A stretch of DNA of 64,000 nucleotides from Dysgonamonadaceae bacterium. GTDB taxonomy: Bacteria; Bacteroidota; Bacteroidia; Bacteroidales; Azobacteroidaceae. Within the stretch, counting starts at the first letter, position 1. Each line of letters opens with the position of its first letter. The notes under the pieces are model-generated. The model was not told where the DNA came from, did not search any database, and saw only the letters and a program-made list of their open reading frames with translations. The translations under genes and the position numbers were made by a program. The DNA is taken from NCBI GenBank assembly GCA_031253625.1, contig JAIRVZ010000111.1, forward strand, positions 1 to 64,000. The letters run 5' to 3'. Of this stretch, positions 1-64,000 are shown piece by piece.

Positions 1-168
1 AACATAGGAGTTAAAAATATTGACATAAACGCTACCCTTATGCGTCTTCTTTTTGGTAAAGATATATACCCAGTTATTGATTTTAAATATACTGAATCTG
101 AAAAGCAAGCTATAATCGAAAAAACAAATCAGTTAATTCGAGAAAGCAGAGCAGCTAAAGAAGAATAA
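1..168 (+). CDS. 3' end of an unidentified gene (partial)
   Basis: The reading frame is open from the first base of the window and ends with TAA at 166-168, giving a 55-residue C-terminal fragment. It contains the stretch LLFGKDIYPVIDFKY and ends in a charged helix (ESRAAKEE). I do not recognise the family from this tail. It converges on the nucleoside phosphorylase gene with a gap of only 7 bases, which supports it being a genuine gene end. The start and most of the protein lie outside the window, so no function is proposed. Confidence 0.6.
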   Translation, partial: NIGVKNIDINATLMRLLFGKDIYPVIDFKYTESEKQAIIEKTNQLIRESRAAKEE

Positions 169-175
169 AAACACT

Positions 176-1042
176 CTAAATTCTATCCAATACTTTAGTA
201 ATCAAACCTTCGAACGAACTTTTGTAATCGGTATTCATTTTTCCTGCATAGCGACCGGCAATAATTAAACAAGCAGTCATTGCTTTATGTCCCATCATTA
301 CCGATAATCCTGCCAAAGCAGCACTTTCCATCTCGTAATTGGCAATTTTCAGGCCATCGTATTCAAACGATTCCATTAAATGGTTTTGTTCAGGGTTGGT
401 CAAACTTAAACGAACGTGACGCCCTTGAGGACCATAAAACCCACTTGCAGAACAAGTAATACCTTTAATCATATCAAAACCGATCCTGTCAACAAGGTCT
501 TTATCCGAACATACAAAATAAGGAGCGGCTAAATGAGGATTCCATTGAACATGATTAATGAACTTTTCCGTAATATCAGAATTGGAAACTGATTCTCCTT
601 TTTCATAGAAATAAAGTAATCCGTCCATTCCCATGGTTACTTCCGAAACTACATACGAACCTATCGGACAAAAAGGTTGTAATCCACCAGAAGTGCCGAT
701 ACGAACCATTGTCAGCTGTCTGAAATGCTCATTTACAGTTCTTGTCTGCAAATTGATATTTGCCAAAGCATCTAACTCGTTAACAACTATATCGATATTA
801 TCACAACCGATTCCGTGCGACAAGGCAGTGATTCTTTTTCCTTTGTAAGAGCCTGTTATCGTGCGAAATTCACGACTTTGAAGATCAAATTCAATACTGT
901 CAAAAAAAGCGGCAACAGCAGGAACTCTATCCGGATCGCCCATCATCACAATTTTATCTGCCAGTTGTTCCGGTTTCAAATGTAAATGAAATACCGAACC
1001 GTCTTGGTTTATCGGTAATTCGTCTGGAGGAATGATTCTCAT
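176..1042 (-). CDS. udp: Nucleoside phosphorylase, probably uridine phosphorylase
   Basis: A 288-residue protein of the PNP/UDP phosphorylase family, which splits ribonucleosides with phosphate into base and ribose-1-phosphate in pyrimidine or purine salvage. Visible motifs are GDPDRV near residues 35-40 (phosphate-binding segment), RIGTSGG near 114-120, and NYEMESAAL near 235, the Glu-containing segment that contacts ribose. Length fits the family. Uridine is the commonest substrate for this Bacteroidota subgroup, but purine or other pyrimidine nucleosides cannot be excluded. It lies downstream of the flotillin gene on the same strand, separated by a palindrome at about 1051-1130. Confidence 0.85.
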   Translation of the reverse strand: MRIIPPDELPINQDGSVFHLHLKPEQLADKIVMMGDPDRVPAVAAFFDSIEFDLQSREFRTITGSYKGKRITALSHGIGCDNIDIVVNELDALANINLQTRTVNEHFRQLTMVRIGTSGGLQPFCPIGSYVVSEVTMGMDGLLYFYEKGESVSNSDITEKFINHVQWNPHLAAPYFVCSDKDLVDRIGFDMIKGITCSASGFYGPQGRHVRLSLTNPEQNHLMESFEYDGLKIANYEMESAALAGLSVMMGHKAMTACLIIAGRYAGKMNTDYKSSFEGLITKVLDRI

Positions 1043-1050
1043 GTTTATAG

Positions 1051-1130
1051 GAAGTTAGACGAAGTTACAAGAAGTTAAACGAAGTTACAAGAATTATATT
1101 CGTCTAACTTCGTTTAACTTCCTGTAACCT
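1051..1130. repeat. Palindrome built of 10-bp tandem units (copy 1)
   Basis: The left arm consists of four decamers of the type GAAGTTANAM (GAAGTTAGAC, GAAGTTACAA, GAAGTTAAAC, GAAGTTACAA). The right arm carries the complementary units (CGTCTAACTT, CGTTTAACTT, CCTGTAACCT). The arms can pair over about 28 bp with a few mismatches. It fills the gap between the flotillin and udp genes. A second, longer copy with the same units lies at 18538-18635. Confidence 0.85.
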
Positions 1131-1138
1131 CCAATTAA

Positions 1139-2128
1139 TTAATCTTTCTGCGATTTGGACGAAGAAATAGTCGGTTTAGCGATGCTATCTCTCATATCCG
1201 TATCTGCTTGGATGTTTTTCATTTTATAATAATCCATAATTCCCAAATTTCCGGAACGGAACGCTTCTGCCATGGCTTTGGGGACTTCAGCTTCAGCCTC
1301 GATCACTTTGGCGCGTGCCTCTTGTGCTTTGGCTTTCATTTCTTGCTCGAGTGCCACAGCCATTGCGCGACGTTCTTCGGCTTTTGCTTGCGCGATGTTT
1401 TTATCTGCCTGCGCTTGGTCCATTTGAAGTACAGCACCAATGTTTTTACCTATATCGATGTCGGCAATATCAATGGAAAGAATTTCATAAGCAGTACCAG
1501 CATCCAAACCTTTTTTCAATACCACTTTCGAAATGTTGTCGGGAAACTCAAGTACTTCTTTGTGCGTTTCCGCCATACCAATAGAGGTGATAATCCCCTC
1601 TCCTACGCGGGCAATAACAGTTTCTTCTCCTGCACCACCCACTAATTGTTTGATGTTGGCACGCACCGTAATACGGGCTCTTACCAAAAGTTGAATACCG
1701 TTTTTAGCCACAGCAGCAATTGCCGGTGTGTCAATTACTTTCGGGTTTACTGACATTTGTACGGCTTGAAGTACATCGCGACCTGCCAAGTCAATGGCTG
1801 TAGCCATTTGGAACGACAGTTCCATATTGGCTTTTGCAGCCGATATCAATGCGTTAACCACGCGCATCACGTTTCCGCCTGCCAAATAGTGTGCCTCTAA
1901 CTCATTGCGCGTAATGCTTTTCAATCCTGCTTTGTGAGCATTAATCATTGCATTTGCAATGATGGGAGGTGGCACTTTCCTGAGGCGCATCAAGAACAGC
2001 TGTACCAACGAGATATTTACTCCTGCAGCCTTTGCCTGAATCCACAGAAGAAAGGGCACATAGTAAAAAAAGATACTGAGCAATATAATCGCTCCAATTA
2101 CTAAAACAACTACAAAAATAGGATCCAT
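1139..2128 (-). CDS. floA: Flotillin-like protein FloA
   Basis: A 329-residue protein of the bacterial FloA (YqfA) family. It has an N-terminal membrane segment (residues about 4-27, rich in Val, Ile, Leu), then an SPFH/PHB-type domain, then an Ala/Glu/Lys-rich coiled region from about 235 to 300 ([19 protein letters not shown]). Such proteins form clusters in membrane microdomains and interact with NfeD partners. It follows an NfeD gene by 31 bases, the usual arrangement for this pair. The length matches FloA of other bacteria. No catalytic role is known. Confidence 0.93.
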
Positions 2129-2159
2129 ATAAATTTAATTAAGAATTAATAATTTTGAA

Positions 2160-2630
2160 TTATGATTTTTCTTTAACAACTATTTGTGTCGGAAATACTT
2201 TCAACACTACGACTTCGACGTTATCGTCGACAAAACCACCAAGCGTTTTTGCTTCAACCGTCATTTGATTCACTTTTACTTTGCCAATGGGGTTTAATCG
2301 AGATACTGTAATGCCTTCGTCACCTTCTTTTATTTCGAGCATTAGCTTTTCGTCTGCCACTGTCGAATCGATGTCGGTCTTCAATCCGATTTTATTTATT
2401 GTTTTAGATTTTACAAGCCAAAAGAATGTAAATAAAAAAATTAAGATAGATACGACTAAAGCAATATTTCCACCTTCAACTCCTAAATGAGTGTAGGCAT
2501 AGAAAAGTCCTCCTCCGACAAAAAGCGCACCGCCTATGATGGCAATTGTTATACCCGGCAGGAGAAAAATTTCGGCCAAAATAAGAATAATCCCTAAAAT
2601 GAGAAGTACTGTTGTAATAAAAATGTCCAT
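2160..2630 (-). CDS. NfeD family membrane protein
   Basis: A 156-residue protein with about three to four hydrophobic segments in the first 80 residues, including a Gly-rich GGALFVGGGLFYAY stretch, followed by a soluble C-terminal OB-fold-like domain (residues about 95-156, with GDEGITVSRLNPIGKVKV). This is the short NfeD form without the ClpP-like protease domain. It probably assists or anchors the flotillin encoded immediately downstream. It starts 3 bases after the stop codon of the TPR gene, so the three genes are almost certainly cotranscribed. Confidence 0.9.
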   Translation of the reverse strand: MDIFITTVLLILGIILILAEIFLLPGITIAIIGGALFVGGGLFYAYTHLGVEGGNIALVVSILIFLFTFFWLVKSKTINKIGLKTDIDSTVADEKLMLEIKEGDEGITVSRLNPIGKVKVNQMTVEAKTLGGFVDDNVEVVVLKVFPTQIVVKEKS

Positions 2631-2633
2631 CTG

Positions 2634-4043
2634 TTATTGTATTTTGAGGTATTTAATTTCTGTGTTTCGCGTTTTTACGGCTAAGTCATCACGTTGAACA
2701 ACCAATTCTTCCGATTTTTTTTCGTCGGCAAGAATAGATTTCGCCATATTATTCCTTTTCTCAGAACTTCCTTCTGCATATACCTTTCTTTTTTCTTCCA
2801 ATTGATTATTCAATGTTGTCAACAGCTTAGATAAATTCTGATATTGAAGAAAAGACTGTCGGGCAGCAGGACTTTTGAAATCATCCAACTTGTAATATAC
2901 GACATTATCATTTATTATAAATTCAAATTCTCTGGTTATTACTTCCTGATTTTTTTGCTGATTCTCCCTGATTTGCAACAATTTAGATTTATAATCCGCT
3001 CCTTCTTTCCAAGATTGCCTAATAGAAGTTATTTTCGCCCTTTCGATAAGATAATTTTCATCATCCGTTTGGATTGTTATCTTTTCTTTATTGGGAATAA
3101 AAGTATATATAACGACTTTTCCTTCAGGCTGAAAGCGATCAGTTGCAAAATATCCAACATCATTGTATTCGTCAATAGCTAACATATAGTCGTTATACGG
3201 AGAATTAAAAGGCATACCCAACTGTTCCGGTTTAAGGTAAGTTTCAGAATCGGAGTTATAACGTGTTATAAATAAGTCATATCCGCCAATCGAACTTAGC
3301 CCGGTAGAAGCATAATAAATAGTAACACCATCTGATAAAATAAATGGATAGTTATCATCTGCCATTGCATCGGACGACAAATTTAACCGCGTTTCATCTG
3401 ACCAGTCATTCATTAATTTAGTTTGTCCGTATAAACGAAATCGATTCATATCATCAGGCTTAGCATAGTAACGCTTATCTTGCAATTGATTTTCAAAAGC
3501 AGGGAAGCCATTTAATTTGAAAACAGTACCCGATTCTTTACTTAGTATGTTATATTCTTCAAGAAATTTTTCCTTGTCAACAATCACGCTATCAATAAAT
3601 TGAACATCTTCACAATTAGCCAACATACGAGCGGCTGTTTTCGACTTATCTCTTAAATTTTCAACTATTTCAATTTCGTTTGTTTGCTTTTCCTTTCTTA
3701 AAAGAACCAGATATTTATCATAAGCTTCCACCGATTCTTTGAATCTATACAACATAAAATACAATTTTCCCAGCGACCGGAAAGATTCTTTCACATTTTT
3801 GGAGGCGGCAAATTTCAAGTATTTTTCCGATTCATTGAGTCTCCCGGTTTCCAACAAAGAATTTCCATACCATTGATTCAGGGAAACATTATTCGGTGTT
3901 TTTTTTATGACAGTTTCAAAAGCCGGCAAAGCCTTGGCATATTCTCCTTTAGCATATAAAGCCTTGGCCTCTTCCAATGTTTGAGAGAAAGCAGATATAC
4001 AAAAAAGAGTTATAACCAATAGTATCGAGAAACGTTTTGCCAT
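2634..4043 (-). CDS. Secreted TPR protein with PD40-like repeats
   Basis: A 469-residue exported protein. Residues 1-20 form a signal peptide (MAKRFSILLVITLFCISAFS then QTL). TPR repeats follow at about 20-125 (EAKALYAKGEYAKALPAFE; ESVEAYDKYLVLL). A central region at about 225-320 contains WD40-like PD40 signatures (IYYASTGLSSIGGYDLF, YNDVGYFATDR), and the C-terminal 130 residues are charged and probably coiled coil. The TPR plus PD40 combination occurs in Bacteroidota envelope proteins related to PorE/OmpA-type T9SS components, but no OmpA domain is present here. It heads an operon with NfeD and FloA. The exact role is unknown. Confidence 0.75.
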   Translation of the reverse strand: MAKRFSILLVITLFCISAFSQTLEEAKALYAKGEYAKALPAFETVIKKTPNNVSLNQWYGNSLLETGRLNESEKYLKFAASKNVKESFRSLGKLYFMLYRFKESVEAYDKYLVLLRKEKQTNEIEIVENLRDKSKTAARMLANCEDVQFIDSVIVDKEKFLEEYNILSKESGTVFKLNGFPAFENQLQDKRYYAKPDDMNRFRLYGQTKLMNDWSDETRLNLSSDAMADDNYPFILSDGVTIYYASTGLSSIGGYDLFITRYNSDSETYLKPEQLGMPFNSPYNDYMLAIDEYNDVGYFATDRFQPEGKVVIYTFIPNKEKITIQTDDENYLIERAKITSIRQSWKEGADYKSKLLQIRENQQKNQEVITREFEFIINDNVVYYKLDDFKSPAARQSFLQYQNLSKLLTTLNNQLEEKRKVYAEGSSEKRNNMAKSILADEKKSEELVVQRDDLAVKTRNTEIKYLKIQ

Positions 4044-4071
4044 AAAATTTGCACATAATATTTTGCAATTC

Positions 4072-4079
4072 CAAAGATA
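4072..4079 (-). promoter_or_regulatory. -7 promoter element TATCTTTG upstream of the TPR-nfeD-floA operon
   Basis: On the minus strand TATCTTTG matches the Bacteroidota -7 consensus TAnnTTTG, 29 bases before the start codon. A second match, TATATTTG, lies at 4091-4098. Neither has a clear -33 TTG at 19 bp, so which one is used is uncertain. Confidence 0.45.
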
Positions 4080-4132
4080 AGGAGATTTTGCAAATATAAA
4101 ATATTTTACTTTAAAAAATAGGTATATTTTTT

Positions 4133-4450
4133 CTATAAAAACCCTAATTCTAATTTGGCCTCCTCACTCATCATATCCTTGTCCCATTCAGGCTCAAAAA
4201 CCAAATTGACAACAACACTTTTTACATCCTCCACCGATTCGACTTTCATTTTCACATCTTCCATAATGAAATCGGCCATCGGGCAGGCAGGAGCAGTAAG
4301 CGTCATCGTGATTGTTACATTTTTTTCCTCGTCAATATCGATGCCATAAATCAATCCCAAATCATATACATTAACAGGGATTTCGGGGTCATATACTGTT
4401 TTGAGCATTTTGACGATTTGCTCTTCTAATTCTAAAAATTTATTTTCCAT
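4133..4450 (-). CDS. SufT/MIP18-type iron-sulfur assembly protein (DUF59)
   Basis: A 105-residue protein of the MIP18 (DUF59) family. It carries the typical core DPEIPVNVYDLGLIYGI at residues about 21-37 and the cysteine motif TLTAPACPMADFI at about 52-64. These small proteins help in maturation or delivery of Fe-S clusters, as SufT does. The length is normal for a stand-alone DUF59 protein. It is not linked to suf genes here: its neighbours are the TPR operon downstream and an insertion element upstream, so a specific client cannot be named. Confidence 0.85.
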   Translation of the reverse strand: MENKFLELEEQIVKMLKTVYDPEIPVNVYDLGLIYGIDIDEEKNVTITMTLTAPACPMADFIMEDVKMKVESVEDVKSVVVNLVFEPEWDKDMMSEEAKLELGFL

Positions 4451-4539
4451 AAAATAATAGTAATTTATTCCTTTTAATTCACGTTATCTATAATTAGCTG
4501 ATTTTCAATAAGCTATACAAACAGGTAAATTCACAAGAA

Positions 4540-5147
4540 GAATAAACCTGATTTACACCTGATTTTTTAACTAAACAACCTAAGTAACTGCAAAGCATCT
4601 CTCCTTCACTGAACCTGATTACCTGATTTTTTCTGATAAAAATTCAAAAAACGTTTATGTTCTTCTTCGTAACTTTCATTTACATGATGTTCTTTTTGAG
4701 TTTCGATATATTGACACAAATCAGGCACATTTCTTTTTGAAACGGAAAAAGCCGCACAAGATTGTTGCCATTGAAAAAAACCAACGCACAAACGGTTATC
4801 GTTAATAAATTTTTCCGAACTGTCAGATATAATTGTTATCAAAGTTTCATCGTCTATTTGAGGCGCACGAGACAACAAAATATGAACGTGTTCGGGATTT
4901 GCATAAATTTTGTACAACTTGCAACCGTTGTTATTCACAATACCTGTAATGTATTTTTCAATCCTTTGTCTGAATTTTTCAAGAATAATAGGCATTCTGT
5001 TTTGCGTTACCAAAACGTAGTGCATATAAATATTGTGATACTCTATTTTCATTTTTTTAAATCAGGTAATTAGGTTTGTTTTCTATATATATTTCACTGT
5101 TACTTAGGTTGTTTAGTTAAAGAATCAGGTATAAATCAGGTTTATTC
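4540..5147. mobile_element. IS200/IS605-type element with 48-bp inverted ends
   Basis: A 608-bp unit carries a single Y1 transposase gene. Its ends are 48-bp inverted repeats at 4540-4587 and 5100-5147 that differ at only two positions by eye (left end begins GAATAAACCTGATTTA). A second, inner inverted repeat of about 18 bp (AACCTGATTACCTGATTT) lies at 4612-4629, inside the 3' end of the transposase gene, and at about 5060-5078, just upstream of its start. The repeated CCTGATT word recurs throughout both ends. I saw no obvious target duplication. Classical IS200/IS605 elements have short subterminal hairpins rather than long terminal inverted repeats. Confidence 0.8.
4606..5052 (-). CDS. IS200/IS605-family Y1 transposase (TnpA-like)
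   Basis: A 148-residue HUH single-strand transposase. The metal-binding HUH motif is HVHIL at about residues 54-58 (NPEHVHILLS), and the nucleophilic tyrosine lies in YIETQKEHH near residue 119, matching the YI..Q..HH pattern of this family. The length is typical for TnpA. No TnpB/IscB partner gene is present. Its last codons (GNQVQ) are encoded by the inner inverted repeat of the element, so protein end and DNA recognition site overlap. The frame is intact, so it may be active. Confidence 0.9.
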   Translation of the reverse strand: MKIEYHNIYMHYVLVTQNRMPIILEKFRQRIEKYITGIVNNNGCKLYKIYANPEHVHILLSRAPQIDDETLITIISDSSEKFINDNRLCVGFFQWQQSCAAFSVSKRNVPDLCQYIETQKEHHVNESYEEEHKRFLNFYQKKSGNQVQ

Positions 5148-5157
5148 GACAAAAATA

Positions 5158-5340
5158 CTAAATTTCTTCTTTTCTGACTGTAATAAAAGCTGTTGGAATC
5201 CACCAATGATTAACTCCAAAAGATACACTTAGAATTTCATAACCTTCAACGGTTAGTTGTTGTAAAGATTTTTCAACATTTCTTGTTAGCCTGTATGTCG
5301 ACCATGCATTAGAAATTTTAATTACTTTAAATTGTTCCAT
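5158..5340 (-). CDS. Small DUF4177-like hypothetical protein
   Basis: A 60-residue protein with the pattern VEKSLQQLTVEGYEILSVSFG, which resembles the LN.L..EGWELVSV core of DUF4177-type proteins. It lies 10 bases outside the insertion element and is on the same strand. It has no signal peptide or membrane segment. The similarity is from memory of the pattern, and the function of that family is unknown. It is short, but the composition and pattern favour a genuine gene. Confidence 0.55.
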   Translation of the reverse strand: MEQFKVIKISNAWSTYRLTRNVEKSLQQLTVEGYEILSVSFGVNHWWIPTAFITVRKEEI

Positions 5341-5425
5341 ATTATTTTCTTATGAATTGTTATTTTCAAGCTTATGTACAAATTACAGATTGGCTCCAAA
5401 ATTAGGAAAAATTGTTTAAGAATAG

Positions 5426-5433
5426 TACCTTTG
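5426..5433 (+). promoter_or_regulatory. -7 promoter element TACCTTTG of tyrS
   Basis: TACCTTTG is an exact TAnnTTTG match 66 bases before the tyrS start codon. No good -33 TTG is seen at the usual 19-bp spacing. Just downstream, 5451-5474 holds a near-tandem CTATGTGCAC/TATGTGCC/TATGTG stretch in the untranslated leader. Confidence 0.5.
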
Positions 5434-5499
5434 TCGCACTTTTAAAAAATCTATGTGCACTATGTGCCTATGTGTTTCAAAAAAAATTACAATAACAAT

Positions 5500-6792
5500 A
5501 TGAATTTTGTAGAAGAATTAAAATGGCGTGGCATGATCCACGATATGATGCCCGGAACAGAAGAGCAATTTCAAAAAGAGATGACTTCTGCTTATTTAGG
5601 TATCGACCCGACCGCAGACTCCTTGCACATCGGACATTTGGTCGGTGTTATGATGCTTAAGCATTTACAGCGGTCAGGACATCGCCCAATTGCTTTGATA
5701 GGCGGTGCAACCGGCATGATTGGCGACCCTTCGATGAAATCGCAAGAACGTAACCTGCTTGATGAAGAAACATTGCGACACAATCAAAATGCCCTCAAGA
5801 TTCAATTAGCCAAGTTTTTGGATTTTGAGTCTGATTGCCAAAACAAAGCTATTTTGGTCAACAATTACGATTGGATGAAAGATTATTCTTTCCTGAATTT
5901 TATCCGCGATATCGGTAAACATCTTACCGTTAATTATATGATGGCTAAAGATTCCGTAAAAAAACGCTTGAGTTCGGAATCGAATGTGGGTATGTCGTTT
6001 ACAGAGTTTTCATATCAATTACTTCAAGGATATGATTTCCTTTACTTATATAAAGAATACGGCTGCAAATTGCAAATGGGCGGTTCCGACCAATGGGGAA
6101 ATATCACCACCGGCACGGAATTAATCAGAAGAAAAGAAGGCGGAGAAGCTTTTGCTTTGACTTGTCCATTAATCACAAAAGCCGATGGCGGAAAATTCGG
6201 GAAAACCGAATCCGGCAATGTTTGGTTAGACCGTCGTTACACTTCACCTTACAAATTCTATCAATTCTGGTTAAACGTGAGTGATGCCGATGCTGAAAAA
6301 TACATCAAAATATTTACCGTGCTATCCAAAGATGAAATAGACACATTGGTTGAAGAGCAAAAATCCGCACCTCATCTGCGTCCGATTCAAAAGCGTTTAG
6401 CACAGGAAGTTACTATCATGGTTCACTCGAAAGAAGACTATGAAGCGGCAATAGAAGCATCCAATATCCTCTTCGGAAATTCAACATCAGATGCATTGAA
6501 AAAGTTAGATGAAGAAACTTTATTAGCTGTATTTGAAGGCGTTCCACAATTTGAGATTTCAAAAGAAGAAATATCCAAAGGAATCAAAGCAGTAGATTTA
6601 TTTGTCGAGTCGACTGCCGTATTTCCATCCAAAGGAGAAATGCGCAAATTGGTACAAAGTGGCGGTGTAAGCCTCAATAAAGAAAAATTAGAAACTCCCG
6701 ACATGGAAGTCAATGACTCACATCTACTTGGAGGCAAGTACCTGTTAGTGCAAAAAGGTAAGAAGAATTATTTTCTGCTGATTGCGAAATAA
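5500..6792 (+). CDS. tyrS: Tyrosine--tRNA ligase
   Basis: A class I aminoacyl-tRNA synthetase that charges tRNA-Tyr. The HIGH motif appears as SLHIGHLVG near residue 45, the tyrosine-binding segment as [13 protein letters not shown] near 170-182, and the KMSKS-type loop as KFGKTESG near 235. A C-terminal S4 RNA-binding domain covers about residues 365-430. The ATG at 5500 is chosen: the frame is open upstream to a GTG at 5455, but those 15 codons run through the CTATGTG repeat and look non-coding. The 430-residue length fits bacterial TyrS. Confidence 0.97.
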
Positions 6793-6807
6793 AAATCTTA
6801 AAAAAGA

Positions 6808-6838
6808 TTTGCAACTTTGCCAAAAAGCAGTACCTTTG
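6808..6838 (+). promoter_or_regulatory. Promoter of tRNA-Gln (TTTG - 19 bp - TACCTTTG)
   Basis: A -33 TTTG at 6808-6811 and a -7 TACCTTTG at 6831-6838 are separated by exactly 19 bp. This is a full match to the Bacteroidota housekeeping promoter. It lies 27 bases upstream of the tRNA 5' end. Confidence 0.8.
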
Positions 6839-6865
6839 CATCGCTTTTCTAAAAAGCAATAGGAT

Positions 6866-6936
6866 TGTCCCATGGTGTAGTGGTAGCACATCTGATTTTG
6901 GTTCAGCCAGCCTAGGTTCGAGTCCTGGTGGGACAA
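6866..6936 (+). tRNA. tRNA-Gln (anticodon TTG)
   Basis: The 7-bp acceptor stem TGTCCCA pairs perfectly with TGGGACA, followed by discriminator A. The anticodon loop is TTTTGGT, giving anticodon TTG (Gln). The T arm is CTAGG-TTCGAGT-CCTGG. The D arm has the usual AGTGGTAGC loop. The anticodon stem has one unpaired or weak position at its base. CCA is not encoded. A strong terminator follows at 6955. Confidence 0.93.
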
Positions 6937-6954
6937 CTCGCAAAAAGAATAAAA

Positions 6955-6990
6955 CGTCTGATTTTCACTGTTGAAAATCAGGCGTTTTTC
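6955..6990 (+). terminator. Rho-independent terminator after tRNA-Gln
   Basis: A 13-bp stem (CGTCTGATTTTCA with TGAAAATCAGGCG, one G-T pair) closes a 4-base loop and is followed by TTTTTC. It lies 18 bases after the tRNA. Confidence 0.85.
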
Positions 6991-7027
6991 TTTGGCGCTA
7001 TTCTCAAAACTTACTAAAATCAGCCAT

Positions 7028-7067
7028 TTAAAAAAGCAAAAGCGTTTACAAATTTCTTCGTAAACGC
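7028..7067 (-). terminator. Rho-independent terminator after tRNA-Arg
   Basis: On the minus strand the stem GCGTTTAC pairs with GTAAACGC across a 10-base loop and is followed by TTTTGCTTTTTT. It ends the transcript of the minus-strand tRNA-Arg. Confidence 0.75.
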
Positions 7068-7082
7068 CCGATTTTCTATTTG

Positions 7083-7156
7083 TGACTCCGAAGGGATTCA
7101 AACCCCTAACCTTCTGATCCGTAGTCAGATGCTCTATTCAGTTGAGCTACGGAGCC
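7083..7156 (-). tRNA. tRNA-Arg (anticodon ACG)
   Basis: Read on the minus strand, acceptor GGCTCCG pairs with CGGAGTC (one G-T pair), followed by discriminator A. The anticodon arm is TCTGA-CTACGGA-TCAGA, giving anticodon ACG, the Arg species whose A34 is normally deaminated to inosine by TadA. The T arm contains GGTTTGAATCC-type bases and the D arm contains AGCTCAACTGAATAGAGC. CCA is not encoded. Confidence 0.95.
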
Positions 7157-7174
7157 ATTGCTATTTTGCGAGTG

Positions 7175-7204
7175 CAAAGGTATACATTTTTTTTTATTAC
7201 ACAA
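7175..7204 (-). promoter_or_regulatory. Promoter of tRNA-Arg (TTG - 19 bp - TACCTTTG)
   Basis: On the minus strand TTG at 7204-7202 and TACCTTTG at 7182-7175 are separated by exactly 19 bp, the same geometry as the tRNA-Gln promoter. The tRNA 5' end lies 18 bases downstream of the -7 element. Confidence 0.8.
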
Positions 7205-7221
7205 TCTTTTTCAATATTTTT

Positions 7222-9543
7222 TTAGTCCATAAACCGAGGATTAAAAATTACATATCCTATATTCAAACCAAAATTCCAATTATTCCTTGGAAAGCTATAA
7301 TAATTTCCGAAGACACTTACAGATAAAAATGGAAATTGAATTACCAATGAAGTTTCTCCCATATAAGTAATATTTGAAAACAAATTGCCATAATACGCTT
7401 GGGCATTAGCACCTTGTTTTATTGGTCTAACCGGCGCAAACACATTAAAATCACCGCGTAAATGAATCATTTGATTCACTTTGTAAATAGGCGTAATGCC
7501 TGTCGCAACATATTGATTAGCCCTGAAACCTTCATTAAAAACCAATTTGCTATGCGGTGTGGGAGTAAAAGCCGGAGCCTGCATAACACTTGTAGTATAA
7601 TTACTTTGTAAGTTTTTACTTGATATAACTGTTTCCAACAGATACCCGTAATTTAGTTTATTATTTATTATATGATAGTTATTTATGCGTCCGAATATTT
7701 GTAACCACGATTGATTTTCGGTTATGTTATCTTTAATCGGACTATAGAATTTACTACCCGGTCTATATGATTCTTTTCCTGCAACAAATTGAGTTAGCAT
7801 ATTGTAATTCTTACCGGTTATAGGGTATTGTTTAGCATCAAATGTGTTTTTTTCGATAGAAACACCTAATGAAAACAAATCATAAGCACTTGTATCAAAA
7901 TTAGTATTTGGGAGGTTCGTTTTGTTTTGATAATATTTATCTTCTAAATAACCATATCCTATTTTGATTTCACTTTTACCTTCATTCCCAAAAGGAAAAC
8001 CTACACTCAATTTCGTATATCCTTCACTCTGTTGCATGAAAGTAAGCAAGTCATCATCTATAAATAATTTTTCACTTTCGTAATATCTACGATAACTAAA
8101 TGCGTTCATAAACTTGAAGTAAATCGGAAATTTATATGGAGGTTCGACTCTTCCTTGTAATAAATAACCGTTAAATGCGTTTCCAACCTGTAAATCCAAA
8201 TTAAGATTTATAGAATATTCGGTTAAAAACTTATATCCTAATCCTAAATAAAACTGATTGGCATTCATCGAAGATATGTTTCCACCAAAAGCCACCGTTA
8301 TTTCATCATCTATTTTAACATTTAACAGCAAGTCGAAGTAACCTGTTTCTTGATTATACCGAGCATGAGGAATAATTTCTTTTATTTTAATATCAGCCAA
8401 AAGCTTGAAATACGCCTTTCTGAAATCTTCCATAGTAAAAGTATCAAGTTCGTTGTTCTTTAGCTGACTTTCAATATAATCTCTTTGGTCTCGCGTTGCT
8501 CCGGTAATGATAACTTTTTGAAACAGAAGTGCCGGTTTACGATTACGAAAATCTGCTCTTTTTTGGGCTATTTCTTCCGGTGAAACGGTTCTTTCAACTC
8601 GCAATCTGATTGAATCGACCATTTCCAACCCTCGCTTATAACCAATCTCAAAAAGTTCCGGAGCCCTATCAAAATCCAACAAGCCAATTTCATCTAAGTC
8701 GAAACGAAAGAAAATACCTTTCTCCGGATTTAACGAATAGTCTGTTCTTTGTCCAATTATCATACTTTCAAGCTGTCCATACAGACTTCGATCCATTTTT
8801 TGTGCTTTTTTGGAAGTTCCTGCAACCGCACTACCAATAATAAAATCCGGCCTAAACGCATTCACCATAGGCCTGATAGGAAAATTATCATACAATCCTC
8901 CATCATACAATGGCACATCATCTTGAACAATCGGCTTGAACACAAAGGGAAATGTCATAGATGCTCTTACTGCATCGCCCAAATCTCCCGATCGAAAAAT
9001 TATTGGCCTTTTGTTATAAACATCAGACGCTATGCAAAGAAATGGAACCATTAAATTATTAAAATCTCCATCTGAAACCGCATTTGCCTGAGCAAATAAT
9101 CCCATAAATGCCTGATTCATTTGTATCGGATTAATCAGATTAGTAGGAAGAATAGAACCCAAAACATCGGTCGAATCTCTCAACGGAATAGGAACCGTAA
9201 ATTTAACAAATTCAGGAGTTTCATTTGGTTTTCTGAAGTAATAAAAATAGTTATCTTCTACTTTCCCGGTTTGCCAATAATGAAAATCTTTCGACATGAA
9301 AAGGTCAAGCATTTCCCTGGGAGAATATCCCATGGCATACATAGCACCTACGATAGACCCGATTGATGTTCCACTGATATAATCAATTGGTATGTTATTT
9401 TCTTCGAGGGCTTCGATTAAACCGATATGAGCCATACCTTTAGCGCCTCCTCCACTCAACACTAAACCTACTCTTTGTCCGAATACCATACTGTTTCCGG
9501 ACAAACACAAAACTAAAAAAAATAAAACTATTCGTCTGAACAT
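7222..9543 (-). CDS. Patatin-like phospholipase fused to an outer-membrane beta-barrel
   Basis: A 773-residue exported protein. Residues 1-22 are a signal peptide. The patatin domain follows: oxyanion loop SGGGAKGMAHIG near 31-42, nucleophile elbow GTSIGS near 58-63, and catalytic Asp in DGGLYDNFP near 217. A POTRA-like segment (about 330-420) and a BamA/TamA-type barrel (about 430-773) complete it. The architecture matches PlpD-like type Vd secreted lipases, and homologues are common in Bacteroidota. Both catalytic residues are present, so lipid hydrolysis is likely; the substrate is unknown. It diverges from the his operon. Confidence 0.9.
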   Translation of the reverse strand: MFRRIVLFFLVLCLSGNSMVFGQRVGLVLSGGGAKGMAHIGLIEALEENNIPIDYISGTSIGSIVGAMYAMGYSPREMLDLFMSKDFHYWQTGKVEDNYFYYFRKPNETPEFVKFTVPIPLRDSTDVLGSILPTNLINPIQMNQAFMGLFAQANAVSDGDFNNLMVPFLCIASDVYNKRPIIFRSGDLGDAVRASMTFPFVFKPIVQDDVPLYDGGLYDNFPIRPMVNAFRPDFIIGSAVAGTSKKAQKMDRSLYGQLESMIIGQRTDYSLNPEKGIFFRFDLDEIGLLDFDRAPELFEIGYKRGLEMVDSIRLRVERTVSPEEIAQKRADFRNRKPALLFQKVIITGATRDQRDYIESQLKNNELDTFTMEDFRKAYFKLLADIKIKEIIPHARYNQETGYFDLLLNVKIDDEITVAFGGNISSMNANQFYLGLGYKFLTEYSINLNLDLQVGNAFNGYLLQGRVEPPYKFPIYFKFMNAFSYRRYYESEKLFIDDDLLTFMQQSEGYTKLSVGFPFGNEGKSEIKIGYGYLEDKYYQNKTNLPNTNFDTSAYDLFSLGVSIEKNTFDAKQYPITGKNYNMLTQFVAGKESYRPGSKFYSPIKDNITENQSWLQIFGRINNYHIINNKLNYGYLLETVISSKNLQSNYTTSVMQAPAFTPTPHSKLVFNEGFRANQYVATGITPIYKVNQMIHLRGDFNVFAPVRPIKQGANAQAYYGNLFSNITYMGETSLVIQFPFLSVSVFGNYYSFPRNNWNFGLNIGYVIFNPRFMD

Positions 9544-9583
9544 AACAAAAACAAAATCTTGTATCTTACATCACAAAACTCTC

Positions 9584-9591
9584 CAAAGATA
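9584..9591 (-). promoter_or_regulatory. -7 promoter element of the patatin gene
   Basis: TATCTTTG on the minus strand matches TAnnTTTG, 41 bases upstream of the start codon. No -33 TTG is evident at 19 bp, so support is partial. Confidence 0.4.
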
Positions 9592-9652
9592 GGTTTAAAC
9601 TTTTTTCCTTGCACATAAATACAGAAAATTTTTTATTTATTTATTTTTTAAT

Positions 9653-9660
9653 TACCTTTG
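9653..9660 (+). promoter_or_regulatory. -7 promoter element TACCTTTG of the his operon
   Basis: An exact TAnnTTTG match lies 19 bases before the leader-peptide ATG, so the predicted transcript would start near 9667 with a very short untranslated lead. The -33 region is A/T-rich without a clear TTG. Confidence 0.65.
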
Positions 9661-9679
9661 CAGAGAAAATAAAAACATC

Positions 9680-9721
9680 ATGAATCGTTACACTCATATC
9701 CATCATCATTACAACGGGTAA
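9680..9721 (+). CDS. hisL: His operon leader peptide MNRYTHIHHHYNG
   Basis: A 13-codon open frame (ATG at 9680, TAA at 9719-9721) encodes MNRYTHIHHHYNG, with four CAT histidine codons, three of them consecutive. It lies between a -7 element and a terminator hairpin, directly upstream of hisG. This is the arrangement of a ribosome-mediated attenuator: ribosomes stalling on His codons when charged tRNA-His is scarce should favour antitermination. Analogous hisL peptides are known in enterobacteria. The frame is seen directly; translation and regulation are inferred. Confidence 0.85.
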   Translation: MNRYTHIHHHYNG

Positions 9722-9790
9722 TCTCGGTGGGTTTTTGTGTGTATTAAAAAAATATAAGGCTTACCGGACAGGTGAGCCTTCTTTGTTGGT
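9708..9790 (+). promoter_or_regulatory. Histidine attenuator with terminator stem
   Basis: The terminator stem is AAGGCTTACC (9756-9765) with GGTGAGCCTT (9771-9780), a 5-base loop and a T-rich tail CTTTGTTGGT. A competing hairpin, ATTAC-AACGG-GTAAT (9708-9722), spans the leader stop codon. The CGGGTAA bases at the leader end can also pair with TTACCGG (9761-9767) at 6 of 7 positions, a plausible antiterminator that a ribosome at the stop codon would block. Folding energies were not computed. Confidence 0.75.
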
Positions 9791-9812
9791 GTAATCTTAA
9801 TTTATTGAATAT

Positions 9813-10664
9813 ATGCTTAGAATTGCTGTACAAGCCAAAGGTCGATTGTTTGAAGAAACAATGGAATTATTAAACGAAACCGGTATTAAATTGGTTTTAG
9901 GTAAAAGAAGTTTATTGGTTCCTGCTAAAACATTTCCTGTAGAATTACTTTTCTTACGGGATGACGATATTCCTCAATCGGTAGCATCAGGCGTTGCTGA
10001 TGTTGGAATTGTCGGAGAAAACGAATTTGTGGAAAAAAAGGAAAATGCACAAATCATTAAACGCCTTGGTTTCAGTAAATGTCGTTTATCTTTAGCCATT
10101 CCTAAAGATGAAGAATACAGTAATTTGAGTTGGTTTTCCGGTAAAAAAATAGCTACCTCCTACCCCGAAATCCTCTCTGATTTTTTTAAGAAAAATGCAA
10201 TTAAAGCCGGAATACACGTCATTTCCGGTTCGGTTGAAATTGCTCCCGGAATTGGTTTGGCAGATGCCATTTTCGACATTGTAAGTTCGGGTAGCACACT
10301 GGTTAGCAACCGATTAAAAGAAGTTGAGGTTGTAATGGATTCCGAAGCTTTATTGATTGGCAACAATAAGCTAAGCAATGAAAAACAGGAAATCCTTAAC
10401 GAGTTGATTTTCAGAATAGATGCCGTACAAACAGCTGAGAATAAAAAATATATCTTATTGAACGCTCCTAACGACAAATTAGACGAAATTTTCGCTGTTT
10501 TGCCAGGAATGAAGAGTCCTACGGTACTTCCGTTGGCTCAAGAAGGTTGGAGTTCTATTCATTCGGTCATCGACGAAAAACGTTTTTGGGAGATTATCGG
10601 GAAATTAAAAGCCTTGGGAGCCGAAGGCATTTTGGTTATTCCGATAGAGAAAATGATATTGTAA
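9813..10664 (+). CDS. hisG: ATP phosphoribosyltransferase, long form
   Basis: Catalyses the first step of histidine synthesis, joining ATP and PRPP. The 283-residue length and the C-terminal segment from about 205 (KYILLNAPNDKLDEIFAVLPGMKSPTV) identify the long HisG with its ACT-like regulatory domain, which binds histidine for feedback inhibition. The PRPP site region contains DAIFDIVSSGSTLVSNRL near 150-167. The start follows MLRIAVQAKGRL, typical of this family. It is the first structural gene after the attenuator and is followed 30 bases later by the boundary of the inserted cassettes. Confidence 0.97.
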   Translation: MLRIAVQAKGRLFEETMELLNETGIKLVLGKRSLLVPAKTFPVELLFLRDDDIPQSVASGVADVGIVGENEFVEKKENAQIIKRLGFSKCRLSLAIPKDEEYSNLSWFSGKKIATSYPEILSDFFKKNAIKAGIHVISGSVEIAPGIGLADAIFDIVSSGSTLVSNRLKEVEVVMDSEALLIGNNKLSNEKQEILNELIFRIDAVQTAENKKYILLNAPNDKLDEIFAVLPGMKSPTVLPLAQEGWSSIHSVIDEKRFWEIIGKLKALGAEGILVIPIEKMIL

Positions 10665-10690
10665 TTTATACACTATACTGCGTATATTTG
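10659..10690 (+). promoter_or_regulatory. Candidate promoter at the cassette insertion edge (TTG - 21 bp - TATATTTG)
   Basis: TTG at 10659-10661 and TATATTTG at 10683-10690 are separated by 21 bp. The -7 element ends 4 bases before the G|TTA junction, so it could drive the inserted genes and hisD. It overlaps the hisG stop codon. Confidence 0.5.
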
Positions 10691-10766
10691 CGAGTTAGAG
10701 GCAATGCGGAGACAGCGCAGCGGGAATTGAAAGTATTTTAGAATAAATTATAAAAGTAAATTAGAA

Positions 10767-11474
10767 ATGGAAAAAATTAGAAATGGAATAGCAATTTCCT
10801 TTACTGCAATGTTACCTATATTGTCAGTGCCTTTTTATAGTTATTTGACTTCAAAGGATATACCACAATTTCTTGCGTTATTCTTATTGATGTTGATTTC
10901 TATCTTAATTGCTTGTTTTAGTTATTTTTTTCTGCCAAACCTGCTTAATCGCTTTTACTTTATCAGACGTTTATTTTACCCACTTGCAAGATATGAAGGT
11001 CAATGGATTAATATCATAGATATAGATAATCAAGTAGATGACCGTGTTTGTGGTTTCAGTAACTTTAAATACGACAAGTTTGAGAATACTTATTTATATT
11101 CAGGTGAAAATTTTAATAGTAAAGGAGTGTTATTAACTTCATTTGTTATTAACGATATTCAGTATTCAAAAGAGATTAATGGTTTCAGATTTTTTGGCAT
11201 TGTCAAAAAAAATGATGATACTTCGTTTTATTGCTACGGAGAAATTGCATTCACAGAAACAGGAGACAAAAAAATAAATTCTGCTCATGGCTTTTTTATT
11301 AACAATAGTAAAATAATTGTACGTGCGAAATTTATTGTTGATAGAATAGAGGATAGTGATATTTCGCATTTTTTAGGAGAGAATAATAATTTAAAGCGTA
11401 GCAATCAACGTGCAATTTTTGCCGCAAAATATTACCAAAAATACAAAGAATCTATAAATTTACAAGAAGTATGA
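10767..11474 (+). CDS. Two-TM, beta-rich hypothetical protein (Cap15-like architecture)
   Basis: A 235-residue protein encoded by cassette 1. Two hydrophobic helices lie near residues 8-27 (ISFTAMLPILSVPFYSYLT) and 33-56 (FLALFLLMLISILIACFSYFF). A cytosolic domain of alternating strands follows from about 72 (ARYEGQWINIIDID) to 195. A two-TM plus beta-barrel plan is that of the SMODS-associated 2TM-beta (Cap15) effectors of CBASS defence, which bind cyclic oligonucleotides. No CD-NTase gene is nearby, and I cannot confirm homology from sequence reading alone. It is otherwise a hypothetical membrane protein, A/T-rich in contrast to the flanking recombination site. Confidence 0.7.
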   Translation: MEKIRNGIAISFTAMLPILSVPFYSYLTSKDIPQFLALFLLMLISILIACFSYFFLPNLLNRFYFIRRLFYPLARYEGQWINIIDIDNQVDDRVCGFSNFKYDKFENTYLYSGENFNSKGVLLTSFVINDIQYSKEINGFRFFGIVKKNDDTSFYCYGEIAFTETGDKKINSAHGFFINNSKIIVRAKFIVDRIEDSDISHFLGENNNLKRSNQRAIFAAKYYQKYKESINLQEV

Positions 11475-11532
11475 ATATTGGAAAAACAATTAGAGTTAAC
11501 AGATTATTGTATAAAGAAATAGAATGCACTGC

Positions 11533-11660
11533 CTCTAACGAGTGGTTTCACGCAAGCGGGGGTGTATGCCCGCAGACAGTTTTGTGGGAATTTGGAAGTG
11601 TATCGCCCGCCCGAACCTTTGTGAGCCCCCCGCCTGCGTGAAGCCGCCACTACGTTATGT
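11533..11660 (+). repeat. attC-like recombination site 1
   Basis: R'' CTCTAAC (11533-11539) and R' GTTATGT (11654-11660) bound a 128-bp imperfect palindrome. Arms TAACGAGTGG-TTTCACGCAAG and (complement of the right side) TAACGTAGTGGCGGCTTCAC pair, with an extra T and an extra CGG on one side only, like the extrahelical bases that orient attC sites. The length lies within the known attC range (roughly 57-141 bp). It is strikingly GC-rich against its surroundings. Confidence 0.75.
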
Positions 11661-11759
11661 GCAAGCGGCGGACAGCGTGCGGACAATGAAAAGCGAGTTT
11701 GAACGTTAAACAAAATATAAACCTTCCGACAGGACATAAAAAAGAAAAAACATAAACTA

Positions 11760-12347
11760 ATGAGTAAAAAAGAAAAAATGGACAATCATAATAATTCACA
11801 GAATACAAATATGATTTGTCCTGCGGAAGCAGCAGGAATGCTTGACAATTCGTTCCGAAAACTAATACACAATCCTCAAAAAATACTGAAACCGTATATT
11901 AAAGCAGGAATGACAGTTTTAGATGTAGGCTGTGGACCCGGATTTTTTTCGATTGAAATTGCAAAAATGCTTAACGGTTCAGGAAAGGTTATTGCCACTG
12001 ACATACAAGAAAAAATGCTTGACAAAGTCAGAAAAAAGATTAAAAGTACAAATTTGGAACAAACCGTTGAATTGCATAAAAGCGATTTAGAAAATATAGG
12101 CGTTGCTGAAAAAGTAGATTTTGTATTAGTATTTTGGATGCTTCACGAGGTAAGAAATCAAGAGAGATTTTTAGAAGAATTGATTTCAATACTGAAACCT
12201 AATGGTTTGATTTTTATAATTGAGCCGAAATTTCACGTAACAAAGACAGAGTTCAGAAAAATAGTTGATAAGATAAAAGCAAGCGGACTTACAATAGTTG
12301 AAAATCCAAAAGTATTTATTAGTCGGACAATTGTATTGAGTAAATAA
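11760..12347 (+). CDS. Class I SAM-dependent methyltransferase (cassette gene)
   Basis: A 195-residue protein encoded by cassette 2. Motif I, VLDVGCGPGFFSIEIA, lies near residues 52-67, the acidic end of strand 2 is VIATDIQEKML near 75-85, motif post-II is LHKSDLENIG, and VFWMLHEV near 122-129 followed by LKPNGLIFIIEP near 145-156 completes the Rossmann methyltransferase fold. It resembles small-molecule methyltransferases of the UbiE/ArsM-like group, but the substrate is unknown. ATG at 11760 or 11778 may be used. Its stop is 17 bases before the second attC-like site. Confidence 0.88.
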   Translation: MSKKEKMDNHNNSQNTNMICPAEAAGMLDNSFRKLIHNPQKILKPYIKAGMTVLDVGCGPGFFSIEIAKMLNGSGKVIATDIQEKMLDKVRKKIKSTNLEQTVELHKSDLENIGVAEKVDFVLVFWMLHEVRNQERFLEELISILKPNGLIFIIEPKFHVTKTEFRKIVDKIKASGLTIVENPKVFISRTIVLSK

Positions 12348-12364
12348 AGAATGAAAATGCCAGC

Positions 12365-12452
12365 AGATAACGAGCAATTTTGCGAGAGCGGGGTTGTACG
12401 CAGCAGAAACATTTGTGCCCCCCGCCTGCGTGAAGCCGCCACCACGTTACTC
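12365..12452 (+). repeat. attC-like recombination site 2
   Basis: R'' AGATAAC (12365-12371) and R' GTTACTC (12446-12452) bound 88 bp. Its right half is almost identical to that of site 1 over about 33 bp (CCCCCCGCCTGCGTGAAGCC followed by GCCACNACGTTA). The left half is more diverged, so the palindrome is less perfect. Confidence 0.7.
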
Positions 12453-12492
12453 CTGTTTAAATTTGAAAACATTTTGATAATAATACAATCCT

Positions 12493-13767
12493 ATGCAAAT
12501 AGTAAAATATCCTCAAAAAAGCGATTGGGCACAAATCCTAACTCGCCCAACATTCGACAATTCGGCTTTATTCGAAATCGTCAAAGATGTTTTGGACGAT
12601 GTTCGTATACGCTGCGATGAAGCAGTAAAAGAATACGGATTAAAATTCGACAAAGTAGAATTATCAGATTTACAAGTATCTGAAAATGAAATTATCGAGG
12701 CTGAAAAGTTGATTTCCGACGAACTGAAATCAGCTATTCTATTGGCAAAAGGTAATATCGAAAAATTCCATGCCGCACAACGACATGATTTGCCAAAAAT
12801 CGAAACAATGCCGGGCGTAACCTGTTGGCAAAAAGCAGTCGCGATAGAAAAAGTAGGATTGTATATTCCGGGAGGAACTGCTCCCCTATTTTCTACGGTA
12901 TTGATGTTGGCCATTCCTGCACAAATTGCCGGTTGCAAAGAAATTATGCTTTGTTCGCCTCCCAACCGTGATGGGAAAATACATCCTGCAGTGTTGTATG
13001 CTGCTAAAGTTTCGGGTGTTACAAAAATATATAAAATCGGTGGTATTCAAGCGATTGGCGCCATGTCTTACGGTACGGAAAGCGTTCCGAAAGTATATAA
13101 AATATTTGGTCCAGGCAATCAATATGTTACCGCAGCCAAACAGCTGGTTTCGTTGAGCGATGTAGCCATTGATATGCCTGCCGGTCCTTCGGAAGTGGAA
13201 GTATTGGCTGACGAAACAGCAAATCCTGTTTTCGTTGCTGCCGATTTGCTTTCTCAAGCAGAGCACGGCATCGACAGTCAGGCAATTTTAATCACAACAA
13301 GCGAATCATTGGCCAACGAAGTTGTAGAGCAGGTTGCTATTCAAGTAGAACAATTGCCGCGCGCTGATATAGCAAAGAAAGCATTGGAACATAGCAAGAT
13401 AATTATTGTAAAAGAAATGAACGAGGCCATTGCCGTTACCAACGAATACGCGCCCGAACATTTGATTATTTCAACCCAAAATTATCGTGAAATTGCCGAA
13501 AAAATCATCAATGCAGGCTCAATTTTCCTTGGAAATTACACTCCCGAAAGCGCAGGAGATTACGCCTCAGGAACCAATCATACATTGCCCACAAACAGTT
13601 ATGCTAAAGCATATAGCGGTGTTAATTTGGATAGTTTTATAAAAAAAATCACTTTCCAAGAAATAACGAAAGAAGGTTTGCAAAATATTGGCGATGCTAT
13701 TGAGATTATGGCAGAAAATGAATTGCTTACAGCACACAAGAATGCAGTGCAGTTAAGGAGGAAATAA
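12493..13767 (+). CDS. hisD: Histidinol dehydrogenase
   Basis: Catalyses the last two NAD-dependent oxidations, histidinol to histidine. The 424-residue length is normal. Recognisable segments are VGLYIPGGTAPLFSTVLML near residues 118-136, GPGNQYVTAAKQLV near 205-218, the zinc/catalytic region SQAEHGIDSQA near 253-263, EYAPEHL near 315-321 and GDYASGTNHTLPT near 353-365. The start MQIVKYPQKSDW is natural for Bacteroidota HisD. It lies 46 bases downstream of the cassette boundary and is therefore separated from hisG by 1.8 kb of foreign-looking DNA. Confidence 0.97.
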   Translation: MQIVKYPQKSDWAQILTRPTFDNSALFEIVKDVLDDVRIRCDEAVKEYGLKFDKVELSDLQVSENEIIEAEKLISDELKSAILLAKGNIEKFHAAQRHDLPKIETMPGVTCWQKAVAIEKVGLYIPGGTAPLFSTVLMLAIPAQIAGCKEIMLCSPPNRDGKIHPAVLYAAKVSGVTKIYKIGGIQAIGAMSYGTESVPKVYKIFGPGNQYVTAAKQLVSLSDVAIDMPAGPSEVEVLADETANPVFVAADLLSQAEHGIDSQAILITTSESLANEVVEQVAIQVEQLPRADIAKKALEHSKIIIVKEMNEAIAVTNEYAPEHLIISTQNYREIAEKIINAGSIFLGNYTPESAGDYASGTNHTLPTNSYAKAYSGVNLDSFIKKITFQEITKEGLQNIGDAIEIMAENELLTAHKNAVQLRRK

Positions 13768-13808
13768 GTCTATTAAAATATTTTCAAACTAAATAAAATC
13801 AAAACAAA

Positions 13809-14438
13809 ATGGAAAATCAAAACAGCATTAAATTATTTGAGAACAAGCAAGTTCGCTCGGTATGGGATAGCGAACAGGAAAAATGGTACATCTCTGTAGT
13901 AGATGTTATCGAAGTATTAACAGGAAGCGACCGACCGCGAAAATATTGGGACGACCTAAAACGTAAGTTACGAGCAGAAGGGAGTGAACTGTCCGAAAAA
14001 ATCGGACAGTTGAAATTACTGGCTCCTGACGGCAAAATGCGTCTTACCGATGTGGCTGATGTAGAGCAACTCTTTCGTCTCATACAATCCATTCCTTCAC
14101 CCAAAGCAGAGCCATTCAAGCAGTGGCTGGCACAACTTGCTCGCGAACGTTTGGAAGAAATTGACAATCCCGAACAAGGCATTAACCGTGTACTGGAATA
14201 CTATCATCGCAAAGGCTATTCCGATAAATGGATTAATCAACGCCTGAAGTCAATCGAAGTTCGCAAAGAGTTGACCGATGAATGGGAACGAAGAGGTGTA
14301 AAACAGGGACAGGAGTTTTCCACGCTAACCGACATTAGTAGTAAAATTGTTGGTAATACTCGGCAAGAAATAGAAGAAAATATCGGGAAAAGCATTGTTT
14401 CACCGGTTAATGCGAAAGAAATAAAAAGATTGAAATAA
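13809..14438 (+). CDS. BRO-family (Bro-N) protein, internally shortened
   Basis: A 209-residue protein with an N-terminal BRO domain (about residues 8-105: VRSVWDSEQEKWYISVVDVIEVLTGS, KYWDDLKRKL, LFRLIQSIPSPKAEPFKQWL), like DinD-type and phage antirepressor-like proteins that may bind DNA. Family members I recall are about 270-290 residues and continue after the EW..RG..QGQE..LT segment with a region of about 60-75 residues containing GLKRENLRDHM and ELIFTMLGE. Here that part is absent and the reading frame joins directly to the C-terminal AGNARQ.LE...GK.VVS-like end, suggesting an in-frame deletion. It interrupts the operon between hisD and hisC. Confidence 0.85.
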   Translation: MENQNSIKLFENKQVRSVWDSEQEKWYISVVDVIEVLTGSDRPRKYWDDLKRKLRAEGSELSEKIGQLKLLAPDGKMRLTDVADVEQLFRLIQSIPSPKAEPFKQWLAQLARERLEEIDNPEQGINRVLEYYHRKGYSDKWINQRLKSIEVRKELTDEWERRGVKQGQEFSTLTDISSKIVGNTRQEIEENIGKSIVSPVNAKEIKRLK

Positions 14439-14472
14439 TATGCCTAAATTTGTGGCTTAAAAACATTAATTA

Positions 14473-15501
14473 ATGGACTTACAAAAACTTGTTCGACAAA
14501 ATATTTGGAATCTGAAGCCCTATTCTTCAGCCCGCGACGAATTTAAAGGAGAGGCATCTGTTTATTTAGATGCCAACGAAAATCCTTATAATAATGATGT
14601 TAATCGTTATCCTGATCCTTTGCAATGGGAAGTCAAAGAGAAAATTTCGCAAATCAAAGGAGTTGCCATAAAAAAAATCATGCTCGGAAACGGTAGCGAT
14701 GAACCCATTGATTTGGTTTTCCGTGTGTTCTGCGAACCCGGAATCGATAATGTTGTTGCAATAGACCCGACTTACGGAATGTATCAGGTGTCGGCAGACA
14801 TTAATAATGTGGAGTATCGTAAAGTGCTACTAAATAGTGATTTTGATTTTAATTCCGATAATTTACTTCAAAAAACGGATAAAAATACCAAAGCTATTTT
14901 CCTTTGCTCTCCCAACAATCCGACAGGGAATTCGCTAAACAGAAATGAAATAGTTAAGACTATTGAAAATTTCGCAGGAATTGTTGTTGTTGATGAGGCA
15001 TATATCGATTTTTCATCTCAGAAGTCTTTTTTGAATGAGTTAGATAAATATCCCAATTTGATAGTTTTACAAACATTTTCTAAAGCTTGGGCGGGCGCGG
15101 GCATCCGTTTGGGAATGGCTTTTGCATCTGAGGAAATTATTCGTTTGTTCAATAAAGTGAAATATCCTTATAACGTCAATAAATTAACTCAAAATTATGC
15201 ATTAAATTTGTTGAACAATTATCAGGAAGTCAGAGATAAAGTTGCAACCATATTAGAAGAACGAGCCAAATTACAACAGGAGTTATCAAATCTTTCTTGT
15301 GTAGAAAAGGCATATCCGACTGATTCTAACTTCCTGTTAATTAAAGTAGGTGATGCAGATAATATGTATCAACAACTTGTGAATAAAGGAATTATTGTTC
15401 GAAATAGGAATAAAATTTCTCTATGTATGAACTGCTTACGAATTACAGTCGGAACTCCTGAAGAAAATAAAGAATTAATAACAGAATTAGCTAATTTATA
15501 A
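14473..15501 (+). CDS. hisC: Histidinol-phosphate aminotransferase
   Basis: A 342-residue fold-type I PLP enzyme converting imidazole acetol-phosphate to histidinol-phosphate with glutamate. Visible features are YLDANENPY near 32-40, [10 protein letters not shown] near 74-83, the CSPNNPTGN segment near 143-151, DEAYIDF near 177-183, and the PLP lysine in [14 protein letters not shown] near 204-217. It ends directly at the hisB start, with no intergenic bases. A -7-like TAAATTTG sits at 14445-14452 upstream, which could give hisC-hisB their own promoter downstream of the BRO gene. Confidence 0.97.
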
Positions 15502-16620
15502 ATGAAAACAGCTTTATTCATAGACCGTGACGGAACATTGGTCGTTGAGCCTCCTGTTGATTACCAATTGGATAGCTTGGAGAAATTAGAATTTTATCCT
15601 AAAGCATTCAATAATCTCCACTTTATCAGGAAGAATTTGGATTTTGAGTTTGTTATGGTAACCAACCAAGACGGATTGGGAACCGATTCTTTTCCGGAAG
15701 AAACGTTTTGGCCTGCTCACAATAAAATCTTGAAAGCATTTGAAAACGAAGGAGTTACTTTTGACGATATTTTAATCGACCGCTCTTTCCCCGAAAACAA
15801 CGCTCCTACTCGTAAGCCTCGCACGGGAATGTTGGGAAAATATCTTTCCGGAGAATATGATTTGACCAATTCTTTTGTCATCGGAGACCGTCTGACGGAT
15901 ATAGAATTGGCCAAAAACTTAGGATGTAAAGGCATTTTGCTAAACGATGAAAGTTTACTTTCCGAAAGAACAGACTTGCAAGATGTTTGCATTTTAGCCA
16001 CTGCCGATTGGGATAAAATCACGGAAATCCTTTTTGCAAAAGAACGTCGTGCTGTTGTGCAACGTACAACAAAGGAAACAGATATCTATGTTGAAATCAA
16101 CGTCGACGGCAGCGGAAAAACCGACATTTCAACAGGATTACACTTTTTCGACCACATGCTGGAACAAATCGGCAAACATTCCGGAATGGATTTGAAAATC
16201 CATGTAAAAGGAGATTTGAATGTAGATGAACATCACACAATTGAAGATACGGGAATCGCTTTGGGAGAAACGTTGTATAAAGCATTAGGAAATAAAAGAG
16301 GCATCGAACGCTACGGTTTTTGTCTTCCGATGGATGATTGTCTGTGCACGGTTGCTCTCGATTTCGGAGGTCGCCCGTGGTTAGTTTGGGATGCCGAGTT
16401 TCACAGAGAAAAAATAGGCGATATGCCCACGGAAATGTTTATGCACTTTTTCAAATCATTGAGCGATTCTGCCCGAATGAATTTGAACATCAAAGCAGAA
16501 GGAAATAATGAACATCATAAGATTGAAGGGGTATTCAAATCATTGGCAAAAGCAATAAAAATGGCCATAAAAAGAGATATTTTTCATTACGAACTGCCAT
16601 CTACAAAGGGAATTTTGTAA
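15502..16620 (+). CDS. hisB: Bifunctional histidinol-phosphatase / imidazoleglycerol-phosphate dehydratase
   Basis: A 372-residue fusion. Residues 1-165 are a HAD phosphatase ([11 protein letters not shown] near 8-18; TNQDG near 54; KPRTGML near 107; IGDRLTD near 129) that dephosphorylates histidinol-phosphate. Residues 180-372 are the IGPD dehydratase with the metal-binding HFFDHML near 215, [10 protein letters not shown] near 243 and NEHHKIEG near 336. The HAD part lacks the cysteine zinc site (C.H....C.C) of E. coli HisB; the equivalent stretch reads [15 protein letters not shown] recall the same in Bacteroides, so it is probably a lineage trait. Confidence 0.97.
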
Positions 16621-16727
16621 AAACTAAACATATTTTACTTGTCGTATATACAGGTAATTAAATAAATCGTATATTTGCCGTGAAATTTGTACATTTGTCA
16701 CGAGAACTACATTAAAAATTGAATCTT

Positions 16728-17177
16728 ATGAAATCAAAAATTTTATTACTGGGATTTGCTTTTGCCCTCCTGTTTACATTAGGCTCTTGTAAATCAAAAG
16801 AAAGCGCATACAAAACAGTATACGAAAAAGCACAACAAGTCACCCCTGCTCCCGCACCTGCCACGAAACCGGAGCCGGCTCCTTCAACCAATGTTTCTGT
16901 AAAAAAGGAAAAAGTTGTTACAGTTGAAGGTAGTGGCATGAAACGTTTTGGCGTTGTTATAGGAAGTTTCATCAATAAAACAAACGCTTCTTCCTTGAAA
17001 GAAACAATGCAAAACCAAGGTTACCCTGCAATTTTAGTTCAAAATCAGCAGGATATGTATCGCGTAATTGTTGAATCTTTTGATGATAGAGCCAGTGCTA
17101 CTGCTGCAAGAGATGCTCTAAAACGCCAATATTATCCTGATTTCCAAGACGCTTGGTTATTGGAACAAGAATATTAA
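16728..17177 (+). CDS. SPOR-domain lipoprotein
   Basis: A 149-residue protein. The lipobox LGSC (Cys near residue 20 from the ATG at 16728) marks a lipoprotein. A Pro/Ala-rich linker (PAPAPATKPEPAPS) leads to a C-terminal SPOR domain (about residues 70-149, RFGVVIGSFINKTNASSLKETM through YRVIVESFDDRASATAARDAL) that binds denuded peptidoglycan at division sites. An upstream in-frame TTG at 16719 exists, but the ATG is preferred. A -7-like TATATTTG lies at 16670-16677. A strong hairpin terminator follows. Confidence 0.9.
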   Translation: MKSKILLLGFAFALLFTLGSCKSKESAYKTVYEKAQQVTPAPAPATKPEPAPSTNVSVKKEKVVTVEGSGMKRFGVVIGSFINKTNASSLKETMQNQGYPAILVQNQQDMYRVIVESFDDRASATAARDALKRQYYPDFQDAWLLEQEY

Positions 17178-17193
17178 TATTCGAAATTGTCAG

Positions 17194-17240
17194 ATATGAA
17201 AAGCGGCAGAGATTTTGAAATTCTCTGCCGCTTTTCATAT
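17194..17240. terminator. Bidirectional terminator between the SPOR lipoprotein and pgk
   Basis: A perfect 19-bp stem (ATATGAAAAGCGGCAGAGA with its complement) around a 9-base A/T-rich loop. It lies between two convergent genes and has A/T tracts on both arms, so it can end transcripts from both sides. Confidence 0.9.
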
Positions 17241-17261
17241 ATATGTTTGACATTACTTCTA

Positions 17262-18521
17262 TCAATAACCTCTGATTGCCTCAATACCCGGAAGTACTTT
17301 ACCTTCGATAAGTTCGAGAAGAGCACCACCACCGGTAGAAACATAAGATACTTTGTCTGCTACTCCGAATTTATTTACGCAAGCTACAGAATCGCCACCT
17401 CCTACAAGAGAGAAAGCGCCGTTAGCAGTTGCAGCAACAATAGCTTCAGCTACAGACAATGAACCGTGAGCAAAATTTTCAAACTCAAAAACTCCGGTAG
17501 GACCGTTCCAAAGAATAGTTTTTGATTTTTTGATTACATCTGCAAAAATGACTTCTGTTTTCGGGCCTATATCTAATCCCATCCAGTTATCAGGAATTTC
17601 ATTAACCGCTACAAACTGAGTATTAGCATTGTTATTGAAATCGTCGGCAATTTTAGCGTCAACAGCCATAACCAAATTCACATTATTGGCTTTTGCTTTT
17701 TCAATCAAAGAAATTGCCAAATCTAATTTGTCGTCTTCGCAAATTGAGGTGCCGATTTTTCCACCTAACGCTTTAATGAAAGTATACGTCATACCTCCGG
17801 CAACAATCAAATTGTCAACTTTAGTTAACAAGTTTTCGATAATTTCAATTTTGGAAGAAACTTTTGAACCACCCATAATTGCAGTAAACGGACGAGCCGT
17901 ATCTTTCATCACTTTTTCTACAGCAACAACTTCTTTTTCCATCAGATAACCGAACAATTTATGTTCTGCATCAAAATAATCAGCTATCAAAGCTGTAGAT
18001 GCGTGTGCACGGTGTGCAGTTCCGAAAGCATCGTTTACATAAACAGTAGCAAAAGATGCCAATGTTTTTGTAAATCCTTTTTGGCTTTCTTTTACAGCTT
18101 TTTTAGCAGCCGCTTTTTCTTCATCGGTTACATCATCGGCCAAACGAGGTTTTCCTTCTTCTTCAGCATAGAAACGAAGGTTTTCGAGCAATAATGCTTG
18201 TCCGGGTTTCAAAGCTGCAGATTTATCTTTTGCTTCTTGTCCGATGCAGTCGTTAGCAAATTGTACTTCAACACCCAACAATTCCGAAACACGACCAACG
18301 ATATGTTTCAGAGAATATTTATCTGTAACGCCTTTCGGACGGCCTAAATGTGAACCGATAATTACAGAACCGCCATCATTGATTATTTTTTTCAATGTAG
18401 GAATAGCGGCACGGATACGAGTATCATCCGTAATGTTAAAATTTTCATCTAAAGGGACATTGAAGTCAACCCTCACAAATGCTTTGCTTCCCGCAAAGTT
18501 GAATTTGTCCATTGTTTGCAT
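17262..18521 (-). CDS. pgk: Phosphoglycerate kinase
   Basis: The glycolytic enzyme transferring phosphate from 1,3-bisphosphoglycerate to ADP. The 419-residue protein shows [16 protein letters not shown] near 14-29, SHLGRPKG near 58-65, LLLENLRFY near 110-118, [15 protein letters not shown] near 162-176, the [11 protein letters not shown] segment near 215-225 and the nucleotide-binding [11 protein letters not shown] near 380-390. Either ATG at 18521 or at 18512 could start it. It follows serC, with a long decamer palindrome between them. It is a single-copy housekeeping gene. Confidence 0.98.
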
Positions 18522-18537
18522 AATTTATAGAATTATC

Positions 18538-18635
18538 GGAAGTTACAGGGAGTTACAAGAAGTTAAACGAAGTTACAAGACTATTTTTTTATTCCTGTAA
18601 CTTCGTTTAACTTCTTGTAACTCCCTGTAACTCCC
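18538..18635. repeat. Palindrome built of 10-bp tandem units (copy 2)
   Basis: Arms of 43 bases (18538-18580 and 18593-18635) match at 41 positions by eye and enclose a 12-base loop. Each arm is a run of decamers such as GGGAGTTACA, AGAAGTTAAA and CGAAGTTACA. It shares the unit with 1051-1130. It fills the gap between serC and pgk, so the transcript could form a very stable hairpin there. Confidence 0.9.
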
Positions 18636-18642
18636 ATAGTTA

Positions 18643-19710
18643 TTAATGATTTTTTTCAAATTCTTTCATTGCATCGACCAATGCTTGTACGCCTTCTTTC
18701 GGCATCGCATTATATATTGATGCGCGGAAACCGCCAACAGAACGGTGTCCTTTAATTCCAACCATCCCTTTTCCGGAGGCGAATTTCTGGAATTCTTCTT
18801 CCAAAGCTTCGTGGCCATCATTCATCACAAAACAAACATTCATGATAGAACGGTCTTCAACAGCAGCCGTACCTTTGAATAATTTATTTCTGTCGATTTC
18901 ATCATAAAGGATAGCCGCTTTTTCGAGGTTCATTTTTTCCATTGCTTCCAAGCCACCCAACGATTTCAACCATCTCAAAGTTTGAAGTGCTGCATAAATC
19001 GGAACCACCGGAGGTGTATTAAACATAGAACCTTCTTTGATATGTGTAGTGTAATCTAACATCGTCGGAATCGTGCGGCTTACTTTTCCCAGAATCTCAT
19101 CTTTCACAATCACAAAAGCAACTCCCGACGGAGCCAAATTCTTTTGTGCGCCACCATAAATAAGGACATATTTGGAAACATCCATCGGACGAGAAAAAAT
19201 ATCCGACGACATATCGGCTACCAATGGAACCGGAGAATCTATATCTTTTCTGATTTCTGTTCCGTAAATCGTATTGTTGGTAGTGATATGGAAATAATCC
19301 GCATCAGCAGGGATTGTATAATCTTTGGGAACGTATGAAAAATTAGCTGCTTTCGATGATGCAACTTCCACGACTTCACCAAACAACTTAGCCTCTTTCA
19401 ATGCTTTACTTGCCCAAACACCGGTATTTAGATAAGCAGCTTTTTTCTCCATCAAGTTGAATGGAACCATAGCAAATTGAAGGCTGGCACCGCCTCCTAA
19501 AAACAACACCGAATATCCTTCGGGTATATTAAGAAGTTCTTTAAACAAAGCAACTGCCTCGTCTAACACAGCTTCGAAATCTTTCGACCTGTGACTTATT
19601 TCCATGATTGAAAGTCCTGAACCATTGAAATCCAATATCGCTTTTGCTGTTTCTTCAATGGTTACCTGTGGCAAAATGGAAGGGCCTGCGCTGAAATTGT
19701 ACTTTTTCAT
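18643..19710 (-). CDS. serC: Phosphoserine aminotransferase
   Basis: A 355-residue class V PLP aminotransferase converting 3-phosphohydroxypyruvate to phosphoserine, in serine and possibly pyridoxine biosynthesis. Motifs: [10 protein letters not shown] near 4-13, [10 protein letters not shown] near 36-45, [15 protein letters not shown] near 70-84, the PLP lysine in [12 protein letters not shown] near 185-196, and [13 protein letters not shown] near 322-334. The length fits. serA is not next to it in this window. It has its own promoter at 19784-19813. Confidence 0.97.
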
Positions 19711-19783
19711 ATCATAATCTATTTTATATTACAAATTGGTGAGTGAACAACAATTTGCAACCTCATTTTATTATTATAGGCTG

Positions 19784-19813
19784 CAAAATTACAATATTTT
19801 TTTTATATATCAA
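19784..19813 (-). promoter_or_regulatory. Promoter of serC (TTG - 19 bp - TAATTTTG)
   Basis: On the minus strand TTG at 19813-19811 and TAATTTTG at 19791-19784 are 19 bp apart, the full consensus geometry. It lies just after the panB stop codon and gives a leader of roughly 67 bases before serC. Confidence 0.7.
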
Positions 19814-19816
19814 TTT

Positions 19817-20635
19817 TCAATATGACTCTTTTTCATTCGGAAAATCCTTACTTTTCACATCTTCGATATAATGCTGAACAGCGTCGTGAATTGTATCGTA
19901 TAAATTGGCATAACGACGTAAAAAACGGGGTGAAAATTCTTTATTTATGCCCAACATATCGTGCATAACCAATACTTGACCATCGACATAACCTCCGGCA
20001 CCAATTCCAATAACAGGAATGGAAAGTTCTTCGGCTACTCGTTTCCCCAATGATGCAGGAATCTTTTCCAAAACAAGCGAGAAACAGCCCAATTCTTCGA
20101 GCAAATGAGCATCTTCCAACAACTTTTTAGCTTCAGCTTCTTCTTTCGCTCTCACAGCGTATGTGCCGAATTTGTTGATAGATTGAGGTGTTAATCCTAA
20201 ATGCCCCATAATAGGAATTCCGGCACTCAAAATTCGCTGAATAGATTCTTTGATTTCTATTCCACCTTCAATTTTTATACAATCGGCATGCGTTTCTTTC
20301 ATGATGCGGATAGCCGAATGAACCGCCTCTTTTGAATTTCCCTGATAGGAACCAAAAGGCATATCCACCACAACCAATGCGCGTTTCACAGCTTTCATCA
20401 CTGATTTTCCGTGATAAATCATTTGGTCGAGTGTCATCGGCAATGTGGTTGTATTTCCGGCTATTACGTTAGATGCGGAATCTCCAACCAAAATAACATC
20501 CATTCCGGCTTGGTCAATGATTGAGGCCATCGAATAATCATAAGCCGTAAGCATAGATATTTTTTCACCTCTTTGTTTCATTTCAAACAGGCGATGAGTT
20601 GTAACTTTTCGAGTATCTTCTGTGTAAGTTGACAT
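19817..20635 (-). CDS. panB: 3-methyl-2-oxobutanoate hydroxymethyltransferase
   Basis: First committed enzyme of pantothenate synthesis, forming ketopantoate from alpha-ketoisovalerate and methylene-THF. The 272-residue protein has [10 protein letters not shown] near 28-37, [11 protein letters not shown] near 50-60, DMPFGSYQ near 92-99, IKIEGG near 118-123, [11 protein letters not shown] near 142-152, and [15 protein letters not shown] near 208-222. The usual length is about 265-275. No panC or panD is adjacent. A perfect hairpin separates it from holB. Confidence 0.97.
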
Positions 20636-20652
20636 AGTTGTAGAAATTTAAT

Positions 20653-20686
20653 TACCCTCAAATCCTCTTTAGAGGATTTGAGGGTA
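20653..20686. repeat. Perfect 16-bp hairpin between holB and panB
   Basis: TACCCTCAAATCCTCT (20653-20668) and its exact complement (20671-20686) flank a 2-base loop. It belongs to the same style of intergenic palindrome as 61598-61666 (C-rich, AAATCC core) but is a different sequence. It could act as a terminator or processing site within the minus-strand run. Confidence 0.85.
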
Positions 20687-20694
20687 CAAAGTTA

Positions 20695-21819
20695 TTACTT
20701 TTTCAATAAAACAGCTATTTTCATTGATAAATCGAAAAAGACCATGCGAGGATTTACGTTTTGCTCGATGTGTCGTTCGCCCAGCGCCAAATCTTCCATA
20801 AAAGAAATTACATTGCGTTCGTTGACAAAAGGAGAAAATTTAACCGAGAATTCGGATTCGGCTTTATTCAAATAATTTATTTCAGGCAATTGCAAGCGAT
20901 ACAGAAAATTTTCTCTTATCAGGCGTTGTGCATACGACAGAAAAGATTTTTGTTTCTCGCGTCCCATATCGGCAAAATCATTTGCTTTTTTCTTCATGTT
21001 TTTTACATCACGGCTCCACGAATTTCGCATGATGGTAATAAAAAGTTCCAAAAACATTTTATTTTCTTCACCGGCATTCAATGTTTCTAACGCTTTGATG
21101 TAGTTTCCGTTAGCCAAATGTACGATTGCGTGTAAATCTTCATCATCCAATGTATACGTCTGACTTAAAGCATAGGTCATATCTTCCGGTGCGATAGGCG
21201 GAATATGAATGAATTGTGAACGGGATTGTATGGTTCCGATAACTTGGTCGGGATTTTCAGAGACCAATATAAATACGGTCTTAGCCGATGGTTCTTCCAA
21301 TATTTTCAATAATTTATTGGCGCATGATTCGTGCATTTTTTCGGGGAGCCAAATGATCATTATTTTGTATTCGGCCTCATAGGTTTTCAAGTTCAGCTTC
21401 TTGATAATTTCATTGCTTTCTTTGGCGTAAATCATTCCTTGAGAATTTTCCGCCCCAATAAAATCAAGCCATTGCGAAAGGTTGAAATATATGTTTTCCG
21501 AAAAAAAACTACGCCACTCGGTCAGGTAATCATCGCAAATCTCCTTTTTCTTCTTATCGTTTTTAACAATGGGGAAAACAAAATGTAAGTCGGGATGCGC
21601 TAATTTATTGAATTTAACACAAGATGGACAGATTCCGCAAGCATCGTCTTCCTGTTTATTAGTGCAATTAAGGTATCGAGCGTATGCAATGGCTAAAGGT
21701 AAAGCACCAACACCTTCGCCTCCGGCAAATAATTGTGCATGAGGAATAAATCCTTTCAGAACCGATTGAATTAACCGCTCCTTAATTGCTTGTTGACCGA
21801 TAATATTTTTGAAAAACAT
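20695..21819 (-). CDS. holB: DNA polymerase III delta-prime subunit
   Basis: A 374-residue clamp-loader subunit. The N-terminus FFKNIIGQQAIKERLIQSV matches the DnaX/HolB pattern. A zinc module C-x(8)-C-x2-C-x2-C lies near 51-67 (CTNKQEDDACGICPSC). The P-loop is degenerate (GGEGVGALPLA, no GKT), as expected for a delta-prime subunit that does not bind ATP. The SRC-type motif appears as IQSRSQF near 211. It immediately follows an outer-membrane-type gene with a one-base gap. The residue substitutions are consistent with delta-prime rather than gamma/tau. Confidence 0.9.
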   Translation of the reverse strand: MFFKNIIGQQAIKERLIQSVLKGFIPHAQLFAGGEGVGALPLAIAYARYLNCTNKQEDDACGICPSCVKFNKLAHPDLHFVFPIVKNDKKKKEICDDYLTEWRSFFSENIYFNLSQWLDFIGAENSQGMIYAKESNEIIKKLNLKTYEAEYKIMIIWLPEKMHESCANKLLKILEEPSAKTVFILVSENPDQVIGTIQSRSQFIHIPPIAPEDMTYALSQTYTLDDEDLHAIVHLANGNYIKALETLNAGEENKMFLELFITIMRNSWSRDVKNMKKKANDFADMGREKQKSFLSYAQRLIRENFLYRLQLPEINYLNKAESEFSVKFSPFVNERNVISFMEDLALGERHIEQNVNPRMVFFDLSMKIAVLLKK

Positions 21820-21820
21820 T

Positions 21821-22555
21821 CTAAAAACTTAAAGAAAGATTCATACCATAAGCGTAATCCACACCTGTTAGTAAATTATTTTGTGGGATTATTGCCGGCT
21901 GGATTTTCAAGTAAGTATTGTCTCCAAGACGATAACCGCGCGCCGTATTTACTTTTTTTGCACCATTAGTGGCTTGAACAATAGATATGATATTAATGGC
22001 TAATGCACCTGTAAAACCAACAAGAAATTTTCCTTCATCAATATATACATCTCCATAATAATCTGTACTTATCGAACTCATCCAAATTGAATTAAATATG
22101 ATATTACAGCCTAAATGCAGGAAACCTGCACCCACATCACCATTGTAAAATTGTCCGGCTCCCGGAATGAGAAAAGAAAGAAATCCTGCAAGAAACGGAC
22201 TTTTTTCCGGGCCATAAGGACTTATCTGTGTCCCAAAAGTATATTTTAACACCGGGAGTTGTTGTTCCACTTCAGGTGTAGGTGTAAGGGAGACAATTGT
22301 GTTAAATACATCTTTGCTCCCATTCTCATATCGAATCATAAAAATATCCAATTTTCTCAGCAAGTAGTCCGGCCCTTCTTGATTGTCAAATCGCTTGTAT
22401 CTGACCTCATCTATTCCAACTTCTATAACAATAGCTTGAATTTCATTGCCATCTTTCATGATAATTATGTCTTGTGCAAACATAGTTACGCTGCTACCTG
22501 CGAGGCAGATTGCTATCACAACCACTTTCCTCAAATTTGATATGACTTTTAACAT
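21821..22555 (-). CDS. Exported hypothetical protein with TM2-like segment
   Basis: A 244-residue protein. Residues 1-27 form a signal peptide (CLAGSSVTMFA then QD). The segment IIIMKDGNEIQAIVIEVGIDEVRYKRFDN near 30-58 is a beta-rich pattern often seen in Bacteroidota envelope proteins. Near 120-145, SPFLAGFLSFLIPGAGQFYNGD resembles the TM2/DUF5683 motif PG.GQ.Y.G, followed by hydrophobic stretches. I do not know its function. It probably heads a transcript with holB, and a -7-like TATTTTTG lies at 22572-22579 on the minus strand. Confidence 0.65.
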   Translation of the reverse strand: MLKVISNLRKVVVIAICLAGSSVTMFAQDIIIMKDGNEIQAIVIEVGIDEVRYKRFDNQEGPDYLLRKLDIFMIRYENGSKDVFNTIVSLTPTPEVEQQLPVLKYTFGTQISPYGPEKSPFLAGFLSFLIPGAGQFYNGDVGAGFLHLGCNIIFNSIWMSSISTDYYGDVYIDEGKFLVGFTGALAINIISIVQATNGAKKVNTARGYRLGDNTYLKIQPAIIPQNNLLTGVDYAYGMNLSLSF

Positions 22556-22725
22556 AAAATAAAAATATATGCAAAAATAGAATATTTTTTTACATCCATT
22601 ATATTTGCTTTATAATTTTCATAAATAAATCTTTTGTCTGTTGAAATTAGCAAAGCTAAAAATGAGATTTTATGGGATAATATTATTAATTTTGTGGTCA
22701 TTTAATTTGTAAAAATAATTAAGGT

Positions 22726-23715
22726 ATGAAAATTTACAGATATTTATTGATGGGATTAAGCTCTATAGCAATCATTGGCTTATGTTTTTTTCTTACTTCA
22801 CATCAAGCAGGAGCAGTAGAAGCAGTAGGAGTTACGGAAGTAGAAGAAACAGAACAACTGCCTCAAAGATTAGTAGGTTTTAATATATATTCAATACCTG
22901 TTCCTGATTATGTGGAATTTTGCGGTAAAAAAATCAGTTTAGACCGTTATGATATGTATGAGCGTTACGACAGAGAAATAAATTCTTTTGCCTACTTACA
23001 CTCAACGACTATGTTGTTAATCAAGCGTGCTAATCGCTATTTTCCTGTTATCGAGCCGATTTTAAAGAAGAATAATATACCTGATGATTTCAAATATTTG
23101 GCCGTTATTGAAAGTAATTTGAGCCCGAGGGCAGTGTCTACGGCAAAAGCTGCCGGTTTATGGCAGTTTATGGCAGACACAGGAAAAAGATACGGATTAG
23201 AAATTAACAATCAAGTAGATGAACGGTATCATATTGAGAAATCGACCGAGGCTGCGTGTCAATATCTTAATGAGGCATATCGCAAGTATAGAGATTGGGC
23301 ATCCGTAGCAGCCTCTTATAATGGAGGAATGGGCAGAATTTCAACAGAATTGAGTAGTCAAATGGCAAATAATTCGTTTGATTTATTGTTGGTGGAAGAA
23401 ACTTCCCGCTATGTTTTTCGCATAATGGCAGCCAAGGAAATATTCGAAAATCCACGCAAATATGGCTTTATTTTGAACAGAGAGGATTTATATCCTGTGA
23501 TAAGAACCAAAAAAGTTCAGGTGTCGGAAGATATTCCTGATTTAGCTGTATTTGCCCAAGAACAGAATATCAGTTATTTCCAACTAAAAGATTTTAATAT
23601 TTGGCTTAGAGAAAAAAGCTTAACTATATCTCCCAAAAATCCTAAAACATATACAATAGAGATTCCTCTTGCAGAAGATTTGTATTATAGCAGGAACAAG
23701 AATAGAAATAACTAA
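22726..23715 (+). CDS. Lytic transglycosylase (SLT/MltD-like)
   Basis: A 329-residue exported murein-cleaving enzyme. A signal or anchor helix covers about residues 8-28. The SLT domain covers about 100-240, with the catalytic glutamate in LAVIESNLSPRAVS near 127, then AAGLWQFMADTGKRYGL near 143-159 and VAASYNGGMGRI near 190-201, all typical of family 1 transglycosylases. No LysM repeats are present, though the C-terminus (about 260-325) may be a remnant binding module. A -7-like TAATTTTG lies at 22687-22694. Its 3' end overlaps the convergent glycosyltransferase gene by 4 bases. Confidence 0.9.
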   Translation: MKIYRYLLMGLSSIAIIGLCFFLTSHQAGAVEAVGVTEVEETEQLPQRLVGFNIYSIPVPDYVEFCGKKISLDRYDMYERYDREINSFAYLHSTTMLLIKRANRYFPVIEPILKKNNIPDDFKYLAVIESNLSPRAVSTAKAAGLWQFMADTGKRYGLEINNQVDERYHIEKSTEAACQYLNEAYRKYRDWASVAASYNGGMGRISTELSSQMANNSFDLLLVEETSRYVFRIMAAKEIFENPRKYGFILNREDLYPVIRTKKVQVSEDIPDLAVFAQEQNISYFQLKDFNIWLREKSLTISPKNPKTYTIEIPLAEDLYYSRNKNRNN

Positions 23716-24638
23716 ATTATTGTTTCAATAATATATTCAGGTCTTTCTTTTACTTCATCGAAAAGGATTCCGATGTATTGACCTAATACTCCAATTGTTA
23801 GCAACTGAATTCCACCAAAGAAAATAACAGTAATCATGAGTGCGGTAAATCCTGATTCGGCATTCGTATATCCGAATATTTTACCAAACACAAACCACAA
23901 TGCAAGGATTATACCAACGACTACGGCTATAAAACCCAAGCTTGTAGCCATTAACAGTGGTTTTTTAGAAAAATAGAGCAGTGCTTTGGAGGCCAATGCA
24001 ACCATTCTTTTCAGAGGATATTTTGTTTCTCCAGCAAAACGTGCCTCTCTTTCGTAGTAAAAAGGAACTTGTTTGAATCCAACCCAAGAGATAAGTCCGC
24101 GAATATATTTTCCTTTTTCTTTTAATTGGTTGAATTCTCGTATAATATTGGAGTCAATCAGGCGGAAATCTCCTGTGTCGATTGGAAATTTCACTTCCGA
24201 CAACCTGTTTAACATCCGGTAAAATGTTTTAGCCGACCACAATTTGAATTTACTTTCTCCTGCTCTTGTTTTTCTGACACAATATACTACGTTGGCTTTC
24301 TCTCGCTCCATTGTTTCCAGCATATCGGGAATAACTTCAGGAGGATCTTGTAAATCGGCATCAATAATCACAGCCAAATCGGTTTGACAATGATTGATTC
24401 CGGCAGTTACGGCCGGTTGGTGTCCGAAGTTTCTCGAAAAATTGATGATTTTAACACATTGGTCTTTAGATGCAATGTCTTTGAGTATGTTAAGCGTATT
24501 GTCTTTACTTCCATCGTTGATAAATAGGATGAAAGTTTCGTAAGATAAGCTTGAGATAACACTTTTAATCCGCTCGTATGTTTGCTGAATTACCTGTTCT
24601 TCATTGTAACAGGGAACAATGATGGATAGTGATTTCAT
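23712..24638 (-). CDS. Polyprenyl-phosphate glycosyltransferase (GT2, GtrB-like)
   Basis: A 308-residue membrane glycosyltransferase. The GT2 domain has IIVPCYNEEQVI near 6-17, FINDGSKDNT near 39-48, IIDADLQDPPE near 91-101 (DxD metal site), and DTGDFRLID near 155-163. Two C-terminal membrane helices follow (about 230-250 and 268-290). Such enzymes transfer glucose or a similar sugar to undecaprenyl phosphate. The gtrA-like gene immediately upstream overlaps by 4 bases, so the pair probably makes and flips a lipid-linked sugar for envelope glycan decoration. Confidence 0.92.
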   Translation of the reverse strand: MKSLSIIVPCYNEEQVIQQTYERIKSVISSLSYETFILFINDGSKDNTLNILKDIASKDQCVKIINFSRNFGHQPAVTAGINHCQTDLAVIIDADLQDPPEVIPDMLETMEREKANVVYCVRKTRAGESKFKLWSAKTFYRMLNRLSEVKFPIDTGDFRLIDSNIIREFNQLKEKGKYIRGLISWVGFKQVPFYYEREARFAGETKYPLKRMVALASKALLYFSKKPLLMATSLGFIAVVVGIILALWFVFGKIFGYTNAESGFTALMITVIFFGGIQLLTIGVLGQYIGILFDEVKERPEYIIETII

Positions 24639-25048
24639 ATCTCCTCAGATTTATCAGGATTAAATTTATTTTGAAATGTAATGTATTTGTTAATCGGAAA
24701 ATTAATACAAGTATAAACAATCATACCTAACAGCGTGATGTAACCTTCCTGTAGTACAGTCCATTTCTTTAACAGTAAAACAAACCCAAGCTGAATCAAA
24801 TAACAGACAAGAAAGGCTGCAAGAAATTTGATAAATCTTCCTATCCAATCGTTGTTGGCTTTGAATGTCCACGACCGGTTGAGGAGAAAACTGCATATAA
24901 AGCCGGTTGTATATCCTGTTGCATTGGCGAAAACTAAAGATGTACCCAAAACGCTTCTCAACAACCAGATGATTAACAAGGTTAGAAATGTGTTTATGAT
25001 ACCAACAACCCCATATTTGATAGCCTCAATGAAAAATTTCTTACTCAT
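24635..25048 (-). CDS. GtrA-like membrane protein
   Basis: A 137-residue protein with four hydrophobic helices (about 12-33, 38-57, 76-97, 104-122) and the family pattern YGVVGIINTFLTLLIIWLL and NRSWTFK near 59-65. GtrA proteins are thought to flip polyprenyl-linked sugars across the membrane or assist doing so. It overlaps the downstream GtrB-like glycosyltransferase by 4 bases (ATGA), a sign of translational coupling. Confidence 0.9.
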   Translation of the reverse strand: MSKKFFIEAIKYGVVGIINTFLTLLIIWLLRSVLGTSLVFANATGYTTGFICSFLLNRSWTFKANNDWIGRFIKFLAAFLVCYLIQLGFVLLLKKWTVLQEGYITLLGMIVYTCINFPINKYITFQNKFNPDKSEEI

Positions 25049-25071
25049 AAAATATTTCTGTTCGTTTTAGG

Positions 25072-25797
25072 CTAATTTTTCTCTAATTCTTTTTTTATGT
25101 CGTCTTCATCAAATACCTTAACATTGGTAAGAATAAAACTCCGGTCAATAAAATCGCCATATTGATTGCATTCTATGATTGCCTCCTCAAGTACATCTTT
25201 GATGTTAGATTTTATATTGATCAAAAAAATCAGGTGAAAATAATTTTCAAAAACTTTTACTTCTTCAACAACTCCGTGGGCTTCTTGGACAAAAAAAGGT
25301 ATCTCTTTTTCTATTAATTGAACTTGATAAGTCGAAAACGGTTTCAGGTCTTTTGATTTGAAGAAAACGTAGAATCGCAACATATTTCCTTTTCCACCTA
25401 ATCCGGTTGATATAAATATGTGCTTTTCGTCGGAAAATTCAGATTCTAAAGTCATTTTAGCCTGAAGGAGAGACATGCTTGCCCAATTTTTCAGGTTTTC
25501 GTCGGGATGCTGAGAATAAGATTCCAATGCTCTGTAAGCTTTAACGTCTCCGGAAATAGCCAATGTGGTCATTGCATATTTTTTCTCTCTATCTGAAATT
25601 TCGGTTTCTCTGTCGTTTAATATTTCGATAGCCGTTTCAACAGCAGGTCTGTCGTCGTCTTTCCTGACTTTTTCCGAATATCGAAAATAATCCATCTGTG
25701 CCTCAACAGGTACGTTCGTTTCTAAAACGTAGAACTGCCCCTGTAAATGCTCCAGAGATTCTTGAAATTGTCGATATTTATTGTCGTCACTTGCCAT
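25072..25797 (-). CDS. Hypothetical protein, unknown function
   Basis: A 241-residue soluble protein, counted from the ATG at 25797, which is preceded by a good GGAGG four to eight bases before; the frame also extends to a TTG four codons upstream. The N-terminal 100 residues are charged and helical and may form HEAT-like pairs (EKKYAMTTLAISGDVKAYRALESYSQHPDENLKNWASMSLL read in parts). The C-terminal half is alpha/beta (KHIFISTGLGGKGNMLRFYVFF). No signal peptide is seen. It lies between two glycosyltransferase genes. I do not recognise a family. Confidence 0.7.
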   Translation of the reverse strand: MASDDNKYRQFQESLEHLQGQFYVLETNVPVEAQMDYFRYSEKVRKDDDRPAVETAIEILNDRETEISDREKKYAMTTLAISGDVKAYRALESYSQHPDENLKNWASMSLLQAKMTLESEFSDEKHIFISTGLGGKGNMLRFYVFFKSKDLKPFSTYQVQLIEKEIPFFVQEAHGVVEEVKVFENYFHLIFLINIKSNIKDVLEEAIIECNQYGDFIDRSFILTNVKVFDEDDIKKELEKN

Positions 25798-25799
25798 AA

Positions 25800-26963
25800 T
25801 TACCTCCAAATATAATCATTTTTACCTTTGGAAACACCATAAAGGTAGAAATAAAAATTGAATACCGGCTGTATGAAATCAAACAACAATAATGAAATTC
25901 CATACGGTTTAACTAAAAGCATCTTGGCCGACTTGTTGATAATTAGATACTGAACAACAAATTTTGTAATAAACAGAATGGCTGTGATACCGGAAATAAG
26001 CAAATTATCCCAATAAAGAATGCCAATAGCAATGGTTAGACCCCAAAATAAAAACCGCGAACCGGACTCGATTCTCCACATTCCGACTTCCGAGCCTTTG
26101 TAATAATCTTGAGTTACTTCCCTGCAAATCTTAATGTCTTTCCAAATTTTGAAAGATTCGATATTTGTTTGAGTGATAGATTGCTTGGATATTTCAATTC
26201 GTGTATTCGTACTATTCGCCGATTCGTTTACAAACAAATCATCTTCTCCAAATTGCAAATTTAACCATTTGGAAAATCCTTTTTTGGAAAAGAAAAGTTC
26301 TTTTCTATAAGCCAAATTATTTCCGACACCCATATACGGACGCTTCACAATGGCTCGCGAAAGGTATTTCAATCCACAAAGCAAATTGTCGAATCCGGCT
26401 AATTTAGAAACAAATCCAAAATTATTTAATTTGCTGAATCCCAGCACAATTTCTGTTTCTTTATTGAAGTTTCCGGCCATGGATTTTATCCAATCTTTGC
26501 TTACCGGTTCATTGTTAGCCTCCGTAAACAACAATATATCGTGCTTGGCAGCTTTAATGCCGACCGTTAATGCTAATTTTTTATGACTAACGCCTTTAGC
26601 ACTTGCAGGAATGTATGTTTTGTACAGGTTACTGTATTTTTGTTCCAATTCTCCGAGTATGTCTTCGCTTTCATCCGTAGAGCCGTCATTAATAATTATC
26701 ACTTCAAAGTTTTTATAATCTTGCGACAATATGGAAGGTAAAAACTCGGTGAGATTCTTCGATTCGTTTTTCGCAGTGATAATGACAGATACTCCCGGGT
26801 AAGAGTCGATTGTTTGTTTAGCTATTTCGTTTTTACTTAGTTTGTTTTGATAAAACAACGGTTTCGCGTAAAAAAACAAATAATAGAAGATTTGGATAAA
26901 GAAACACACGACCAAACATCCTCCTAAAACTAAACCTATAGTGTCTATTGAAAAAATATCCAT
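25800..26963 (-). CDS. Membrane GT2 glycosyltransferase with atypical metal site
   Basis: A 387-residue protein: an N-terminal membrane helix (about 10-34), a GT2 domain (VSVIITAKNESKNLTEFLPSIL near 55-76; IIINDGSTDES near 89-99), and two to three C-terminal helices (about 300-380). The position normally holding the DxD motif reads LLFTEANNEPVS near 145-156, so both acidic residues are altered. Relatives I recall have TDADC.P there. It may still bind substrate through other residues, or be inactive. It starts 2 bases after lysA ends and is followed by the hypothetical gene. Confidence 0.85.
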   Translation of the reverse strand: MDIFSIDTIGLVLGGCLVVCFFIQIFYYLFFYAKPLFYQNKLSKNEIAKQTIDSYPGVSVIITAKNESKNLTEFLPSILSQDYKNFEVIIINDGSTDESEDILGELEQKYSNLYKTYIPASAKGVSHKKLALTVGIKAAKHDILLFTEANNEPVSKDWIKSMAGNFNKETEIVLGFSKLNNFGFVSKLAGFDNLLCGLKYLSRAIVKRPYMGVGNNLAYRKELFFSKKGFSKWLNLQFGEDDLFVNESANSTNTRIEISKQSITQTNIESFKIWKDIKICREVTQDYYKGSEVGMWRIESGSRFLFWGLTIAIGILYWDNLLISGITAILFITKFVVQYLIINKSAKMLLVKPYGISLLLFDFIQPVFNFYFYLYGVSKGKNDYIWR

Positions 26964-26964
26964 T

Positions 26965-28119
26965 TTATATTAAATCTGAAAAATAAGCTTCTGGTAATTT
27001 GCGACAATTGTATTGAGATGCCATGACTTCTCCATAAGCTCCGGCAGAACGTATGGCATATAAGTCGCCTCTCTTTGTCCGGTTCAAATCTCTTGCTTTG
27101 GCAAAGCAATCGGATGATTCGCAAATCGGACCTACTACATCGTAAGTTTCAAGCGTTTCGTCGGAAGTTATATTTTCTATTTTATGGTAAGCACTATACA
27201 GCACCGGGCGGATTAATTCAGTAAATCCGGCATCTAAAATCACGAATTTCTTGCTTGTCCCTTCTTTTACATATAAAACTTTGGAAACCAGAGAACCACA
27301 TTGGCCAACAATGGACCGTCCGGGCTCAAAATGTACTTGCTGACCTGCTTGAAGCTTAATATGCTTGTGAAAGATTTCGAAATAAGATTTGAAATCAGGA
27401 ATTGCATTGTGGTTCGGATGCTCATAATCAATGCCAAAGCCTCCGCCAAAATTGAGATGTTTGAGTATTATATGCCGCCTAAACAACAACTCCTGGATGT
27501 CATTAAATCTGGCACACAATGCTTTGAAAGATGTTAAATCGGTAATCTGAGAACCAATGTGAAAATGAATCCCGATCAATTTTAAGTTAGAAAGTGTCGG
27601 GAGCAAATCCAAAACCTCTTCCAATTGACTTAAATTGATACCGAATTTATTTTCTTGCAATCCGGTGGTAATATGCCGATGCGTATGAGCATTCACTTCA
27701 GGATTAATTCTTAAAGCTATGGATGCTATTTTTCCTTTATGCCAAGCCAATTCGTTAATTACCTGTAGTTCTTCGACAGATTCGGCATTAAAGCAAAAAA
27801 TGTCGTTGTCTAATCCCAGATTGATTTCCCAATCTGCTTTTCCGACTCCGGCAAAAACAATTTTATCGCGACTGAATCCGGCTTTTAATGCTGCTTTTAT
27901 TTCTCCTCCACTTACACAATCAACTCCCAATCCATATTCTCTGATGATAGACAATATGCGAGGATTGGTATTTGCCTTTGTGGCATAATGTAGGTGGAAA
28001 TTATATTTTTCTGCCTCAGATTTTACGATATTCAATGTTTTTCTCAAAACATCGACATCATAATAATAAAAAGGAGTTTCTAATGTTCTGAATTTTTCTA
28101 CTGGAAAATTTCCCTTCAT
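26965..28119 (-). CDS. lysA: Diaminopimelate decarboxylase
   Basis: Final enzyme of lysine synthesis, a fold-type III PLP decarboxylase. The 384-residue protein has the PLP lysine in HYATKANTNPRIL near 44-56, SGGEI near 78-82, FHIGSQI near 188-194, LNFGGGFGIDY near 221-231, EPGRSIVG near 265-272, and the substrate Cys in GPICESSDCFA near 324-334. It lies downstream of lysC on the same strand, so both lysine-pathway genes may be coexpressed despite a repeat at 28160-28248 between them. Confidence 0.97.
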   Translation of the reverse strand: MKGNFPVEKFRTLETPFYYYDVDVLRKTLNIVKSEAEKYNFHLHYATKANTNPRILSIIREYGLGVDCVSGGEIKAALKAGFSRDKIVFAGVGKADWEINLGLDNDIFCFNAESVEELQVINELAWHKGKIASIALRINPEVNAHTHRHITTGLQENKFGINLSQLEEVLDLLPTLSNLKLIGIHFHIGSQITDLTSFKALCARFNDIQELLFRRHIILKHLNFGGGFGIDYEHPNHNAIPDFKSYFEIFHKHIKLQAGQQVHFEPGRSIVGQCGSLVSKVLYVKEGTSKKFVILDAGFTELIRPVLYSAYHKIENITSDETLETYDVVGPICESSDCFAKARDLNRTKRGDLYAIRSAGAYGEVMASQYNCRKLPEAYFSDLI

Positions 28120-28159
28120 AACTATAGTTTATATGATTGATTTTAGCTTTTTACTTATG

Positions 28160-28248
28160 GATTGCTTTGGTCCTCGCAATGACGCACTGCTCTTGATTTT
28201 AGCTCACGCTGACCGTTGGTTCACGTCATTGCGAGGAACGAAGCAATC
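28160..28248. repeat. Inverted repeat of the widespread TTGCGAGGAACGAAGCAAT type
   Basis: Arms at 28160-28184 and 28224-28248 (outer ends GATTGCTT and AAGCAATC) match at 23 of 25 positions by eye and enclose about 39 bases. Sequences of this kind, CATTGCGAGGAACGAAGCAA, are dispersed in many unrelated bacterial genomes. It sits directly at the lysC stop codon. Confidence 0.85.
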
Positions 28249-28249
28249 T

Positions 28250-29563
28250 TTAACTGAAAAGATTATCACTCAACGCCTGTAAAGCTCTTTTTTTGTCTTC
28301 TGTTTTTACTAAAAAAGAAATATTATATTTGCTTCCACCGTATGAAATCATCCTGACGGGAATATCCTTTAATGCGTCGATAGCTTTAGCAGAAAAGCCC
28401 AAATTAGCCGGGTCTAAATCGCCCACAACACAGATAATAGTCATGTCGTTATCAACAGTAACAGTACCGAATTTTTTCAAATCATCAACTATTTCCTGCA
28501 AATGTTTTACTTTATCGATAGTAACGGAAACGCCTACTTCTGAGGTCGTTACCATATCAATAGGAGTTTGGTAGCTTTCAAAAATTTCGAATACTTTACG
28601 AAGGAATCCATGTGCCAATAACATGCGTCCAGATTTGATTTTGATAGCAAAAATTCCATCTTTTGCAGCTACAGCTTTGATTTTCCCTTTTTCCATTTGG
28701 TTGGAAATCAAAGTACCGGGAGCATCCGGTAACATTGTATTCAATAATCGAACCGGAATATTATTCAGTTTAGCCGGAAGAATACAAGTCGGATGCAGTA
28801 TTTTTGCTCCGAAATAAGCCAATTCCGCTGCCTCTTCAAATTGCAGATTGCGCACCGGTGAAGTGTTGGATACAATTCTGGGATCGTTGTTGTGCATACC
28901 ATCAATATCTGTCCATATCTGAATTTCTTTAGCATTGACGGCTGCTCCGATAAGAGATGCGCTGTAATCACTTCCACCTCTCAACAGGTTATCTATTTCT
29001 CCGTAAGCATTTCGGCAAATATATCCTTGTGTGATAAAAACATCGATATCCGGATATTTTTCTAATTGCAACAAAAGTTTTTCTTTGATATATACCGGAT
29101 CGGGTTCTGCGTTTTTGTCTGTACGCATATACTCCAAAGCCGGAATCAGACAAGACCTCACGCCTACTTCTCTCAAATATAAATCCATCATGGCAGTAGA
29201 CAACAATTCTCCCTGTGCCAAAATTACCTTTTCTTCGAATAGCGTAAAGAGGTCTTTTGTATATGAACGGATATAATCAAAATGGGAAATGAGCATTTCT
29301 TTCGCTTCATTTTTATATGTATCGGAAGAATATAACTCATTGATATATTCAAAGTAAGTATTCTCTAACTGGTTGATTATTTCGTTTGCTCCATCGGGAT
29401 TTTTCTTGTATAGATAATCCGAAATTTCAACCAAAGTGTTGGTTGTTCCCGACAATGCCGATAATACGACAATATCTTTGTCCCCGGATGCAATCAGCCG
29501 GGCAACTTTTTTCATTCTTGAGGCAGAACCGATAGAGGTTCCCCCGAATTTTAATACTTTCAT
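28250..29563 (-). CDS. lysC: Aspartate kinase, monofunctional
   Basis: A 437-residue enzyme phosphorylating aspartate, the entry to lysine, threonine and methionine synthesis. The N-terminus MKVLKFGGTSIGSASRMKK holds the KFGGTS motif. GGSDYSASLIGAA near 199-211 and TDIDGMHNNDPRI near 218-230 are typical kinase segments. Two C-terminal ACT domains (about 295-437) presumably sense lysine. It is not fused to homoserine dehydrogenase. A -7-like TAACTTTG lies at 29596-29603 on the minus strand. Confidence 0.95.
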   Translation of the reverse strand: MKVLKFGGTSIGSASRMKKVARLIASGDKDIVVLSALSGTTNTLVEISDYLYKKNPDGANEIINQLENTYFEYINELYSSDTYKNEAKEMLISHFDYIRSYTKDLFTLFEEKVILAQGELLSTAMMDLYLREVGVRSCLIPALEYMRTDKNAEPDPVYIKEKLLLQLEKYPDIDVFITQGYICRNAYGEIDNLLRGGSDYSASLIGAAVNAKEIQIWTDIDGMHNNDPRIVSNTSPVRNLQFEEAAELAYFGAKILHPTCILPAKLNNIPVRLLNTMLPDAPGTLISNQMEKGKIKAVAAKDGIFAIKIKSGRMLLAHGFLRKVFEIFESYQTPIDMVTTSEVGVSVTIDKVKHLQEIVDDLKKFGTVTVDNDMTIICVVGDLDPANLGFSAKAIDALKDIPVRMISYGGSKYNISFLVKTEDKKRALQALSDNLFS

Positions 29564-29640
29564 CGTCTTAAATTCTAACTTGATTTTTTGCGCTGCAAAG
29601 TTAGCAATTTTTTCCGAGGATAACTCCTTATGTTTTTTTA

Positions 29641-30471
29641 TTATTTGGCCTTTTCCGCTCTTCCGCTTTTCGAGTCAACGATGACAGTGTTAGGAGTTTC
29701 TTTTTCCAAAGGGCCGACACGATTGGTAACAATGTGGGAAGTCATTTCAAAATCTTTGTTGATAAACCTGACCGAGTCTGCCAAAGAGTGAGAAAACAGC
29801 CAATCGTAGGTGCTTTGCATATAAAATACACGCGCTAATTGCGAGTGATTAATTCCCGCAAGTTTATCGAAACGCATCAATTGGCCTTTGTTACATTTCT
29901 GTATAGCATCAGCCACTTTTTGCGAGTCTTTCACCGAAACAGCTTTGTCGGCGGTTCCGTGGATTATCCACAGAGGCACGGTTGCCAATCCGCAATGAGA
30001 TGGCAAATGTCCACCTCCACACATGGCCAATGCTGCTGCGACTTTTTCGGGATATGTTCCAACAAAATTAATTGTTCCGGAACCACCCATACTCATTCCA
30101 ACCACATAAACACGGTTGGTATCTACAGGATAACGTTCTTCTACCCATTCCAAGAGATTCAAAATTTTGGACGGTTTCCAAGCCCCTTTCGGATTCGGAT
30201 TTTGAGGATTCAGGATGAAAGCATCAATTTTTCCTCCTTTTTCCACTGCGTCGATACAACCATATTGTTTCGCTCTATACAGATTATTTCCACACAAACT
30301 TTTACCGTGTAAAAAGATGATAAGTGGTTTTTTGGTTATGGTGTCGTTGTTATCGGGCGTGTAAAGCCAAAAGTTATACCCATCTGCAACACAATCTCGA
30401 AAAGCCGTAATGTTTTGTGCTTTAGAAAGTATTGGCAATAATAAAATTAATAGTAATAATTTTGTTTTCAC
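29641..30471 (-). CDS. Exported alpha/beta hydrolase (feruloyl esterase / PHB depolymerase-like)
   Basis: A 276-residue protein with an N-terminal signal peptide (LLLLILLLPILSKA near 5-18). The nucleophile elbow GMSMGGSGT lies near 124-132, the acid is likely the Asp in IHGTADKAVSV near 175-185, and the His is in GINHSQLARV near 213-222. LIIFLHGKSLCGNN near 50-63 carries the oxyanion-hole HG. All triad residues are present. It belongs to the PHB depolymerase/prolyl oligopeptidase-like esterases; substrate unknown, possibly plant-polymer esters. Confidence 0.85.
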   Translation of the reverse strand: MKTKLLLLILLLPILSKAQNITAFRDCVADGYNFWLYTPDNNDTITKKPLIIFLHGKSLCGNNLYRAKQYGCIDAVEKGGKIDAFILNPQNPNPKGAWKPSKILNLLEWVEERYPVDTNRVYVVGMSMGGSGTINFVGTYPEKVAAALAMCGGGHLPSHCGLATVPLWIIHGTADKAVSVKDSQKVADAIQKCNKGQLMRFDKLAGINHSQLARVFYMQSTYDWLFSHSLADSVRFINKDFEMTSHIVTNRVGPLEKETPNTVIVDSKSGRAEKAK

Positions 30472-30487
30472 TTTTCACTACATTCAA

Positions 30488-31165
30488 TTACATTTCAACA
30501 TCGGAAAAAGTTCCGTTATGGCATTTCTTTACTTTTCCCGGAAACATACTTACGATTTGATAGTTGTGAGTCGACATAATAACGGATGTTCCTCTGTCGC
30601 AAATATCGTGCAGCAATTGTAGAATTTTTTTACTTGTTTCGGGGTCTAAGTTTCCGGTTGGCTCGTCGGCAAGGATGATTTTCGGAGAATTTAATAAGGC
30701 ACGGGCAATAACAATTCGCTGTTGTTCTCCTCCTGAAAGTTCGTTCGGAAATTTGTAGCCTTTATTTTCCATACCCACTTGTTCCATAACTTCGTTGATA
30801 CGGTTTTCGATATTTAATTTGTCTTTCCAACCGGTTGCTTTTAATACAAATTCAAGATTATCTTTAACAGAGCGGTCAATCAGCAATTGGAAATCCTGAA
30901 AAACAATTCCTATCTGTCGTCTCAAGTATGGAATTTGTTTTCTCTTGATTTTATTTAATTCATATTCAAACACATAGCCATCTCCTTGGCTTAAAGGCAT
31001 TTCACAATAAATAGTTTTAAGTAGGCTGCTTTTCCCTGAGCCAACTTTTCCTATTATGTATAGAAACTCTCCTTTGTTCAATTCAAAATTCACATCGTGA
31101 AGGATGATATTTTCATCTATGCGAATTTCTACGTTTTCGTAATGAATTAAAGTGTTGTCTTCCAT
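30488..31165 (-). CDS. ftsE: FtsE-like ABC transporter ATPase
   Basis: A 225-residue ABC ATPase. Walker A is GKVGSGKSSL near 38-47, the Q-loop FQDFQLL near 87-93, the signature LSGGEQQR near 142-149, Walker B ILADEPTGNLDPET near 162-175, and the switch His in MSTHNY near 196-201. This is the FtsE/LolD type. FtsE with FtsX regulates amidases at division. No ftsX permease gene is adjacent, which is not unusual in Bacteroidota. It starts 2 bases after hisIE ends. Confidence 0.82.
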   Translation of the reverse strand: MEDNTLIHYENVEIRIDENIILHDVNFELNKGEFLYIIGKVGSGKSSLLKTIYCEMPLSQGDGYVFEYELNKIKRKQIPYLRRQIGIVFQDFQLLIDRSVKDNLEFVLKATGWKDKLNIENRINEVMEQVGMENKGYKFPNELSGGEQQRIVIARALLNSPKIILADEPTGNLDPETSKKILQLLHDICDRGTSVIMSTHNYQIVSMFPGKVKKCHNGTFSDVEM

Positions 31166-31167
31166 TG

Positions 31168-31761
31168 CTATTTATGTCTTTTCTGTAATTCGCGGGATAA
31201 ATCTTCCAATCGATAACCTTTTGATGTTAGTAAAACGATTAAGTGATACAACATATCGGATGCTTCATAGAGTAATCGTTCGTCGTTTCCCGACATGGCT
31301 TCAATGACTGTTTCGACAGCTTCTTCGCCAACTTTTTGTGCCATACGAGCCAATCCTTTACTGAAAAGCAAAGTGGTGTATGAGCCTTCCGGCATTTCTT
31401 GTCGACGAAGTTCGATAAAGTCCTGTAAGTATTTCAGGAACATAATATCTTCTTCATTTGTTTCATTGAAACAAGTGTCGGTTCCTGTGTGGCATACGGG
31501 GCCAACGGGATTAACTCTAATCAATAATGTATCTTGATCGCAGTCTTCCACGATTGAAACTACACTCAGAAAATTACCACTTTCTTCTCCTTTTGTCCAC
31601 AAACGATTTTTGGAGCGGCTGAAAAAGGTAACTTTCCCTGTTTTTTGTGTTTTGTCGAGTGCTTCCGGATTCATAAATCCAAGCATCAATACTTTATTTG
31701 TTTGATTATCTTGAATGATAGCGGGAATTAAACCGCCCATTTTTTCAAAGTCTAATTTCAT
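31168..31761 (-). CDS. hisIE: Bifunctional phosphoribosyl-AMP cyclohydrolase / phosphoribosyl-ATP pyrophosphatase
   Basis: Carries steps two and three of histidine synthesis in one 197-residue protein. The HisI half (about 1-105) has GFMNPEALDKT near 28-38, FSRSKNRLWTKGEESGN near 47-63, and the zinc/metal residues DCDQDTLL and GPVCHTGTDTCF near 86-97. The HisE half (about 110-197) has EEAVETVIEA near 151-160 and DMLYHLIVLL near 175-184. The fusion is normal for this group. It is followed by ftsE and preceded by hisF with a small hairpin region between. Confidence 0.97.
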   Translation of the reverse strand: MKLDFEKMGGLIPAIIQDNQTNKVLMLGFMNPEALDKTQKTGKVTFFSRSKNRLWTKGEESGNFLSVVSIVEDCDQDTLLIRVNPVGPVCHTGTDTCFNETNEEDIMFLKYLQDFIELRRQEMPEGSYTTLLFSKGLARMAQKVGEEAVETVIEAMSGNDERLLYEASDMLYHLIVLLTSKGYRLEDLSRELQKRHK

Positions 31762-31779
31762 ATATTATGGTGTTTTTAT

Positions 31780-31806
31780 CCCCCAATCACTACGTTTCAT
31801 TGGGGG
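31780..31806. repeat. Small hairpin between hisF and hisIE
   Basis: CCCCCAAT (31780-31787) pairs with ATTGGGGG (31799-31806) across 11 bases. A second small stem AGTCT-TGC-AGACT follows at about 31819-31831. They lie between two genes of the same run and might weakly terminate or process the transcript. Confidence 0.6.
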
Positions 31807-31836
31807 TTATTCATATTCAGTCTTGCAGACTTTACT

Positions 31837-32589
31837 TTACCTTACGATAATACCTTCTTGTTTCAAATATTGTTTCAATTCCGGGATTTTAATTTCTCCG
31901 AAATGAAAAACGCTGGCAGCTAAAGCGGCATCAGCTTTACCTATGGCAAATGCGTCTTTGAAATGCTCCTTTTTTCCGGCTCCTCCCGATGCAATAACCG
32001 GAATTTTCAGGGTTTCGGATAGAATGGCTAATGCGTCATTCGGATAACCCTCTTTGATTCCGTCGTGCGTCATACTGGTGAAAAGGATTTCGCCTGCACC
32101 TCTTTCTTCGGCCTCTTTTGCCCACGAGAATAGTCTTTTTTCTGTTGGAATTCGTCCGCCATTCAGGTAACAAATCCATTCGTTGTTTTCCTCGTTGCCG
32201 TCGATAGCAACCACACACACCTGACTTCCGAAGTTTTTAGCAATATCTTCTATCAATTGCGGATTACGCAGTGCGGCCGAATTAATCGAAACCTTATCGG
32301 CTCCGGCATTTAGCAATCTGTCGACATCCGATAATTCATTAATTCCTCCACCTACGGTAAATGGAATATTGATGTTAGCAGCAACTCTTTTTACTAAATC
32401 AACAAATGTTTTTCGTCCTTCGTGCGATGCTGTAATATCGAGAAAAACCAACTCGTCTGCTCCTTGTGCGCTATATTGTGCACCTAGTTCAACCGGGTCT
32501 CCGGCATCACGGAAGTTGATGAAATTTATTCCTTTTACGGTTTTTCCGTCTTTGATATCTAAACAAGGAATTATTCTTTTTGCAAGCAT
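31837..32589 (-). CDS. hisF: Imidazole glycerol phosphate synthase cyclase subunit
   Basis: A 250-residue TIM-barrel subunit that uses ammonia from HisH to form IGP and AICAR. Typical features: [20 protein letters not shown] with the catalytic Asp near 11, [28 protein letters not shown] near 79-106 (split motif), [20 protein letters not shown] near 127-146 including the second catalytic Asp, and [12 protein letters not shown] near 200-211. Its partner hisH is absent from the window. It is preceded by a complex repeat in the hisA-hisF gap. Confidence 0.97.
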
Positions 32590-32625
32590 ATTTTAATTGT
32601 TTTTAGTTCCCACATTCTGCCAAGC

Positions 32626-32734
32626 GTTCGGCGTAGTCTCTGACTGCGTCGTGTTAAAAACAAAGCTCTGCTTTGTAATTTTGCAAGTCAGAGACTTGCT
32701 TTTAATAGCGACGTAGTCAGAGACTACGCCGAAC
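32626..32734. repeat. Compound palindromic repeat between hisA and hisF
   Basis: Outer arms GTTCGGCGTAGTCTCTGACT (from 32626) and its complement (ending 32734) pair almost fully. Inside are two small hairpins, CAAAGC-TCT-GCTTTG and GCAAGTC-AGA-GACTTGC. The right half (32683-32734) recurs at 46583-46635. The unit is GC-richer than its surroundings and carries no open reading frame of note. Confidence 0.85.
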
Positions 32735-32743
32735 AAAAAGCGT

Positions 32744-33463
32744 TTATAAATATCTTAATAGTTCCTTTAACGTAATTCGACCTTCGTAAATAGCTTTTCC
32801 AATGATTACACCCGGAACTTTAATAGCAGCTAAATCTTCTACATCTTTAATGCTACTAACGCCTCCGCTTGCAATCAAATGAATATCAGGTACATTTTGT
32901 AATATTTCTTTATACAATTCGATAGAAGTTCCTCCCAGCATACCATCTTTAGAAATATCGGTACAAATTACCTTGTGAATGTCTTTTTTCTTCCAACCTT
33001 GTATGAATGGGATAATTTCCTCTTCCGTTGATTCGAGCCAACCGGTTACGGCAATTTTCCTGTCTTTACAATCGGCTCCCAAAATAATGTGGCTTGCTCC
33101 AAATTTTTGAATCCAACTCTCGAAGAGTTCGGGATTTTTGACTGCAATACTGCCCCCCGTAATCATGTTGGCACCACTTTCAAAAGCAATTTCTACGTCG
33201 CCTTCGCTTTTAAGTCCCCCGCCAAAATCAATGACAAGAGAGGTATTTGTTGCAATTCTTTCCAAAACACGATAGTTGACTATATGATGTGCTTTTGCGC
33301 CATCCAAATCAACCAAATGGAGTCTTCGGATGCCGTTGTCTTCAAACATTTTGGCAACTTCCAACGGATTTTCATTATAAACTTTTTTCTGTTCATAATC
33401 GCCCTGAGAAAGACGAACGCATTTTCCGTCGATTATATCTATGGCAGGAATGATTTCTATCAT
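32744..33463 (-). CDS. hisA: ProFAR isomerase
   Basis: A TIM-barrel isomerase in histidine synthesis. From the ATG at 33463 the protein is 239 residues, starting [23 protein letters not shown] with the catalytic Asp near 9; the frame also runs nine codons further to 33490, which looks non-coding. [18 protein letters not shown] near 78-95 and [13 protein letters not shown] near 166-178 (second catalytic Asp) are typical. It begins 33 bases after the mutB stop, so transcription from mutAB could run into it. Confidence 0.96.
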
Positions 33464-33496
33464 TGTCGTCTGTAATAATTTCGCTTGCAAATGATA

Positions 33497-35629
33497 TTAG
33501 TTATCGAGCAAAATTTCCAAAATCTGCACTGCTGCTTTCGCTACCGAAGAACCCGGACCAAAAATCGCAGCAACACCGGCTTTATAAAGGAAATCATAAT
33601 CTTGAGCAGGAATAACACCTCCGGCAATGACCAGAATGTCTTCGCGACCTAACTTTTTAAGTTCGGCAATTACTTGAGGAACCAACGTTTTATGTCCTGC
33701 TGCTAAGGAAGATACACCCAACACATGCACGTCGTTTTCAACGGCTTGGCGGGCAGCTTCTTCCGGAGTTTGGAACAAAGGTCCCATATCTACGTCGAAA
33801 CCACAATCGGCATACCCGGTTGCAACTACTTTAGCACCACGGTCGTGTCCGTCCTGACCCATTTTAGCAATCATGATACGCGGTTGACGACCTTCTTTCT
33901 TCGCGAATTTCTCTGCCAGTTCACAAGCCTTTTGGAAAGTGGCATCTTGTTTTGTTTCTGATGAATACACGCCTGAAATTGTTCTAATTATAGCTTTATA
34001 ACGTCCACTTACTTTTTCACAAGCATCAGAGATTTCTCCTAATGAGGCACGCAATCCTGCAGCTTTTACTGCTAATTCGAGTAAGTTGCCTTCGCCGGTT
34101 TCAGCACATTTGGTAATCGCTTCCAAAGCAGCTTTTACAGCAGCATTGTCGCGGTTGGCGCGCAATTGTTGTAAGCGTTCAACTTGTTGTATACGAACGG
34201 CTGTATTGTCTACTTCGAGAATATCAATCGGGTCTTCTTTTTCCAAACGATATTTATTTACACCGATAATTGTTTGAGCACCTGAGTCAATTTTCGCCTG
34301 TGTGCGGGCAGCAGCTTCTTCGATACGCATTTTGGGAAGTCCGGTTTCGATAGCCTTAGCCATACCACCCAAACTTTCAACTTCTTGAATCAATGCCCAA
34401 GCTTTGTGCGCCAATTCGTTAGTCAATGACTCCACATAGTAAGAACCTGCCCATGGGTCGATTTCTTTACAAACGTAAGTTTCTTCCTGAATATAAATTT
34501 GAGTATTACGCGCAATACGAGCGGAAAAATCTGTCGGAAGAGCAATTGCCTCGTCTAACGCATTAGTATGCAACGATTGCGTATGACCTAATGCAGCTGC
34601 CATAGCTTCGATACAAGTACGACCTACATTGTTAAATGGGTCTTGCTCAGTCAACGACCAACCGGAAGTTTGACAGTGTGTACGCAAAGCTAATGATTTA
34701 GAACTTTTTGCGCCAAAACTTTTTACAATTTTTGCCCATAATAAGCGAGCGGCACGCATTTTAGCAATTTCCATAAAGTGATTCATTCCGATTGCCCAGA
34801 AAAACGACAAACGAGGAGCAAAAGCATCTACGTCGATACCGGCATTGATACCTGCACGAAGATATTCTATACCGTCGGCAAGCGTATAAGCCAACTCAAT
34901 ATCAGCAGTTGCTCCGGCTTCCTGCATGTGATAACCCGAAATAGAAATCGAGTTGAATTTCGGCATTTTTTGAGAAGTATATTCGAAAATATCGGCAATA
35001 ATTCTCATGGAGAATTCGGGTGGATAGATATAAGTGTTACGCACCATGAATTCTTTTAAAATATCGTTTTGAATAGTTCCAGCCATTTCTTCAAGCTTGG
35101 CGCCTTGTTCCAATCCTGCATTGATATAAAATGCCAATATGGGAAGTACTGCTCCGTTCATGGTCATGGAAACCGACATATCTTTCAACGGAATACCATT
35201 GAATAATACTTTCATATCTTCCAAAGAACAGATTGAAACCCCGGCTTTACCAACATCCCCTACTACGCGTGGATGGTCAGCATCGTATCCACGGTGTGTA
35301 GCCAAGTCGAAAGCTACGGAAAGTCCTTTTTGTCCGGACGCTAAATTACGACGATAAAATGCATTGGATTCTTCTGCGGTAGAAAATCCTGCATACTGAC
35401 GGATTGTCCAAGGACGCATAGCGTACATACCTGAATATGGGCCACGGAGGAAAGGAGGAATACCGGATGCATAGTTCAAATGCTCCATTCCTTCCAAATC
35501 ACCTTTTGTATAAACCGGTTTCACAGGAATTTGTTCGGGCGTATTCCAAGTTTCTTGTTCACACGAACAAGCACAACTTTTTGAAAGCTGCGCTTCATTG
35601 ATATTTATATTTTTAAAATTTGGTTTCAT
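33497..35629 (-). CDS. mutB: Methylmalonyl-CoA mutase large subunit
   Basis: A 710-residue B12-dependent enzyme interconverting succinyl-CoA and methylmalonyl-CoA, central to propionate formation in Bacteroidales. The catalytic TIM barrel covers about 40-550 ([20 protein letters not shown] near 64-83; [20 protein letters not shown] near 316-335). The C-terminal cobalamin domain carries the base-off motif [10 protein letters not shown] near 590 (DxHxxG with the cobalt-binding His), then [10 protein letters not shown] and VIAGGVIP. The N-terminus has a small Cys cluster CACSCEQ near 19-25. It is encoded just after mutA. Confidence 0.97.
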
Positions 35630-35644
35630 TGTTTTTTTATTTTA

Positions 35645-35709
35645 ACCACATTAGGCACATAGGACATAATAGTTTAATATTTCTATGTATTCTATGTGTC
35701 TATTGTGGT
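35645..35709. repeat. Inverted repeat of CACATAG-type units between mutA and mutB
   Basis: The left arm (ACCACATTAGGCACATAGGA) and right arm (complement ACCACAATAGACACATAGAA) match imperfectly over about 27 bp. CACATAG/CTATGTG units recur in each arm, and the same word makes up the tandem CTATGTGCAC/TATGTGCC/TATGTG at 5451-5474 before tyrS. It fills most of the mutA-mutB gap. Confidence 0.7.
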
Positions 35710-35711
35710 AA

Positions 35712-37553
35712 TTAAATCAATTTCTCGTTAAACATTTTCAAAGTTTCCAAAACATTGCTGCGAACATTGATGAAATTTTCAATGCCTTGAGCCTTCAAGT
35801 CTTCCATGCAAGCAGGAGCACCGGCAACAACCAAGATTTCTTTTCCTTTGGTGAGATTGTAAGCCTCAGGAGCAAATTCAGTATATTCATCGTCACTTGA
35901 ACAAAGTACAATAACATCAGCTTTTGCTTTGCGAGCAGCCTCTACTCCATCTGCAATTGTTTCGAATCCGAGGTTATCGAATATTTCGTATCCTGCACAA
36001 GCAAAGAAGTTAGACGAGAATTGAGAACGAGCCAAACGCATCGCTAAGTTTCCGATTGTAAGCATAAATACTTTCGGAGTTTTGCCCGATTTCTCTGTAG
36101 CTAAACGCAGACCTTCAAAATCAGATGCTAACCGTTTGGTATTCAATATTTCGATACCTGTTTCATTTTTAATCTCACAACCACAGCTACAATCACATTC
36201 TTCGATTTTAGCGGCAGCTTTTTCTGTGAAATTAGGGAATTGATTGGTTCCCAGTAGAATTTCTTTACGTGCTGCTACATCTTTCAGGCGTTTATTGGCA
36301 GAAGCGTTAATCGCTTTAGCTATTTCTCCGGATTTAACCAATTCGTAGAAACCTTTTTCTTCTGTTTCTACAAAAAGTTTCCAAGCCTCTTGTGCAATAG
36401 ATGCAGTCAGGTTTTCGATATAATATGAACCTCCCGAAGCGTCAACGATTTTATCGAAATGGCATTCTTCTTTCAATAATAATTGCTGATTACGTGCAAT
36501 ACGTTCCGAAAAATCATCGGAAGTTTTGAAAGATTCATCAAAAGGAGAAACCAACAGGGAATTTACTCCAGCAATGGATGCCGACATAGCTTCAGTTTGA
36601 GAGCGAAGTAGATTCACATGTGCATCATATATGGTTTGATTGAAATAAGACGTTTGCGCAAAAATATTCATTTTGGAGGCGCAAGTATCATTCACATAAG
36701 CGTTTACAATTTCAGCCCACAACCAACGTGCCGCACGGAATTTGGCTATTTCCATGAAATAATTGGCTCCAATACTAAAATTGAATTTGATTTTTTTAGC
36801 AGCCAAAGCAGGATCAATTCCAGCTTCAACCAATTTGCCAAGCAATTCATTACCCCAAGCCAAAGCATAACCTAATTCTTGAGTGATGTATGACCCGGCA
36901 TTGTTCAACATAAATGCGTTTACGCCCAGTACGCGGAAACGCGGCAAATCTTTAGACGCATTAACTGCATCGACCATTTTTGCAACAAAATCTTCTGCGA
37001 TTTTTCCTTTTTTTAGTGTCGGCTTGATTAAATCCAAATTCACGGAACCACAACATTTCGTCAAGTCGTATCCGCTTTTTTGATAATAATCGACCAATAT
37101 TTTAATTAATTCAACAGAAGTACATTTGCAAGTTTGAAAGTTCAATTCTACACATTCAGGTTGAATACCTTTCAAAAGTGCCTGAATATTTTCAGCTTTA
37201 ATTTCTTCACGAGGAATATAGAATCCTAAAGAACTAACGCCTTTATTCAGAATGTCGAGGGCTTTTTTGTTGGCAGCTGCGAAATTGATTACATCAATAT
37301 CCTGACGAACATACCAATCGTTGTCTTTTTTTGTGCCGCGAACGAAAGGAAATTCTCCGGGCAAAGAATCAGTTTGCATTCCTTTCAGGTCTTCTTCTCG
37401 GTAGAATGGTTTCACGCTGAAACCCTCGTTAGTCTTCCAGACAAGTTTTTTCTCGAAATCCGCTCCTTTCAAATCGGTTACGATTTTTTCCATCCACTGT
37501 TCGGTAGAAATAGGAGAAAATTCCGAAAAAAGTTTTTCTTTAGAGTTACTCAT
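35712..37553 (-). CDS. mutA: Methylmalonyl-CoA mutase small subunit
   Basis: A 613-residue partner of MutB with the same fold but no cobalamin site: the DxHxxG motif is missing in its C-terminal domain (KTPKVFMLTIGNLAMRLARSQF). It shares the barrel segments GQ/GAS-type KFRAARWLW near 278 and DASGGSYYIENLT near 378-390 with MutB. Near residue 460 it has a Cys cluster, CDCSCGC. The heterodimeric form is typical of Bacteroidales and propionibacteria. A -7-like TAATTTTG lies at 37630-37637 on the minus strand. Confidence 0.96.
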   Translation of the reverse strand: MSNSKEKLFSEFSPISTEQWMEKIVTDLKGADFEKKLVWKTNEGFSVKPFYREEDLKGMQTDSLPGEFPFVRGTKKDNDWYVRQDIDVINFAAANKKALDILNKGVSSLGFYIPREEIKAENIQALLKGIQPECVELNFQTCKCTSVELIKILVDYYQKSGYDLTKCCGSVNLDLIKPTLKKGKIAEDFVAKMVDAVNASKDLPRFRVLGVNAFMLNNAGSYITQELGYALAWGNELLGKLVEAGIDPALAAKKIKFNFSIGANYFMEIAKFRAARWLWAEIVNAYVNDTCASKMNIFAQTSYFNQTIYDAHVNLLRSQTEAMSASIAGVNSLLVSPFDESFKTSDDFSERIARNQQLLLKEECHFDKIVDASGGSYYIENLTASIAQEAWKLFVETEEKGFYELVKSGEIAKAINASANKRLKDVAARKEILLGTNQFPNFTEKAAAKIEECDCSCGCEIKNETGIEILNTKRLASDFEGLRLATEKSGKTPKVFMLTIGNLAMRLARSQFSSNFFACAGYEIFDNLGFETIADGVEAARKAKADVIVLCSSDDEYTEFAPEAYNLTKGKEILVVAGAPACMEDLKAQGIENFINVRSNVLETLKMFNEKLI

Positions 37554-37629
37554 AAAATTATTTATTAAATATTTATTTGGATTTTATAAAATTGTCATCT
37601 AAAAGCTTATACAAGGCTAAATGGCCGCG

Positions 37630-37637
37630 CAAAATTA
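37630..37637 (-). promoter_or_regulatory. -7 promoter element TAATTTTG upstream of mutA
   Basis: An exact TAnnTTTG match on the minus strand, 77 bases upstream of the mutA start. No clear -33 TTG at 19 bp. The palindromic element at 37690-37904 begins just upstream of it. Confidence 0.45.
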
Positions 37638-37689
37638 CAACATTTTGTTTACTTAAAAAAGCGTTTATCGAATAATATCGCAACAAATA

Positions 37690-37904
37690 CCGCGTAGCGG
37701 TTAAATGTTTATAGACGTGGGTAAGCGATAGCGCAGCCCACGGTTGGTTGTCATCCCCCATTCGATCCAAGCCGCGTAGCGGCGGCACAATCAACGAAAA
37801 TGTGACGCTCCTACGGAGCGTGGGGTGTGTGGGGCATCTCATATCCATATCCGTGGGCTACGCTATCGCTTACCCACGTCTATAAACATTTGGCCGCTAC
37901 GCGG
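37690..37904. repeat. 215-bp palindromic (MITE-like) element upstream of mutA
   Basis: The 54-bp arms (37690-37743 and 37851-37904, outer ends CCGCGTAGCGG) match at 51 positions by eye. The 107-base interior has smaller palindromes (GCCGCGTAGCGGC and CGCTCCTACGGAGCG). No reading frame of interest is present, and the base composition is much GC-richer than the host. It accounts for most of the 455-base gap between mutA and the FISUMP gene; the rest is A/T-rich promoter-like sequence. Confidence 0.88.
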
Positions 37905-38008
37905 CTGGTGCTTTCTCCAATGCCATTTTTCAAGAGAAAAATTTCGACCATCAAAGGTAGTATGATAAAAAAATAAAAACTAATCAAATAGACAGATCAA
38001 TCGAATTT

Positions 38009-38665
38009 TTATTCAACTACTGAGCGAACACTAAAGCCATACGATTCATAGGTCCAATGGCTCCAGTCTGCGTCGCCGCTGTCGAAACCCAAGAAGCACG
38101 CAACAACGTCGTTGCGAACATTCTGCGTATTACCCCAATAGTCGCCGTTCGAGCCAACGAGGCAGAACATGCCGTCGCTACCATTGCGACAGCCCGCAGC
38201 AGGCAAAAAGATGCATTTACCACTTGCTCGGTCGGTAAATTTTCCACCTGATACACCGTTTCGAGTTGTCCATTCGTATTCAACATAAGTCATATTTGTT
38301 AAACTTTCTATTTCTGCTCTTGTCGGAACACGGTAACCGACAGGACTGGGGTCATTAACAGGTAGCCAAGTGGTCGATTTGGGAAAATCACTATTGTAAT
38401 AATCGTCGTGGAACAGAAAATCAGTAGTCCCTATATTCCATTGATAATAACCTCCGTAATCTTCAGGGTTAGTGACAAAAGCACCGGGAGAACCTACATT
38501 GCGATTTGCCCATTTAACACCGTTGATTAATACCCAATCGCAGAATTCACAAACTTCACATTCGATTAAGTTTTGATTACCCAAATTCTTTTTTTTACAA
38601 CCAAACAATGCTAAAAGCACTATAACAAACAATAATAATAAGCAATTTTGTCTTAAAAATTTCAT
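38009..38665 (-). CDS. FISUMP-domain lipoprotein
   Basis: A 218-residue lipoprotein: signal peptide with lipobox ALFGC (Cys near 23), then a FISUMP (Fibrobacter major paralogous) domain covering about 45-215. Recognisable elements are INGVKWANRNVGSPGAFVTNPEDYGGYYQWN near 48-78 (split pattern), GYRVPTRAEIESLTN near 110-124, LPAAGCRNGSDG near 155-166 and GDYWGNTQNV near 174-183, ending YGFSVRSVVE. These surface lipoproteins are abundant in Bacteroidetes and Fibrobacter; their function is not established. It reads away from the palindrome. Confidence 0.88.
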   Translation of the reverse strand: MKFLRQNCLLLLFVIVLLALFGCKKKNLGNQNLIECEVCEFCDWVLINGVKWANRNVGSPGAFVTNPEDYGGYYQWNIGTTDFLFHDDYYNSDFPKSTTWLPVNDPSPVGYRVPTRAEIESLTNMTYVEYEWTTRNGVSGGKFTDRASGKCIFLPAAGCRNGSDGMFCLVGSNGDYWGNTQNVRNDVVACFLGFDSGDADWSHWTYESYGFSVRSVVE

Positions 38666-38765
38666 TCCAATAAATTATTACGCAGTAAATGTAAAATATT
38701 TTTATATAATATTATTAATTTTTGTGACGAAAAATCTTAATTTTGCAGCCTTAATTCTAAATACA

Positions 38766-40067
38766 ATGAAATACTGGGAAAAAGAGATTGAGACCATGAA
38801 ACGTTCCGATTTGGAGAAATTACAATTGGAACGACTGAAAAAAACAGTAGAAATAGCCACACACTCCCCTTTTTATGGGAAAGTTTTTAAAGAAAACAAT
38901 ATATCTACCGACTCTATAAAATCGTTGGAAGACCTGCAACGGATTCCTTTTACTACAAAAGAAGACCTCCGCAATAATTATCCTTTCGGATTGGCAGCCA
39001 TTTCTTTGGAAAAAGCTGTGCGCCTCCATTCTTCGAGCGGAACAACAGGAAATCCGACGGTTATTCTTCATTCACAGAAGGATTTGGATGAGTGGGCGAA
39101 TCAGGTGGCTCGCTGTATGTATATGGTTGGATTGCGAGATACGGATGTATTCCAAAATACTTCGGGATATGGAATGTTTACCGGTGGACTTGGTTTCCAA
39201 TACGGAGCAGAGCGCTTGGGTGCTTTAACGGTTCCGGCAGCAGCAGGAAACAGTGCGCGGCAAATAAAGTTTATCATGGACTTCGGCACCACAGCTTTAC
39301 ATGCTATTCCGAGTTATGCCACCCGTTTGGCCGAAATTTTCATCGAAATGGGATTGAATCCAAGAAAAGATACCAAACTGACTACCCTTTGTATAGGTGC
39401 CGAACCTCATTCGGAAGAACAACGCAAGCGAATAGAAGAGTTGCTTGGAGTCAAAGCATACAACTGTTTCGGTATGTCGGAAATGAACGGGCCAGGCGTA
39501 GCGTTTGAATGTACGGAGCAAAACGGTCTTCACATTTGGGAAGATTATGTGATTGTCGAAATCGTAGACCCTGAAACGTTGCTGCCGGTAGAAGACGGAG
39601 AGGTTGGAGAACTCGTATTGACTACGATTAACCGCGAGGCAATGCCACTTTTCCGCTACCGCACCCGCGACCTGACCTGTTTCTTGCCCGAAGATTGCCC
39701 ATGTGGAAGAACGCATCGGAAAATTGCCCGCCTCAAAGGACGAAGCGATGATATGATAATTGTAAAAGGAGTAAATATTTTCCCGATTCAGATTGAAAAA
39801 ATATTGATGAATTTCTCCGAATTAGGAATGAATTACCTGATTACAATAGATACGATCGGCAATAACGACGAAATTCTCGTTGAAGTTGAACTTGGAGATT
39901 TGTGCGTAGACGATTATCTCGAATTACAGGCATTGACAAAAAAAGTAACCCATCAGTTGAAAGACGAAATCTTGTTAACTCCTGTGGTGAAATTAGTAGG
40001 AAAAGGTTCTTTACCTCAATCCGAAGGCAAAGCCGTTCGCGTTAAAGATCTCCGCAAAAACCACTGA
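38766..40067 (+). CDS. paaK: Phenylacetate--CoA ligase
   Basis: An adenylate-forming ligase making aryl-acetyl-CoA thioesters. From the ATG at 38766 it is 433 residues; the frame extends 14 codons upstream but begins inside a probable promoter (TAATTTTG at 38738-38745). Motifs: SSSGTTGNPTVILHS near 90-104 (P-loop), YNCFGMSEMNGPG near 230-242, and YRTRDLTCFLPEDCPCGRTH near 299-318. In Bacteroidota such genes pair with an ACT protein and often with indolepyruvate oxidoreductase genes, suggesting aromatic amino acid fermentation. Confidence 0.93.
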   Translation: MKYWEKEIETMKRSDLEKLQLERLKKTVEIATHSPFYGKVFKENNISTDSIKSLEDLQRIPFTTKEDLRNNYPFGLAAISLEKAVRLHSSSGTTGNPTVILHSQKDLDEWANQVARCMYMVGLRDTDVFQNTSGYGMFTGGLGFQYGAERLGALTVPAAAGNSARQIKFIMDFGTTALHAIPSYATRLAEIFIEMGLNPRKDTKLTTLCIGAEPHSEEQRKRIEELLGVKAYNCFGMSEMNGPGVAFECTEQNGLHIWEDYVIVEIVDPETLLPVEDGEVGELVLTTINREAMPLFRYRTRDLTCFLPEDCPCGRTHRKIARLKGRSDDMIIVKGVNIFPIQIEKILMNFSELGMNYLITIDTIGNNDEILVEVELGDLCVDDYLELQALTKKVTHQLKDEILLTPVVKLVGKGSLPQSEGKAVRVKDLRKNH

Positions 40068-40072
40068 TCAAC

Positions 40073-40107
40073 AATTATAAATTATAAATTACAAATTATA
40101 AATTATT
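40073..40107. repeat. Tandem decamer ATTATAAATT between paaK and the ACT gene
   Basis: About three and a half copies of a 10-base A/T unit (ATTATAAATT, ATTACAAATT, ATAAATTATT) fill the 46-base gap between the two genes. It is partly self-complementary. It is the third example in the window of a gap filled by short tandem units. Confidence 0.65.
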
Positions 40108-40113
40108 ACGAAT

Positions 40114-40521
40114 ATGACCATTAATCAAATATCCATTTTTTTGGAAAATAAATTCGGGAAACTGAATGAAATTCTTTCTATTTTGAGCAAAGAAAATATC
40201 CGGATTATAGCTGCTACAGTAGCCGACACTTCCGATTACGGAATTTTGCGTATCATAACATCCGATCAACAAAAAGCATATAACTTGTTGAAAGAAAAAC
40301 AGGTTTCTGCCAATTTAAGTGAAGTTATCGCCATTGAAATTGATCCGAGTATCGGGAAGTTTGCAGAAACAATCGAACTTTTCACTCAAGCAGGAATCGA
40401 AATCGAATACATGTATTGTTTCTCGGTTAATCACAAAGCGATGCTTGTATTGCGTACTAAAAACTTAGAAACTGCTTTCGAAGTCATTCGAAAAAATAAC
40501 ATGATAATTTTTAACTCTTAA
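40114..40521 (+). CDS. Tandem ACT-domain protein
   Basis: A 135-residue protein made of two ACT domains (about 1-68 and 69-135), starting MTINQISIFLENKFGKLNEIL. ACT domains bind amino acids and regulate enzymes. It follows paaK by 46 bases, and this pairing is widely conserved, so it probably senses an aromatic or branched amino acid to control the ligase pathway. It has no other domain and no membrane segment. Confidence 0.9.
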   Translation: MTINQISIFLENKFGKLNEILSILSKENIRIIAATVADTSDYGILRIITSDQQKAYNLLKEKQVSANLSEVIAIEIDPSIGKFAETIELFTQAGIEIEYMYCFSVNHKAMLVLRTKNLETAFEVIRKNNMIIFNS

Positions 40522-40533
40522 ATTTATAAAAGT

Positions 40534-40656
40534 ATGTTTGGAATCGACGATCCCGGAATTTACATCGCCTATCTAATGATGGCAGGATGTCTTATCTTCT
40601 CTCTGATTTATGGAATTGTTAAGTGGAACGAAAAAGATGAGGAGGACAAACAATGA
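40534..40656 (+). CDS. Small accessory membrane protein of the symporter
   Basis: A 40-residue protein, too short for most gene callers, reading MFGIDDPGIYIAYL then a single membrane helix (MMAGCLIFSLIYGIV near 15-29) and a charged tail KWNEKDEEDKQ. It starts 12 bases after the ACT gene and its stop overlaps the symporter start by 4 bases (ATGA). Small proteins of this kind, with the same D.G.Y.AY start, precede sodium:solute symporters in many bacteria and are annotated as symporter small accessory proteins. Confidence 0.85.
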   Translation: MFGIDDPGIYIAYLMMAGCLIFSLIYGIVKWNEKDEEDKQ

Positions 40657-42200
40657 GTACAGCATCTTTAAGTTTTATCGTAATCATCTATCTTTTTATC
40701 GTTGCCATATTGGGTTATATGGGCTATCGTGGAACGAAAAATTCGTCTGATTTTTTGCTTGGCGGAAGAAACGTTAACTCGTTCTTAATGGCGTTTACAT
40801 ACGGAGCTACATTTATTTCAACCTCTGCTATCGTTGGTTTCGGAGGATTTTCAGCTGCCTTTGGTATGGGAATTCAATGGCTTTGTATGCTTAATATGTT
40901 AATGGGGGTAATTATCGCTTTTATTTTCTTTGGAAAACGCACCCGCAGGCTTGGTGTAAAATACGATGCCAAGACTTTTTCTCAACTACTTGGCTTGCAC
41001 TACCAATCTCGTCACGTTAAGATTTTTGTTGCAACGCTCATCTTTATCGGAATGCCTATATATGCGGCAGTTGTAATGAAAGGTGGTGCTGTTTTCATTG
41101 AAGAGATTTTCAAAATTGATTACAATATTGCCCTGTTGATTTTTACACTTATCGTGGCAGCTTATGTGATTTCAGGCGGAATCAAGAGTGTGCTTTATAC
41201 CGATGCTTTCCAAGGAATCATTATGATTGTGAGTATGGCACTCTTGTTTGTGTTTTTCTACAGAATTATGGGATTCAGTTTCACTGAAGGAAATCGTCAA
41301 CTGACAGCCATTGCCGATATGGTTCCCGAAAAATTCAGAGCACTCGGAGTTCGAGGTTGGACGGCAATGCCTGCCTTTAATTCGCCTCAATGGTATACTT
41401 TGGTTACTTCGCTTATTTTGGGTGTAGGTATCGGCTGTTTGGCGCAACCTCAGTTGGCTGTGCGTTTTATGATGGTAAAAAGTGACAAACAAATCAGTCG
41501 TGGTATATTGATTGGCTGTGTTTTTATTTTCTTTACTGTCGGTACAATTTATCATATAGGGCCGTTAACCAACTTGTATTTCTTAAAATACTTCGGAAAA
41601 CTCTCCATAGAGATGTCTCCCGACATTGATAAAATAATTCCATTATTTATAAACAATGCGATGCCCGTATGGTTCAGTGCGGTATTTATGCTTTGCTTGT
41701 TATCGGCCGGCATGTCTACCTTGAGTTCACAATTTCACACAATGGGAGCGGCTCTCGGAGCAGATATTATCCCCGAAATAAAAGAAAAGCGCAAGAAAAG
41801 ATTCTCGCTCGGTGTGCGTTTTGGAATTATTTGTTCTTTACTAATCAGTTATGTGGTTTGTTACACGCTGAGTGCCAGCATCATTGCTCGCGGAACGGCT
41901 TTATTTATGGGAATTTGTGCAGCCACATTCCTGCCGACTTATTTCTGCTCCTTATATTGGAAAAAAGCCAATAAAACAGGCGCTTTGGCAAGTTTATGGA
42001 CAGGCGCTTTAGCAAGCATTTTCTGCATGGTTTTTCTGCATCGGGCAGAGGCCGCTCCGATAGGATTATGCAAAGCTTTGTTCGGAAGAGATGTGTTGAT
42101 CGATGTTTTTCCTTGGTATGCCATCGACCCAATTGTTTTCGCTTTGCCTTTATCGGTAGCGGCAATAATTATTGGCAGCCTTTGGAGTCAGAAAAAATAA
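40653..42200 (+). CDS. Sodium:solute symporter (SSS family)
   Basis: A 515-residue protein with about 13 hydrophobic helices. The N-terminal FIVIIYLFIVAILGYMGYRG and FLLGGRNVNSFLMAFTYGATFISTSAIVGFGG (read in parts, near 33-64) are typical of SSS transporters, as is SAGMSTLSSQFHTMGAAL near 350-367. It couples sodium entry to uptake of an organic solute, which from the context (PaaK, ACT) may be a carboxylate such as phenylacetate or acetate. Its last 13 bases overlap the convergent porin gene. Confidence 0.93.
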   Translation: MSTASLSFIVIIYLFIVAILGYMGYRGTKNSSDFLLGGRNVNSFLMAFTYGATFISTSAIVGFGGFSAAFGMGIQWLCMLNMLMGVIIAFIFFGKRTRRLGVKYDAKTFSQLLGLHYQSRHVKIFVATLIFIGMPIYAAVVMKGGAVFIEEIFKIDYNIALLIFTLIVAAYVISGGIKSVLYTDAFQGIIMIVSMALLFVFFYRIMGFSFTEGNRQLTAIADMVPEKFRALGVRGWTAMPAFNSPQWYTLVTSLILGVGIGCLAQPQLAVRFMMVKSDKQISRGILIGCVFIFFTVGTIYHIGPLTNLYFLKYFGKLSIEMSPDIDKIIPLFINNAMPVWFSAVFMLCLLSAGMSTLSSQFHTMGAALGADIIPEIKEKRKKRFSLGVRFGIICSLLISYVVCYTLSASIIARGTALFMGICAATFLPTYFCSLYWKKANKTGALASLWTGALASIFCMVFLHRAEAAPIGLCKALFGRDVLIDVFPWYAIDPIVFALPLSVAAIIIGSLWSQKK

Positions 42201-43462
42201 GTCATTACACCTACGATGCGATTATTGGTTACATCGTGAGTGTCTTTTACTTTTCCGTCTTTGAAATCTAATGTTCCGTATGAAACGGTGGTCATTTCGT
42301 ATTCTATGCCAAATGACCAATGTTTTACGTTATACGATACTTGGGGGGAAATGCGATATACTTGATCCAAATTGCTTGGCCCAAATGTAAATATATTAGG
42401 TTTATTCGGATCAAGATTTACCACTAATTCTTTAGATGAACCTAAATTCTTTGAATAACCGAGAAACAATCCGGCTTGATACTTGGTTCCGTACGTTATA
42501 TTCAACCAACTTGTAGAATTATTCAAATTGGTATATTCGTAACTTCCATTATCATTAATTTTTGAAATACCATATCCACCAAATAACAATAAGTGTCCCA
42601 TATTTTGACCATAAATACTCTTGGCTTTAATTGCGAATTTATCATTAGTATACTGGAGAAACGCATTAAAAGAAAGAGAAGAAATATTATCCGAAACTTT
42701 TGTATTGATTATTTTCGGTTCTCCATTTATTTCTGCCTCTTTTAGTCCAATGGTGCGAGGGCGTAAGTGCATGAAGTTCGCACCTACTCCGGCTATCCAT
42801 CCGTTTTTTGAATAATCAAATCCTAAATACAATTCCGGTAAAATTCCGTCTTTCAAATATTCGGGAGAAGAACCCAAAGGCCCCGGGGAAAGATATTGTG
42901 ATTGATATATAGCAGATAAATAAGTCTTGAAAGCATTCATTTTATAATCTACGCGAACTTGTGGACTCCGGTTAAATGGTTGGAAAGGACTTCCCGTTGC
43001 TAAACTCATTACAGTAGGAATCACTTCGCCAAACATCGGATGCCAAGTATGCCCGGCCAATAAATCTACTTTTTCCCACGACAATTTTGTCCAAGCCTGC
43101 CGTATTCGGAACATCGTATTACTTGTATGATTGCTTGAAAAACCATCAAAATCGCCCTCTATTTTGGCTGAAGTAGTAGCACCCCAAACATCCGGTCCTT
43201 TGACATTCAATCCGAAACGACTCGCAGCACTCAACATCCGAGAAGAAGGAATCGCGTTCAAATCTTCACCCAATTCATTCAAATTTCTATCCAAGGGTAT
43301 CAAGTAAAATAATCCTGCAGCGGAAGCCAAACTCCGACGAGAATCGTAATAGAAATCATTTCTGACAAATCCATAGATATTGACAGAAACCTTTTTTTCT
43401 TCTTGCGCCATTGCAGGCAAGAGAGTAACAAAAACAATAATTGAAATTAAAAATCTTTTCAT
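42188..43462 (-). CDS. Outer-membrane porin-like protein (DcaP-type)
   Basis: A 424-residue exported protein: signal peptide 1-19 (ending PAMA then QEE), then VNIYGFVRNDFYYDSRRS near 27-44, an N-terminal coil/strand mix and many amphipathic strands up to the C-terminal MTYFF, the terminal aromatic residue expected of an outer-membrane barrel. It resembles the DcaP-like porins used for carboxylate uptake. It is encoded convergently to the symporter and overlaps it by 13 bases, so the two could work on the same solute; that is inference. Confidence 0.75.
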   Translation of the reverse strand: MKRFLISIIVFVTLLPAMAQEEKKVSVNIYGFVRNDFYYDSRRSLASAAGLFYLIPLDRNLNELGEDLNAIPSSRMLSAASRFGLNVKGPDVWGATTSAKIEGDFDGFSSNHTSNTMFRIRQAWTKLSWEKVDLLAGHTWHPMFGEVIPTVMSLATGSPFQPFNRSPQVRVDYKMNAFKTYLSAIYQSQYLSPGPLGSSPEYLKDGILPELYLGFDYSKNGWIAGVGANFMHLRPRTIGLKEAEINGEPKIINTKVSDNISSLSFNAFLQYTNDKFAIKAKSIYGQNMGHLLLFGGYGISKINDNGSYEYTNLNNSTSWLNITYGTKYQAGLFLGYSKNLGSSKELVVNLDPNKPNIFTFGPSNLDQVYRISPQVSYNVKHWSFGIEYEMTTVSYGTLDFKDGKVKDTHDVTNNRIVGVMTYFF

Positions 43463-43507
43463 ATTTTACACTTTTTAATAAAATTGTGCAAATATGCGAA
43501 TTTTTGT

Positions 43508-45598
43508 TCAACTAATCATAAACCAACCGGATTTTCCTTGATTTAATTTCTTTAATTGTTGCTCTAAAATTGTATTTTCCGATTTTTGGAGTGCAGGATC
43601 GTCTTCTAAAACCTCTTTGGCTAAATCTCTTGCCAAACTTAATATTTGTCCGTCTTTGGCTAAATTGGCAATTTTCAGGTCGAAAGCAACACCGCTCTGT
43701 TGGGTACCGTCAATGTCTCCGGGACCACGTAGTTTTAAATCTTCTTCGGCAATGATAAATCCATCGTTAGTTTCGGTCATGATTGACAAGCGTTTACGGG
43801 TAACTTCCGATAATTCGTAATGAGTAAGCAAAATACAGAATGATTGATCGGCACCACGTCCTACCCTTCCTCTTAATTGATGTAATTGAGAAAGTCCAAA
43901 ACGTTCGGCACTTTCAACAACCATAACGGAGGCATTAGGAACGTTTACACCCACTTCAATTACCGTAGTTGCAACCATAATTTGTGCATCTCCGGAAATA
44001 AATTTCTGCATTTCGGCATCTTTTTCGGCAGGCTTCATTTTGCCGTGAACCATACAAACCTCGTATTCGGGAAATATTTCTTTGGTATGCTCGAATCCTT
44101 CGGTAAGATTTTTCAAATCCGACTTTTCACTTTCTTCAATCAATGGGTAAACGATATAAACTTGCCTGCCCTCTTTCAACTGTTTCCGAACCGATTCGTA
44201 TAAATTAAAACGTTTGCCACTGTACATGTGAATCGTCTTAATGGGTTTTCTACCCGGAGGAAGTTCGTCGATTACAGAAACATCCAAATCGCCATACAAG
44301 GTCATGGCTAAAGTACGAGGAATGGGCGTTGCCGTCATTACCAACACATGTGGCGGAATCGCATTTTTTTTCCATAATCTAGCCCGTTGCGCTACGCCAA
44401 ACCGGTGTTGCTCGTCAATAACTACCAATCCCAAATTAGCAAAACTTACATTATCTTCGATTAACGCATGGGTTCCAATCAAGATTTGCACTTTACCCGA
44501 TTGAACATCAGGAAGTAACACGTTACGATCTTTCTTTTTTGTAGATCCGGTTAATAAACGTACATCAATATCTAATCCGAAAAGCAATTCTTTGATTGTT
44601 TCAAAGTGCTGTGTTGCAAGGATTTCGGTCGGTGCCATTAAAGCAGCTTGATAACCATTATCCAAGGCCATCAGCATACACATTAAAGCCACTAAAGTTT
44701 TTCCACTACCCACATCACCTTGTAACAAACGGTTCATTTGCCGGCCGGTACAAACATCTTGTCGTATTTCTTTTATTACACGTTTTTGTGCATTGGTCAA
44801 TTCAAAAGGCAGATTTTGCTTATAAAAATTATTGAAATACTCTCCTATCTGATTGAATATCAATCCACCAAGACGTTGTTCTCGGTATTTGGTAACTCGG
44901 AGGATATTTAATTGAACATAAAACAATTCTTCGAATTTCAACCGGTATTCGGCATCTCGAAGCAAAGCCGGAGTTTGAGGAAAATGAATATTTCTCAGGG
45001 CAGTATCTAAATCAATTAATTTGGCTTTACTTATGATTGTTGCATTCAAAGTTTCAGGAATGGTTCCTTGATAATTTTTGAAGATTAAGGCAACTAACTT
45101 ACGCAAAGCTAAGGAGTTCAGGAAAACATCCCTCATTTTCTCAGTTGTACTGTACTGTCCCTGCATTCCGATTTGTTGGGTTAATACAGAACTTTCTTTT
45201 TCCAATTCCGGATGGGCCACATTGATTTTTCCTCCAAATACGGCAGGTTTCCCGAAAAGGACGTACTCCTCTCCTATTTTGTACATGTTTGGTATGGATT
45301 TTAATCCCTTGAACCAAACCAATTCAATGCTTCCGGTTTCGTCATAAAATTGTCCGGTTATTCTTCGTGCTCGACCTTCTCCTATTGTTTCGTATTTCCT
45401 GATTTTCCCTTTTAGTTGGATGTAGGGCATATTCCCATCAATTTCCCTTATTTTGAATATCTTACTTCGGTCGATATATTTGTAAGGAAAATAATATAGC
45501 ATGTCTTCCCAAGAAAACACTTGGATTTCTTTTCCGAGAACGTCGGCTTTTTTAGGGCCAACTCCGGGAAGATACATGATATTTTGGGCTTCGAGCAT
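43508..45598 (-). CDS. recG: ATP-dependent DNA helicase RecG
   Basis: A 696-residue superfamily 2 helicase that remodels stalled forks and branched DNA. The N-terminal wedge (OB) domain covers about 1-155. Helicase motifs are visible: motif I LLQGDVGSGKTLVAL near 290-304, motif Ia APTEILATQH, motif II VIDEQHRFGV near 394-403 (DEQH box), motif III MTATPIPRTLAM, and motif VI HQLRGRVGRG near 573-582. The length matches family members. It overlaps the DUF2007 gene by one base (TAATG). Confidence 0.97.
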   Translation of the reverse strand: MLEAQNIMYLPGVGPKKADVLGKEIQVFSWEDMLYYFPYKYIDRSKIFKIREIDGNMPYIQLKGKIRKYETIGEGRARRITGQFYDETGSIELVWFKGLKSIPNMYKIGEEYVLFGKPAVFGGKINVAHPELEKESSVLTQQIGMQGQYSTTEKMRDVFLNSLALRKLVALIFKNYQGTIPETLNATIISKAKLIDLDTALRNIHFPQTPALLRDAEYRLKFEELFYVQLNILRVTKYREQRLGGLIFNQIGEYFNNFYKQNLPFELTNAQKRVIKEIRQDVCTGRQMNRLLQGDVGSGKTLVALMCMLMALDNGYQAALMAPTEILATQHFETIKELLFGLDIDVRLLTGSTKKKDRNVLLPDVQSGKVQILIGTHALIEDNVSFANLGLVVIDEQHRFGVAQRARLWKKNAIPPHVLVMTATPIPRTLAMTLYGDLDVSVIDELPPGRKPIKTIHMYSGKRFNLYESVRKQLKEGRQVYIVYPLIEESEKSDLKNLTEGFEHTKEIFPEYEVCMVHGKMKPAEKDAEMQKFISGDAQIMVATTVIEVGVNVPNASVMVVESAERFGLSQLHQLRGRVGRGADQSFCILLTHYELSEVTRKRLSIMTETNDGFIIAEEDLKLRGPGDIDGTQQSGVAFDLKIANLAKDGQILSLARDLAKEVLEDDPALQKSENTILEQQLKKLNQGKSGWFMIS

Positions 45599-45888
45599 TA
45601 TTTTTTCTTGAATTTGTCTAACAGTCGCCCTATTACATTATACAATTTGGATGGTTTCAAATCTTTTTCAGTAAGGAATCCGCCTTCTTTCAGGATATCG
45701 ATGGCTCGTTTCACATCTTCTTCCTTTACCTGTAACTTAAGTCCATCAGCAGCATTAACGGCAGGGTGGAATTGACCCATGAATTCCCCTTGTACAAAAC
45801 ATTCAATTCCTTCAGATTCGAGCAAACTCTTAGGCACTGCCATTTGTGCCGTGTCGAAAAAAGTTCTTACAGTTACCAATTCTTCCAT
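45598..45888 (-). CDS. DUF2007 (putative signal transducing) protein
   Basis: A 96-residue protein. Residues about 1-70 match the DUF2007 pattern: VTVRTFFDTAQMAVPKSLLESEGIECFVQGE, AADGLKLQVKEEDVKRAIDILKE (read in parts), resembling a PII-like small fold. The C-terminal tail is basic. Function is unknown. It lies between ispD and recG and is tightly linked to both, so it is probably cotranscribed with them. Confidence 0.82.
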   Translation of the reverse strand: MEELVTVRTFFDTAQMAVPKSLLESEGIECFVQGEFMGQFHPAVNAADGLKLQVKEEDVKRAIDILKEGGFLTEKDLKPSKLYNVIGRLLDKFKKK

Positions 45889-45889
45889 A

Positions 45890-46573
45890 TCATTTCATTT
45901 TGATGTTTATAATGCTTTCGGCAATAATCAAATCAACCGGAGTTGTTATTTTAATGTTTTCTCTTGCTCCTTCTACTTCATATACAGAATATTCGCTAAG
46001 CGATTCTACTACAGAAACATCGTCTGTAAATGTATCGGAAAATTCTTGTTGATATGCTTTTTTAATAATTTCGGAATTGAAAACTTGCGGAGTTTGCACT
46101 AAGCAATAATCGGCTCGATTTACAGTAATACTGCCTTTTTCCGTTTTTTTTCGGAGCGTTTCCACCACAGGGATAACCGGAAATGCAACGCCTTTTTCTG
46201 CCGCTTTATCAAAACAACGACCGATAACATCTTTGCTTACAAGCGGACGAACTCCGTCGTGTATTCCTATAATTACATCTTTTTCAGTGATTGTATCTAA
46301 TCCGTTTTTTACGGAATGGAAACGGGTTTCTCCTCCGGAAACGATTTGATGATTTATCTTAAAATCAAATTTTGCGCAAAGTTCGTTCCAATAATTTTGC
46401 TGCTCTTCGGGTAAAACAAGAATAATTTTAATCGTTTTATCGTAATTGAAAAAAGATTCGATAGTGTGTATTAAGACAGGTTTATCATTTAAAATCAAAA
46501 ACTGTTTAGGTATTTCAGCACCCATCCTTGTACCTTTTCCTCCGGCAACGATAATTATATATTTTTGTTTCAT
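45890..46573 (-). CDS. ispD: 2-C-methyl-D-erythritol 4-phosphate cytidylyltransferase
   Basis: Third enzyme of the MEP isoprenoid route. From the ATG at 46573 the protein is 227 residues, beginning MKQKYIIIVAGGKGTRMG with the nucleotide-binding Gly/Arg loop. HDGVRPLVS near 107-115, ETLRKK and VNRADYCLVQTPQVF near 144-158, and TDDVSVVE near 178-185 are family signatures. The frame runs 16 codons upstream to 46621, but that part is the repeat at 46583-46635 and is judged non-coding. Confidence 0.95.
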   Translation of the reverse strand: MKQKYIIIVAGGKGTRMGAEIPKQFLILNDKPVLIHTIESFFNYDKTIKIILVLPEEQQNYWNELCAKFDFKINHQIVSGGETRFHSVKNGLDTITEKDVIIGIHDGVRPLVSKDVIGRCFDKAAEKGVAFPVIPVVETLRKKTEKGSITVNRADYCLVQTPQVFNSEIIKKAYQQEFSDTFTDDVSVVESLSEYSVYEVEGARENIKITTPVDLIIAESIINIKMK

Positions 46574-46582
46574 AGTAATTAT

Positions 46583-46635
46583 GCAAGTCTGGAGACTTGC
46601 TTTTAGCAGCGACGTAGTCAAAGACTACACCGAAC
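46583..46635. repeat. Half copy of the hisA-hisF repeat, between xseB and ispD
   Basis: GCAAGTC-TG-GAGACTTGC is followed by TTTTAGCAGCGACGTAGTCA and ends AGACTACACCGAAC, closely matching 32683-32734 (five or six differences by eye). GACGTAGTC and AAGACTAC words can pair locally. Only the right half of the hisA-hisF element is present here. Confidence 0.8.
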
Positions 46636-46642
46636 GCCGAAA

Positions 46643-46840
46643 TTAATCTATATTATCTATAATCTTTTTCGTTTCTTCGTTGGCAACGAAAAGTTTATCC
46701 TTACAGACTTTCAAAAGCGAGGTTGCTTCTTTGATTTTAAAACTCAGTTCATCAATATCCAGCTTGTTACTTTCGATTTGAGATAATATCTCCTGTAATT
46801 TTGAATAAGCCTCTGAGTATGAAAGTTGATTTTTCGCCAT
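46643..46840 (-). CDS. xseB: Exodeoxyribonuclease VII small subunit
   Basis: A 65-residue helical protein matching XseB: LSYSEAYSKLQEILSQIESN, LDIDELSFKIKEATSLLKVCK. It forms the helical stalk with the large nuclease subunit XseA. The xseA gene is not adjacent: the gene upstream is porZ, with a one-base gap. The length is normal (60-80). Confidence 0.88.
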   Translation of the reverse strand: MAKNQLSYSEAYSKLQEILSQIESNKLDIDELSFKIKEATSLLKVCKDKLFVANEETKKIIDNID

Positions 46841-46841
46841 T

Positions 46842-49295
46842 TTATTTTACCACAACTATTTTAGTAACAACTCCTTGTGTTCCATCGGAAGTTGCAGCCA
46901 TTACAAGATAAACTCCTGATTTAACTCGTTCTCCTGCTCTGTTTCTGCAATTCCAGCTAAACTGACCACCGGTAGAAGTCCCTTGAAACATCACATTTCC
47001 TGACAAATCTGTTACTTTAACATTAGAATCTTTTATTAAACCCGTTACAACAACATCTCCGATAAAATCCGGCAAGACTGGATTCGGATAAGCATAGACA
47101 TTTGAATAATCCGGAGCACCTTCCGTAGCAAGACCGGTGTAAGATATTAATCCTTTGATCGTTGCGATAAAGACTTCTCCGGTTTTATGATTAATTACAA
47201 TATTATTGATTGTGTTAGAAAGCAACGGACTGTTATCTGTCGTATAATTGGCAATAACTTTGTCGCCTGTTGGGCTTACAAGAAAAACTCCGGCACCCAC
47301 TGTCCCAATCCACTTTCTATTGGCACCGTCAACAGCAATGGTATTTATTCCTACACCTTCCAGCAAGAAATCAGCCAAATTGGTTCCATCATTTCGTGGA
47401 ACTTTTGCACGATAACAGCTGTTGAATCCGGCACTGTTTGGTTCGGTTATTTTCAGAGGATTATCAAAAATTATCGGTCCATTGCTGGTTCCTACCCAAA
47501 CCGTACCATTCAAATCTTCAGCAACACAACTAAAAAAAACAATATCTATCTTTTCTCCATCTTGATCCGAAAAACTATTTGAAAAAAAAGAAATGTCATC
47601 ACTCGGATCATCAATCGTACCTCTGTCATTTAACACAAGTACCCCTTTATATGCAGAAGATCCTCGATCAAAAACTATCCATTTTTGATTTGCTTTTGTT
47701 ATATAGACCTGCAGAGGAAAAACACTTCCTTGAACATTCTTATTATACACATCAAACCATTTATTATCTGCAGAATACACACATATTGGAATCGCACTAT
47801 GACCATTCATCACATAAAGATTATTTTTATTATCATAAGCTAATCCGGCTGTTCTGACATATCCCGCAGCATTCTCAGCATCAGGATATATCGACTTTAA
47901 TGCACCGTTAGTATTTTTATGATTATATAACTTTACATAGTCAATACTTTTTTGATTATAATCACTTCTCAATTCATAAACTCCTGAACGAGTTAAAGAT
48001 ACAAAGTAATGATTTTTATCTCTCGGATCTATAACAACATTAAAATAGTCATAATCATTAATGTAAGGAGAGCCACTTTCCGGATCATTTTGAGCCGCTG
48101 TAAGAAGTGCTCTTTCGTCGGCATTAATCCAAGTTCCGTCAGCCTCCATCACCATTAAAGTGCCCGGGTTATTAAAATAAGGTGGATCTCTATCCCGACG
48201 ACCTCCACCAACAACAGCAAGTTTTCCTTGAGTAAAAGTCATGTTAAAAGCTAAATTTCTCTTCGGGCTATTAATTGTAATCGGGGCACTTATATCTCCT
48301 GAGTTTTTATCGAAACTCCGTATTCCGGAAAGTCCACATGCCAACCAATAAGTTGAATTATTGGCAAAAGAAATGCGTACGGGAGAAATATCATTTGATG
48401 CGGAAAAAGCTGTTGATGTTGCTCCCAAACTCAAATCTGAGCAAGTATACATGCTCGAATTGGTTATCATCACAAGTTGATTGTCAAGTATGGTCATTTG
48501 ATTCACATAAACAGGAGTATTGAGAACACGAGTAACTGTTCCATTCGGACTATTTTGATAAAACACACCAACATTCGGCTGATAAAATACAAAATTATTT
48601 TTATAAGTCAAAATTTTCCTGATAGCAGAAGGATTTCCCGGATATGATAAAGTATATGGCTCCCAATTGGCTGCCGTCAGCAAATTTCCAGTCTCCTTGG
48701 CTCTAAAAATACCACCATCCGTAGCTGCATACACAAAATCTCCCCATATACATACGGAATATGTTTTTCTTCCTATGTTGTAGGTATTTTTTTGTACTTT
48801 GTTTTTAGCGTCTATGGCGAGGACTCCGAAATTCACAGATATATAGGCAGAACTACCATGAACATCAATGCCATTTATGATTTTATCTACATTATTTCGA
48901 TTCATAAAATCTGCCAAATTGTAAACATTTCCATTTGAAGTGTCGTATAAATCAATATTTCCATTGTCATATACGAGCACAAGTGTTTTTTCTGCCTCTA
49001 CATAAGCCATTTGAACAATGGAAACATCATTCAGTCCATCGACTTTAGAAATTAATTTTGTTTCGCTGAGAGCATTTCCGGAAGCCGGTTTATATCTTAA
49101 TAAAGATCCGTCTAATAAAGATCCATTCCCTTTATACACTGCATACACATATCCATTGGCGACCTCTATCATTGTTGCATCTTGATATGCCATATATGGC
49201 CTCCATGCACCAAGAGCTTGACTTTGTGCCATTTGTATAGAAAAAACCATTAGCAAAGAAAAAGTCAGTATACTTTTAAACATTGATAGTTTCAT
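46842..49295 (-). CDS. porZ: PorZ-like type IX secretion protein
   Basis: An 817-residue exported protein. A signal peptide (about 1-25, ending MAQSQA) is followed by [23 protein letters not shown] near 31-53, the start typical of PorZ, two beta-propeller regions (ligand-binding type repeats such as [14 protein letters not shown] near 605-618 and [14 protein letters not shown] near 668-681), and a C-terminal T9SS-type sorting domain (YPNPV near 738, ending [11 protein letters not shown] and KIVVVK). PorZ works with PorU at the cell surface to attach cargo to A-LPS. Its presence implies a type IX secretion system. Its start overlaps rdgB by 4 bases. Confidence 0.82.
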
Positions 49296-49864
49296 AATAA
49301 AAAAGCTTTTAATTTATTTACAGCCAATGATCTATGGCTGATTTTATTTTTAATCTCAGAGCCTAATTCAGCAAAAGTTTCGCTATATCCGTTTGGTACA
49401 AAAATAGGATCATATCCGAAACCTGTATTTCCTCTACCTGCCTCTATAACTTCTCCTTCAATTTTTCCTTCAAATCGATATATCTTATCTCCTAATATTA
49501 AAGAGATTATAGTTCTGAATTGCGCCCTTCTATCTTGTTTTGTTTCTAATTCTTTCAGGACTTTTTTCATGTTGGCTAAGGAATCTTTAGAATCTCCCGC
49601 ATAGCGTGCAGAATATACTCCCGGAGCATTATCTAAGGCATAAACTTCCAATCCGGTATCATCGGCAAAGCAATCATATCCGTACTTTTCTTTCACATAT
49701 CGGGCTTTCAGTAATGCATTTTCTTCTAACGTATCTCCGGTTTCAGGAATATCTTCCAAACAATTAATATCGTTTAGCCCTAAAACTTCATATTCCGCAC
49801 CCAATATGTCTTTTATTTCTTCTAATTTATGGCTGTTATGCGTAGCAAAAACTATCTTTTTCAT
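49292..49864 (-). CDS. rdgB: XTP/dITP pyrophosphatase (RdgB/HAM1)
   Basis: A 190-residue house-cleaning enzyme that removes non-canonical purine triphosphates. The N-terminal [17 protein letters not shown] near 4-20 holds the Thr/Ser-His-Asn-x2-K motif. [24 protein letters not shown] near 67-90 (split), the [10 protein letters not shown] near 149-158 and [10 protein letters not shown] near 170-179 are family signatures. It precedes porZ with a 4-base overlap. A -7-like TACGTTTG lies at 49872-49879 on the minus strand without a clear -33. Confidence 0.96.
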
Positions 49865-49900
49865 AGTATATCAAACGTAATAAGGAAAAGAAAATTATGT

Positions 49901-50773
49901 TTATTTAGCCTTTATTTTATCAAAACCTTCTCCGTAAACTCCAATAACAGAACTTTGAGATATAAAAGCATTAGGATCAATATTTTTTATCAGGCGAAAA
50001 ATTGTTACAGATTCTATTTTTTTTGCTATTACCACCACAACTTTTACCTCTTTTTTTGAGTACCATCCTACCCCGTCCAATATGGTACATCCTCTATGTA
50101 GCTGTTGGTTAATTGCATCTGCGATTTCATCGAATCGATCCGAAAATATGAGAAACTGAACAGATTGTCTCGCTCCGTTTAAAACCATATCAACGGTATA
50201 CGATGAAATTCCTAAAAGAACAACACTAAAAGCTATTTTCTCAATACTATGAAATAAGAAATAAGAAGAACTTATTATCAATAAATCACAAATCATCAAG
50301 CCTTTACCAACGGTAATGTCTTTATATTTGTTTATGATTAAGGCCAAAACATCTGTGCCGCCGGTACTTCCTCGAGCATTAATAACAATACCAATGCCGA
50401 TGCCACATAATACACCACCCAGTATACAACTCATAAAAGGCTGATCATGAACAAAAGGTTTTGTTATTAAATGTTGAAATATGGAAAGTAGAAAAGTCAA
50501 TGCTACCACTCCGAAAATAGTCCGGATGCTAAATTTCAGACCAAATACTTTTATGGATAATGCCAAAATTCCTATATTTATTACGAAGTATGAAATTCCA
50601 ACCGGTATTTTCGATGAATAAAATATCAGAGCACTGATACCGGCAACTCCGCCCGGAGTAATTTCGTAAGGAAGTATAAATCCAACAAAACCTATCGAGT
50701 AAAAAAGTAAGCCTAAAACAATAAACGAATAGTCTTTTGCTTCCACCCAAAACAGTGCTTTATCTATTTTCAT
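49901..50773 (-). CDS. YitT family membrane protein
   Basis: A 290-residue protein with about five to six membrane helices (within residues 14-195; YSFIVLGLLFYSIGFVGFILP, GGVLCGIGIGIVINARGSTGGTD in parts) and a C-terminal cytosolic DUF2179 domain (about 210-290: HRGCTILDGVGWYSKKEVKVVVV, FISQSSVIGVYGEGFD). YitT proteins are conserved inner-membrane proteins of unresolved function. It lies between rdgB and rsgA on the same strand. Confidence 0.92.
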   Translation of the reverse strand: MKIDKALFWVEAKDYSFIVLGLLFYSIGFVGFILPYEITPGGVAGISALIFYSSKIPVGISYFVINIGILALSIKVFGLKFSIRTIFGVVALTFLLSIFQHLITKPFVHDQPFMSCILGGVLCGIGIGIVINARGSTGGTDVLALIINKYKDITVGKGLMICDLLIISSSYFLFHSIEKIAFSVVLLGISSYTVDMVLNGARQSVQFLIFSDRFDEIADAINQQLHRGCTILDGVGWYSKKEVKVVVVIAKKIESVTIFRLIKNIDPNAFISQSSVIGVYGEGFDKIKAK

Positions 50774-50787
50774 ATAAATTCTTTGAT

Positions 50788-51720
50788 TTAAAAAGCTTCT
50801 CGATACTTACTCTCTGCTTTATCTTCCAATATACTGAGATAACTATTATAGCGGGATTGGCTGATTAAACGATCATCTAAGGCTTTTACAACAGCGCAAT
50901 TAAGTTCTTTTCGATGAGTACAATTATTGAATTTGCAATCTTTGGAAAATTTAAATATCTCAGGAAAATAATGAGAAATCTCATTGTCTTCCATATCGAT
51001 AGTACCAAAACCCTTGATTCCGGGAGTGTCAATAATATATCCACCTACCGACAGGGATATCATCTCGGAAAAGGTTGTGGTGTGCATTCCTTTGTTGTGG
51101 TATTCGGAAATGTCTTGTGTTTTCAGGCTTAAACCCGGAACAATTTTATTAATCATTGTAGATTTTCCAACGCCGGAATGTCCGGAAAGCAAAGTGATTT
51201 TATCTTTCAATAATTCGTTCAAATTTTCCAAACCAATTTCCTGCCGAGCTGAGACTTTGAAACAGGGATAACCTATTGATTCATACAAATGTATGATTGC
51301 ATCCAAATATTCGAAATCTTCTATTTTGTATCTGTCAATCTTGTTAAAAACAAGCTTCACAGGTATGCTATATGCCTCCGCAGTCGCCAAAAAACGGTCG
51401 ATAAAGGTAGTGGTTGTAATCGGATAATTCACCGTTACAATCAAAAATGCTTGGTCGATGTTACTGGCAATAATATGAGATTGCTTGGAAAGATTGGAAG
51501 ACCGGCGAATAATATAATTCTTCCGGTCTTCTATTTCTGTAATAAAAGCAGTTCCTTCCGGATTTTGTTCAATTAAAACACGGTCTCCGACAGCAACAGG
51601 ATTCGTAGTGCGAATGTCTTTCAGACGAAAATTACCCTTGATTTTACAATCAACTATTTTCCCATCATCAGTACAAACCTGATACCAACTTCCCGTGTTT
51701 TTAATAACTAAACCCTTCAT
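50788..51720 (-). CDS. rsgA: Ribosome small subunit-dependent GTPase RsgA
   Basis: A 310-residue circularly permuted GTPase that assists 30S maturation. An N-terminal OB domain (about 1-70) comes first, then G4 FNKIDRY near 120-126, G1 [15 protein letters not shown] near 178-192, G3 DTPGIKGFG near 225-233, and a zinc site [14 protein letters not shown] near 266-279. This permuted G4-G1-G3 order identifies the family. The palindrome at 51721-51799 separates it from frr. Confidence 0.96.
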
Positions 51721-51799
51721 TTTAAAACGAAAAGTGAAAAGTGAAAAGTGAAAAGTGATGTCTATTTTTCACTTTTCACTTTTCGTTTTTCACTTTAAA
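51721..51799. repeat. Palindrome built of 7-bp tandem units (AAAAGTG)
   Basis: The left arm is TTTAAAACG followed by four AAAAGTG units; the right arm is the complementary run of CACTTTT units with a CGTTTTT interruption. The palindrome starts on the base after the rsgA start codon region and ends at the frr stop, filling the entire gap. The structure resembles the decamer palindromes but with a different word. Confidence 0.85.
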
Positions 51800-52355
51800 C
51801 AGTCATTATTTCTTTTTCTTTGTTTGCAAATACTTCATCAACTTTTTTGATGTATTTGTCGTGCACTTTTTGCAGACTGGCTTCGCTATCTTTTCCAATA
51901 TCTTCGGAAACACCTTCTTTTACTGCCTTTTTTACTGCCTCAACAGCATCACGACGGGCATTGCGAACACTTATCTTAGCATTTTCAGCCTCTTGTTTGG
52001 ATTGTTTCACCAATTGTTTGCGTCGTTCTTCGGTTAAAGGAGGAATACCCAAGCGAATAATTTCTCCATTATTTTCGGGAGTGATACCCACATTCGAATT
52101 CTGTATGGCTCTTTCGATTTCTCTAAGCATCGGTTTTTCCCAAGGGAGAACAGTTATTGTTTTAGCATCGGGAGTACTCACTGTTGCTACGTTTGTAATA
52201 GGCACTAAACTACCATAATAATCGACTTTAACACCATCCAAGATGCGTACATTTGCTTTTCCGGCACGGATGTGCGACAACGTTTCTTCCAAGAAGGCAA
52301 CTGCATGTTGCATCTTTTCTTCCGAATCTTTTTCTATTTTCTTAACGTCTACCAT
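51795..52355 (-). CDS. frr: Ribosome recycling factor
   Basis: A 186-residue factor that, with EF-G, splits post-termination ribosomes. Characteristic segments are [19 protein letters not shown] near 31-49, [32 protein letters not shown] (in parts, near 104-135) and the C-terminal helix ending [12 protein letters not shown]. Length is normal. It has a full promoter just upstream and is preceded by pyrH, the common order in Bacteroidetes and other bacteria. Confidence 0.97.
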
Positions 52356-52378
52356 AATTGTATGATTTTTTGTTTTTG

Positions 52379-52408
52379 CAAATATAGAAAAGAAAATCCA
52401 TATTTCAA
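52379..52408 (-). promoter_or_regulatory. Promoter of frr (TTG - 19 bp - TATATTTG)
   Basis: On the minus strand TTG at 52408-52406 and TATATTTG at 52386-52379 are separated by exactly 19 bp, and lie at the very 3' end of pyrH, 24 bases before the frr start. Transcription of frr can thus be independent of pyrH. Confidence 0.7.
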
Positions 52409-53115
52409 TTATGTACTAAAGTTCCGATATTTTCTCCCGACATTACTTTTTTCAAATTTCCTATGGTATCCATATCAAAAACGACAATGGGCAGGTTGTT
52501 TTCTTTGCATAAAGCAGTTGCTGTCAAGTCCATTACTTTTAATCCTCTGTTATATATTTCATCGTAAGTAATGTCATTGAATTTCACTGCGGTTTTGTCT
52601 TTTTCCGGGTCGGCCGTATAAATTCCATCCACGCGAGTTCCTTTAAGCATCACTTCTGCCTCAATTTCAATGCCGCGCAAGGCCGATGCTGTATCGGTAG
52701 TAAAAAATGGGTTTCCGGTACCTCCTGCGATAATTGCAATTTCTCCACGCTCCATAGCTGCAATAGCCTCCCATTTGGTGTATAAATTTCCGATGGGTTC
52801 CATGCGGGTTGCAGTGAAAACTTTCGCGTTGATGCCTGCTTGAGTCAATGCCGAACTTAACGCCAAACTGTTGATTACAGTTGCCAGCATTCCCATTTGA
52901 TCACCTTTCACTCTGTCGAATCCCTTGGATGTTCCGCTTAAACCGCGAAAAATATTTCCGCCACCGATAACGATTCCGATTTGAATTCCCATGGATGCAA
53001 CTTCTTTGATTTGCATTGCATAGTCCGACAAACGTTTTTCATCTATTCCGTATTGCTTTTCTCCCATCAGGGATTCTCCACTTAATTTGAGGAGGATTCT
53101 TTTGTAAGTTGCCAT
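52405..53115 (-). CDS. pyrH: UMP kinase
   Basis: A 236-residue amino acid kinase family enzyme converting UMP to [15 protein letters not shown] near 7-18, [11 protein letters not shown] near 50-60, [17 protein letters not shown] near 70-86, and [16 protein letters not shown] near 132-147 are typical. The length fits bacterial PyrH. It follows the sulfatase-type gene by 5 bases and precedes frr. Confidence 0.97.
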
Positions 53116-53120
53116 ATTAT

Positions 53121-54668
53121 TTATTTTAGATTATTTTCTGTTGGTTCAAATGATTTAAATAGACTAAAATTATGATCAATTACTCCACCTTTCATTCCGG
53201 CAGCTTCGGTTATTGTGTGAAACAAAAAGTCTGTACGAAATCTTTTGAGCCTATTTTCTTGAAGTTGAGTATATTTTTCAAAATTTGATTCTTTATATGA
53301 AGGAGACATCCAAACAAAACTTGCCGGTTCGTGAATAGACGGCGAATCCGCAGCATGCAACCACACGCCATTTTCTCCCAAACTTTCACCATGATCGGAT
53401 AAATAAAAGAGAATCGCATTTTTATCTCTTAACCGGTCAATGATATTATGGAGAAAATAATCCGTATATAATACTGTATTGTCATAAGAATTTATAAGTT
53501 CTTCCGGTGTACAAGAAGATATTATTCTGCTCTTAATTATCGGATTAAACTGCTGAAATTCATCGGTATAGTGCGCATTATAATACCAGTGAGAACCTAT
53601 CGTGTGCAATATAATTAATTTCCGGTCTTCTTCTCGCTGAATAATTTGCTCGAAATATGGGAATAAATCCATATCTACCCATTTATAATCAAACACATAA
53701 GACGACCTGTTGATATTAGCAAATATCAATGTGTCGGTCTCGTGCATAAAATAGGCATACGTTTTTGCAGATTCTTGATTGGCTAACCAAGCAGTATAAA
53801 ATCCGCAATAATTAAACAAGTCGATAAATGAACGTTCGCTGTAGGCTCGTTCCGGAGAAATACTATCGGCACGAGTCAAAATATGAGGCAAGCTGACGTT
53901 TGTATAAGCATACTTAGAATAGATATTCGGAAAAGAAATAATATCTTCATTCGACAAATGGGGAGTTGTATTCCTGTGATAACCGTTAAATTCCAAATGA
54001 TCGGCACGAAGAGATTCTCCGATAACGAATACAACAATTAACTCATCATTTTCGCCACAAATAACATTTTCAGACAGGCTTGCTCTATCTTTTTGAATTT
54101 CTTGTTTCTCTGAAAAATATCTTGAGGTTATAAAATACACATTTAAGGGTATCCTTTCCGATACCGGATTTTTAATTCGTTGAACGTTGAACACCACCAG
54201 AAAAAATAATATCGAAATGACCCAGTGAATACCGGATTTATGTACTTTAATCTTTTTTATCCTGTAAATTACCAATAGAATAGAAACTATCAAACTGAAA
54301 ATCACCCACAGAATTAACCACGGAGTTATCAGATCCATAGATGTTTGCGTATCATTACTCAAAGCAGCATCCAGTATCATCGTAGTTAAAGTGGTTCCTG
54401 AAGTATAGCGAAAATATGCTAAAATTGACGATAAAAAACATATCACCGGGTATAGTGCCGAAAATATATATTTATTGATTGAGATTAAATAAACGACAGA
54501 ACCTATTGCAATTAAAAGCACTACCCATTGCAAAAATATCTCGATAAAATCTTTGAATTTATGGAAAGGCAATTTGATGAAATCTGTCGAAGTGAAACAA
54601 ATTCCGATGAATAAAGTCGCAATTAAAACAAATCCAAAGTATTTTAAGTTTTTCTTCAAAAACATCAT
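53121..54668 (-). CDS. Phosphoethanolamine transferase-like membrane sulfatase-fold protein
   Basis: A 515-residue protein: four to five membrane helices in the first 170 residues (with an exposed loop), then a periplasmic alkaline-phosphatase-type domain. The metal/nucleophile region reads FVIGESLRADHLEFNGYHRNTTPHL near 213-237, with Ser where EptA-like enzymes usually have Thr (GET.R). The C-terminal metal motif is YLSDHGESLGE near 430-440. The family transfers phosphoethanolamine to lipid A or other envelope glycans. The Ser at the nucleophile position could still be active (sulfatases and LTA synthases vary). Targets are unknown. Confidence 0.85.
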   Translation of the reverse strand: MMFLKKNLKYFGFVLIATLFIGICFTSTDFIKLPFHKFKDFIEIFLQWVVLLIAIGSVVYLISINKYIFSALYPVICFLSSILAYFRYTSGTTLTTMILDAALSNDTQTSMDLITPWLILWVIFSLIVSILLVIYRIKKIKVHKSGIHWVISILFFLVVFNVQRIKNPVSERIPLNVYFITSRYFSEKQEIQKDRASLSENVICGENDELIVVFVIGESLRADHLEFNGYHRNTTPHLSNEDIISFPNIYSKYAYTNVSLPHILTRADSISPERAYSERSFIDLFNYCGFYTAWLANQESAKTYAYFMHETDTLIFANINRSSYVFDYKWVDMDLFPYFEQIIQREEDRKLIILHTIGSHWYYNAHYTDEFQQFNPIIKSRIISSCTPEELINSYDNTVLYTDYFLHNIIDRLRDKNAILFYLSDHGESLGENGVWLHAADSPSIHEPASFVWMSPSYKESNFEKYTQLQENRLKRFRTDFLFHTITEAAGMKGGVIDHNFSLFKSFEPTENNLK

Positions 54669-54678
54669 AACAAATCGA

Positions 54679-55737
54679 TTATAAAATGCCTTTTTTCCGT
54701 CCGACTATAAACGGTACATACTTATTGATTAAATATATGACCGGTGCAAGTAAGATAAACGTAAAAATTGCATACATAACATTAATGAATAATCCTCCAT
54801 TGGCAGTTTCTACCGGAATATGAAACACAAAAACTTGTATTGCTTTTAACAAACTAAAACACATCAGATGAAAGCCCAAGATGAAGATTGTATTGCGTCC
54901 GTAAAAATGAAATAACCGATGATTTGGTATACAATTACTCAAAAAAAGAATACACAAAATACCGGAAAATGCGCCTACAAGATACAAAAAATAATTATTA
55001 AACATGCGATGAACCATGGAAATTGTTCCCCCTGCACTGTTTATATGCGAAATATAAAAAGTTAATACTCCGAATAGAATCGTAAAAAATATCTTGTATA
55101 TAAGTTTCTTATTGCAGATGTAAATTTCAACTAAATTATTTTTTCGTAGCCAATTGCCTATAAAAATAAACAGTAATGCAAAAAAACTGACATCTATACC
55201 GAAAGGCAATCTAAAGATTTGCATTTTATTTAACAGTACACCTACAGAAAACGCAATTAAACATATCAAAAATGACACCTTCTTAAAATATTTCCGAATG
55301 CCATAAAATATGATTTCAGCACAAAAAAGAGAAGGTAAAAACCAAATCGGGAAATTAAATCCAAGATAGTCTTTCGATGGAATTGCTAAAAAAATTCCGA
55401 TAATATGTTTCAACACTACAGATGTATTTTGCCCATCCAAAGAATCATTTCCATATTTTCTTCCTACAAAATACCAAAAAAAGAACGTTACAAAAGCAAA
55501 AAATATATAAGGGACTAAAAGCGCTTTGGCTTTCTTTTTTGTAAATATGAAAAAAGAATCTGAATTGCCAGACATCAAATAACCGGAAATTAGAAAAAAT
55601 ACCGGCATATGAAAAATATTAATAAATGAATATATTTCATTCGAAATCGACAAATGCCCAAGAACAACAAGAAATATTGCAAATATTTTTACTGTATTTA
55701 CAAACGGGATATCTTTTCTTGTACCATTTACTAACAT
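54679..55737 (-). CDS. Acyltransferase family 3 membrane protein
   Basis: A 352-residue protein with about ten hydrophobic helices, typical of acyltransferase 3 (OafA/WecH type). The N-terminus reads FVNTVKIFAIFLVVLGHLSIS near 14-34 with the conserved His, and MPVFFLISGYLMSG near 44-57 is also characteristic. Such enzymes O-acetylate surface polysaccharides or lipids. It is encoded 10 bases upstream of the phosphoethanolamine-transferase-like gene, suggesting a joint role in envelope modification. Confidence 0.9.
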   Translation of the reverse strand: MLVNGTRKDIPFVNTVKIFAIFLVVLGHLSISNEIYSFINIFHMPVFFLISGYLMSGNSDSFFIFTKKKAKALLVPYIFFAFVTFFFWYFVGRKYGNDSLDGQNTSVVLKHIIGIFLAIPSKDYLGFNFPIWFLPSLFCAEIIFYGIRKYFKKVSFLICLIAFSVGVLLNKMQIFRLPFGIDVSFFALLFIFIGNWLRKNNLVEIYICNKKLIYKIFFTILFGVLTFYISHINSAGGTISMVHRMFNNYFLYLVGAFSGILCILFLSNCIPNHRLFHFYGRNTIFILGFHLMCFSLLKAIQVFVFHIPVETANGGLFINVMYAIFTFILLAPVIYLINKYVPFIVGRKKGIL

Positions 55738-55746
55738 TATATAGGA

Positions 55747-56415
55747 TTAAATTTGAATAAGCCTTTCCAAATCTTCCAGCAACTCAAACATGGTGTGATA
55801 AACACAATCTGCTCCGGATTCTAACAAAACTTTATCCGGCAACGGACCTGTGTTGACAGCAATGGTATAAATTCCTGCGGCTTTTCCGGATTCGACTCCG
55901 AGAGGTGCATTTTCAATAACAATGGCCTCCGATGCTTCTACACCCGCTTTTTTTAAACCCATTAAATAAGGTTCGGGGTGTGGTTTGCCGATTTTCACAT
56001 CATAGGCTGTTACCATCAATTCTTTTTTGAAAAATCCGGGGAAGTCGGCATTAAGTCTGTCAAGCAACGAAAATTGTCCGGAGCCGGTTACGAGTACGGG
56101 GGTAATTCCGAGTTCTTTGACTTTCGTCAGCACCTCCAAAATGCCCGGCATCGGTTTCGTTTTTTCCAATTCGAGAAAGCGTGCGCATTTTTTGTCGTAG
56201 ATTTCTTTCTTTTCTTCTTCGGTGGCATCGCGTCCGAACGACTGATTAAATAAAATATTAATCGTTTTGAATCCGGTGCGTCCTTCATACATGTAAAAAT
56301 CTTCCGGCTGACATTCAACACCATACAAAGTCATCGTATCATGCCATGCTTTCGACTGATTGGGCATGGAGTCATAAATGACTCCATCCATATCAAAAAG
56401 GGCTGCTTTTATCAT
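55747..56415 (-). CDS. HAD hydrolase of the beta-phosphoglucomutase-like group
   Basis: A 222-residue HAD family protein. Motif I is LFDMDGVIYDSMPN near 6-19 (nucleophile Asp), motif II VTGSG near 109-113, motif III GKPHPEPYLMGL near 142-153, and motif IV VIENAPLGVESGKAAG near 165-180. A helical cap lies after motif I. This pattern occurs in beta-PGM and phosphatases such as YcjU. It overlaps the pgi gene by one base, so a sugar-phosphate substrate is plausible. Confidence 0.9.
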   Translation of the reverse strand: MIKAALFDMDGVIYDSMPNQSKAWHDTMTLYGVECQPEDFYMYEGRTGFKTINILFNQSFGRDATEEEKKEIYDKKCARFLELEKTKPMPGILEVLTKVKELGITPVLVTGSGQFSLLDRLNADFPGFFKKELMVTAYDVKIGKPHPEPYLMGLKKAGVEASEAIVIENAPLGVESGKAAGIYTIAVNTGPLPDKVLLESGADCVYHTMFELLEDLERLIQI

Positions 56416-57758
56416 TATATTCTTGCTTGAATGGCTTTGCTTTCTGTTTCAAATCCCGGTTTGTTTAATAAGGCAAACATATTTTTCTTGTATGCCTCAA
56501 CACCCGGCTGGTCGAACGGATTAACACCTAACATATATCCACTGATTCCGCAGGCTTTTTCGAAAAAGTAAAGCAATTGTCCGAGGTAATATTCGTTGAG
56601 TTCGGGCATTTCTATTTTGATGTTGGGCACCCCACCGTCAACGTGAGCTAATTGGGTTCCTAATTCAGCCATTTTGTTTACGAAATCGACTCTTTTTCCG
56701 GCAAGGAAATTCAATCCGTCTAAATCTTCTTCATCAAAGGGAACTTCGACTTTATATTTAGGAGCAGCTACAGATATTACTGTTTCAAAAATGCTACGTT
56801 CGCCTTCCTGAATCCATTGTCCCATCGAATGCAAGTCGGTCGTAAAATCTACCGACGCATTGAAAATGCCTTTATTTTCTTTTCCTTCACTTTCTCCGTA
56901 AAGTTGTTTCCACCATTCGGAAACGTAATGCAATTTTGGATGGAAATTAGCCAAAATTTCTATTTTCTTACCCGATTTGTATAATTCGTTGCGAGTAGCA
57001 GCATAAATTGCTGCAGGATTTTCGGCAAAAGGAATATCTGTTCCGGTAGCTTTTTCCATACTTACCGCACCGAGTACCAATTGTTTAATATCTATTCCGG
57101 CAACAGCAATCGGCAACAAACCAACAGGAGTAAGCACAGAGAAACGACCTCCAACATCATCCGGTATAACGAAAGTTTTGTATCCTTCTTTCTTTGCCAA
57201 TGTATGCAATGCTCCACGCGCTTTGTCTGTGATGGCAACAATGCGTTCTTTGGTTTCATTTTTTCCGATGGCATCTTCCAATTGTTTTTTCAGGATTCGG
57301 AAAGACAGTGCGGGTTCGGTGGTTGTTCCCGATTTGGAAATATTGATGATTCCGAACTGTTTTCCTTTTAGATAAGAAGACAGTTCATATAGATAATCTT
57401 CTCCGATATTGTGTCCGGCATATACTATTACAGGATTTTTCCGGTTATTTTCGAATGCTTCGAAAGTTGCTGAAAGCGCATCAATTACTGCTTTGGCACC
57501 TAAATAACTTCCTCCTATTCCGACAACAACGACTACTTCACATTGGTTTCTCAATTTGTTTGCAGTTGCCTGAATATCATTGATTCCAGCCTCTGAAATA
57601 GAAGATGGAAGATGCAACCAACCTAAAAAGTCATTTCCTTTTCCGGTTCCGGCATGTAAAGTTGCCACACATTCTTTTGCATTTGCCTCTTGAGCAAAGA
57701 TCTGCTCTTTAGAAATAAAACCAAGGGTTTTATCAATGTTTAATGTAATCTGTTTCAT
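56415..57758 (-). CDS. pgi: Glucose-6-phosphate isomerase
   Basis: A 447-residue isomerase interconverting glucose-6-phosphate and fructose-6-phosphate. It shows [19 protein letters not shown] near 75-93, [18 protein letters not shown] near 137-154, [17 protein letters not shown] near 199-215 (PGI signature), and [18 protein letters not shown] near 408-425. It is the shorter bacterial form (about 445). It starts after the DUF3857 genes and lies in the lysS-gpsA-pgi neighbourhood. Confidence 0.97.
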
Positions 57759-57772
57759 GGAAGTTATTTATT

Positions 57773-59743
57773 TTATATTTTTGATAATACAATTGTTTCA
57801 TTAAAGGTCTTTATCATCTGATCGAATAATACTTTAAGTGTCTGATAATCTTTAGCCTCGTATATATAGTTCTTGAATTGATAATTAGCAATTATCTCTA
57901 TTTGTTTCTTTTCCGGATTTTCAACAGCAGTATAATTAATAATCATCTGCTTACCATCATGTTTCACTTCCTTAGGTAAATAATCAACCTTATATCCTTC
58001 CGGAATATGTATAATACTCTTAAATTTAGCTGCATGGCGATGTATTAAATCCACAGGAAGTGTTCTTTGTTTTTGTTTAAAAAGATTGTCGGTTTGCGAT
58101 TGATTGAGAAATGGCGCAATAAACAACTTATCTGCCATTCCTTCGCCCGCCGATTCTGTTTTAAAGGAAATAATAAACGGTTTATCTAATTCCGTATAAT
58201 TTTCAACTTTAATATCTCCTTGAGGTTCAACAGATCTCCGCATAAAAAGGTCATATAAATTTTGGGTATCACTATAATATGCTGCTCTGTATTGATAAGC
58301 GTCATACGCGTAAGCATTATATCTTATTTCGGAAGTCAAGAGCGTTAAGTTGTCGTTAAATTTTAAATCAAATTCTTTTTCCGTTAATGCCAATTCGTCA
58401 TGAACAATATCAATCCATTGTTCGGAATTTTTTTCTACGACTAATCCTTTCACATTGATACATCGTTCGGGTAATTCATTATAAAGCAACATCGATTCGG
58501 TTGCATCAAGAAGGATATTCTTTTCTCCGGTATTGGCTTGTACAATCACATAATTCAAAAAACTCTCAAAAGGATGTCCCTGACTAACCTTACCATTTTT
58601 TCGCGTACTGAGTAAAATCGGTTGTACTTTTATGTTAGCAGCGGAAAGCATTCCTGCAAGAAATAAATTCAATTCGGCAGAGTTTCCTCTTTTTTGTTTC
58701 AGCAAATCCGACACTTTACTATTAGCCATTTTCCTGACATTGCCATTCCATGAATAATTTGATTTTACATAATCGGTAATGATTTTAATCTGTTCTTCAA
58801 TTGATTTTCCGGCTAAATTTAATGTCGGTAATATTTTTTTCGCTTCTTTCGCCGCAGCATCTATATATTTTCCAAATAAATCATGTTTTAAGAAATCATT
58901 ACAAAGTGCTGGCCAAGTAGACATAATATCATCACGACGACCATCTGGCCGATGAATTTTTGACAATTGGAAATTCAAACTTATCATGTGGTCTTTTTCG
59001 GAAGTGATAAATTCTTCATCTTTAAATGCCGGAATATCTTTCATTCCCATATTATACTGATATATCTTATATTTAAGACTTCTCCATTGCACATCTGAAT
59101 TAGGTACTAAACCATGTGTATATTCGTCGAATTTCTTAGCCCCTTTCATTATGTAAGTATATTCATAATAAGGAACTGCTTTTAAACTGAAACGGCTGTA
59201 TATAACCGGGATTTTCTTTTGGAATTTCCATTCGTCAATATTAAATAAATATGGTGAAACAATCGTATAGCTAACTTCAACAACCGAACCTTCTTTTACG
59301 TTCGGCATGGCGAATTTCTTACATTTCCAATTGTTTTCTCTTTTTTCTTCAAAAACATTCTTATCATTCAATTCGGTTTTAGAAAGCTTTCCATCTTCAA
59401 TATTATAAGTTACAGCCCTTAAATTTCGAATCATCTCCGGTTTAGAATTTTCTTCATAAAAAGGAATTTCAAATTCGGCATATTTTATTCCGGCTTGGTT
59501 CAATATTTTGATTTTAGTTCTTATTTCCTTATGCATTTCAAAATAACCGGTATTATCATTCCCTAAAAAAGAAGTATTTCCAATTTCGTATAAAACTACG
59601 GCTTCAGCATCAAGGTCTTTATCATAAGCGGTCATAGTAATCTCATGTTGAGTAATTTTCCACGGTTCTTGAGTATACAAATCTTGCGATTTTGCAGCAA
59701 AAACGACTAATAATATCACGCAGAATAAAATTGCCCTTTTCAT
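57773..59743 (-). CDS. DUF3857 / transglutaminase-like protein, degenerate triad
   Basis: A 656-residue exported protein (signal peptide 1-19, ending VFAAKS). It has an N-terminal DUF3857 domain (about 60-250) and a transglutaminase-like domain (about 300-420). Where the catalytic Cys is expected the sequence is QKRGNSAELNLFLAGML near 353-369 (Ser instead of Cys), and the His position reads FLNYVIVQ, without His, though LLDAT keeps the Asp. It is probably not a transglutaminase or protease, and may bind glycan or peptide. It is followed by pgi and preceded by a related gene. Confidence 0.85.
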   Translation of the reverse strand: MKRAILFCVILLVVFAAKSQDLYTQEPWKITQHEITMTAYDKDLDAEAVVLYEIGNTSFLGNDNTGYFEMHKEIRTKIKILNQAGIKYAEFEIPFYEENSKPEMIRNLRAVTYNIEDGKLSKTELNDKNVFEEKRENNWKCKKFAMPNVKEGSVVEVSYTIVSPYLFNIDEWKFQKKIPVIYSRFSLKAVPYYEYTYIMKGAKKFDEYTHGLVPNSDVQWRSLKYKIYQYNMGMKDIPAFKDEEFITSEKDHMISLNFQLSKIHRPDGRRDDIMSTWPALCNDFLKHDLFGKYIDAAAKEAKKILPTLNLAGKSIEEQIKIITDYVKSNYSWNGNVRKMANSKVSDLLKQKRGNSAELNLFLAGMLSAANIKVQPILLSTRKNGKVSQGHPFESFLNYVIVQANTGEKNILLDATESMLLYNELPERCINVKGLVVEKNSEQWIDIVHDELALTEKEFDLKFNDNLTLLTSEIRYNAYAYDAYQYRAAYYSDTQNLYDLFMRRSVEPQGDIKVENYTELDKPFIISFKTESAGEGMADKLFIAPFLNQSQTDNLFKQKQRTLPVDLIHRHAAKFKSIIHIPEGYKVDYLPKEVKHDGKQMIINYTAVENPEKKQIEIIANYQFKNYIYEAKDYQTLKVLFDQMIKTFNETIVLSKI

Positions 59744-59746
59744 TTT

Positions 59747-61576
59747 TTATTTAGACTTTAGATAGATACTTTTATTTTCATTCGTTCTCACAGTCGACAA
59801 AAAAGCATAAAAATCTTTATAATCCTCCGATGCCGAGTACAAGCCTCTAAAGATAAGAATATTTTTCGTAACAGTTAATTGGTTTTCCAAAAAATCAAAA
59901 TTAAGGTCATAATTTCCAAAACGAGAACTGATGGAGACATTTTCCGGTATTTTTTCCATCTGCCGACCATCGTTAAATTTGTAAATGATAGTATCTTGAT
60001 ATGCAATCGGATAAAATAATTGAAAAGGTTGGGTTCTGAGTTCCGGAGATTCAATTTTGGGTAAATCTTGAGGAAACGGTGGCAATATTATTTCGTTTTC
60101 GTAAAGCTTACAAATATTCAATATTTTAAGATTCAGAAGAAAAGTGATTTCCGGCCGGTTATTATTATCTTTTCCAAAACTAAAATCGTTGATTTCGAAA
60201 GAACCGGAATATCTGCGTCTTAGGTATTTTTCAATATCGTCTTTACGTGCTTGAGAAGACAAAAATAGCATCTCTTCGTATTCGTCACCTTTTTTATTCA
60301 TTTTCATTTCAACGGTAGTATATCCTGATATTACCGGAACATTGATTACAGAAGAACAAAGCACATCTAAAGGTTGTAACACAGGAGTTTGAACAAAACG
60401 GCTATTTTCCCCATCGACTATAAAAGCATCTCTGCCTTGATTGGAAGTACCCAAATAACCACAAGGGATATTTTTACTTGTACATTCTAAAAAAATCGTA
60501 TCTTTATCTAAAGGAACCGTAACTATTACATGATTAAATGCCTGCATCGGGAAGTTTTTATCTATTTCTCTTATCACATCTCCGCTTTGTATCAGGGTAT
60601 AATACGATTTTATCCCTGCATATTCAAGTAAGCTTACCATATAATTACTTAAGGCTTTACAATCACCGTATTTATTGACCGAAACATATTCGGCAGGATA
60701 ACTTTTTAATCCTCCAACACCTATATCTACATTGATATATCTGTTATTTTGCAAGTATGAATAGAGTATTCTTATTTTTTCTTTTGGATCGGAAACTCCG
60801 GATAACAGTTTATCTACTTTTTCTTTTTCAGCTAAAGGTAATTTCCGTCCGTTTGAATTAAGGTCGGAAATCCAACTACCAAAACTCTCCCAGCTTTCCC
60901 AACTTCCTTTTACTCCATATTTGAATTGATACGGCAAAACAATTACACGAGAAACAGGTAACAAATGAAAAGGAGCATATCTTTGTAATCTTTCTCCTGC
61001 GTAAGAAGTATTCCAAGTATATTTTACCGTATTTTCTGTAGTTTCAACTTGAGGAGAACTAATATGTTCTTCTTTTATCTTGATTGGATATTTTAAAGGA
61101 ACTTCAACTATTAATTGAGCTGACTTTACAGGTTGGTCTATTTCTAAAAAAGGATACCAAGAATCTATACTGTAAAAATCAGAGCAAACAATTTTATAGG
61201 AGTATTTAATTATATAAGGATATGTATTGTGCCTAAGTTGAAATTCACTTACATACCTATCCTGATAAAATGCGATATTTGAAAAGACTTGCCGTTGTGT
61301 TATTTCATTTTTTTTCAAATTACGAACAACATTGCCTGAAATATCTTCAATGCAAGCACTCTCAATGCTTAATTTGTCTTTTTTGTCATAAGGAATGAAT
61401 ATTTCGGCAGCACCATCTCCTCTCCTGTTATTTATTCGGATTTCGTAAGAATCAATACATACCAACTTATTTCCTTCAATCTTTCTAAGCGAAACCATGC
61501 TCAATACCTCGCTGTCGGCCGCATAAGAAGTTACCGACAATAAAAACGCGATAAATGTATATAAAACAGATCTCAA
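59747..61576 (-). CDS. DUF3857 / transglutaminase-like protein
   Basis: A 609-residue exported paralogue of the next gene. The signal peptide is 1-19 (LLSVTSYAA then DSE). The N-terminal DUF3857 region (about 40-220) is followed by a transglutaminase-like domain: NKYGDCKALSNYMVSLLEYAGI near 302-323 with the catalytic Cys, AFNHVIVTVPL near 346-356 with the His; the third position reads IFLECTSKN. The triad is therefore mostly intact, unlike its neighbour. They are separated by only 3 bases. Function is unknown; these domains are common in Bacteroidetes exported proteins. Confidence 0.88.
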   Translation of the reverse strand: MRSVLYTFIAFLLSVTSYAADSEVLSMVSLRKIEGNKLVCIDSYEIRINNRRGDGAAEIFIPYDKKDKLSIESACIEDISGNVVRNLKKNEITQRQVFSNIAFYQDRYVSEFQLRHNTYPYIIKYSYKIVCSDFYSIDSWYPFLEIDQPVKSAQLIVEVPLKYPIKIKEEHISSPQVETTENTVKYTWNTSYAGERLQRYAPFHLLPVSRVIVLPYQFKYGVKGSWESWESFGSWISDLNSNGRKLPLAEKEKVDKLLSGVSDPKEKIRILYSYLQNNRYINVDIGVGGLKSYPAEYVSVNKYGDCKALSNYMVSLLEYAGIKSYYTLIQSGDVIREIDKNFPMQAFNHVIVTVPLDKDTIFLECTSKNIPCGYLGTSNQGRDAFIVDGENSRFVQTPVLQPLDVLCSSVINVPVISGYTTVEMKMNKKGDEYEEMLFLSSQARKDDIEKYLRRRYSGSFEINDFSFGKDNNNRPEITFLLNLKILNICKLYENEIILPPFPQDLPKIESPELRTQPFQLFYPIAYQDTIIYKFNDGRQMEKIPENVSISSRFGNYDLNFDFLENQLTVTKNILIFRGLYSASEDYKDFYAFLSTVRTNENKSIYLKSK

Positions 61577-61597
61577 TTGGGGTAAATATTTTATTTT

Positions 61598-61666
61598 ACC
61601 CCTAAATCCCCTAAAGGGGACTTTAACTTTTGCTCACTCAAAGTCCCCTTTAAGGGATTTAGGGGT
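61598..61666. repeat. 27-bp inverted repeat before the gpsA stop
   Basis: Arms ACCCCTAAATCCCCTAAAGG.. (61598-61624) and its complement (61640-61666) match at 26 of 27 positions by eye, with a 15-base loop. Sequences of the form CCCCTAAATCCCC are frequent intergenic repeats in Bacteroidota. It separates gpsA from the DUF3857 pair and could terminate the upstream transcript. Confidence 0.85.
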
Positions 61667-61667
61667 T

Positions 61668-62663
61668 TTATTTAAAAGTTTCCGTTAATCTTCTGATAGC
61701 CAACATCGGAGATTTTCTTTCATACAAAATAGAATAAATCGTATCTAAAATAGGCATATCCACTTTGTAAATTTCGTTGATTTCTTTGATACATTTTGTT
61801 CCGAAATAGCCCTCGGCAATCATTTCCATCTCCACTTGGGCAGTTTTGACCGAATATCCTTTTCCTATCATCGTACCGAATATGCGGTTACGGCTGAAAC
61901 GCGAATAGGCAGTTACCAACAAGTCACCTAAATAGGCCGAATCGCAAATGTTTCTATCAAAAGGTTTTACAGCATCAATAAATCGATTCATTTCTATTAT
62001 TGAATTTGATATCAAAATGGACTGAAAATTATCGCCATATTTCAATCCGTGACAAATTCCGGAAACAATGGCATATACATTTTTCAGAACAGATGCATAT
62101 TCTATGCCAACCACATCATTACTAATCGACGTTTTGACGTAATGATTTTTGAAAACACTGGCAAAAACCTGTGCATTTTCTGTATTCTGACAGGCAATAC
62201 TCAAGTAGGAAAGTCTTTCTAAAGCAACCTCTTCTGCATGACAAGGGCCACCAAGTACGGCCATATTTTCTATAGGAACTTTATAAAACTTAGAGAAATA
62301 ATCCGATACCAATACGTTTTCATCCGGCACAATCCCTTTGATCGCAGAAATAACAAATTTATCTTCTAATTTACCTCTCAACCGTCTCAAATGCTGTTTC
62401 AGATAGGGAGAAGGTGTTGCAAAAATCAATGTGTCGGAATTTCTTACAACATCATTTATTTTTGAATAAAACGTTACTTTACTGATATCGAATTTAACTC
62501 CTGTGAGATAATATGGATTATGTCTATAATTTGAAAATTCTTCAATTTGTTCAGGACGACGCATATACCAATTGATCTCATTCTGCGTGGTCATTACAAT
62601 CTTCGCAATGGCAGTAGCCCAGCTTCCACCACCCATAATTGCTATTTTTCCAGGTAAGTTCAT
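61668..62663 (-). CDS. gpsA: Glycerol-3-phosphate dehydrogenase, NAD(P)
   Basis: A 331-residue enzyme making sn-glycerol-3-phosphate for phospholipids. The nucleotide-binding loop IAIMGGGSWATAIAKIV near 7-23, SAIKGIVPDENVLVSD near 108-123, LGGPCHAEEVALERLS near 139-154 and LKNVYAIVSGICHGLKYGDN (in parts, near 189-210) are family markers. It lies 12 bases downstream of lysS, matching the order seen in Bacteroides. Confidence 0.95.
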   Translation of the reverse strand: MNLPGKIAIMGGGSWATAIAKIVMTTQNEINWYMRRPEQIEEFSNYRHNPYYLTGVKFDISKVTFYSKINDVVRNSDTLIFATPSPYLKQHLRRLRGKLEDKFVISAIKGIVPDENVLVSDYFSKFYKVPIENMAVLGGPCHAEEVALERLSYLSIACQNTENAQVFASVFKNHYVKTSISNDVVGIEYASVLKNVYAIVSGICHGLKYGDNFQSILISNSIIEMNRFIDAVKPFDRNICDSAYLGDLLVTAYSRFSRNRIFGTMIGKGYSVKTAQVEMEMIAEGYFGTKCIKEINEIYKVDMPILDTIYSILYERKSPMLAIRRLTETFK

Positions 62664-62675
62664 AATTGAGTATGT

Positions 62676-64000
62676 TTAAAAAGTTTCGGGTTTCATTTGA
62701 GGAAAAAACAAAACTTCCTGAATCGAAGTCTGACCTGTAAGCAGCATCACCAAACGATCCATTCCAATTCCCATTCCTGATGTCGGAGGCATACCATATT
62801 CCAATGATCTGATAAAATCTTGATCGATAAACATCGCCTCATCATCTCCTTTTTCCGAAAGTTTGAATTGTTCTTCAAATCTTTCTCGTTGATCTATCGG
62901 GTCGTTTAATTCGGAATAGGCATTCGCAATTTCTTTTCCGTTTATCATCAATTCGAAACGTTCCGTTAGTTCCGGATTTTCCCGATGTTGCTTGCAAAGA
63001 GGCGACATTTCAATCGGATAATCGGTAATGAATGTCGGTTGAATATATTTTCCTTCGCATTTTGCACCGAAAATTTCGTCGATCAATTTTCCTTTTCCCA
63101 TGGTAGCATCTTCTTCAATATGCAGTTGTTTACAAACACCGCGCAATTGATCTTCGTTCATGCCGGAAATGTCAATGCCTGTATTTTCTTTGATGGCATC
63201 GATCATGCTGACACGACGATAAGGCGCTTTGAAACTAATCAGATTATCACCGACTTTCACTTCTGTTGTGCCTAAAACATCCAAACAGATTTTTTCGAGC
63301 AATTGTTCCGTAAAATTCATCATCCAATTGTAATCTTTATACGAAACATAAATTTCCATGGCTGTAAATTCCGGATTATGGGTTCTATCCATTCCTTCAT
63401 TACGGAAATTGCGGGAAAACTCGTATACGCCTTCAAATCCGCCAACAATCAGCCTTTTCAGATAAAGTTCGTTGGCAATTCTTAAATACAACGGAATATC
63501 CAACGCATTGTGGTGAGTGATAAAAGGACGGGCGGCCGCACCTCCGGGGATGCTTTGCAAAACAGGCGTATCAACCTCTATGTATCCACGCTCGTTGAAG
63601 AAATTGCGCATGGAGTTGAATATTTTTGTTCTTTTCACAAAAATATCTTTGATTCCGTCGTTGACAACCAGGTCGACATAACGCTGGCGATAACGCATTT
63701 CAGGGTCTTCAAAAGCATCGTAAGCAACTCCATCTTTATATTTTACAATCGGAAGTGGTCGCAACGATTTCGCCAAAACGATTAATTCCTGTACATGTAT
63801 GGATATTTCGCCCATTTGCGTGCGGAAAACATAGCCTTTTACACCTATGAAATCTCCAATATCCAATAATTTCTTGAAAACAACATTGTATAAGTCTTTA
63901 TTTTCGTCGGGACAAATATCGTCTCTCGAAATATAAAGCTGTATTCTACCCTTGGAATCCTGTAATTCAACGAAAGATGCTTTTCCCATAATCCGTCGCA
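62676..64000 (-). CDS. lysS: Lysine--tRNA ligase (5' end outside window)
   Basis: A class II aminoacyl-tRNA synthetase. The frame is open to the window edge: codons before the MGKASFVEL methionine read RRI, as in complete LysS proteins ([12 protein letters not shown]), so that ATG is internal and the N-terminal part of the OB anticodon domain is cut off. About 441 residues are visible. Motif 2 is [26 protein letters not shown] (in parts), and motif 3 is [15 protein letters not shown] near the C-terminus. The protein ends PQMKPETF. Confidence 0.96.

What the first reader, a model, noticed from the sequence alone, without database searches (positions are those of the whole stretch)
9653..9790. 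Histidine attenuator with unannotated 13-residue leader peptide
Seen: TACCTTTG promoter element, short open frame MNRYTHIHHHYNG with four His codons, a hairpin over the stop codon, and a terminator stem before hisG. Leader-peptide attenuation of his operons is established in Proteobacteria; here the same logic appears in a Bacteroidota genome with a shorter peptide. The GGGTAA bases at the leader stop can pair with the terminator's left arm, giving a simple antiterminator.
Basis: partly seen in the sequence, partly recalled or inferred. Interest (0 to 1): 0.65.

Follow-up and report, generated by a model that had tools for sequence, protein, structure and literature searches.

The report
Histidine attenuator upstream of hisG
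Just before the histidine-synthesis genes, this Bacteroidales bacterium encodes a 13-residue, histidine-rich leader peptide followed by an RNA switch that most likely stops transcription when histidine is plentiful; relatives show that this control is standard across the class, though few papers mention it.

Summary
In detail: a TACCTTTG promoter element, leader ORF MNRYTHIHHHYNG (9680-9721), a hairpin spanning its stop codon, and a 10-bp terminator hairpin (9756-9780), 32 nt before hisG. It is not chance. In close relatives, 36 of 81 hisG loci carry a His-run leader (1.15 expected). In a class-wide sample not chosen for leaders, 86 of 100 do (3.3 expected), and no other residue is enriched. 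The conserved antiterminator is GGTGGGT at 9726-9732, just after the stop codon, not GGGTAA. It starts 14-21 nt after the last His codon in all 34 aligned leaders, while the stop codon's place varies by 25 nt. That is the geometry expected of a ribosome stalled at His codons. The terminator helix covaries. The antiterminator pairing is kept in 97% of cells but does not covary beyond shuffles. It is a new member of a known kind. The Rfam His_leader, Bacteroid-trp and T-box models do not match it. Earlier work reported leader-peptide clues and a hisG 5' element in Flavobacteriaceae. Added here: the Bacteroidales family, its near-universality in the class, the geometry, and a terminator-less variant. 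No RNA data were available.

The parts
9653..9660 (+). Bacteroidota-type -7 promoter element TACCTTTG; the -33 element is weak here
   Evidence: Sequence; a TAnnTTTG box lies within 60 nt upstream of the leader ATG in 34 of 34 leaders, 2.3 expected
9680..9721 (+). leader peptide ORF MNRYTHIHHHYNG, His codons at 9695-9697 and 9701-9709, stop TAA 9719-9721
   Evidence: His-run leaders at the same place in relatives
9698..9732 (+). protector (1:2) hairpin: ATCCATC 9698-9704, in the His-codon stretch, pairs with GGTGGGT 9726-9732; inner stem ATTAC 9708-9712 with GTAAT 9718-9722 over the stop codon
   Evidence: minimum-energy fold of the leader without a ribosome
9726..9732 (+). antiterminator strand GGTGGGT; pairs with GCTTACC 9759-9765
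   Evidence: duplex energy better than 98% of shuffles in the window; pairing kept in 97.4% of cells over 33 sequences against 32-48% when slid
9756..9780 (+). intrinsic terminator hairpin AAGGCTTACC-GGACA-GGTGAGCCTT
   Evidence: helix covaries, 5 of 10 pairs changed on both sides, 98.5% of cells paired
9781..9789 (+). weak U-rich terminator tail CTTTGTTGG
   Evidence: sequence; relatives mostly have T6-T8
9813..10664 (+). hisG, ATP phosphoribosyltransferase, first gene of the his cluster
   Evidence: Pfam HisG 9.5e-51 and HisG_C 1e-29
12493..16620 (+). hisD (12493-13767), hisC (14473-15501) and hisB (15502-16620), likely regulated downstream genes
   Evidence: Pfam Histidinol_dh, Aminotran_1_2, IGPD; co-transcription is inferred

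Best explanation
The region is a ribosome-mediated transcription attenuator of the his operon. RNA polymerase starts about 5-10 nt after TACCTTTG and a ribosome begins MNRYTHIHHHYNG. If charged tRNA-His is scarce, the ribosome stalls at the His codons (9701-9709), breaks the protector hairpin and leaves GGTGGGT (9726-9732) free. That strand captures the left arm of the terminator (GCTTACC, 9759-9765) as it emerges, so transcription runs on into hisG. If His is plentiful, the ribosome reaches the stop codon and covers the stretch through about 9731, so the terminator 9756-9780 forms and transcription ends near 9785-9790. Without translation, the His-codon stretch and GGTGGGT pair with each other (protector), which again leaves the terminator free. 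Shown: the parts, their conservation, the terminator covariation, the spacing and the alternative folds. Inferred: stalling, termination efficiency, the transcription start, and that the downstream his genes are co-transcribed.
For: His-run leader before 36 of 81 close hisG loci against 1.15 expected, and before 86 of 100 in a class-wide hisG sample against 3.3 expected. Specific to His: 72 of 100 regions have an ORF with at least 4 His in 6 residues, next best residue Ser with 4. Terminator in 28 of 36 and 70 of 86; helix covaries with 37 doubly changed cells against 13 shuffled, 0 of 500 shuffles reaching it. Antiterminator complementarity: 27 of 34 at p<=0.05, combined p about 3e-24, though the sequences are related. 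It starts 14-21 nt (mode 18) after the last His codon in 34 of 34, while its position relative to the stop runs from -19 to +6; in the class-wide set the spread is 3 nt about the His cluster against 6 nt about the stop. Three-state folding: stalled at the last His codon, all 7 antiterminator pairs form in 31 of 34; ribosome at stop, none in 30 of 34. Promoter box in 34 of 34. A covariance model finds it upstream of hisG in other orders and classes of the phylum.
Against: No transcript, termination or starvation data. The antiterminator pairs vary mostly by G-U wobble and do not covary above shuffles. The window's U tail is weak and its -33 element poor. Many termite-gut relatives and Prevotellaceae-type MAGs lack the leader. 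The 'stop' state of the folding test is set by a masking distance that I chose (12 nt from the first base of the A-site codon).
Confidence: 0.9

Rival explanations
1. The leader controls translation or Rho-dependent termination rather than intrinsic termination: the peptide is sensed, but the hairpin at 9756-9780 mainly shapes access to hisG or to Rho.
For: The U tail is weak in the window. Leaders of one family (f114) and a group ending in HHSS have His leaders with no T-tailed hairpin at all, so a non-terminator output exists in the class.
Against: In relatives the same hairpin is followed by T6-T8 and its stem covaries; the hairpin ends 32 nt before the hisG start and does not cover it.
Confidence: 0.07
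2. A T-box or other metabolite-binding riboswitch rather than a leader peptide senses His.
For: T-boxes control his genes in Firmicutes (PMC9413887).
Against: No T-box or riboswitch match at Rfam gathering cut-offs in the window, nor at E<=10 in 9600-9830; the conserved feature is a coding run of His codons with drifting flanks.
Confidence: 0.01
3. Chance short ORF next to an unrelated terminator of the upstream transcript.
For: Short ORFs are common; the upstream gene (7222-9543) is on the other strand.
Against: 36 against 1.15 and 86 against 3.3 expected leaders; fixed spacing to the antiterminator; the terminator lies downstream of a conserved promoter box.
Confidence: 0.01

Closest known systems
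his operon leader of E. coli and Salmonella (hisL; Rfam RF00514 His_leader)
   Same: His-rich leader peptide before hisG, protector, antiterminator and terminator folds; hisG first in the operon.
   Different: No sequence or covariance-model match; a single short antiterminator strand next to the stop codon; Bacteroidota promoter.
Bacteroid-trp leader (Rfam RF01692; Weinberg 2010, PMC2864571)
   Same: Cis-regulatory peptide-leader RNA of the same phylum; one copy in this same genome, 62.7 bits, over the cut-off.
   Different: Trp rather than His; the his leader scores 21.2 bits against a cut-off of 49.
Structured 5' regions with leader-peptide clues in Flavobacterium psychrophilum, including one upstream of hisG (PMC9723704)
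   Same: Same phylum, same gene, no Rfam match, transcribed 5' region seen by RNA sequencing; leader-peptide attenuation proposed for amino-acid operons.
   Different: Family Flavobacteriaceae; in the class-wide sample leaders of that style (HHHHFH..SQAK, antiterminator CTCAGGCG) have a different RNA sequence from the window's. The paper's text does not say that the hisG element is one of the leader-peptide cases, and its supplements could not be read.
His attenuators predicted in Bacillus cereus group, Peptostreptococcaceae and Erysipelotrichales (PMC9413887)
   Same: Leader peptides with three to five His codons in a row, then terminator and antiterminator hairpins.
   Different: Firmicutes; no sequence relation tested.

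Membership tests
ribosome-mediated transcription attenuator of a his operon (class of mechanism) | short translated leader with a run of His codons upstream of a his gene | tested here: met
   ORF 9680-9721, conserved in relatives, His only; translation itself not shown
ribosome-mediated transcription attenuator of a his operon (class of mechanism) | intrinsic terminator between leader and first gene | tested here: met
   9756-9780, covarying helix, T-rich tail in relatives, weak tail in the window
ribosome-mediated transcription attenuator of a his operon (class of mechanism) | mutually exclusive antiterminator that a ribosome stalled at the sensed codons leaves free | tested here: met
   pairing conserved, spacing fixed to the His codons, folds switch with ribosome position; covariation of this helix not above shuffles
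ribosome-mediated transcription attenuator of a his operon (class of mechanism) | response of read-through to His supply | not testable with these tools
   needs RNA or reporter data
Rfam RF00514 His_leader (proteobacterial sequence family) | match to the covariance model | tested here: not met
   no match at gathering cut-off or at E<=10
Rfam RF01692 Bacteroid-trp | match to the covariance model at its gathering score | tested here: not met
   21.2 bits against 49
T-box riboswitch | match to a T-box covariance model | tested here: not met
   no match in the window or the region

The most novel reading that the evidence does not exclude
His leader peptides before hisG are the default control of histidine synthesis in the class Bacteroidia. 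The sensor (a His run) is kept while the RNA output drifts between lineages: GGTRAGY or CGGTGGG with GCTTACC in Bacteroidales and others, CTCAGGCG with CGTCTGAG in a second large group, and in family f114 a terminator-less form with a covarying-looking hairpin over the last His codons, which would need another output such as translation or Rho.
Probability: 0.6. Interest if true: 0.55.

Novelty: new member of a known kind. Interest (0 to 1): 0.42.

Why it matters
Leader-peptide attenuation is usually taught from Proteobacteria, and the literature held here describes it for Actinobacteria and some Firmicutes, with only brief mentions for Bacteroidota. A leader before most hisG genes of the class gives gut and environmental Bacteroidota a simple, testable readout of histidine limitation, yields an unannotated RNA family with no Rfam model, and supplies a natural series in which the spacing between sensed codon and antiterminator is measured directly. 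The terminator-less variant would be a useful contrast if it works.

Tried and rejected
Rfam scan for a known leader, T-box or riboswitch: none. Covariation as proof of the antiterminator: not above shuffles. Second and third covariance-model hits in the own genome (G000:C16, C40; E 0.03 and 0.58): hairpins behind other genes without a His leader, taken as chance. Vitreschak et al. 2004 (FEMS Microbiol Lett 234:357), which from memory mentions some Bacteroidetes/Chlorobi attenuators, is not held and was not checked.

Full report
What is there. The window holds, in order, TACCTTTG (9653-9660), a 13-codon ORF MNRYTHIHHHYNG (9680-9721) with four His codons, a hairpin across the stop codon, a 10-bp stem with a 5-nt loop (9756-9780), and hisG (9813-10664). 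The terminator hairpin is more stable than shuffles (z -3.45) and is the only terminator-like site in 400 bases, against 0.1 expected. Its U tail is weak. No Rfam family matches at the gathering cut-off. At a lax threshold the best scores are amino-acid leaders of other kinds, far under their cut-offs, and RF00514 and T-box do not appear.

Is it more than chance. I fetched 80 close hisG relatives from genome contigs and looked for short ORFs with at least 3 His in 6 residues in the 300 bases upstream. 36 of 81 loci, the window included, have one, against 1.15 expected in dinucleotide shuffles; 28 also have a terminator, against 0 expected. Two of the 36 (L065, L078) look accidental and were dropped, leaving 34. 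Leaders occur in Dysgonomonas, Bacteroides and several Bacteroidales MAGs. They are missing in many termite-gut Dysgonamonadaceae/Symbiothrix MAGs and in nearly all rumen Prevotellaceae/Bacteroidaceae MAGs of the set. Every one of the 34 has a TAnnTTTG promoter box within 60 nt upstream of the leader ATG, against 2.3 expected.

A sample not chosen for leaders. I took hisG genes from 256 genomes of the class, fetched the upstream 331 bases of 100 of them (11 genomes already known to carry the element by covariance model, the window, and one genome with only hisG fragments were left out), and repeated the test. 86 have a His-run leader against 3.3 expected, and 70 of these have a T-tailed hairpin downstream. 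A few of the 86, such as L237 and L246, may be accidental. The enrichment is for His alone: 72 of 100 regions have an ATG ORF with at least 4 His in 6 residues; the next residue is Ser with 4.

The switch. In 34 leaders I searched the stretch between the His codons and the terminator for the best partner of the terminator's left arm. The partner beats 95% of shuffles in 27 of 34. It is a single element, GGTRAGY or CGGTGGG, and it starts 14-21 nt after the last His codon in all 34, mode 18, whereas its place relative to the stop codon runs from 19 nt before to 6 nt after. In the class-wide set the median absolute deviation is 3 nt about the end of the His cluster and 6 nt about the stop. So the His codons, not the stop codon, appear to fix where the element sits, as expected if it must lie just beyond a ribosome stalled there. 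In the window the element is GGTGGGT at 9726-9732, partner GCTTACC at 9759-9765, 16 nt after the last His codon.

Three states. Folding each leader with the ribosome-covered part removed gives, with a ribosome at the last His codon, all seven antiterminator pairs in 31 of 34. With a ribosome at the stop codon, none form in 30 of 34. With no ribosome, part of the His-codon stretch is held in a hairpin, which in the window is ATCCATC (9698-9704) with GGTGGGT itself, and in Dysgonomonas mostly CATCAT with a downstream GATGTGATG. The stop-codon state follows from the masking length chosen (12 nt from the A-site codon), so it shows that the geometry is right, not that termination occurs.

Covariation. 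The terminator helix is paired in 98.5% of cells, with 5 of 10 pairs changed on both sides and 37 doubly changed cells against 13 in shuffles, none of 500 reaching it. The antiterminator helix is paired in 97.4% of cells against 32-48% when slid, but varies almost only by G-U exchange, with one doubly changed cell in the alignment (L051, GGCGAGT with GCTTGCC), so covariation does not exceed shuffles. One further relative outside the alignment, L083, shows the same exchange (GGCGAGC with GCTTGCC).

Distribution. A covariance model built from 33 leaders finds matches in 98 of 295 genomes of the order and 48 of 393 of the phylum at E<=0.01. Of the 58 loci inspected, including two weak second hits in the own genome, 51 have hisG in the locus, nearly all with a His leader. 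Two of the rest lie upstream of ilvD or ilvE with Ile/Val-rich short ORFs. The same genome also carries a Bacteroid-trp leader over its Rfam cut-off, so ribosome-sensed attenuation is not confined to his here.

Prior knowledge. His attenuators are established in enterobacteria and predicted in several Firmicutes lineages (PMC9413887; earlier Bacillus leaders in PMC2965389). For Bacteroidota, the Bacteroid-trp leader was found computationally (PMC2864571), and a transcriptome study of Flavobacterium psychrophilum reported leader-peptide clues before amino-acid operons and a structured, Rfam-less 5' element upstream of hisG conserved in Flavobacteriaceae (PMC9723704). I recall that Vitreschak et al. 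2004 listed a few Bacteroidetes/Chlorobi cases, but the paper is not held. I found no paper in the library that describes the Bacteroidales family. The finding is therefore a new member of a known kind.

What remains open. No RNA data were available, so termination, stalling and the transcription start are inferred. The window's hisG is followed by two genes not detected in 59 related loci (10767-11474, and a methyltransferase 11760-12347) before hisD, and by a Bro-N gene (13809-14438) between hisD and hisC. Whether one transcript still covers all his genes here is unknown. In family f114 the leaders lack a T-tailed hairpin and instead show hairpins over the last His codons. That variant deserves its own study.

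Noticed in passing
L255, L257-L261, L263, L266, L267 (upstream of hisG, family f114): His leaders with no convincing T-tailed terminator but a hairpin over the last His codons with differing stem sequences (ATCGCC/GGCGAT, ATCACCAC/GTGGTGAT, ATCACC/GGTGAT); six of the nine (L258-L260, L263, L266, L267) also keep a TTTCTACGYGRARY-like block. Suggests a different output, perhaps translation or Rho.
   Followed up: partly
L178, L182, L183, L207, L212, L243: His leaders ending in ..HHSS*, most with a hairpin ATTCCTC/GAGGAAT whose loop holds the stop codon; no classical terminator found.
   Followed up: partly
L159 and L168, model hit at 1501-1608 and 1501-1603: Upstream of ilvD and ilvE, Ile/Val-rich short ORFs (L168: MNTRILNIISIIVVVIIISQG) followed by T-tailed hairpins: candidate branched-chain attenuators of the same design.
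   Followed up: partly
L128 (G325:C1:3443577-3443976): Two complete His leader-terminator units in tandem before one hisG (MKILNHHNGHHHILSFWVG and MKNFIHHFGHHHFLPKG), both with GGTAGGC and GCTTACC.
   Followed up: partly
window 10767-12347 and 13809-14438: The his cluster is interrupted: a 235-aa ORF without Pfam match and a methyltransferase between hisG and hisD, and a Bro-N domain protein between hisD and hisC; none of the three detected in 59 related loci.
   Followed up: partly
L269 (G000:C78:56167-56301): The same genome carries a Bacteroid-trp leader (RF01692), 62.7 bits, over its cut-off.
   Followed up: no
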